A DNA stretch of 34,253 bases, from positions 1-34,253 of the forward strand of contig JAKPQQ010000131.1 in the NCBI GenBank assembly GCA_029557215.1, in the 5' to 3' direction. Position 1 is the stretch's first letter. The number at the start of each line of letters is the position of its first letter. Of this stretch, positions 1-34,253 are shown in pieces. A model generated the notes under the pieces. The model saw only the letters and a program-made list of their open reading frames with translations, ran no database searches and was not told the origin of the DNA. The position numbers and the translations under genes were made by a program. Origin of the DNA: Fibrobacterota bacterium. Lineage in GTDB: Bacteria > Fibrobacterota > Fibrobacteria > UBA5070.

Positions 1-334
1 GCAGGAACAACTTGAGCAGAGCCTCCAGCGACAGCCCCGTGTACAACGGCGTTTCCAGCGAAGCGAACAGGATTTGCGCCCCCGACACTCCGCTCCTCAG
101 GAGCGCGTCGATGCACTGGAACATCATCCAGGTCTTGCCCACGCGCCGGGGCCCCAGCACCAAGACGCTGCGGTTCACCTCGCTTTGGCTCACCAGGCGA
201 TGGAAGTCCGTGAAATAGGCGCGCTTGGGAGCGTCGCGATATTCGGCATCCACCCCCCGCCCTGCCTGCCACCACGGGTTGTCGAACCGCAGCCGCTCGA
301 TCACCTCGCGCTCGGAGATCTCCATCAAAGCCAT
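1..334 (-). CDS. AAA-type ATPase, N-terminal part (cut by window edge)
   Basis: The first 111 residues are present and the rest lies beyond position 1. A Walker A motif, GPRRVGKT, is visible at residues 61-68, preceded by a hydrophobic strand (SVLVL) and followed by a helix. This matches ATPases of the AAA_14/DUF4143 type, which are common in accessory regions and whose cellular role is mostly unknown. The N-terminus (MALMEISERE) with the FDNPWW stretch is typical of that group. The ATG at 334 is chosen because a strong purine-rich ribosome site (GGAAGGGAGGGGG) lies just upstream; an ATG at 325 is the alternative. The Walker B motif and the C-terminal nuclease-like domain cannot be seen here. 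The upstream leader is strikingly AT-rich and carries repeated boxes that could be operators. Confidence 0.8.
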   Translation of the reverse strand, partial: MALMEISEREVIERLRFDNPWWQAGRGVDAEYRDAPKRAYFTDFHRLVSQSEVNRSVLVLGPRRVGKTWMMFQCIDALLRSGVSGAQILFASLETPLYTGLSLEALLKLFL

Positions 335-370
335 GTGATCCCCCTCCCTTCCGCTCTTCTGATATCAAGA

Positions 371-459
371 TAAACACACTTAAACACACCTAGATCAACA
401 AAAATAAGCAAACAATTTTAGCCTTAAATATATCAAACTAAGCACACTTAAGTCTGCTT
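371..459. promoter_or_regulatory. AT-rich leader with repeated boxes and a palindrome
   Basis: The 13-base box TAA(G/A)CACACTTAA occurs at 371-383 and 439-451. A further partial copy (TAAACACACC) is at 381-390. The second box is half of a near-perfect 20-base palindrome at 440-459, arms AAGCA and TGCTT around ACTTAAGT. The stretch is far more AT-rich than its surroundings. It lies 37-125 bases upstream of the ATPase start. By position it is a promoter and operator region for that gene, perhaps for autoregulation; no regulator is identified. Confidence 0.5.
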
Positions 460-524
460 GTAAAAAGAACTGCATCACAACACCCCCGCCAGGAAGCATC
501 GCGGCGTGGTGGATGTCATCTGGA

Positions 525-773
525 TCAGATCCTCGGCGCAAAAATGAGGGGCATGGCAGCGACCCTGTAGCCGTCGCGCCAATGCCGTCGCGCGGCGGAC
601 AGCACGACGTCCAGATGCTCCTCTTCGCTTCCCGCGCAAGCATCCTTCAGGCTCTCGAACAGATGGCAATGCGCGTCGAACCGCGCGGGAAAATCTGGTG
701 CGATCGAGAAGTCCTCCGGACGAAATCGGGGGATTGGGAAGCCGCGCCCGCCCGCGGCGCGCGTTTGCATCAT
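525..773 (-). CDS. Small hypothetical protein (82 aa)
   Basis: This is an 82-residue reading frame that begins 7 bases after the stop codon of the upstream barrel-like gene and reads in the same direction. The start is the first of two adjacent ATG codons; only a weak ribosome site (TAGGC) precedes it. The protein has a mixed, globular-looking composition, with an HCHLFESL stretch, an acidic SEEEH patch and a tryptophan in RRHWRDG. No signal peptide, membrane segment or known motif is recognised. The same frame runs on upstream beneath the neighbouring gene, so the real start is uncertain. It is kept because it fills the operon end tightly and its residue use looks protein-like, but it could be chance. 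Confidence 0.45.
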   Translation of the reverse strand: MMQTRAAGGRGFPIPRFRPEDFSIAPDFPARFDAHCHLFESLKDACAGSEEEHLDVVLSAARRHWRDGYRVAAMPLIFAPRI

Positions 774-780
774 TTTTTGC

Positions 781-1374
781 CTACATCCAATCCCACTGGA
801 CCTTCGCGACCGCCTGCCCGAGCGTCCATTCGCTGGTCGACGAAGCCACCCTGTTCCTGGAGCGGAACGAAACCTCGCAGATCGTGCCTTCCAGGACGAC
901 CCGCGTGCCGCCACGCGCGAAGGCCAGACCGGAACCTGCCCGCCAACCAGGTCCGCTCTCGGCGCTGGCCGCCTCGTCGTGGACCAGGGCGGGAACCGCC
1001 ACGCCCGCCCCCGCACGAATCCACAGCTGCGAAGGCCCGATCCTCAGCAGACGAAAACCGCCCACCAGCGACGCGTGGGCGACGGAAAACCCCGTGGCGT
1101 CGAGCCGATGGACCGACAGCACCTCGCCATCGATCCCCAGGACCAGAGCCCCCTCCCAGCGATCCTGGCGAAGCGCGGCCTCCAGGTCCACCACGGCCGT
1201 GAACAAAGCCGGGATATCGCGGGAAAAGTCGGTTCCCGGGACGGAACCGCGCACACGCTGTTCCAAGAATGGCTTGGACAGGCCTCCGCCGAACCGAATG
1301 GAAAGCGAATCGCTCCATCCCGCCCGGAGCACCGCGGGAAGCAACAGCAAAAGCAGGAACGCTGGACGTGTCAT
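781..1374 (-). CDS. Exported outer-membrane-barrel-like protein
   Basis: The protein has 197 residues with a classic signal peptide: MTRPAF, then a leucine-rich core (LLLLLLPAVLRA), with cleavage likely near residue 20. The mature part alternates polar and hydrophobic residues in about eight strand-like stretches, is rich in glycine, and ends in aromatic residues (QWDWM). That pattern fits a small outer-membrane beta-barrel or a porin-like fold. No enzyme motif is seen. Its ATG overlaps the stop codon of the SGNH esterase lipoprotein upstream (ATGA), so the two are probably translationally coupled and may act together at the cell surface. The barrel assignment rests on sequence pattern only. 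Confidence 0.65.
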   Translation of the reverse strand: MTRPAFLLLLLLPAVLRAGWSDSLSIRFGGGLSKPFLEQRVRGSVPGTDFSRDIPALFTAVVDLEAALRQDRWEGALVLGIDGEVLSVHRLDATGFSVAHASLVGGFRLLRIGPSQLWIRAGAGVAVPALVHDEAASAESGPGWRAGSGLAFARGGTRVVLEGTICEVSFRSRNRVASSTSEWTLGQAVAKVQWDWM

Positions 1375-2063
1375 GGACGCAACTCCGGTTCGAACCGCGC
1401 GATCCACTCCGCGGCCAAGGCGGCGATGCGCAAGGCTCCGGCGCCCGTGAGGTGGACGTGGTCGTGGAAGAACAATTCCATGGAATCCGGACCCGCGGCC
1501 GCCCAGGCCAGATGGCTCAGGCTGTCCAGAGGCACGACCGGGAGATCCAGCCGCGCGCCGGCCTGACGGATTCCGGCAGCCAGGGTGCCGGCCCCCGCGA
1601 TCCCGTCCCGCGATTCCATGGGGGTGACCAGGATCGTTCGCGTCCGCCTCGCGCGGAACGCCGAGACCATCGAATCGACGGCGCGCGCCTCGCGAAGGCT
1701 GTCGTTGCCGTTGTGCCCGAACTGGACGATCGCGATGTCGGCGTTGGCGGCCAGAGCGCCGGGCAGCCCTTCGCGCAGGAAGGATTCCGCTGTGGCACCG
1801 GGAATGGCGAGATCGAACAACGCCGCGTCCGGATCCAGGAATCCGTGGAGGACCTCGCCCCACCCGACGATCCCGCCTTCGGCGGCGTAGTGCGACATGG
1901 TGCTGTCGCCGCAGAGGACCACGCGAAGCCCCCCGCCAGGATCTGTCGCGCATCCCGCAAGGGCGAGGACGACGCAGGCGGCCCGCGCGAGCCATCCCGA
2001 TGGCGGCGGGTTTCCCGACCGTCCCGTCGTCAATCCAGTCCCTTCCAAGCCGGCGCTTCGCAT
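1371..2063 (-). CDS. SGNH/GDSL-type esterase lipoprotein (CE12-like)
   Basis: This is a 230-residue secreted esterase with a lipobox (LALAGC, cysteine 38), so it is probably anchored in the outer membrane. SGNH-family blocks are present in order: block I GDSTM with the nucleophile serine 54, the FGHNGND stretch carrying the block III asparagine, and block V HDHVH with aspartate 201 and histidine 204. GDST with DxVH resembles rhamnogalacturonan acetylesterases (CE12), which remove acetyl groups from pectin; the substrate here is an inference. The ATG at 2063 gives a long leader and overlaps the DinB-like gene by 34 bases. A TTG at 2033, overlapping that gene's stop codon, would give a more usual 27-residue signal peptide. 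Confidence 0.78.
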   Translation of the reverse strand: MRSAGLEGTGLTTGRSGNPPPSGWLARAACVVLALAGCATDPGGGLRVVLCGDSTMSHYAAEGGIVGWGEVLHGFLDPDAALFDLAIPGATAESFLREGLPGALAANADIAIVQFGHNGNDSLREARAVDSMVSAFRARRTRTILVTPMESRDGIAGAGTLAAGIRQAGARLDLPVVPLDSLSHLAWAAAGPDSMELFFHDHVHLTGAGALRIAALAAEWIARFEPELRP

Positions 2064-2476
2064 CCTCGCTGCTTGAGCCATGCGTGCAGGTATCCCACAT
2101 GGTGCATGGCGTGCCGATCCTGCGCCATCACGAGTTCCAGGCGGCTCCAGGCGCAGCCGTCGGGATGGCCCTCCCAGTCGGGCCGGGAGTCCAGGTGCCG
2201 ACGGATTCCGTCGGCGACTTCGGCGAAATAGGCCGACATCTCGCCGGGATCCAGCCGTTTGCGTCGCGCGCGAAGAGCGTCGACCGCCTTGGCCCGTTCC
2301 GAGCCGGGATCGACGAACCACTTGTCCAGCGAGGTCGCCAGATGGAACAACTGCTCGTCGAACCCCCATTCGGAGGAGTCGGAGGGATCGGGCCGGTGGA
2401 TGTCGACCAGAACCTGCACGTTGGCCAGCAGCACGTCGGTCTGGCGGACGACCGCGTCGTGGATCGGAGTTTTCAT
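2030..2476 (-). CDS. DinB-like metal-binding four-helix protein
   Basis: The protein has 148 residues, is predicted cytoplasmic and is mostly helical. The C-terminal HAMHHVGYLHAW stretch matches the conserved histidine motif of the DinB/YfiT superfamily, where three histidines bind a divalent metal. The N-terminal MKTPIHDAVVRQTDVL helix supplies another histidine. Members act in stress responses or as thiol-dependent transferases, and most, like this one, have no assigned substrate. The ATG at 2476 is preceded by GGAGGT at good spacing, which decides the start over a longer upstream frame. It is followed at once by the SGNH lipoprotein gene. Confidence 0.75.
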   Translation of the reverse strand: MKTPIHDAVVRQTDVLLANVQVLVDIHRPDPSDSSEWGFDEQLFHLATSLDKWFVDPGSERAKAVDALRARRKRLDPGEMSAYFAEVADGIRRHLDSRPDWEGHPDGCAWSRLELVMAQDRHAMHHVGYLHAWLKQRGCEAPAWKGLD

Positions 2477-2540
2477 GGCAGGACCTCCATTGCACCGAAG
2501 GCGCGGCTGCACGGACTCGTTCGCCGGTCGGCAGTGGAGG

Positions 2541-3011
2541 TCACCGGGAATCCCGGTCGACCTCCATCGGCACGAGCACCTTCCGGAAGAAGTGCTTCCG
2601 GATCCCGTGTCCGGGAACGTCGTGCGCGAACATCTCCTCGTAGCCGTGGCACCTGTAGAACCCTGGCGCCTGGAACGACGCCGTTTCCAAAGTTACGAGC
2701 GAACAGCCTCTGGCGCTGGCAACATTTTCCGTCTCGCGCAGCAATCTGCTCCCGTATCCTTCGCCCCGGCTGGATTCCCGGATCCACAAGACGTCCAGAT
2801 GCAACCAGCCCCACCGGGTCCAACCCGTGGAGCCTCCCGCCACCTCTCCGGCGGCATCGCGCAGCACCACGGCGAACCACCGGAAATCCCGGGTCCCCGT
2901 GACGCGGCAGTTGTGCTCGAACAGGGACTCGGAAAGGCTTTCGAGCAATTCCCGTCCGGGTTCTTCGACGACTTCCACGTCCAGCCCGCCGCTCGACCGC
3001 TCCCGGATCAC
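2541..3011 (-). CDS. GNAT-family N-acetyltransferase
   Basis: This is a 156-residue single-domain protein with the GNAT fold order. A WLHLDVLWI strand leads into the acetyl-CoA loop SSRGEGYGSRLL (R-G-x-G-x-G/A motif A), followed by the ARGCSLVTLET strand and the AxGFYRCHGYEE motif near the C-terminus. Such enzymes move an acetyl group from acetyl-CoA to an amine; the acceptor is unknown. The late FYRCHGYEE stretch resembles GNATs whose substrates are small molecules or protein N-termini. The start is a GTG at 3011, only 10 bases after the stop codon of the upstream lipoprotein frame. The start choice is moderately certain; the family is clear. Confidence 0.85.
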   Translation of the reverse strand: MIRERSSGGLDVEVVEEPGRELLESLSESLFEHNCRVTGTRDFRWFAVVLRDAAGEVAGGSTGWTRWGWLHLDVLWIRESSRGEGYGSRLLRETENVASARGCSLVTLETASFQAPGFYRCHGYEEMFAHDVPGHGIRKHFFRKVLVPMEVDRDSR

Positions 3012-3021
3012 GACGAGCGCC

Positions 3022-3489
3022 TCACACCAGGTTCGGATTCGGGAACGACTTCCGGAACCGCACCGTGTCGGTGAACGGCACAGGTGTCAGCGAACGCCCC
3101 GAGTCCCGATACTGGAGCAGATGCCAACCGCGCCCGAAGCGGCCCGTCAATTTCCGTTTGCGCAACAACCCATCGTCATCGGCCACGATCGAATCGCGCA
3201 CCCAGAACAACACGTGGGCGGAAAAATACGCCTCGCCATCCGAAGGTTCGGCTCCCGCTGCCATTTGCCCGATGGTCATTTTGGCGATTTCGTCGGTCGC
3301 GGCCACCAAAAGCGGAGCCAGCGCCCAGCGATGCTCGGTCTCGTAGTGGGCCACGGTGTCGTCGTCGATCTTCCCCCCGGCATCGTTGGCGTCGATCTGC
3401 CTGATCCTTGCGTAGAACTCGAAGGAAGAATCGACCCGCGCAGGAAGAGCCAACCACCCGGATTCCCCTGGCAACGCGAAAGCCTGCAT
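3022..3489 (-). CDS. Hypothetical protein (155 aa), C-terminal part of split lipoprotein
   Basis: The frame opens with ATG at 3489, 36 bases after the TAG that ends the lipoprotein fragment and in the same frame. The protein is soluble-looking: an SSFEFYARIRQID strand, the AHYETEHRWALAPLLVAATDEIAKMTIGQMA helix pair (given here as seen, with HYETEHRW as the most distinctive part), FSAHVLFWVRDSIV, and a GWHLLQYRDSG strand. No enzyme motif or family is recognised. No good ribosome site precedes the ATG, so independent translation is doubtful. The GNAT gene begins 10 bases after its stop codon. Confidence 0.55.
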   Translation of the reverse strand: MQAFALPGESGWLALPARVDSSFEFYARIRQIDANDAGGKIDDDTVAHYETEHRWALAPLLVAATDEIAKMTIGQMAAGAEPSDGEAYFSAHVLFWVRDSIVADDDGLLRKRKLTGRFGRGWHLLQYRDSGRSLTPVPFTDTVRFRKSFPNPNLV

Positions 3490-3525
3490 GACAGGCCGAT
3501 CGGCCAGTGACTTCGGAAGGATCGG

Positions 3526-3756
3526 CTAGGAAAACGACGCGTGGTACCACTTTGCGAGCATGACGCGACCCGCGATCCCCTCTTCGACCCGGAACCGCAG
3601 CGTGTCGAGGGGAGCTTCCGCCGCAGTGGGGTCCTGGACGGAATCCGACTTCCCGGCAGGATCGGCGGTCGTCGCTCCGGTGCCGACAGGAGACTCCGGG
3701 TCGCAAGCCAAGAGTCCGATCGCCACGATCGAAAGAACGAAAAGGGATGTCTTCAC
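3526..3756 (-). CDS. N-terminal lipoprotein fragment (76 aa)
   Basis: The fragment starts at GTG 3756, preceded by an excellent GGAGG site. It has a lipoprotein signal peptide with a hydrophobic core (LFVLSIVAIGLLA) and acylated cysteine 18, a low-complexity linker rich in T, A, D and P, and then the beginning of a folded domain (LDTLRFRVEEGIAG). It ends at TAG in the middle of what looks like that domain (WYHASFS). As a stand-alone product it would be a short surface-anchored peptide. More likely it is the first part of the split gene that continues downstream in the same frame. Confidence 0.55.
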   Translation of the reverse strand: MKTSLFVLSIVAIGLLACDPESPVGTGATTADPAGKSDSVQDPTAAEAPLDTLRFRVEEGIAGRVMLAKWYHASFS

Positions 3757-3885
3757 GAAACGCCTCCATCACCCGGGGAACCACTGGAGAATCGAACGAT
3801 CCTCGAACCAGACCGGCCCATTCCACGCTTTTTGTCAATGTAGGCGTTCCCCCGAAGCTTCTGGCAGGGATGGAAGTCGCCGACG

Positions 3886-5517
3886 CTACCGGACCACTTG
3901 CACCAGGACCGTGGTCCGCGAACGGCTTCCCGTCGACTCCAGCACGTGCACACCGGAAGGCACCCCTTCGAGCGGGACTTCCCCGACCCCTCCGCGCATC
4001 GCACCGCGCGCCAGAATCCGACCGTATGGGTCGCGAAGCGCGAGCGACGCGATCTCGTGCCGTTCGCCGAACACCCGAATCGTTCGACCGATCGTCCCGA
4101 TCCTCAATGCCGGTCGGGACGATCCGGTCCCGCGCACGCCGGTCCCCGCCGGGAGCTTCAGGTACACGATGGATTCCACCCGCTCGGCGTCTGGCAGGAT
4201 GTGCGGGATCCCGTCGGAATTCCTGTCCTGCGCGCCGTAGTCGTTGTCGTTCAACAGCGCGACCGCCGTGTCGCCCAGCAGCTCCAGCCCTTCGGGCTTG
4301 CGGCTGGTCCAGGCCCCGCCACCCGACAACAGATCCCCCATCCGCACGGTTCTCGCCACCGGCACGATCCCCACCGCGCTCCACACCGAGGTCGCAGTGT
4401 CCATCCCGATCTCTTCGGGCGTGAGGAGCTTGGAAACGTCGGACTTCCAGAAGGTCAGCCCCTTGCCGTGGTCTTCCGGATCGCGGATGTCGGTGGCGCC
4501 TGCGATGTCGAACTCCACCAGATCGACCCAGTATTTTCCCAGTCCGTCCTCGCCGTGTTCGATCGCCAGGAATCGGGTCTCGGAAAGCGCCACCATGTCG
4601 CCGATCTTGGTCTCCGAAGCCAGGCGCTTGGAAGCCCCCTTGAGATCGACCAAGTAGACGTGTTCGCGGCTTTTCCCGGTGGCAGGATCCAACCACAGGA
4701 CGCGGACCATCCTGGAATCCTTCGTGTTGGCGCTCGACGAATTGTCGGCCGGCGACTGCAGCATCGCCACGACCTTGCCCGAAGGCGTGACCGCCATCGC
4801 CTCGAACCCGCGGTTGTCGCGACGTTTGGCGAACACCTTGGGAAGCCCGTTGCCCGGATGCCACTCCTTCACGATCCGCTTGGTGGCCTTGTCGATCTCG
4901 ACAATGGACGGCCCCAGTTCGTCGGAGGCCAGGAAGTTCCCCGAAGGAAGAATCCTCAAGGCCTCGAAGTCGTATCCGTTGGGCACCGCGGCGAGCTTCG
5001 CGGCTTCGTCCACCGACGCCACGGCCAGGTTTCCCTTCAAGGCGATCTCGTCGGGATCCAGTCTGCTGTTGGGCAACCCCGTGGTGAACACCGTGGCCGA
5101 CTCCAGCGAAGCGATCGAATCGATCTCCAGCACCTTCAGGGTCCCGCCGTCCACCTTCAATTTCACGAGCTTGTGGTGGTAGTCAGGCAGCGCGAACACC
5201 CGGGCCTTCATGGAGCTCGTCTCGTAGGCGCTCGACAATCCGCGATCATCCAGCGTCCAGAACGTGGATCCAGTGGGATCGTCCGGATCGCGCGCCAGGC
5301 AACCGAACCCGGACAGCCGCACGGGTGTGGCCAGTCGCGCGTAGTTCTTGGGCGAGCCCGTCTTCTCGGTCGCGAAGAAAAACGGCGTTTCCAGACCGCC
5401 CGATTGGGCCAGGACGGGCATTTCGGGCAACGCGTAGGCCTTGTCGAATTCCCAGGCCCCGGTCGACGAAGCCATCGCCGCCGCGACCATCCACCCCTTC
5501 GACATCCATTCCGACAT
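3886..5517 (-). CDS. Secreted phytase-like (esterase-like) protein with C-terminal sorting-like tail
   Basis: The protein has about 543 residues. The N-terminus has a short hydrophobic export signal. The body matches the phytase-like beta-propeller family (PF13449): FWTLDDRGLSS near the start, GYDFEALRILP with ASDELGPSIVEID in the middle, and NRGFEAMAVTPSGK, all typical blade motifs. Members are extracellular and often described as having esterase-like activity; phosphate-ester substrates are likely but not proven. The last 70 or so residues (ALRDPYGRIL, VPSGVHVLE) resemble a type-A secretion tail. The ATG at 5517 is chosen because GGGAG lies 6 bases before it; an ATG at 5523 sits too close to that site. 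A pair of 11-base direct repeats lies 72-115 bases upstream. Confidence 0.75.
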   Translation of the reverse strand: MSEWMSKGWMVAAAMASSTGAWEFDKAYALPEMPVLAQSGGLETPFFFATEKTGSPKNYARLATPVRLSGFGCLARDPDDPTGSTFWTLDDRGLSSAYETSSMKARVFALPDYHHKLVKLKVDGGTLKVLEIDSIASLESATVFTTGLPNSRLDPDEIALKGNLAVASVDEAAKLAAVPNGYDFEALRILPSGNFLASDELGPSIVEIDKATKRIVKEWHPGNGLPKVFAKRRDNRGFEAMAVTPSGKVVAMLQSPADNSSSANTKDSRMVRVLWLDPATGKSREHVYLVDLKGASKRLASETKIGDMVALSETRFLAIEHGEDGLGKYWVDLVEFDIAGATDIRDPEDHGKGLTFWKSDVSKLLTPEEIGMDTATSVWSAVGIVPVARTVRMGDLLSGGGAWTSRKPEGLELLGDTAVALLNDNDYGAQDRNSDGIPHILPDAERVESIVYLKLPAGTGVRGTGSSRPALRIGTIGRTIRVFGERHEIASLALRDPYGRILARGAMRGGVGEVPLEGVPSGVHVLESTGSRSRTTVLVQVVR

Positions 5518-5588
5518 GCGCATCTCCCGGTATCCAAGAATCGATCTCCGCTAACCTACCCCGACAGTCCGGCCCTTCGCGGCCCGTT

Positions 5589-5632
5589 TGTCACCACCCA
5601 GCCACATTCCTCGTGACGCCATGTCACCACCC
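5589..5632. repeat. Pair of 11-base direct repeats (TGTCACCACCC)
   Basis: TGTCACCACCC occurs at 5589-5599 and 5622-5632, spaced 33 bases start to start, which is about three helical turns. It lies between the end of the MFS gene and the start of the phytase-like gene, both on the minus strand. It may be a regulator site for the phytase-like gene. The rest of 5524-5702 shows no gene. Confidence 0.4.
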
Positions 5633-5702
5633 CGACATCGCGGGCCGATCCGGTGCAGCGAAGCCGCCAAAACGGGTTTCCCAAGGATGGCTCGTGGTCG
5701 GA

Positions 5703-6995
5703 TCAGATCGTCCCCGGGTCGGAGGCTCTCGCCAGCCGGTCGCGCATGTCGGCGCGCAAGGCGGGCACCCGCGAAGCGAACACCGCCGCGCAGGCGAGGA
5801 ACGCGCCCCCGAACAGGAACACGGCCTCCGGGAATCCCCGGCGATCCGACACCCAGCCGATCGCCAGACTCCCGAAGGTCGATGTTCCCAGGAAGGCCAA
5901 CGTGTAGAGCGACATGACCCGCCCCCGATACCGATTGTCGACCAACGTCTGGATCAGGGCGTTGGCGCCGCTTGCCGCCGACACGAACCCGAACCCTCCG
6001 ACGGCGATCAGAAGCATGCAGGCCGCCTGGTGGCGCGCCAGCGAAAGCCCCACCACGGCCACGCCCGCCAAGCCCCCCATGACCGCGATCCGCGAAAGCA
6101 GACCCTTCACGCTCCTGCGCGAGGCCAGATACAACGCCGCGGTCAGGGCGCCGACCCCGCCCGAGCCCATCAGGAACCCCAAGGTCCTCGCGTCGCCTTG
6201 CAACATGTCGCGAGCCATCACGGGCAGCAGGACGGTGTAGGCCAGGCCGAACATGCCCACGGCCGACACCAGCAGAAGAAGGTCGCGGATGGGTTCGTGC
6301 GAACGCACGTACCGGATTCCGTCCATGATTTCCCTGCCCAACCGATGGTGCGCGGATGGCTGCGTCGGGTTCGGACGGATGGCCACCAGGGCGAGCACCA
6401 CGGCGACGTAGCTCGCGGCGTTCAGGTAGAAGCACCGGTCTTCGCCGATGGTGGCGACCAGCACCCCTCCGATGGAAGGTCCGACCAGCCGGGCCGCGTT
6501 GAACAGCGCCGAATTGAGCGCGATGGCGTTGGGAAGCATCGCCTTGTCGTCGATCATCTGCGACACGAACGCCTGCCGGAACGGGATCTCGAAGGCGTTC
6601 AAGACGCCGAGCACCGTGGCCAGGAACAGCAGCGACCAGACCGGAGCGTTCCCGCTTCCCACCACGATCGCCAGAGCCAACGCTTGGATTCCGGCCAATG
6701 CCTGGATCGCGATCAATGCCCGTTTGCGGTCCCAGCGATCGGCCAGGGCACCCGCCAACGGAGCGAACACCAGGGACGGAATCTGACTGAAGAACGCCAA
6801 GGCGCCCAGCAGGGTCTTGGAATCGGTGACGCGGTACAGGAACCAGCCCAGGGCGACCTGTTGAAGGAACGTGCCCACCAGCGAGATTCCCTGCCCCACG
6901 AAGAACAGCCGGAAGTTCCTGGAACCCAGGGCCCTGAAGACCCCGCGCCCCGCCGCACCGCCTCGATCGGAAGCCTTGTCCCCGGACGAAGTCAT
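5703..6995 (-). CDS. MFS transporter, EntS/MFS_3 type
   Basis: This is a 430-residue inner-membrane protein with about 12 hydrophobic segments. The loop after TM2 carries GALADRWDRKRAL (residues 82-94), the MFS motif A form seen in EntS-like siderophore exporters and related drug efflux pumps. RNFRLFFVGQGISLVGTF near the N-terminus is also typical of this group, as is FRQAFVSQMIDD after TM5. It probably exports a small molecule by proton antiport; the substrate is unknown. Its ATG overlaps the stop codon of the DUF2721 gene upstream (ATGA), so the two are translationally coupled. No siderophore synthesis genes lie nearby, so export of an iron chelator is not supported by context. Confidence 0.88.
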   Translation of the reverse strand: MTSSGDKASDRGGAAGRGVFRALGSRNFRLFFVGQGISLVGTFLQQVALGWFLYRVTDSKTLLGALAFFSQIPSLVFAPLAGALADRWDRKRALIAIQALAGIQALALAIVVGSGNAPVWSLLFLATVLGVLNAFEIPFRQAFVSQMIDDKAMLPNAIALNSALFNAARLVGPSIGGVLVATIGEDRCFYLNAASYVAVVLALVAIRPNPTQPSAHHRLGREIMDGIRYVRSHEPIRDLLLLVSAVGMFGLAYTVLLPVMARDMLQGDARTLGFLMGSGGVGALTAALYLASRRSVKGLLSRIAVMGGLAGVAVVGLSLARHQAACMLLIAVGGFGFVSAASGANALIQTLVDNRYRGRVMSLYTLAFLGTSTFGSLAIGWVSDRRGFPEAVFLFGGAFLACAAVFASRVPALRADMRDRLARASDPGTI

Positions 6996-7393
6996 TTCTT
7001 GTCGTTGGACTCGATGTCGCGCAGGTGCAGGCTCAGGGCGCCGCCCGAAAGCTGGATTTCCACCAGCGACAACCCCAGGGAGGCGGTCATGAGGGCCAGA
7101 CTGGCACCGAACACCCACTTGGCCGCCACGACGAGCCCCATCAGCAGCAGGATCATGCACACGACGCAAAGCAGCAGAGCCAGGATCCCCATGGTCTGCA
7201 TGTCGCGGATCAATCGCAATCGCCGCCGCAGGTTCTGGATCTGGTCCAGGAAGATGGGATCGGGCGAAGCCTTCCAATCCGCATGGAGCTTGCGGATGAT
7301 CGCCGCCAACCCCAGGAACCGGTTGGTGTAGGCGAGCATCAGGAGCGACACCGTCGGGAACAGCAGCGCCGGCGTCGAAATCGTGAGTTCCAT
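6992..7393 (-). CDS. DUF2721 family membrane protein
   Basis: The protein has 133 residues. The N-terminal hydrophobic segment (TPALLFPTVSLLMLAYTNRFL) leads to a charged amphipathic region (LRRRLRLIRDMQ), then two strong membrane segments (LALLLCVVCMILLLMGLVV and VFGASLALMTASLGL), then the polar end LHLRDIESNDKK. The layout and the NRxxxLAxxxR pattern match DUF2721, small integral membrane proteins of unknown function. The start ATG at 7393 has GGAG nine bases upstream. The gene ends in an ATGA overlap with the MFS transporter, suggesting a shared transcript and possibly a shared complex, though that is inference from spacing. Confidence 0.8.
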   Translation of the reverse strand: MELTISTPALLFPTVSLLMLAYTNRFLGLAAIIRKLHADWKASPDPIFLDQIQNLRRRLRLIRDMQTMGILALLLCVVCMILLLMGLVVAAKWVFGASLALMTASLGLSLVEIQLSGGALSLHLRDIESNDKK

Positions 7394-7503
7394 GTCGCGG
7401 TCTCCGTTGGTTCCGTCCCTTGCGGAACTTCCCCGCAAGCGTGGTTCGAAATGTGCCGGCCAAAGATACCCGCGGCATCGGCGGGTGACGAAGGATCGTC
7501 GTT

Positions 7504-8637
7504 TCAGGGAAGGAAGAGCCGCGCTCCGCCGGACCTTCCGGAAATCGTCACCGTGGCCAACCCGTGCACGCCCAGGGGGACCTCCACGCGTCCTCCCGAC
7601 ACCGGCACGGTCGCCAATTCCCGCCCGGCCATGTCCTGGAACACGGCGGTTTCGCCGTCCGGCACGGAGAGCATCTCCAGCGAGCGCCCACGGGTGGATC
7701 GCAATCCCCAGCCCTGCCCCCGACCCGCGAGGGAAGCCGAAGACGAGGCGATGAACGCGTCGGAGACCGCGAAATCGTCGAAGAAGATCCGTTCGTCCTT
7801 GGTGGGCCGGAAGTCGTTGGTGCTCCCACCAAAAAACGTCGAGAAGTAGAACTGGTCGATGTGCATGGTGTCCAGGTCCCGGAACCGGAACCCGACCGTA
7901 TCGATCGCGAGTTCTCCGTCGTACCAGCCCGTCACGCGCCCGTCGTACTTGCCTTGTCCGCCATCGGTTCCCGGCGTGTTCAGGCAGATCCTCACCTGGA
8001 CCTCGTGCCATTTTCCGGGTTCCACCACCAACGGCGCGCCGTTCTTCTTCCAGACCAGATCGGTCCCGTAGGTGCCTGCCTGACCTGCGGAATACACGTA
8101 CTGGACCAACGAAGCTCCCGATCTCCACATCAACCGCGCCGACCAACCATCCCGGCCCGTTGGCGGGTTCCCACCGGTGTTGCATTGCGAACCGCAAAGC
8201 CCCGGCAGCTTGCCGCCCTTGGTCCACCCGAACCCCACCGGGAAGTACAACCTGTACCGGGCGTACAAGGTGTCGGCCTCGCCACCGAACATCGATTTCC
8301 ACTGGGCTCCGCCCGCGGGATTGCCGCCGGTACCCCCTGGCCCCAGCGAGTTCAACGGGTAGAGCACCCGGATCGCCTTGCCGCCCCCTGCGGTATCGCC
8401 TCCCGCGACCACCGACACGCGGCTCTCGCCAGTGAGCCCGTTGTCCCAGGTCACGCCGGGGAACGCCAGTTGGCACATCGCCCGCGAATAGGGGCCTGTC
8501 GGATCGTTCTCGAAATCCGCGCGAAGAACCTCGCCCGAAAATGCGACGGCCACCGCGACCAGACACCCCTTCGCCAGAACATCGAACCGATGGCGAAGGT
8601 TCGAACGGAACGTCGTGTTGCCAAAAAACAAGGTCAT
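7504..8637 (-). CDS. Secreted polysaccharide lyase, PL14-like, with C-terminal tail
   Basis: The protein has 377 residues from the ATG at 8637. After a rather long n-region comes an export signal (LVAVAVAFSGEVLRA). The central domain has the PL14 pattern: FGGEADTLYARYRLYFP, then WTKGGKLPGLCG, the WSARLMWR strand, GKWHEVQVRICLN and DQFYFSTFFGGST. PL14 enzymes cleave alginate or glucuronan by beta-elimination; the substrate here is unproven. The final 65 residues (AVFQDMAGRELATV, GLATVTIS) look like the sorting-type tail found on other exported proteins in this window. An ATG at 8655 is an alternative start; neither has a strong ribosome site. The gene is divergent from the RDD gene. Confidence 0.75.
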   Translation of the reverse strand: MTLFFGNTTFRSNLRHRFDVLAKGCLVAVAVAFSGEVLRADFENDPTGPYSRAMCQLAFPGVTWDNGLTGESRVSVVAGGDTAGGGKAIRVLYPLNSLGPGGTGGNPAGGAQWKSMFGGEADTLYARYRLYFPVGFGWTKGGKLPGLCGSQCNTGGNPPTGRDGWSARLMWRSGASLVQYVYSAGQAGTYGTDLVWKKNGAPLVVEPGKWHEVQVRICLNTPGTDGGQGKYDGRVTGWYDGELAIDTVGFRFRDLDTMHIDQFYFSTFFGGSTNDFRPTKDERIFFDDFAVSDAFIASSSASLAGRGQGWGLRSTRGRSLEMLSVPDGETAVFQDMAGRELATVPVSGGRVEVPLGVHGLATVTISGRSGGARLFLP

Positions 8638-8729
8638 CGTCGGAAAAGATCGCATTTTCCCGGGACTCGCGCAGCGCGACGACCGCATCCGCCACCGGAC
8701 GCCGCGCGATCTAGGTAGATTGCATCGTC

Positions 8730-9314
8730 GTGAACATCGAAATATCCACCCAAGCCTGGACTCCCGGCGAGCCTTGGCGCCGCCTTCTGGCCACCCTCGC
8801 CGACCAGGTGTTCTTCTCCCCGTTGGCCTTGCTGCTGATTCCAGTCCTCGAGACCGCCATCCGCTGGCAGAGCCCCGCGCCGCTGTTCGGCATCGCCATC
8901 GTCTGGACATGGATGACATTGTGGCTGATCGTCCAGTTCCAAGGCACGCCCGGAAAACGCCTGATGGGCTTGCGGATCGTGCGCGTCGACGGCGCCAGGG
9001 TCGGATGGCTCGACGCCATCAACCGCCAGCTCCTGTACATCGTGCTCCAGGCGCTGGCGATCCTCCAGCACGCCGCCGCGCTCCCCGGCGCAGCGCCCGA
9101 CTCGACCCTGGAGTCCTACCTGGAGCGGATCGCCTCGCAAAATCCAGGCTCCTGGGCGCTGGCCGGAAACGTCGGGCTGGCGGTCCTCTGGGGCTCGATG
9201 ATGCTGATCCTGCTGCGCCCCGACCGCCGCGCCATCTACGACCTGTGGTCGGGAACCGTCGTCGTGCGCCAGACGCGAACGCCCGCGATCCCGGCCGATG
9301 CTCGCCTGACTTAG
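8730..9314 (+). CDS. RDD-family membrane protein
   Basis: The protein has 194 residues and starts at a GTG. RDD-family signs are the first helix WRRLLATLADQVFFSPLAL with its conserved Arg and Asp, and the QGTPGKRLMGLRIVRVDG segment after the second membrane helix, which is diagnostic. Three to four membrane segments are visible (the last is LAVLWGSMMLILL), and the end RRAIYDLWSGTVVV is also conserved (the usual form is H.lhD..aGT.VV). The function of the family is poorly known; some members move Na+/H+ or fold as channel-like proteins. It is the first plus-strand gene of the block and precedes ilvE by 48 bases; the intervening TTAGATTTTC could be a promoter element for ilvE. Confidence 0.85.
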   Translation: MNIEISTQAWTPGEPWRRLLATLADQVFFSPLALLLIPVLETAIRWQSPAPLFGIAIVWTWMTLWLIVQFQGTPGKRLMGLRIVRVDGARVGWLDAINRQLLYIVLQALAILQHAAALPGAAPDSTLESYLERIASQNPGSWALAGNVGLAVLWGSMMLILLRPDRRAIYDLWSGTVVVRQTRTPAIPADARLT

Positions 9315-9362
9315 ATTTTCCTGCTGTTCAAGTCCTGTCAATCCCGACCGAGGTAACCATCC

Positions 9363-10250
9363 ATGTCCGAACAGTTGATCTACATCGACGGCGTCTTCCA
9401 CCCCAAGGCCGAGGCCAAGGTGTCGGTCTTCGACCATGGATTCCTCTACGGCGACGGCGTCTTCGAAGGCATCCGCGCCTACCACGGCAAGGTCTTCAAG
9501 CTCGATGCCCACATCAAGCGCCTCTACGAATCGGCCAAGGCGATCGGACTCGTGATCCCCATGCCTCCCGAAGAGATGTCCAACGTGGTCGTGGAAAGCT
9601 GCCGCCGCAACGGCATCGCCAACGGATACATCCGGCTGGTGGTTTCCCGCGGCGTGGGCGACCTGGGACTCAATCCCTACCTGTGCCCCAAGGCCAGCGT
9701 GATCTGCATCGCGGCCACCATCCAGCTCTACCCCGCCGCGCTCTACGAAACCGGCCTGGACATCGTGACCGTCGCCACGCCTCGCAACCACCCTGAAGCC
9801 CTGAATCCGCGCATCAAGAGCCTCAACTACCTGAACAACATCATGGCCAAGATGGAAGCCATCCGCGCCGGCGTCCAGGAAGCCATCATGCTCAACCTGC
9901 AGGGCTACGTGGCCGAATGCACGGGCGACAACATCTTCATCGTGCGCGAAGGCAAACTGCGCACACCTCCCGCCACCGAAGGCGCGCTGGAAGGCATCAC
10001 GCGCAACGCCGTGATCGAGCTGGCCCGCAAGAAGGGGCTGGACGTGCGGGAAGAGCGCATGTCGCGCTTCGACATCTACACCGCCGACGAGATGTTCCTC
10101 ACCGGCACCGGCGCCGAACTGATCCCCGTGGTCAAGGTCGACGGTCGCCAGATCGGAATGGGCGGCGTGGGACCGGTGTTCAAGGGGCTTTTGGAAGACT
10201 TCCACGCGCTGGTCAAGGTCGACGGCGCGCCGATTCCGGGGCTGGCATGA
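9363..10250 (+). CDS. ilvE: Branched-chain amino acid aminotransferase
   Basis: This 295-residue class IV PLP aminotransferase makes the last step of valine, leucine and isoleucine synthesis, or the first step of their breakdown, using glutamate/2-oxoglutarate as partner. The PLP lysine is K152 in the NPRIKSLNYLNN stretch. FDHGFLYGDGVFEGIR near residue 23 and YVAECTGDNIF are the family signatures; EGITRNAVIELA follows. D-amino acid aminotransferase is a related alternative, but the SLNYLNN context and length favour IlvE. GAGGTAACC lies just before the ATG. Its stop codon overlaps the hisD start (ATGA), so it leads the histidine cluster and is probably co-transcribed with it. Confidence 0.93.
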   Translation: MSEQLIYIDGVFHPKAEAKVSVFDHGFLYGDGVFEGIRAYHGKVFKLDAHIKRLYESAKAIGLVIPMPPEEMSNVVVESCRRNGIANGYIRLVVSRGVGDLGLNPYLCPKASVICIAATIQLYPAALYETGLDIVTVATPRNHPEALNPRIKSLNYLNNIMAKMEAIRAGVQEAIMLNLQGYVAECTGDNIFIVREGKLRTPPATEGALEGITRNAVIELARKKGLDVREERMSRFDIYTADEMFLTGTGAELIPVVKVDGRQIGMGGVGPVFKGLLEDFHALVKVDGAPIPGLA

Positions 10251-11635
10251 TCCTCCCGCTTCTTTCCGGAACCAAGGCCGCCGCGCGCCTCAAGCAGATC
10301 CTGTCGCGAGGAGCCGCGCCTTCTCCCGAGATCGAAGCGAAGGTCCGCGCGATCCTCGCCAACGTGCGCGATCGCGGGCTCCCCGCGGTGACGGAGTACG
10401 CCCGGTCGCTGGACGGCCTGGGCGCCAAGCAGCCCTTGCGCGTGGCCGCCAAGACGGTGGACGCCGCCGCCAACAAGTGCCCCAAGCCCGTGCAGGAAGC
10501 CATCAAACGCGCGATCCGCCAGGTGCGCGCCTTCCATGAACGGCAGGCGGAAGAATCGTGGGTCCTCGAGGGGGCATCGGGGCAGTGGCTGGGGATGCGG
10601 GTGACTCCGCTGCGCCGCGTGGGACTTTATGTGCCGGGCGGTGCGGGATCTTATCCCAGCACGGTGATCATGAACGCGATCCCGGCCCGCGTGGCCGGAG
10701 TCCAGGAAATCGTGGTGGTCACGCCGTGTCCGCGCGGACTCGATCCTGCCGTGGCGTTCGCGCTGCGCGAGCTGGGCATCGACGAGATCTATTCCGTGGG
10801 CGGCGCCCAGGCAGTGGGATTGCTCGCCTACGGCGCCAAGGGCGTCGAGCGGGTCGACAAGATCGTCGGGCCGTCCAACGTCTGGGCCTCCGTGGCCAAG
10901 CGCGAAGTGTTCGGCACCGTGGACATCGACAACATCGCGGGTCCCAGCGAAATCCTGGTGTGCTTCGACGATTCCGCCAATCCCGAATGGGTGGCGGCCG
11001 ACCTGCTGTCGCAGGCCGAACACGGATCGGGATTCGAGTCGGCGGTGGGCCTGACCACCAGCACCGCCGCGGCCAAAGCCGTATCGGAAGCCGTCCAGCG
11101 CCAGATGGAAACATCGCCGCGTCGCAAGGAACTGGAAGCCTCGCTGGGCCGCTACGGCCTGCTCATGGTCTGCCCCAGCTGGACGGAAGCCCTGGCGATC
11201 GCCAACCGGATCGCCCCCGAGCACGCCGAGATCATGACGGAAAACGTCAAGGAGATCCTGGAAGGCCTGCGCAACGCGGGAGCCATCTTCGTGGGACCGT
11301 GGAGCGCCGAATCGGTGGGAGACTACATCGCGGGCCCCAACCACGTGCTGCCCACCAGCGGCACGGCCCGGTTCGGGTCGCCCTTGGGCGTCTACGATTT
11401 CCTCAAGCGCACCAGCCTCATCCTGTACGGCCCCCAGGCGCTGGCCGCCGACGGTCCGCACATTTCCGCGCTGGCCGATGCCGAAGGATTCTTCCATCAC
11501 GGCGAAGCCATTCGCCTGCGCCTGCCTGCGGCCAAAGCCGCCGTGCAACCCCAGGCGAACGCGAAACCCACGGCACGCAGGGCGCGCCCGGCATCCCGGC
11601 CCACCAAGGTCGCCAAACCCCGGAGAACTCCGTGA
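10247..11635 (+). CDS. hisD: Histidinol dehydrogenase with basic C-terminal tail
   Basis: This 462-residue enzyme carries out the final two oxidations of histidine synthesis, histidinol to histidine with NAD+, and needs zinc. YVPGGAGSYPSTVIMN, IVGPSNVWASVAKREV, DNIAGPSEIL, LLSQAEHG (zinc ligands Q and H), APEHAEI (catalytic E and H) and GDYIAGPNHVLPTSG (Asp ligand, catalytic His) are all present. The normal fold ends near residue 427. After that comes a 33-residue extension rich in Ala, Pro, Lys and Arg (KPTARRARPASRPTK), which usual HisD proteins of about 430 residues lack. Its GTGA end overlaps hisH. The enzyme itself should be active. Confidence 0.95.
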   Translation: MILPLLSGTKAAARLKQILSRGAAPSPEIEAKVRAILANVRDRGLPAVTEYARSLDGLGAKQPLRVAAKTVDAAANKCPKPVQEAIKRAIRQVRAFHERQAEESWVLEGASGQWLGMRVTPLRRVGLYVPGGAGSYPSTVIMNAIPARVAGVQEIVVVTPCPRGLDPAVAFALRELGIDEIYSVGGAQAVGLLAYGAKGVERVDKIVGPSNVWASVAKREVFGTVDIDNIAGPSEILVCFDDSANPEWVAADLLSQAEHGSGFESAVGLTTSTAAAKAVSEAVQRQMETSPRRKELEASLGRYGLLMVCPSWTEALAIANRIAPEHAEIMTENVKEILEGLRNAGAIFVGPWSAESVGDYIAGPNHVLPTSGTARFGSPLGVYDFLKRTSLILYGPQALAADGPHISALADAEGFFHHGEAIRLRLPAAKAAVQPQANAKPTARRARPASRPTKVAKPRRTP

Positions 11636-12279
11636 CGGCCACGGCCGGTCCCGGCACGGTCCTGATCGACTACAAGGCGGGCAACCTGACCTCGGTGTCG
11701 CTGGCGCTTTCCAAGGTGGGCGTGGCGCACACGATCTCCGACGACCCCGATCTGGTCCGCAAGGCCGATCGCCTGGTGTTCCCCGGCGTGGGCGCGGCGG
11801 GACAGGCGATGTCCAATCTCCGCTCCACGGGCCTGGACAAGGCGTTGCTTGAGGTCGTGCGTCGCGGCGATCCGGTGCTGGGAATCTGCATCGGGTGCCA
11901 AATTCTGCTGGAGTCGTCGGAAGAGGACGGCGGCGTGGAATGCCTGGGTGTCCTGCCCGGCAAGGTGAAGCGGTTCGACTTCTCGCATCTTCCCGTGCCG
12001 CGCCCCAAGGTGCCGCACATGGGCTGGAACCCGGTCGAATTCCTGCGGCCCCATCCGCTGTTCGATGGCATCGCCAACGGCACGCACTTCTACTTCGTGC
12101 ATTCGTTCTACCCGGCGCCGACCAACGCCAAGAACACATTGGGTACCACCGAATACGGCGGACTCTCGTTCACATCGGTCCTGGACGGCGGCAACGTGGT
12201 CGCCACCCAGTTCCACACCGAAAAGAGCGGCGAACCGGGCGTGCGCCTCCTGAAAAACTTCGGGTCGTGGAAACCGTAA
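11632..12279 (+). CDS. hisH: Imidazole glycerol phosphate synthase, glutaminase subunit
   Basis: This 215-residue class I glutamine amidotransferase supplies ammonia to HisF. The nucleophile is C86 in GICIGCQILLESS, and the triad is completed by H195 and E197 in FHTEKSGEPG. VLIDYKAGNLTSV at the N-terminus and VPHMGWNPVE are HisH signatures. Unusual details are GICIGCQ instead of the common GICLGMQ and HTEKS instead of HPEKS, both conservative. The start is a GTG at 11632 that overlaps the hisD stop codon. HisF, its partner, lies 737 bases on, separated by a toxin-antitoxin pair, although the two subunits work as a complex in a fixed ratio. Confidence 0.94.
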   Translation: MTATAGPGTVLIDYKAGNLTSVSLALSKVGVAHTISDDPDLVRKADRLVFPGVGAAGQAMSNLRSTGLDKALLEVVRRGDPVLGICIGCQILLESSEEDGGVECLGVLPGKVKRFDFSHLPVPRPKVPHMGWNPVEFLRPHPLFDGIANGTHFYFVHSFYPAPTNAKNTLGTTEYGGLSFTSVLDGGNVVATQFHTEKSGEPGVRLLKNFGSWKP

Positions 12280-12283
12280 CTAT

Positions 12284-12316
12284 TCGCCTTACTATTTCCT
12301 TTCCTGTGTAAGGCGA
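12284..12316. promoter_or_regulatory. Inverted repeat upstream of the antitoxin gene
   Basis: Perfect 9-base arms TCGCCTTAC (12284-12292) and GTAAGGCGA (12308-12316) flank a 15-base spacer, between the hisH stop codon and the antitoxin ATG at 12330. Antitoxins of AbrB type usually bind such sites and repress their own operon, so this is a candidate operator. There is no T-run after the second arm, so it is unlikely to be an intrinsic terminator. Confidence 0.55.
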
Positions 12317-12329
12317 GTATCTTCAAGGC

Positions 12330-12605
12330 ATGACCACTCTCAAGCTCACCTCCAAGCGCCAGGCCACTTTCCCAGCTTCCACCTGCGAAGAGTTGGGAGT
12401 CGGCCCCGGAGATCAGCTCGAGCTCGAGAAGATCCGGGTCCGCGGCAAGGATGTGTGGGTATTGAGGAAGCAGGAAGCGCTCTCCTTGCCCTGGCTCGAG
12501 ATCACTCGGCCATGGGTCAAGCGGAAGAACCACGACTGGGAAACCATCAAATCCGAGATCGAAAGCGCGAGACTGGTCGATGCACGTCGCCACTCCTTGA
12601 AATGA
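12330..12605 (+). CDS. vapB: AbrB/SpoVT-type antitoxin (VapB-like)
   Basis: The antitoxin has 91 residues. The N-terminal half is a swapped-hairpin AbrB DNA-binding domain: LTSKRQATFPASTCEELGV, then GPGDQLEL. The C-terminal half (WLEITRPWVKRKNHDWETIKSEIESAR) is a charged helical tail of the sort that wraps and blocks a PIN toxin. Its stop codon overlaps the toxin start (ATGA), which ensures the antitoxin is made first. It likely represses its own promoter through the inverted repeat 14 bases upstream of its start. The pair sits between hisH and hisF and reads the same way, so transcription from the his promoter probably passes through it. Confidence 0.85.
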   Translation: MTTLKLTSKRQATFPASTCEELGVGPGDQLELEKIRVRGKDVWVLRKQEALSLPWLEITRPWVKRKNHDWETIKSEIESARLVDARRHSLK

Positions 12606-13015
12606 AACGGATCGGACTCGACACGTCCGTGGTCATCCGTCTGCTGGTCGGCGAGCCGCTGGACCAACATATGGCCGCCTTGGAACACATTCAATCGCTG
12701 CAGGCCCGGAACGTGAAGCTCGTCGTGGCCGACCTGGTTCTCCTGGAGGCCTACTTCGCTCTCCAGAACAGCTATCTCATGCCCAAGTCCGAGGCGATCA
12801 AGGCCATGGATCGCTTTCTGGAATCAGGACACTTCGAAACCGAGCCCGGTTCGATCCTGAAGTCCGACGTGTTTCGGATCCAGTCGAAGGCGGGATTCGG
12901 CGACCGCCTGATCGCCCATCGGTACGGCCAATGCGCCGACGGCTTCCTCACCTTCGACAAAGCCATGTCCCGACTCTCGGGGGCCCACCCCATCGCCACA
13001 TCCAAGGAACCCTGA
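12602..13015 (+). CDS. vapC: PIN-domain toxin (VapC-like ribonuclease)
   Basis: This 137-residue PIN-domain nuclease would cleave RNA and stop growth when free of its antitoxin; in studied VapC toxins the target is often a tRNA or rRNA. The four acidic residues of the metal site can be placed: D7 (IGLDTSVV), E49 (LLEAYFAL), D101 (FGDRLIAH) and D119 (FLTFDKAM), so it appears intact. Its ATG overlaps the antitoxin stop codon, and hisF begins after a single base following its own stop codon. hisF translation may therefore be coupled to it, which is an unusual arrangement for a selfish or stress module. Confidence 0.88.
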
Positions 13016-13016
13016 C

Positions 13017-13793
13017 ATGCTCGCCAAACGCGTGATCGTCTGCCTGGACGTTCGAAACGGAAAAGTCACCAAAGGGGTGAAGTTCGAAGGCAACCGCGAC
13101 CTGGGCGACCCGGTCGAGATGGGCGCCGAATACTACCGCCAAGGCGTCGACGAACTCGTGTTCTACGACATCACCGCGTCGGCCGAAAACCGCGCCATCG
13201 ACATCGAAATGGTGCGAGGCGTGGCCAAGAACGTGTTCATCCCGTTTTCCGTGGGCGGCGGCATCCGCAACCTGCAGGACATGCGCGACGTGCTGCTGGC
13301 CGGTGCCGAGAAGGTTTCCGTCAATTCGCTGGCGGTCAAGAATCCGTCCATCATTTCCGACGGCGCCAAGGCGTTCGGGAACCAGTGCATCGTGCTGGGC
13401 ATGGACGCGCTCAAGGTGGGCGAATCGGAAATCACGCCCAGCGGCTACGAAGTCGTGGTCAAGGGCGGTCGCGAGCGCACCGGGATCGACGCCGTGGCTT
13501 GGGCCAGGCGCGCCGAAGAACTGGGCGCCGGCGAAATCTGCCTGAACTCCATCGACGCCGACGGGACCAAGGCCGGGTTCGAGCTGGAGATCACCGGCAA
13601 GATCGCGCGCGCGGTGTCCATTCCCGTGATCGCTTCGGGCGGTGCGGGCAGCCCCGAGCACCTGGCCGAAGTCCTGCAGCCGCAGGTGGGCGCCGACGCG
13701 GCCCTGGTGGCCAGCCTCACGCACATCGACGGCTACACGGTGGCCCAGCTCAAGAAAGCCATTTCCGACGCGGGGCTTCCCGTCAGGATCTGA
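13017..13793 (+). CDS. hisF: Imidazole glycerol phosphate synthase, cyclase subunit
   Basis: This 258-residue TIM barrel closes the imidazole ring in histidine synthesis, using ammonia from HisH. The catalytic aspartates D11 (IVCLDV) and D130 (VLGMDA) are at exactly the standard numbers. Phosphate-binding loops FSVGGGIR and [12 protein letters not shown] are present. The sequence variant ([28 protein letters not shown]) is the form seen in Deltaproteobacteria-like HisF proteins. AAGGA precedes the ATG. It ends 3 bases before the convergent histidine kinase gene, with no hairpin between them, so transcripts may overlap. Confidence 0.95.
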
Positions 13794-13796
13794 CGC

Positions 13797-15530
13797 TCAA
13801 CCGGCCTGGACGGATTCCGTCTTCGCCGGTTCCAGGCGGAACCGGAACGTCGCGCCCTCCCCCGGGGCCCCTTCCGCTTCGATCGCGCCTTCCATCCGAT
13901 CCACGATCTTCTTCACCGTGGCCAGACCGATCCCCAGACCGTCGACGCTTTCGCCGTGCAGGCGCTGGAACACCTGGAACAGCTTGCCCGACTGGGCCAT
14001 GTCGAACCCGATCCCGTTGTCGGCGACTTCGAACCAGATTCCGTCATCGCGTTCGATCGTGCGGATCGAGATCCGGGGATCGGGAACCCCGCGCGTGAAC
14101 TTGCAGGCGTTGCCCATCAGGTTGGCGAACACCTGGCGGAGGAAGTCGGCGTCGGAGCGGATCGCGGGCAGCTCCCCCAGCACCCACTCGATCCCGCGTT
14201 GGGCGTGGCACGGATCGGCCATCAGCTCGTCGCGCACTTCCTGCACGAGCTTCGCGACATCCACCGGGATGGAATCGATCTTCCGACGGTCCAGCCGGGA
14301 CAAAGAAAGCAGCGCGTCGATCAGGCGCGACATCCGTCCCGCTCCCGCCACGATGCGCTCCAAGGCGACCTTGCCTTCTTCTGGAAGGGCTTCCTTGTGG
14401 TCTTCCTCGAGAACGCGGGCGAATCCGTCGATCGCCCGCAACGGGGCGCGCAGATCGTGCGAAACCGTGTAGGAGAAGGTTTCCATCGCGGCGCGCGAGC
14501 GTTCGATCTCCATCGTGCGCAACAACACCCGGCGCTCCAGGTCGGCGTTCAGGTTGGCCAGCTCCAGCTGGGTCCGCATGGACGAATCGATGTCGCGGAT
14601 GGTGACCAGCATGCGTCCCTGGCCCTGCAGGGTGATCGGCATGATCGAGATTTCCACCCAGAACAATTCGCCGTTCCTGCGCCGCGCGCGCCACGAGAAG
14701 GTCTTCTGTCCTTCTTTCAGGCTCTTGCCGATCCAGAGCTTCGCCTCGGCGGCCGTCCAAGGGGTGATCCCCGCCGAGATGCGCTCCATGTCGCCGCCTT
14801 CCAGTTCTTCTTTCCGGAATCCGTACATTCCCTCGAACCGACCGAAGACTTCGAGCACCCGCCCCGACTCCGGGTCCAGAAGGAAGATCGCGTCGTGCAC
14901 CCCCTGGAGGATCCCTCCCAACCTTTCCCGCTCGGATTTCGCATCGGCCTCGCTCTTGCCAACCCTTTCCAGATTGGCACGGACCGATCCCAGCAACACC
15001 CGCGTGGTCACCAGGATCACGGCTCCGGTCATGAGATAGATCCCGAACATGTTGATCCATGTCTCGGGCAGGCGGTTGTAGACCGCCATCTGCGACTCGA
15101 ACGCCCCGCCATGCCGGACGTTCTTGATCGCCGCCAGGGCGAAGACCAGGAAGGCGACGGCCGTGACCGTCCATGCGTAGGCCGGCCTCCAAAGGAGCCA
15201 GGCCAGCATGACGGAAGTCGGAACGAAGAATCCCGCCGCAGCCACGATGCCGGCTTCGTAGAGGACGTAGGCTCCGTATCCAGCGAAGGCGCCAACCATG
15301 TAGACGGCGCGGATCCACACGGGAATCCTGCGGCGCAGATAATACAAGACCAGGGACAGGATCACGAAAACCACGGCCACCCAGGTGGCCTGGTAGTTCC
15401 CCAGCGCCTTGGAACGCAGAAAGCCCGGGATCATCGCCAAGCTCGCGAAGAACAAGCTGACCAGGTGAGTCACGTCCACGACCTTGTTCTGGACGGCGGC
15501 GAGTTCTGCTCGATCGCGGAAGGAGATCAT
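13797..15530 (-). CDS. Membrane-bound PAS sensor histidine kinase
   Basis: The protein has 577 residues. Residues 20-185 hold about six membrane helices with little periplasmic sequence (a MASE-like sensor). A PAS domain follows at about 205-325 (IFLLDPESGRVLEVFGRFEGMYG, RRRNGELFWVEISIMPI), then a short coiled coil, then the kinase core. The phosphorylated histidine is H358 in YTVSHDLRAPLRAIDGF. The ATP site has the N box (NLMGNACKF, N474), DNGIGFDM (504-511) and GLGIGLATVKKIV. This is the phytochrome/NtrB-like HisKA class. No response regulator is adjacent, so its partner lies elsewhere. The ATG at 15530 is taken as start, since AAGGAG-like purines are weak for all options and it opens the first helix well. 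Confidence 0.88.
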   Translation of the reverse strand: MISFRDRAELAAVQNKVVDVTHLVSLFFASLAMIPGFLRSKALGNYQATWVAVVFVILSLVLYYLRRRIPVWIRAVYMVGAFAGYGAYVLYEAGIVAAAGFFVPTSVMLAWLLWRPAYAWTVTAVAFLVFALAAIKNVRHGGAFESQMAVYNRLPETWINMFGIYLMTGAVILVTTRVLLGSVRANLERVGKSEADAKSERERLGGILQGVHDAIFLLDPESGRVLEVFGRFEGMYGFRKEELEGGDMERISAGITPWTAAEAKLWIGKSLKEGQKTFSWRARRRNGELFWVEISIMPITLQGQGRMLVTIRDIDSSMRTQLELANLNADLERRVLLRTMEIERSRAAMETFSYTVSHDLRAPLRAIDGFARVLEEDHKEALPEEGKVALERIVAGAGRMSRLIDALLSLSRLDRRKIDSIPVDVAKLVQEVRDELMADPCHAQRGIEWVLGELPAIRSDADFLRQVFANLMGNACKFTRGVPDPRISIRTIERDDGIWFEVADNGIGFDMAQSGKLFQVFQRLHGESVDGLGIGLATVKKIVDRMEGAIEAEGAPGEGATFRFRLEPAKTESVQAG

Positions 15531-15620
15531 TTGTGCCTTGATGGTACAATCACGGAAGCATCCGTTCGAGCCGCTTCCGATTCGATTTTCGCGATTGGGC
15601 AATTTCTTGGACCTCAGCCC

Positions 15621-15648
15621 TTGACGAAGCGTGACTTTCGCTTAAATT
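15621..15648 (+). promoter_or_regulatory. Promoter of tRNA-Lys
   Basis: TTGACG at 15621-15626 and TAAATT at 15643-15648 are spaced by 16 bases, and the tRNA begins 14 bases later. This fits a housekeeping sigma-factor promoter. Confidence 0.55.
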
Positions 15649-15661
15649 TTCTCTCCTCGTC

Positions 15662-15734
15662 GGGCAATTAGCTCAGTTGGTAGAGCAGGTGACTCTTAAT
15701 CACCGGGTCGCAGGTTCGAGCCCTGCATTGCCCA
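15662..15734 (+). tRNA. tRNA-Lys (anticodon CTT)
   Basis: This is a full 73-base cloverleaf: acceptor GGGCAAT paired with ATTGCCC, discriminator A, D-arm GCTC/GAGC, anticodon stem GGTGA/TCACC with loop CTCTTAA, and T-arm GCAGG/CCTGC with loop TTCGAGC. The anticodon CTT reads AAG. CCA is not encoded, so it must be added after transcription. Confidence 0.97.
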
Positions 15735-15738
15735 CTCC

Positions 15739-15772
15739 GACGCCTTCCGAATCCGTTCGGGAGGCGTCTTTT
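15739..15772 (+). terminator. Intrinsic terminator after tRNA-Lys
   Basis: GACGCCT (15739-15745) pairs with AGGCGTC (15762-15768), with additional pairing CCGAA/TTCGG inside, followed by TTTT. It sits directly after the tRNA and just before the methyltransferase ATG at 15778, so the gene's ribosome site (GGGAGG) is within the hairpin. Confidence 0.8.
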
Positions 15773-15777
15773 CGTTT

Positions 15778-16953
15778 ATGGACTCTCTCTTTTTGTTGCC
15801 GCGTGAAGAACGCCGGGTGCTCGCCGGGCATCTCTGGATCTTCTCGAACGAAGTGGACTGGAAACGCTCTGCTCGTCCCGAGCCGGGCGAATCCCGCATG
15901 CTTGTCGCCTCCAACGGTCGCCCGTTGGGCATGGTCGATTGCCATCCGCACACGCTGATCGCGGCTCGCCTCCAGCCAGAACTTCCGACCATGTCTCCCG
16001 ATGTGGCTTTTTGGAAGGAACGTCTTTCCCGTGCCCGCGACGAGCGTCGCCTTTGGGTGGGTTCGGGCGACTACTGCCGACTCGTGAACGCCGACGGCGA
16101 CCGCCTGCCCGGCCTGACCATCGATCTCTACGGCAGCCACGCCGTGGTGCAGGCGCAGACCGCCGCCATGGACAAGCGCGCACCCGTGATCGCCCAGGCC
16201 CTGCTGGAAATGGGATTCGAGGGCGTGAAGCTTTCGGGCAAGAGCCACTCGCGCGAGCTGGAGGAACTCCCACAGGACGACCGATGGTTCGGCACTCCTC
16301 TGGATGTCGCCTGGGTCCCGGTCGCCGACGGCGTGTGCGCCGCGGCACCGATCGGCGCCGGACAAAAAACGGGATTCTTCCTGGACCAGACGGAAAACCG
16401 CAAGCGCATCGCAACGCTTGCCGCCGGCAAGACCGTGCTGGACGCCTGCTCGTACACCGGTGGCTGGGGCCTGGCCATGGCCGGCGCCGGAGCATCCGGT
16501 TGCGACTTCCTGGACAGCGACGCCACCGCCCTGGATTGGGTGAAGCAAGGCTGGGAACGCGCGTCGTTCCGCGGGAACTTCGGGTTGCACCACGACGACG
16601 TCTTCGACGGGCTGCGCAAGCTCGCCGAGGACGGCCGCAAGTTCGACGTGGTCGTGCTGGACCCTCCCGCCTTCGCGAAAAGCCGCAAGACCGTGGACCA
16701 GGCGCTGATCGGTTACCAGAATCTGTCACGACTGGGACTGGAAACGCTCGCTCCCGGCGGAATCCTTGTGACCTGCTCGTGTTCCGGGCTCGTGGACGAA
16801 GGCGACTTCCACCAGGCCGTGGTGCGCGCGTTGCGCCAAAAGAAACGCTCCGCCCGGTTGATCGCCCGCCTGGGCGCGGCGCCCGACCACCCGTTGCATC
16901 CTTCCATGCCCGAAACCCAGTACCTCAAGGTGCTGGTCTGGGCGGTGGACTGA
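15778..16953 (+). CDS. rlmI: Class I SAM-dependent 23S rRNA methyltransferase, RlmI-like
   Basis: The protein has 391 residues, close to E. coli RlmI (396). An N-terminal PUA domain (ERRVLAGHLWIFSNEV) is followed by a linker, then the Rossmann methyltransferase. SAM motif I is VLDACSYTGGWGL (residues 220-232) and the catalytic-loop motif is DPPAF (295-299). QKTGFFLDQTENR just before motif I is a marker for the RlmI/RlmK subfamily, which makes m5C or m7G in 23S rRNA. SCSGLV near the C-terminus carries the family cysteine. It starts within 6 bases of the tRNA-Lys terminator's T-run and is followed 6 bases later by rarA. RlmI is the best guess; the exact modified base is inferred. Confidence 0.88.
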   Translation: MDSLFLLPREERRVLAGHLWIFSNEVDWKRSARPEPGESRMLVASNGRPLGMVDCHPHTLIAARLQPELPTMSPDVAFWKERLSRARDERRLWVGSGDYCRLVNADGDRLPGLTIDLYGSHAVVQAQTAAMDKRAPVIAQALLEMGFEGVKLSGKSHSRELEELPQDDRWFGTPLDVAWVPVADGVCAAAPIGAGQKTGFFLDQTENRKRIATLAAGKTVLDACSYTGGWGLAMAGAGASGCDFLDSDATALDWVKQGWERASFRGNFGLHHDDVFDGLRKLAEDGRKFDVVVLDPPAFAKSRKTVDQALIGYQNLSRLGLETLAPGGILVTCSCSGLVDEGDFHQAVVRALRQKKRSARLIARLGAAPDHPLHPSMPETQYLKVLVWAVD

Positions 16954-16959
16954 CCTGGC

Positions 16960-18291
16960 ATGTCCGACGATCTCTTCGAACCCGAAGCGCCGTCGGAACG
17001 CTCCGCGACCGCCCTGGCCCCGCTGGCCGAGCGGATGCGCCCCTCCGTCTTCGAGGGACTCGCGGGATCGCCCGGACTGTTCGGCGAAGGCGCTCCGCTG
17101 CGCCGCGGCGTGGAGGAAGACACCTTGTCGTCGGCCATCCTGTGGGGACCGCCCGGCTGCGGCAAGACCACCGTGGCCGGAATCCTCAAGCGCCACACCA
17201 AACTCCCGTTCCGGACACTTTCCGCCGTGTCGTCGGGAATCCCGGAACTTCGCGGCGTCCTGGAAGAAGCCGCCAAGCGCGTGCGCGCCGGGTTCGGTCC
17301 GCTGCGGCTGTTCATCGACGAGATCCACCGCTACAACAAGGCCCAGCAGGACGCGCTGCTGCCCGCGGTGGAATCGGGCAACATCCGATTGCTGGGCGCC
17401 ACCACCGAGAACCCCTCGTATTCGCTGAATCCCGCGCTGGTGTCGCGTTGCCAGGTGTTCCAGCTTTCATCCCCTCCCGAAGAAGACCTTTCCTCCCTGC
17501 TTTCCCTGGCGCTAACAGATTCCGTCAAGGGGTTGGGACGCGAAGACCTTGCTCCCGCCACCGAAGCGCTGGCCGCCGTGACGCAGGCCGCCGACGGCGA
17601 CCTGCGCGCGGCCTTGAACCTGCTGGAATGGACCGTGGCCTCGCTGGAGCCCGGTAGCCAGCTCACGCCGGAAGCCGTCGCACGCGCCGCTGGACGCCGC
17701 CCGCCCGCCTACGACCGCACCGGCGACGGGCGCTACCAGATGATCTCGGCCCTGCACAAATCGGTGCGCGGATCCGACCCCCAGGCCACGATCTACTGGC
17801 TGGCGCGCATGGTCGACGCGGGCGAAGACCCCGTCTACATCGCCCGGCGCCTGATCCGCATGGCCAGCGAAGACATCGGATTGGCCGACCCCCAGGCGTT
17901 GCCGCTGGCGATCGCCGCGCGCGACGCCTGCGAGCACCTGGGGCTCCCCGAATGCGGGCTGGCCCTGGCCGAATCGGCCCTCTACCTGGCGCTGGCCCCC
18001 AAGAGCAACAAGCTCGAGACCGGCTGGGCCGCCGCCCTGGACGCCGTGAAGAAGCACGGGCAGCTCCCGATCCCGCTGCGCTTCCAGAACGCCGTGACAA
18101 AATTCGACAAGCGCCGGAACGTGGGCGAGGGCTACAGGTACGACCACGACAGCCCCGACGCCTATTCGGGCCAGGACCACCTGCCCGAGGCCCTGCGCGG
18201 CAGCGTGTTCTGGGAACCCGTGGAACGCGGGTTCGAGCGCGAACTCAAGAAGCGGCTGGACTGGTTCGAATCGCGCCGCGAAAAGCCCTGA
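16960..18291 (+). CDS. rarA: Replication-associated recombination protein A (AAA+ ATPase)
   Basis: This 443-residue clamp-loader-like ATPase of the RarA/MgsA/WRNIP1 family acts at stalled replication forks and with SSB. Walker A is GPPGCGKT (63-70), Walker B LFIDEIHR (117-124), sensor 1 ATTENPS, and the arginine-finger region SRCQVFQL. MRPSVFEGLAG near the N-terminus is the usual RPxxLdelvGQ signature, here with GSPGL in place of GQ-H. The C-terminal domain (MISALHKSVRGSDPQATIYWLARM split by standard insert, ASEDIGLADP) is complete and tetramer-forming in relatives. It lies 6 bases after the methyltransferase gene and converges on the DUF2007 gene. Confidence 0.94.
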   Translation: MSDDLFEPEAPSERSATALAPLAERMRPSVFEGLAGSPGLFGEGAPLRRGVEEDTLSSAILWGPPGCGKTTVAGILKRHTKLPFRTLSAVSSGIPELRGVLEEAAKRVRAGFGPLRLFIDEIHRYNKAQQDALLPAVESGNIRLLGATTENPSYSLNPALVSRCQVFQLSSPPEEDLSSLLSLALTDSVKGLGREDLAPATEALAAVTQAADGDLRAALNLLEWTVASLEPGSQLTPEAVARAAGRRPPAYDRTGDGRYQMISALHKSVRGSDPQATIYWLARMVDAGEDPVYIARRLIRMASEDIGLADPQALPLAIAARDACEHLGLPECGLALAESALYLALAPKSNKLETGWAAALDAVKKHGQLPIPLRFQNAVTKFDKRRNVGEGYRYDHDSPDAYSGQDHLPEALRGSVFWEPVERGFERELKKRLDWFESRREKP

Positions 18292-18302
18292 TTCGGACCG
18301 GG

Positions 18303-18740
18303 TCAGGAGCGGGTGACCGCCTTGCAATCCGGACAATACGTGACGCTCGTGCGCCCGAGCAACCTGACGAAGAACCGGTGCAGCGGATCGGCGGGCAGGT
18401 TCCAGGTCTCGCGCGAGCGCACCCTGGGTGAATGGCAGAAGACGCAGTGGATGCCGTCGGGGGCGATCTCGTCGGCTTGTCCCACGACCTCCGGGGAATC
18501 CTCGATCTCGGATTCGGCGAGGATCCGCAAGGCGCGGGATTCGTCCTCCCGGGAGACCACGACCTTCACGCCGCCGAACGCGTTGGTGTACAGTCCCTGC
18601 ATCCGGGAAATCTCGCCACCGAACACGAACGCGCGGATTCCTTCCATTTCCAGGCAGGATCGCACCGACTCGGCCGAAAGCGCATCGGGATAGTTGCCGA
18701 CCTCGACGAGGTCGTCGTTGGAACCGGTTCGAGCGTCCAT
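18303..18740 (-). CDS. DUF2007 signal-transducing-like protein with C-terminal zinc ribbon
   Basis: The protein has 145 residues. The first 75 ([45 protein letters not shown]) match DUF2007, a PII-like ferredoxin fold of unknown role described as a putative prokaryotic signal transducer. The second half has two cysteine pairs, C99/C102 (CVFC) and C136/C139 (CPDC), a probable zinc ribbon that interrupts a hydrophobic-basic stretch (RFFVRLLGR). No enzyme motif is seen. The ATG at 18740 is supported by GGGAGGG ten bases upstream. It is divergent from leuS and converges on rarA with 11 bases between stop codons. Confidence 0.78.
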
Positions 18741-18849
18741 GAAGCGGTACCCTCCCTCTCTCCCCAATCTACAGAGCATCCAGGCGCGACGACGACCGAT
18801 CCGATGGGTTAAATTTCCTTCCTTACCTCATTTCGACCGGAGAGCGCCA

Positions 18850-21510
<2,661 letters not shown>

Positions 21511-21534
21511 CGGTTGCATGGCGAAGAGCAACGT

Positions 21535-21563
21535 TAAAATGTATAGTTGATCTGTACATTTTA
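21535..21563. promoter_or_regulatory. Palindromic operator of the second toxin-antitoxin operon
   Basis: Arms TAAAATGTA (21535-21543) and TACATTTTA (21555-21563) are perfect 9-base complements around an 11-base spacer, and pairing continues inward with one mismatch-like G-T. The site ends 11 bases before the antitoxin ATG at 21575 and touches its CAGGAG ribosome site. It is very AT-rich in a GC-rich setting. Phd/YefM-type antitoxins bind such palindromes to repress their own operon. Confidence 0.72.
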
Positions 21564-21574
21564 CAGGAGATCCC

Positions 21575-21814
21575 ATGGACGCGACCATCCTCGATCTGCG
21601 CTACCGGATGTCGAGCGTATTGGAGGCCCTGGACCGCCGCGAGGAGGTCCGGGTCCTGTACCACGGCAAACCCAAGGGGCGAATCGTTCCCGAAGGGGGC
21701 GCCGCATCCAATCGGGTGAGCAGCCATCCTTTCTTCGGCTTCCGCGGCAAGGACCAAGCTCCCGTGTCTGAGATCATGGACGAATTGCGCGGCGGGCGCC
21801 ACCGTGCTCTTTGA
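21575..21814 (+). CDS. Phd/YefM-family antitoxin
   Basis: The antitoxin has 79 residues. The N-terminal half follows the Phd/YefM plan: TILDLRYRMSSVLEALDRREEV, a strand VRVLYHGKPKGRIVP, which forms the DNA-binding dimer. The C-terminal half (FGFRGKDQAPVSEIMDELRGGR) is the disordered-to-helical part that would neutralise a PIN toxin. The motif SSHPFFGFRGKD is typical of antitoxins that pair with PIN toxins. CAGGAG is well placed before the ATG. The gene overlaps the toxin start by 11 bases and lies 64 bases after leuS, under its own palindromic operator. Confidence 0.82.
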   Translation: MDATILDLRYRMSSVLEALDRREEVRVLYHGKPKGRIVPEGGAASNRVSSHPFFGFRGKDQAPVSEIMDELRGGRHRAL

Positions 21815-22181
21815 CACGGACATCCTCATCTGGGTGCAGCGAGGCAACACCAAGGCCGCCAAGGCGATCGAAGACGCTCCCCGCCGTCGAATCTCGATCC
21901 TGACCCAGATGGAACTGATGCAGGGTGTCCGAGACAAGAAGGAAGCCCATGTCCTGCGCTCGTTCTTGGCCGAATTCGACTTCCGAATCCTGCCGCTCAC
22001 CGAATCGATCGGACATCGCGCGGCAGTCTACGTCGAACAACTGGCACTGAGCCACGGCGTGCGCGCCAACGACGCGATCATCGCCGCCACGGCCATCGAG
22101 TCCGCCGAACCTCTCTGCACATCCAACGCCAAGCACTTCCGCCCGGTACCGGGTCTGGAACTTGCGGTCTTGAAGGTTTGA
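21804..22181 (+). CDS. vapC: PIN-domain toxin (VapC-like), second module
   Basis: This is a 125-residue PIN nuclease starting at GTG. Metal-site residues are D4 (FDTDILIW), E37 (LTQMELMQG) and D90 (RANDAIIAATAI); the fourth is likely served by N108 in TSNAKHF, which is common in this subgroup. It is a different PIN lineage from the module in the his cluster: shorter, with MELMQGVRDKKEA and the late LCTSNAKHF signature. Its stop codon shares one base with the ATG of the following GNAT gene, so the GNAT may be expressed with it. Confidence 0.88.
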   Translation: MLFDTDILIWVQRGNTKAAKAIEDAPRRRISILTQMELMQGVRDKKEAHVLRSFLAEFDFRILPLTESIGHRAAVYVEQLALSHGVRANDAIIAATAIESAEPLCTSNAKHFRPVPGLELAVLKV

Positions 22182-22936
22182 TGCCCATCCACTCGCTCGA
22201 ACTCCTGGCCCACCGCACCTGGCCCTGCCGCACCGAAGCCCTCCTGGGGAACTGGATCCTGCGCGAGTCCGGCGGATTCACGCGGCGTGCCAATTCTTGT
22301 CTAGCTGTCGGGGATCCCGGCGTGGTTCCGGAGCAGGCGGCGGATCTCGTGGAATCCTGGTACCGGTCGCGCGACCTGGAGCCTTGCGTCAAGATCGTGC
22401 CGGGTTCCCCCTCCGATCTCGATTCTCTGCTGGAATCGCGCGGATGGACCATCGCCACGCCCAGCCTCACCTTGGCTCGCGAACTCGGGCAGGACCACCC
22501 CAAGCTTCCGCCGGAGGTTTCCGTGTCGGCCATTCCCGATTCGGATTGGCTGCGCACCGTGTCGCTGTGGGACGGCGAACCGCCGGACAAGGCACGTCGC
22601 CACGCCGAGCTCGCCATGCGCGTGCACTCGGGTGGATTCCTGCGCTGGACCACTGCCGAGGGCATCCTGGCCGTGGGGTTGGTGTCCATGGACGGAATGG
22701 ATTCGTTCCTGTACGACGTCGTGGTCCACCCCGAGCGCCGCGGTCGCGGCATCGGACGCGCCTTCTGCAACGCGGCCATGAGCTGGGCCGCCCAATGCGG
22801 CACCCGGACCATGGCGCTCCAGGTCCTGGAGTCGAACCTGGTGGCGCGCCGTTTGTACGAATCGCTGGGGTTCGCCGAACACCACCCCTACCACTACCGG
22901 GTGGCCGCCGCCGCTAAACCCACCTGTGGGTGCTGA
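22181..22936 (+). CDS. GNAT-family acetyltransferase with N-terminal extension
   Basis: The protein has 251 residues in two parts. Residues 1-110 (HRTWPCRTEALLGNWILRES, GGFTRRANSCLAV) match the N-terminal domain found in a class of GNAT proteins with the W-x-LR..GGFTRRANS signature. Residues 110-251 form the catalytic GNAT fold, with acetyl-CoA motif VVVHPERRGRGIGRAFCNAA and end motif RRLYESLGFAEHH. The acceptor is unknown. The end CGC after KPT may bind metal or be incidental. Start-stop overlap with the toxin upstream (TGATG) suggests shared transcription; GNAT toxins exist, but here a full-length enzyme after a PIN toxin looks like a cargo or host gene rather than a toxin. Confidence 0.85.
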   Translation: MPIHSLELLAHRTWPCRTEALLGNWILRESGGFTRRANSCLAVGDPGVVPEQAADLVESWYRSRDLEPCVKIVPGSPSDLDSLLESRGWTIATPSLTLARELGQDHPKLPPEVSVSAIPDSDWLRTVSLWDGEPPDKARRHAELAMRVHSGGFLRWTTAEGILAVGLVSMDGMDSFLYDVVVHPERRGRGIGRAFCNAAMSWAAQCGTRTMALQVLESNLVARRLYESLGFAEHHPYHYRVAAAAKPTCGC

Positions 22937-22984
22937 TCGCTGGCCCTGATCGATCCACACTTCAAAAAATTCCGATCGCCCCCC

Positions 22985-23013
22985 TAGACAACCGCCAACG
23001 TTCACCATATATT
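22985..23013 (+). promoter_or_regulatory. Promoter of tRNA-Glu
   Basis: TAGACA at 22985-22990 and TATATT at 23008-23013 are separated by exactly 17 bases, and the tRNA begins 14 bases after the -10 box. This is the best housekeeping-type promoter in the window. Confidence 0.7.
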
Positions 23014-23026
23014 TTCCGCTCTCTAG

Positions 23027-23099
23027 GTCCCCATCGTCCAGAGGCCTAGGACGGCGGGTTTTCAGTCCGCTAACTGGGGTTCGAATCCCCATGGGGATA
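23027..23099 (+). tRNA. tRNA-Glu (anticodon TTC)
   Basis: This is a 73-base cloverleaf: acceptor GTCCCCA against TGGGGAT (one G-T pair), discriminator A, anticodon stem GCGGG/TCCGC with loop TTTTCAG and anticodon TTC, and T-arm CTGGGG with loop TTCGAAT. CCA is not encoded. The last 8 bases of the gene reappear twice downstream in a tandem repeat. Confidence 0.96.
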
Positions 23100-23202
23100 T
23101 AAGCCCACCCTCGGTTCCCCGGGGGTGGGCTTCTGCTTTCTTGGGGATATAAGCCTACCCTCGGCTCCCCGACGGGTGGGTGAACTGCTTTCTTGGGGAT
23201 AT
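23092..23202 (+). repeat. Tandem repeat of tRNA-Glu 3' end plus terminator
   Basis: TGGGGATAT, the 3' end of tRNA-Glu, occurs at 23092, 23142 and 23194, with periods of 50 and 52 bases. The intervening units share AAGCC(C/T)ACCCTCGG(T/C)TCCCC, a GGGTGGG arm and CTGCTTTCT. The second unit has several changes from the first. Repeated tRNA 3' ends are what integration or slippage at a tRNA leaves behind; accessory genes begin right after it. Confidence 0.75.
23101..23132 (+). terminator. Terminator hairpin of tRNA-Glu
   Basis: AAGCCCACCC (23101-23110) pairs perfectly with GGGTGGGCTT (23123-23132) over 10 bases with a 12-base loop, followed by the pyrimidine stretch CTGCTTTCTT. A degenerate second copy lies at about 23151-23193 (arms CCTACCC/GGGTGGG), where outer pairs are lost. 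Confidence 0.65.
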
Positions 23203-23238
23203 GGATCAATTCCTCCGGAGACCGTAACCAGCGCCTAC

Positions 23239-23787
23239 TCAATCCCACCCAGGAATATCCATGGGGCCTTTCCAGGGATGGTGGATCAGGCCGGTCCGAA
23301 TGGAATCCAGAGTCTTTGAGTATCCGTCATCACTGATGCAAGGACCAAACGCGGGGAAGGATGCTTTCCCAGGATTCAGGATGTGCCTGCAGCTTGATTT
23401 GGCTACCGCCCTGGCCTGGATTTTCACCGAATCGCCTGGGTAGAACGTGAACCGGAGATGGTATTTCTGGTTCGCCGTATCCAGCGGCGGCAAGATGTGG
23501 AACGGGAAGGGGCGAGAATAGTCAATTCCACTGGAATCTGACCATTGAACGATGAGCGGAGGATCCAAGATCGTCCTTGATGCAATTTCGATCGAAGACG
23601 TTCCGAAATGGCCAACCAACTTGACAATTTCTCGCTCCCCATATTTCCCTGGTCTCATGAGAGAAACCCAAATCATGCCTGGTGCGTGATTGATACCTTC
23701 CAGATCGTAGTAGACCATTTTTTGATGAGTTCGATTTGCGCACCCAACGACCAATAGGAGCATCACAAACTGGGTAAACTTGGACAT
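23239..23787 (-). CDS. Small lipoprotein, candidate immunity protein for the Tle1-like effector
   Basis: The protein has 182 residues and starts at ATG 23787, sharing one base with the effector stop codon (TGATG). The N-terminus MSKFTQFVMLLLVVGC is a lipoprotein signal with cysteine 16 as the acylation site. The mature part is beta-rich with no recognised family; it has MIWVSLMRPGKYGE, HLRFTFYPGD and several scattered cysteines. The coupling to a Tle1-like phospholipase gene is the classic layout of Tle effectors, whose immunity proteins (Tli) are often periplasmic lipoproteins. Immunity is inferred from this context, not from sequence similarity. The region is noticeably AT-richer than most of the window. 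Confidence 0.7.
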   Translation of the reverse strand: MSKFTQFVMLLLVVGCANRTHQKMVYYDLEGINHAPGMIWVSLMRPGKYGEREIVKLVGHFGTSSIEIASRTILDPPLIVQWSDSSGIDYSRPFPFHILPPLDTANQKYHLRFTFYPGDSVKIQARAVAKSSCRHILNPGKASFPAFGPCISDDGYSKTLDSIRTGLIHHPWKGPMDIPGWD

Positions 23788-26621
23788 CAAGATTTTCGTC
23801 CTCCGAAATAGACGTCTCGTTTGCGCCGTGGTAGATCCAAGAACCAGCGAGAGTCGTGGAAATATTCTGCCACCAGCCGTTGGAAATCTGTCGAGCCGAC
23901 TTGCACCGACGATTCGAGTACATCCATGCTCCCTGCATGGGTGGTAAATCGATGTATGATGTGATCCGGTGCAAGGGGTGCAAACAGATTTCGAACTTCA
24001 GGCGAAGCTTTCTCTGATGTTTTCCACCTCACTCCCGCCTTCGCGGTGCGGTCACGCATGACCTCCAAGGCCAACCGCGATAGATCATTCCCCAGTTGAC
24101 GGATTCCGGGAATTTTCAGCACAGGCATCGATCGATAGCGCTCCGGGATCGCTCCCGGTTGCCCTGTCGCCAGCGTTTCCCGGCGCACCCGTTCGAATTC
24201 CGCCATTTCCTGAAGGTAGCGTCGCTCGTGCAACTCCTTCACGCGCTGCGCAACCTGGCTCTTCGATTCGGTCGTGGTGCCGGCCAACCCACGCGGAGTG
24301 CCGCCATTGTCCAAGCGTTCGTTCAGGACGCGGTACACGTAGTCGTTCACGCTCTCCCCGGGTTCGGGCTCGGCCACCGGCAAGTCGGGGATCCATTCTT
24401 CCGGACCGTAACCGCCGCCTACATCGGCGTGCATCCCCGGCACGATCCATTCCTCCCAGTCGGGATTCGGCATCGGGGCGCGCCCCCGCACGTCCTCCCA
24501 GTCTTCCGGCCCGACGGCTCGCGGGCCATCCTTGAGCACCCGTTCCAGGGTCCAATCGGTCTTCAGATCCGGCTGGCACCGGATGCTCCAAAGGTCGAAA
24601 CTCGCCCGCACCTCCGACTGCGCCACCAGGTGGACGACTTTCTTGACCCGGCTCGCATGCACCGACAGATCGAACCCGATGTCGATCCCGTTGCCGGGTA
24701 CCCCCACCGATCCGACCGTATCGAAGATGCCCAGTGTTTCGATCGTGATCGAGGTCTTGGACAGCTCGTATTTCTTGAGGTCGTCGTCGTCGAACAGTGT
24801 ATTCACCAGGGCCCGCGCGATGGCGGCACCTCGGCTGAACCCGAAAATGTGAAGCTTCAGTTCAGCGTCGGGGTGGGTCTTCGTCATCACGCGAAGCCAG
24901 TCCATCGATTTGCGGATTCGCTTTCCAAACCCGATGGCAAGCCCCTGTTTGAGTCCATCGAACTCGCCATCGGTTCCGATGCCTTCCACATAGTGAGCAT
25001 CCCACAGCTCATTCCCTTCGGTGGTCTGCGGATAGAGCTGGAACAGCTTCCCGATGTTGGTCACCGACCCGGTCTTCAGGTCGTGTTCCAGATTGTTCCC
25101 GGTACCGTCGTTGAAGATGCCCAGGTGCAACGTGGTGATGGTGGGCTTGGTCACCTGCTTGGCCGGTTGCGGAATCTTTTCCAGGTCGGCGAGCTGCGCG
25201 TAGAACGCACAGCCAAAGGTGTCCTTGTCGGCGTCCCAGGTGCGTTCGCGGTCGGTCGGATTCTGTCGTGTCGCGGCGTCTTCGTGGCATTGGGCTTGGC
25301 AGTCTTGTGCGCCGTCGCCGCATGCCGGACACGGGAATGTGATGTTCCCCGCTCCCTTGCAGGTGGAGGGGAACAGGAACACGTTCGCGCGTTGGTTGGG
25401 CGAGACCTTTTCCCGCAACGCCGTCTTGTCCTTGGATGCCTGAAGATTGTCGGCGTCGGGCTTGGACGGAACCAATGCGGGATTGGTCGCGCCGCAGCCG
25501 CAGCAGGCCCATTGCCTTTTGGCGTCGGGTGGGTCTCCCACGAAGTTTTCGGGCTTGAGCTTCACCGAACAGATCGCGTCCATGTAGGCCAAGTACAGTT
25601 TGGTCTTGGTCATTGGGCCTGCGATGCCATCCACCTTCAAGCCGTTGTCGGCTTGGTAGGACCGGATCGCCTGGTCGGTCTTGGGGCCCAGGATTCCGTC
25701 CACGGCACCGGAGTAGTACGGCGCTCCCGATCGATGCTTCAAGGTGGCCAGAGCGGCTTGGGTGGTATCCAGATCCCATGGATCGAACTTCGTACCTTGG
25801 GAGAGTTTGAGCCATCCATCTAGATCGCGCGTGAGCAATCCGTGCACCGCCCGTGCGCGTCGGTCGGAAAGCGCCTTGTTGTCGGCGGGTTCGGGCATCT
25901 GGTCGGCATGCCCGAAGATGGCCGCGACGGCGTCCGGGTTTTGCTCATGGAGCGCCTTGAGCTTGTCCAGTTCCTGGCACGACGACGGAAGCGGGAACGA
26001 CGACCCGAACGCGAAGTGGGTCGGGCCCAGCGACCAGACCGCCAACGGCTTGGGCGGCTGGTGGGCTGCGACCTGCACCTTGGGGCTATCCAGCTTTTCC
26101 TTAGCGTTGGGGTGCTGAGCCAGCACATGGTATTCCAACGGCGTGCCCGGCTTCACGAGGGTCTTGGGCGAGAGCAACTTGCCCGTGGCGGTGGCCTTGC
26201 CGTCTTTCACGAGGCCGTCAAAATTTGCCGACTGGTCTTCCACGGTCGTGGTGCCGTCAGGCTTGGGGATCGTGCAGAACAGCCTGAACGAGACGGATCC
26301 TGTCGTCGCTTCGGCGGGTCCCTGGAGGATCACTTCCATCGCGAAGGGCTGGTCGGTGGCGAGCTGGGCTGGATCAGTCGTGATGCGGCAATTGGACAGG
26401 GTGACCTTCGCGGTTGCCGATTGGCCCGCGGGTTCCGGGTTGTCTTCGCGGCATTCCTTGAGATAATTGGGATTGACGCTTCCTTCGCCAGAAGTGTTTC
26501 CATTGCCTGAACGACTCGACTTCTTCTCGAAAATCGATTTGTCCAAGCTGCCGGGGTGGGCGGTGGACTTGTCGAGGAACGAAACTCCAAAAGGATTGTT
26601 GGCGCGCGGACTCGATGACAT
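23787..26621 (-). CDS. Tle1-like (DUF2235) phospholipase effector with OmpA-like and peptidoglycan-binding regions
   Basis: The protein has 944 residues and no signal peptide. In order: an unknown N-terminal part (1-195); an OmpA-like region (about 203-263, IFGHADQMPEPADNKALSD, RRARAVHGLL); a PG_binding_1 domain (about 290-345, YYSGAVDGILGPKTDQAIRS split here, DGIAGPMT); a cysteine-rich region (373-471, CCGCG, CPAC, CQAQC) that may bind zinc; then a DUF2235/Tle1-type hydrolase (498-800). The hydrolase has GIFNDGTGNN, nucleophile S596 in GFSRGAA, D634 in GIFDTVGS and H731 in GMHADVGGGY, a complete triad. Such enzymes are type VI secretion phospholipases that damage rival membranes. GAGGAAT precedes the ATG at 26621. 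No secretion-system genes are in this window, so the delivery route is unknown. Confidence 0.85.
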   Translation of the reverse strand: MSSSPRANNPFGVSFLDKSTAHPGSLDKSIFEKKSSRSGNGNTSGEGSVNPNYLKECREDNPEPAGQSATAKVTLSNCRITTDPAQLATDQPFAMEVILQGPAEATTGSVSFRLFCTIPKPDGTTTVEDQSANFDGLVKDGKATATGKLLSPKTLVKPGTPLEYHVLAQHPNAKEKLDSPKVQVAAHQPPKPLAVWSLGPTHFAFGSSFPLPSSCQELDKLKALHEQNPDAVAAIFGHADQMPEPADNKALSDRRARAVHGLLTRDLDGWLKLSQGTKFDPWDLDTTQAALATLKHRSGAPYYSGAVDGILGPKTDQAIRSYQADNGLKVDGIAGPMTKTKLYLAYMDAICSVKLKPENFVGDPPDAKRQWACCGCGATNPALVPSKPDADNLQASKDKTALREKVSPNQRANVFLFPSTCKGAGNITFPCPACGDGAQDCQAQCHEDAATRQNPTDRERTWDADKDTFGCAFYAQLADLEKIPQPAKQVTKPTITTLHLGIFNDGTGNNLEHDLKTGSVTNIGKLFQLYPQTTEGNELWDAHYVEGIGTDGEFDGLKQGLAIGFGKRIRKSMDWLRVMTKTHPDAELKLHIFGFSRGAAIARALVNTLFDDDDLKKYELSKTSITIETLGIFDTVGSVGVPGNGIDIGFDLSVHASRVKKVVHLVAQSEVRASFDLWSIRCQPDLKTDWTLERVLKDGPRAVGPEDWEDVRGRAPMPNPDWEEWIVPGMHADVGGGYGPEEWIPDLPVAEPEPGESVNDYVYRVLNERLDNGGTPRGLAGTTTESKSQVAQRVKELHERRYLQEMAEFERVRRETLATGQPGAIPERYRSMPVLKIPGIRQLGNDLSRLALEVMRDRTAKAGVRWKTSEKASPEVRNLFAPLAPDHIIHRFTTHAGSMDVLESSVQVGSTDFQRLVAEYFHDSRWFLDLPRRKRDVYFGGRKS

Positions 26622-26829
26622 CAGGATTCCTCGAATGGGGGCATCGCGGAAACGGTAAATACGGGAATGAAGAACCAAAGATACTTCACCCGCCAACCGT
26701 GAGCAGGACCACCACTGGCGTCACCTCACCAGAACGCACCACAGGTGCAGAGCCATCACCCTACGATCATCGGCCTGGACAATTGAGGGACAGCGAAGAG
26801 CTGCGCCCCCTGATCCGTCCCGGCCCCGC

Positions 26830-27897
26830 TCAGATTCCGGTCACGAATTTCAGAGCCGAACCGGTGGCGGCATTCCGCACCCAATAGATCCCGTTCGGCA
26901 AGGTCTTGCTCAATCCCGACCAACCGACTTCCATCGAGGCAAGATCAGTCGCATTGAAACCACCCATGCGGGTCCCTTTGGCGTCGTAGACGATGAACTC
27001 TCCTGCAGAGAAGGTTGTCGCGCGACCCGAATGGTCGACCGAAGACATCTTCAGCAGCTTGAGCATCTGCTGGGCATATCGTTTGCCGAATTCCCGATAC
27101 GAATCAGCACTGAAATGAACCCCCTGGTTATTCGCATACGTCCCTATAGTGAGCCCATTTGCGGAAATAACATAGGCTGTGGGAATACTTTTCGACAGTG
27201 CTCCAATTGCGCTATTCTTTGAAGGATTATTGTATACCTCACCAGCAAGAAATGGAACATCGCGTGCATTCAAGCCCAGATCAACCAGCAATTTTTCATA
27301 AATCGACTTGACCTTGTCCCCCCATGTACCAGGTCCCGCATCGGTTTCTCCTTGATGAAACAAAATTCCTTTGATCACACCTGACTGCTGAGCGATCTTC
27401 GCGGTTGCAACAAGCCTCGTGTATGGATTGCTGCCGTAATTCGCTGCGAACTGTTGCATCCACGTTGGTTGAGTTTTGTAATAGCTTGCCGCCTCATTTT
27501 CAATGAACCCGGTTATTGCGGTCCCCCCAACTGCAACGGGCACGACACCGATTGTGATGGACGAAGGCAAGCTGTCGGCCAGATTTCGCCCAAACCAGTC
27601 GAGAATCGACAGATGGGTATCGCACCGAACGATCGGAGCCACTGCTGGTGCCCATTGATTCTGGGTCCGACTCACATTTTTCCCATCGCTCATTTGGGAA
27701 CATGTTACCGGGGACAGCACCTTGTACCGAGGATGAGCAGTCTGGTCCTTCGCCTCTGCCGGAGCAACCCCTTCCATGTTCGACTGCCCGAAGGCGAGGT
27801 AGACATGAAAATTCGGGTCCGCAGCCGCGTGGACACCACAGGCCGACGCCAGGGTCACTCCCATCGCCAGTTTGAGAAAATGCTGCCGAGAACTCAT
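26830..27897 (-). CDS. Secreted CE6-type acetylesterase (SASA/SGNH fold) with C-terminal tail
   Basis: The protein has 355 residues with signal peptide MSSRQHFLKLAMGVTLASACGVHA (cleavage about residue 24; the string is given in two parts: MSSRQHFLKL and AMGVTLASAC). The esterase domain has nucleophile S39 in FGQSNMEG, H181-Q-G-E184 in FHQGETD, and catalytic H261 in GVHFSADSY. This is the carbohydrate esterase 6/sialate O-acetylesterase family (PF03629), whose Fibrobacter members remove acetyl groups from xylan. The last 70 residues (FIVYDAKGTRMGG, LPNGIYWVRN) form a sorting-type tail. AGGGAG lies before the ATG. The substrate is inferred from family. The middle of the gene is AT-richer than its ends. 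Confidence 0.88.
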   Translation of the reverse strand: MSSRQHFLKLAMGVTLASACGVHAAADPNFHVYLAFGQSNMEGVAPAEAKDQTAHPRYKVLSPVTCSQMSDGKNVSRTQNQWAPAVAPIVRCDTHLSILDWFGRNLADSLPSSITIGVVPVAVGGTAITGFIENEAASYYKTQPTWMQQFAANYGSNPYTRLVATAKIAQQSGVIKGILFHQGETDAGPGTWGDKVKSIYEKLLVDLGLNARDVPFLAGEVYNNPSKNSAIGALSKSIPTAYVISANGLTIGTYANNQGVHFSADSYREFGKRYAQQMLKLLKMSSVDHSGRATTFSAGEFIVYDAKGTRMGGFNATDLASMEVGWSGLSKTLPNGIYWVRNAATGSALKFVTGI

Positions 27898-28063
27898 ATG
27901 GATGCTCCCTTTGAGCCAAGTCGTCCCTAGACTGGTGGGATCATCCGAACAAACGAACGGGATCTCCCACCTTGCTTGATGGAAGATCCGGTTTCGACCT
28001 CAGTTTCAGACAAGAGTTGAAGCTGTCGGCGTTGCTAATTCAACAACGGAGTACTCTACCTCG

Positions 28064-31000
28064 TCAGAAGTTGACTTGCCTTGGTGCTTCTGCCGTCGTG
28101 TAATTGGGCTCTTCCCCAAAAACCTTCGCGCCGGCACCCCATAACGTTCCGTCTTTTTTCAGATACATAAATCCGTCAAGCCCTGGAAACATATCCGCCA
28201 CATCTGTAGCTACAATCGTTGGTTTGTTATAAATCGGCCCAGTTTGAAAACTAACCGGCAGCTGCCCACTCATAAGAAGAGTCCCATCTTTCTGTAGGAA
28301 GAGACTGTAATTGTTACGTGCCTTTACGGAAACAACATTTACGAGATTTTGGATCTGCACGAAGAAATTACCAACCCCTGTTGAGATCGATCCTTGTCCA
28401 AGTTGTCCAAAGTCATTTGTCCCAGCACCACGCACGGTTCCGTCAGGATTCAGCAAATGGATATGCCCATTTCCAACTGCAAAAGATCTCACACCCGTCT
28501 CAAGCAAAGCAATGCTGTCGTAATCCTGCCCGAATATGGAACCCCAAGCCCAAAGCCTACCGGACGAATCTAAAGCCAACCCAGCATTTGATTGAGACGC
28601 ATCAACCATTGCAACATGTTCCAGGCCTTGAATTCGTGCTGGCAATGTATCTTCGTGCCACCCTCCAAGAATCGAGCTTCCGCCAGTCAAGACTGTCCCA
28701 TCATTCTTTCGAAAGAGGGTTGTGCTTCCTGAAACGACCAATGATGAGACCCCAGAAATAGCAATGGTTTGGAATGGAAGGGGCGCTCCTGGGAAGGCCG
28801 TATTGATTACCGTCCCACCAAGCTGTCCAGGGCTGAGGTAACCTGCACCTATCAGCTCCCCGGTGTTTTTCATGATATATGTCGATTGACCGCTTGCCGT
28901 TGTTGCTGAAATCCATTTTACATTGTTCGCAATTTCCCTTGGAGTCAAATTTGCATAATCACTCCCCCCAGAAACAAAACCGAACCCTGCACCTGCATTG
29001 GAGCCAGAGGCAAGCACTCTACCATCCGACATCAAATACAATGCATAAGCCATTCCACTCATTTCATTTCCACCAATTGACATTGAAATAACTTTTGAAA
29101 TTTTCAAGTTGACAGAGCTGACAAGCCCTCCTGGCTGAGATCTCGCGAACACAGTTATCAGTCCAGTCTGTTGAACAGATAACGGGCCATTCAGAGGGGT
29201 CCAGGCATTTCCATCGAGTGAATACTCGATCGCGTCAGCCCCCTCTGAGCGAATCGTATCGTACACGGTCCCGATGTAGTTGCCCGCCGGAGCCGAGTGG
29301 GTCGGGGCCAAGGCCGTCCGAGCGACGACCGCGGTATCCTTGGCGGTGTTACCTGCGCTGTCCGTTGCGGTCAGGATGTAGCTGCGTGTACCGACAGGCA
29401 GACTCGCGACGATGTGCGTGAAGGCTCCGTTCGATGCCGGGACGACCGTTCCATTCACGGTCACCGACCTCAGCTTCAGGTTGTCGGAGACCTTCCAGAC
29501 CAAGGTATCGGCGGTCACGGCGTTGGCCACCAGGCGGTACTTCTGCTTCTGGAACGCCACCACCGGGGCGCTCTTGTCGTATTTGCGAACCACCCGAACG
29601 GAATCCGTGGCGATGTTGCCGGCCTCGTCGGTGGCGATCAATCGAACCATCGTGGTGTCCGTGGTCAGCGATACCGTCGCGGAAAACACCCCGGATTGGC
29701 CCGATACCAATGCTCCATTGATGGATACCGACTTCAAAGCATCGTCGGTCACTTCCCACGACACGACCATGCTCGGGACGAAGGCCCATACCGCCGAATC
29801 CTTGGAACCTCCCTTGTAGGCAATCTTCGGTCCGGTGGCGTCGGCCAACCTGGAGACCTTGAGGGTGTCGAGCCTCGTGTTCCCACGAGCATCCTTGGCT
29901 TCCAGCACGAACGCATTCGGCCCCACGGTCAGTGGCTGCGTGGTGGAGTACAACCCGTCCGTCCCGACGATCAGCTTCGTGCCGTTCACCGAAACCTGGC
30001 TTAGGGTCGAATCATCGGTCACCTTCCAGGACAATTTGAGCGAAGACGTGGTCGACGCGACCGTGGTGTCCACCCGAGGGGCCGCCTTTTCGATCTTGGG
30101 CGCGATGCTGTCGAAGGCGGCGGCACGAACGATCACAAGTTCCTTGCCGGAACGGTTCCCGTAGGAGTCGACCGCTTCGATCACAAAGATGTTCCTGCCA
30201 GGAGCCAGCGGCACGATCGTCGCGTAGGGCGACGCGGATGATTCGGAACGCACGCCACCCACCCGGACGGTGTCGATCCCTGCCGGATCGTCGGCGGAAA
30301 CGAGCACCCGCAGGCTGGACATGGCGAACGCCACCTGGGTGTCCGTCGCTGGCGACAAGATCTCGATGGCAGGCTTGGTGCTGTCCCGGTCGCGGGTCAC
30401 AAAGACGGTGTCCCTGGCGGGGTTCCCGCGTCTGTCCGTTGCCTGCAGGACCAGCGTATCGATTCCGACCTCGAGGTCGACCGAGGTCTGGAAGATTCCC
30501 GACGCTCCCGTCAGGATCCGACCATTCAGCGAAACCAGATCCAACGAGTCGTCGGTCACCTTGTAGTTCAGGGCGAGCACCTTGGTGGAATACCCCACGA
30601 CGACCTCGCGTGCGACAGGAGCCACCCGCTCGATGCGCGGAGGAACGGTGTCACCGGGATCGTTCGCCCTCGTGACCTTCAGCCGAAGCGGCGATGGCAG
30701 GTGGTTGCCAGCCTTGTCCCAAGCATCCACCAGAACGACGTTTTCGCCAACCGCGAGCGATACCGAGACGCTGCACGGCGAGCCCGTGCAGGATTGGCTA
30801 CCGACCTGGATGGAAGAAATCCCGGCAGGGTCGGTCGCGGCGGCGACCACCTCGATCTCGCGGGTTCCGTTGGGAACCGATGTGTCTTGGGACGGCTCCA
30901 CGAACCGCACGACCGGAGTCGTGGTGTCTCGGGCAAGAACCACGAACGTCGCGGCGGCGGTCACGGAACGGCCGGAATCGTCCTGCAGGGTCACGAAAAG

Positions 31001-31987
31001 TGTATCGGTCCCCGCTGCGGCGGAGGCCTTTGCCTGGATCGAGAAATTCCCATCCAGGATCCAGGACGTATCGGTGTTCCCGGGAAGCTGCTGCACCTGG
31101 AACAGGAAATCGTCCGATCGCCCCAGCGGCCCACGCACCTGGTACTGCGGATTCCCAACCTTCACACCTTTGTTCCAGGCGAAGCTCCCTCGAACGGCAA
31201 TCGTCCCGCCACCGGCTTCGACGGCGCCATCGACGGACAGCGCGTTGACGATGCGGATCGGATCGGGCGGAAACAGGACCAGACTGTCGGAGCCTTGCAG
31301 ATCGCCCGAGCGGATCATAACTTCGGCGCGAAGTCGGAGCTGGGAAAAGTCGACCTGGACCACCGACGCGATCCTGGCGACGCTGATCCCCTCCGAGGCT
31401 CCCAGGACCAGAATCTTCGCCATGACCGCCGACGAATCGACACCGTACGGAAGCGACTTGACGGAAAATGCTCCGGAAAGGATCCGCGAAGCCAAATACC
31501 GCTGCAAGGCCGCGATCTGGATCGCGACCGGATCGGAAGCACTGCCGTAAGCGCCGGATTCGAAACGGACCGAATCGAAACCTTTCAGCAAGGCCACCGC
31601 CTGCTCGTCCACGTTCCGGATTTCCTTGTTGACTTCCAGCTCGCCTTTCGCCGTGACCTTGACCTGCACCACCGTCGTCCGCACCCCCAACGTCCAAAGC
31701 TCCACTTCCATGGAGTCGAAGGCGATCGAACGCGGGAACGTCGCGGTGACTTGGAAGGCCGTGGCGCTCATGCGCTCGATGAGAAACGCTCCGCTCGATT
31801 CCTTGTGGATCCAGGCGACGGAATCCGGGTAGCGCTCCGATTCGACGGACCACTGCTGCTGGACCTGGAAGGCTCCACCCGGATCCGAACGGGTGGACGT
31901 TTCGCTCTGGCAGGAAAAAAGGCCAACCACCACAATCAGGAAAAGGGGGATTCGATGGAAAATACGCCGGGAGAATGCTATGGACAT
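28064..31987 (-). CDS. Large surface lipoprotein: six Ig-like repeats and RCC1-type C-terminus
   Basis: The protein has 1307 residues. The lipoprotein signal is PLFLIVVVGLFSC. An N-terminal region of about 350 residues is followed by six Ig-like repeats of about 80-90 residues, each opening with D(S/T/K)..P.I and ending with a DxxGN turn (WDKAGNHL, TDRRGNPA, VDSYGNRS, KDARGNTR, TDEAGNIA, TDSAGNTA). A chitobiase-like segment (IEYSLDGNAWTPL) links to about 340 residues of RCC1-type repeats (SDGRVLASGSNAG, SSGRLWAWGS, GTNDFGQLGQG, KDGTLWGAGA). It is probably outward-facing and binds a ligand or partner cell. The ATG at 31987 has GAGGT upstream. The RCC1 part is markedly AT-richer than the Ig part, which suggests domain fusion from another source. 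Confidence 0.82.
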   Translation of the reverse strand: MSIAFSRRIFHRIPLFLIVVVGLFSCQSETSTRSDPGGAFQVQQQWSVESERYPDSVAWIHKESSGAFLIERMSATAFQVTATFPRSIAFDSMEVELWTLGVRTTVVQVKVTAKGELEVNKEIRNVDEQAVALLKGFDSVRFESGAYGSASDPVAIQIAALQRYLASRILSGAFSVKSLPYGVDSSAVMAKILVLGASEGISVARIASVVQVDFSQLRLRAEVMIRSGDLQGSDSLVLFPPDPIRIVNALSVDGAVEAGGGTIAVRGSFAWNKGVKVGNPQYQVRGPLGRSDDFLFQVQQLPGNTDTSWILDGNFSIQAKASAAAGTDTLFVTLQDDSGRSVTAAATFVVLARDTTTPVVRFVEPSQDTSVPNGTREIEVVAAATDPAGISSIQVGSQSCTGSPCSVSVSLAVGENVVLVDAWDKAGNHLPSPLRLKVTRANDPGDTVPPRIERVAPVAREVVVGYSTKVLALNYKVTDDSLDLVSLNGRILTGASGIFQTSVDLEVGIDTLVLQATDRRGNPARDTVFVTRDRDSTKPAIEILSPATDTQVAFAMSSLRVLVSADDPAGIDTVRVGGVRSESSASPYATIVPLAPGRNIFVIEAVDSYGNRSGKELVIVRAAAFDSIAPKIEKAAPRVDTTVASTTSSLKLSWKVTDDSTLSQVSVNGTKLIVGTDGLYSTTQPLTVGPNAFVLEAKDARGNTRLDTLKVSRLADATGPKIAYKGGSKDSAVWAFVPSMVVSWEVTDDALKSVSINGALVSGQSGVFSATVSLTTDTTMVRLIATDEAGNIATDSVRVVRKYDKSAPVVAFQKQKYRLVANAVTADTLVWKVSDNLKLRSVTVNGTVVPASNGAFTHIVASLPVGTRSYILTATDSAGNTAKDTAVVARTALAPTHSAPAGNYIGTVYDTIRSEGADAIEYSLDGNAWTPLNGPLSVQQTGLITVFARSQPGGLVSSVNLKISKVISMSIGGNEMSGMAYALYLMSDGRVLASGSNAGAGFGFVSGGSDYANLTPREIANNVKWISATTASGQSTYIMKNTGELIGAGYLSPGQLGGTVINTAFPGAPLPFQTIAISGVSSLVVSGSTTLFRKNDGTVLTGGSSILGGWHEDTLPARIQGLEHVAMVDASQSNAGLALDSSGRLWAWGSIFGQDYDSIALLETGVRSFAVGNGHIHLLNPDGTVRGAGTNDFGQLGQGSISTGVGNFFVQIQNLVNVVSVKARNNYSLFLQKDGTLLMSGQLPVSFQTGPIYNKPTIVATDVADMFPGLDGFMYLKKDGTLWGAGAKVFGEEPNYTTAEAPRQVNF

Positions 31988-32108
31988 CTTGGACCTCGGG
32001 TAGCGGCAGGAACGTGGTTTTGGCAAAACGTAGAGATTCCCACCGACAATCCGCTGTGATCCCCCTCACACGATCACCCCCAAAATGGGGACGCACCTGT
32101 CACCAACA

Positions 32109-32141
32109 AAAAACCAGAAGCGTTTGAGCGCTTCCGGTTTT
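32109..32141 (-). terminator. Intrinsic terminator after the deacetylase gene
   Basis: Read on the minus strand, arms AACC and GAAGCG pair across a 6-base loop (stem GAAGCG/CGCTTC, one mismatch, then AACC/GGTT), followed by a run of T. It lies between the deacetylase stop at 32184 and the large lipoprotein start at 31987, so these two genes have separate transcripts. An A-run on the other side could make it work in both directions. Confidence 0.82.
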
Positions 32142-32183
32142 GATCTCTGATCGATCCCCCTCCTACGCGGGGAATCGGAGTCT

Positions 32184-33425
32184 TTACCGCATCGGAGGGA
32201 GGACCAGCGCGCTCGAGGCGCCGTCCGGAGCCGCGACCCGCACGACCAGGCTTCCGCTCGCCGCATTGCCCAGTGCCAGCCAGCCAGTGCCATAGGCATC
32301 CATTTCGGTCAATCCGACCTGCGTGCCGGAAAGCGTCCAGACCGAGATCCTGGCCTGCGGAGCGCCCGAGATCGCGAGCCCGTTGGCTTCCCGACGGAAC
32401 TTGACGCCTTCCAGGTTGATCGCCCGATTTGCGACGCCCGATGTTCCCTTCTTGACATCCATGGCCAGCTTCATGAAGTCGATGGTGTACGAACCGTCGG
32501 TGTTCTTGGGAATGACCGTCCCGCTTTGCGAGACCGTGATGTCGCTGCCGAACGTGGCGGCATCCAACTTGACCTTGAGCTTCACGCTCTTGGGCATCTT
32601 CGAATGGGGCGAAGTCCACTTGAGATTCCACGGACCTGCGCCGGAATTGGCCGTCAACTTGTCCATCGTGAAGTGTGCGCGGTAGTAGGCGCCGACTTCT
32701 GCCCAGGTTCCCACCCACAACTTATTGTCAGCCGCTCTTTGCAGAATAGCTTGGTGGTCACTTGTGGTAGCGCTGTACTGGTCGGGGCTAGTACTCACAT
32801 CGTGGGTGAATATCGGAGCCCAGCTATTGTTGGTCTTAGCCCCATCAAGGAACGTTTTCACCTCGCCCGCATTGCTGGGTTGAATGCAGTAACCCAGAAT
32901 ATTCATCCACGTCGGCTCCGAGCCTGCAGACCAATTGTAATACGTCTTGTTGGTCGACCCGATTCCTTGACAGCCTCGCCCGAGGAACGCCACCTGCCCG
33001 ACGGTATTCTGCCCACCAACGGCACAATTGGGGTAAGCGAAAGTCACGGCTTCGAAGGAAGGATCAAGCCCTTGGATGAGGGTGACCATTTTCGCGATCT
33101 GGTCATCTCCCTCCGACGTATTTTGATGGCCTAACGTATGCGAGGCGAGTTCGTGCCCATTTTTCCCAGCGGCAATCCACTGGGACTGGCTTGTAGAAAC
33201 CTTATATCCAGCTCCGTTGGTCAGGAAGAAGGTGCCCTTCATGCCTAACTTATCGAGCGCAGGAATCGCGGTTGAGAGCTGGGAAGGTCTCGTGTCATCG
33301 TAACCGAACGATGTTGCCCCCGTGTACCCGTTCCAGGGGACAGTCGTGACGGGACCGGCGTGCGCGGCGGCGGCGGCGAGCAATGCGGAAAGCCCAGTGG
33401 CTCGGAAGAACACGTTGTCAAGCAT
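32184..33425 (-). CDS. Secreted NodB-type polysaccharide deacetylase with C-terminal tail
   Basis: The protein has 413 residues with signal peptide ending AAAAAHAG. The NodB domain has D43-D44 in FGYDDTRP (catalytic base and metal Asp), then H91 and the metal histidines H96 and H100 in SHTLGH, and a FAYPNC motif. Such CE4 enzymes remove acetyl groups from chitin, xylan or peptidoglycan. Residues 250 onward (HFTMDKL, LKWTSPHSKMPKSVKLKV) form a beta-rich accessory domain, and the last 80 residues (ISVWTLSGTQVG, SGSLVVRVAAPDG) are the sorting-type tail. AGGAG is 8 bases before the ATG. The central part of the gene is AT-richer than both ends. An intrinsic terminator follows. Confidence 0.87.
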   Translation of the reverse strand: MLDNVFFRATGLSALLAAAAAHAGPVTTVPWNGYTGATSFGYDDTRPSQLSTAIPALDKLGMKGTFFLTNGAGYKVSTSQSQWIAAGKNGHELASHTLGHQNTSEGDDQIAKMVTLIQGLDPSFEAVTFAYPNCAVGGQNTVGQVAFLGRGCQGIGSTNKTYYNWSAGSEPTWMNILGYCIQPSNAGEVKTFLDGAKTNNSWAPIFTHDVSTSPDQYSATTSDHQAILQRAADNKLWVGTWAEVGAYYRAHFTMDKLTANSGAGPWNLKWTSPHSKMPKSVKLKVKLDAATFGSDITVSQSGTVIPKNTDGSYTIDFMKLAMDVKKGTSGVANRAINLEGVKFRREANGLAISGAPQARISVWTLSGTQVGLTEMDAYGTGWLALGNAASGSLVVRVAAPDGASSALVLPPMR

Positions 33426-33627
33426 GGGTCAACTCCTGAGGATGAAAGGCAATTTCCGTCGGTTTGCCGAGCCGCGTTCGTGGAGCCAGGACGACTCCGG
33501 GGGCGAACAGGTCCGCCACTCGAGGCATGCATCCAAGCCGCAATGCCAGTTCGTGGATGATGCGAACGATCGACCGCGAGGACGTCCCGTTGCGGCGACC
33601 ATGTGTTGCGAAAAACACAACAGTCAC
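33418..33627 (-). CDS. Possible small protein (69 aa) coupled to upstream gene
   Basis: A frame begins at GTG 33627, whose GTGA overlaps the stop codon of the carbohydrate-binding gene, and ends 8 bases inside the deacetylase start. The product starts with a hydrophobic strand (TVVFFATHG) and then has RIIHELALRLGCMPRVADL, a helix that could be a small DNA- or protein-binding element. GC at third codon positions is about 43 of 68 by hand count, lower than in the clear genes. A competing frame of 63 residues (33429-33620) covers the same bases. Without homologs it cannot be confirmed; the tight overlap is the main support. Confidence 0.35.
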   Translation of the reverse strand: MTVVFFATHGRRNGTSSRSIVRIIHELALRLGCMPRVADLFAPGVVLAPRTRLGKPTEIAFHPQELTHA

Positions 33628-34253
33628 GGAACCTCCTCCCGATCGACTCCGTACAACCGGATGTCGTCGATCCAGAATTCGGATCCGTTCTGGGCGATGA
33701 AGCTGAGGTCCGTGACCGAATCCCGGATCCCCACCCAGCCGTAGTTGTTGAGGATGTTGCCGGGAGCCCCGGGAGCATCGAAGTCCTGCGGACGAACCCG
33801 GATCCGCGTCCAGGTCGTGGACAGCGTGAATTGTTTCCAGGCTTTGGGACCGGAACCGTTGGTCAGATGCTCCAACGCCAGGTGGAACGTCCCGCTGCCT
33901 TTCACATGGAAGACGATCGAATCGAGGCCCCTGAAGCAGCTTGGCTTGCGGCTCAAGGTGGTCCCCAATACGGTATAGTCGCCACCGGGCGAAGAATACC
34001 GGAATCGCATCGCATTCCCGTTGCGGCCCGATCCTGCCACCTCGAAGAACGGCCCGCTCAGCGCCTGGGTCCCGACAGAAGCCAATCGCCATCGGCTCCG
34101 ATTGGGGAGCTGCGTGGTGTCGTTGCGGTCTTCAAAATCGTCGACCAAGGTGGAAGTCCACATGTCGCGGAATTCCTGCGGGATCCGCGCCCAGGTGGCG
34201 AGCGAATCCGGCTTCGGCGCCTTGCCCCCTAAACCCGAACGCAACCGGATCTT
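33624..34253 (-). CDS. Secreted-enzyme C-terminal part with carbohydrate-binding-like domain (cut by window edge)
   Basis: The last 209 residues of a longer protein are seen; the start is beyond 34253. The sequence TSTLVDDFEDRNDTTQLPNRSRW begins a jelly-roll domain (LVDDFEDR is the most telling part), with AMRFRYSS, FRGLDSIVFHVKGSG, FHLALEHL and TRIRVRPQDFD, ending in EFWIDDIRLYG. This pattern is that of CBM11/CIA30-type beta-sandwich modules found on cellulases and other secreted glycan enzymes. The upstream part would carry the catalytic domain, so the full function is not visible. It ends in a GTGA overlap with the possible 69-residue gene and lies upstream of the deacetylase. Confidence 0.65.
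   Translation of the reverse strand, partial: KIRLRSGLGGKAPKPDSLATWARIPQEFRDMWTSTLVDDFEDRNDTTQLPNRSRWRLASVGTQALSGPFFEVAGSGRNGNAMRFRYSSPGGDYTVLGTTLSRKPSCFRGLDSIVFHVKGSGTFHLALEHLTNGSGPKAWKQFTLSTTWTRIRVRPQDFDAPGAPGNILNNYGWVGIRDSVTDLSFIAQNGSEFWIDDIRLYGVDREEVP

Follow-up and report, generated by a model that had tools for sequence, protein, structure and literature searches.

Organisation of the locus

The window analysed here is the whole of a 34,253-nucleotide contig from a Fibrobacterota bacterium (C81), belonging to a 4.04 Mb assembly of 318 contigs with a completeness of 80.6% and a contamination of 3.3%. Positions 3756–3022 of its minus strand form a single reading frame of approximately 244 codons, which contains one internal TAG (3528–3526, with TCC before it and C after it) at codon 77 and closes with a TGA (3024–3022). 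Along this strand a GTG start is followed by a signal peptide, a tether, approximately 26 further residues, the TAG, 167 open codons and the TGA. The first half of the frame (3529–3756, minus strand) comprises 76 codons, while the second half was originally predicted to run from ATG 3489 to the TGA (3022–3489, minus strand). We confirmed the coordinates of that prediction, in which two adjacent in-phase frames are split by the TAG and 12 sense codons. A TTG in the same frame provides an alternative beginning for the second half (3022–3453, minus strand), leaving 24 open codons (3454–3525, minus strand) between the TAG and this TTG.

Both flanking genes lie on the same strand. Upstream is a phytase-like gene (PF13449; 3886–5523, minus strand) that itself ends in TAG, and downstream is a GNAT acetyltransferase gene (2541–3011, minus strand) that starts 10 nt past the TGA, with a Shine-Dalgarno sequence overlapping that stop codon. 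Scans for promoters and terminators returned nothing above shuffled sequences, and an Rfam scan returned two tRNAs only.

Elsewhere in the window, the minus strand encodes a 969-residue protein (23787–26696) that combines an OmpA-like, a peptidoglycan-binding (PF01471) and a Tle1-like phospholipase (PF09994) domain. It is followed by a small protein (23239–23790, minus strand) without a Pfam match, whose N-terminus looks lipoprotein-like by eye; in layout the pair resembles a T6SS lipase effector of the interbacterial kind together with its immunity lipoprotein. A further minus-strand gene (28064–32026) encodes a secreted-looking protein of 1320 residues with glucodextranase B, Ig-like and RCC1-like repeats, and has an unusually low codon score (0.045 per codon).

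A predicted lipoprotein signal in the first half

In the first half, residues 1–18 contain a hydrophobic stretch that leads into a terminal LLAC (judged by eye), which is the lipobox signal peptide of a signal peptidase II lipoprotein. The low-complexity tether that follows is rich in Pro, Ala, Ser and Asp and looks disordered (also by eye), and the approximately 26 residues remaining before the TAG are short for a domain. No match of weight to a described lipoprotein family was found in Pfam, NCBIfam or PHROGs (best E-value 0.13), and there was none among PDB sequences; such a match is needed to name the lipoprotein family, not to establish lipoprotein status. When folded alone, the joined protein gave a model too poor to use (mean pLDDT 37, pTM 0.28).

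Start signals in the two halves

Ribosome-binding sites were scored as duplex energies (kcal/mol) with the anti-Shine-Dalgarno sequence of the conserved 16S tail, using 394 internal in-frame start codons as controls. The GTG at 3756 has GGAGG 6 nt upstream and a duplex energy of −9.3 kcal/mol, which 2.3% of the controls attain, so the strong start predicted for the first half is borne out. In the second half, ATG 3489 lacks a ribosome site (−1.7 kcal/mol) and TTG 3474 scores −2.5 kcal/mol, while TTG 3453 has a moderate match at −6.5 kcal/mol, a value attained by 7.6% of the controls. For comparison, across 192 called genes the best value near the start has a median of −5.9 kcal/mol. The earlier statement that the second half has no ribosome site is therefore correct for ATG 3489, but too strong overall given the match at TTG 3453, which gives the second half a possible start 36 nt beyond the ATG.

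These signals bear on whether the frame is one gene or two. The lipoprotein signal and strong start of the first half, together with an ATG after the TAG that has no ribosome site, argue for an interrupted single gene. The moderate site at TTG 3453, where our home-made gene caller also begins the second half, instead suits two neighbouring genes in phase, namely a 76-residue lipoprotein with a genuine TAG stop and a signal-less orphan of approximately 143 residues that begins at TTG 3453 or nearby. TTG is a weak start codon, which counts against that second gene, as does a first protein that would contain little beyond a tether.

Coding signal on either side of the TAG

We scored coding potential with a codon model seeded on 18 genes of the window and refined over 336 kb; the gene calls behind it are rough, and the first half is itself among the called genes. 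A first model, trained on long open reading frames, scored a plus-strand frame higher, probably through shadow-frame contamination, and was replaced. With the refined model, the first half scored 8.5 over its 76 codons, with the other five frames negative, and the second half scored 29.9 over 155 codons, with the other frames negative or near zero (0.9). Both halves share one frame with one stop between them, and in each it is this frame that the coding signal picks out, which speaks for an interrupted gene.

Immediately after the TAG the score falls (residues 81–110, mean −0.28), returning near residues 102–111 and being restored by residues 111–140. The 24 codons between the TAG and TTG 3453 sum to −3.2, an ambiguous signal. 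Scores near this value are approximately three times denser downstream of other genes' stops (n = 407) than inside low-scoring genes (n = 1750), which counts against an interrupted gene and for a second gene beginning further on. Yet −3.2 is well above the median of −8.5 for open post-stop stretches, and 4 of 31 comparable low-scoring genes show a 30-codon dip that is as deep. The dip leans mildly towards a true gap between two genes, without deciding the matter.

In-phase neighbours are common in this genome

The original prediction took the shared phase of the two frames as a sign of a split gene. We counted how often a called gene is followed by a coding frame in the same phase. Pairs were counted where the coding signal of an in-phase frame began within 120 nt of the stop; a stricter first filter failed to pick up the target and was loosened for the final counts. 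In the first 336 kb, an in-phase follower was present for 27 of 267 called genes with a stop; three of these followers, including the target, come after TAG, and the two besides the target have strong starts. A further 379 kb added 33 of 316 such genes, eight after TAG. Across approximately 0.7 Mb of the genome, the tally is thus 60 in-phase downstream coding frames among 583 called genes with a stop, 11 of them after TAG. Among the ten TAG cases other than the target, a downstream start has a clear ribosome site in seven, and three offer only weak ones; these weak-start cases within 120 nt are at L113 4701–10176 (plus strand), L114 9869–11156 (plus strand) and L116 15569–16574 (on its reverse complement).

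With this base rate, an in-phase neighbour is common here, occurs no more than by chance, and is by itself no evidence of a split gene. The locus also resembles known runs of co-directional operon genes in its same-strand order, its short spacing (including the 10 nt to the next gene) and its possible TTG start with a ribosome site, but differs from them in its very short first lipoprotein and in the lack of a relative of either half. If there are two genes, the second probably shares a transcript with the acetyltransferase gene downstream of it. We consider two in-phase adjacent genes a serious alternative, with a likelihood somewhat short of even.

TAG is an ordinary stop codon

The remaining alternative is that the TAG is read through or recoded, so that one gene yields its lipoprotein in two forms, short and full-length. 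The frame is open beyond the TAG, as in known UAG readthrough and recoding, and the next base is C, which makes a leaky stop context in some systems. However, of 418 called genes that are at least 600 nt long and have a stop, 69 close with TAG, and the leucyl-tRNA synthetase-like gene of the window (named by eye) is among the genes it terminates. The stretch of 10–24 codons past the stop scores above zero in 13% of 31 genes ending in TAG, 10% of 135 ending in TGA and 9% of 11 ending in TAA, so that codons after TAG look as non-coding as those after the other two stops. A C directly after TAG is itself common in the genome (13 of 33). Release factor 1 is present and intact (prfA, 467 bits against a cut-off of 423).

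A suppressor tRNA and the general use of TAG had been proposed as checks. None of the 38 typed tRNAs in this genome, which is 80.6% complete, carries a CTA anticodon, nor does any of the 33 typed in a congener. Since the tRNA set is incomplete, with no Trp, Tyr or Ile gene typed, this absence is not proof, and a suppressor tRNA could lie in the roughly one-fifth of the genome that may be missing. The main text of PMC8629427 traces erroneous stop-codon inferences to misalignment and contamination, and the name 'Fibrobacter' is absent from that main text.

In the assembled sequence, TAG is an ordinary stop codon. Unlike in readthrough and recoding systems, it is a common terminator here, alongside RF1 and without a detected TAG-reading tRNA, and we regard amber readthrough or TAG recoding as very improbable. 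Gene-specific readthrough, which would give a short anchor-and-tether product and a full-length orphan lipoprotein with no genome-wide change of code, is more improbable still.

Homologue searches and synteny

Intact relatives in which the halves are joined would favour a single gene, and a homologue search with the joined protein had been suggested. The search found none. There was no homologue in 61 relatives, and 167 genomes of the phylum, searched at E-values up to 0.05, returned only the gene itself and five weak matches (E-values 0.02–0.04). The best of these, to a LysM transglycosylase-like protein (named by eye), proved on residue-by-residue reading to be a chance match lying mainly in the leader, and another (L055) gave nothing by tblastn at 0.01. 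GTDB contigs, scanned once with the joined protein and once with its second half, likewise yielded no homologue, and nothing related to either half was found in phages, plasmids, viral contigs or PDB sequences; only close relatives are within reach of the pattern-based contig scans. The result cuts both ways, with no homologue to join the halves and none of either half alone to speak for two genes.

In the congener (G001), the stretch is absent beside shared genes. Its contig C44 carries the equivalent of window positions 6995–8553 and no window genes below 6995, while positions 2–328 match elsewhere (contig C308), so that window positions 1–6995 mark a synteny break or an insertion relative to the congener.

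Interpretation of the locus

We place an interrupted single gene slightly ahead of a pair of neighbouring genes; the likelihoods given here are judgements and not computed values. The interrupted gene stays ahead because, if there were two genes, the first product would amount to hardly more than an anchor and a tether. Against it stand the missing joined homologue, the moderate start at TTG 3453, the frequency of in-phase neighbours and the post-TAG codons. On balance, we give an even chance to a single lipoprotein gene of an orphan family cut at codon 77 by an ordinary TAG, arising from a nonsense mutation or an assembly error, and we infer that the two halves were formerly one protein. The original prediction offered nonsense mutation, sequence error or readthrough; the first two are still tenable, the third finds no support, and the option of two genes was underweighted.

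Such an interrupted gene would resemble other nonsense-disrupted open reading frames (candidate pseudogenes or assembly errors) in having one frame, one ordinary internal stop with a good start before it, and a first ATG after the stop that lacks a ribosome site, but would differ in that no intact relative joining both halves was found. A true nonsense mutation would create a null allele; otherwise the TAG would be an error of the metagenome assembly. Translation stopping at the TAG would yield a 76-residue prolipoprotein in which a lipid anchor is followed by a tether and a stub of 26 residues, and the second half would go untranslated or be made only weakly from internal starts.

If ordinary, the locus would be of little significance, being another interrupted gene or orphan-frame pair in a metagenome assembly. 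The useful by-product is the base rate of in-phase neighbours in a G+C-rich genome, where shared phase alone should not be taken to mean a split gene.
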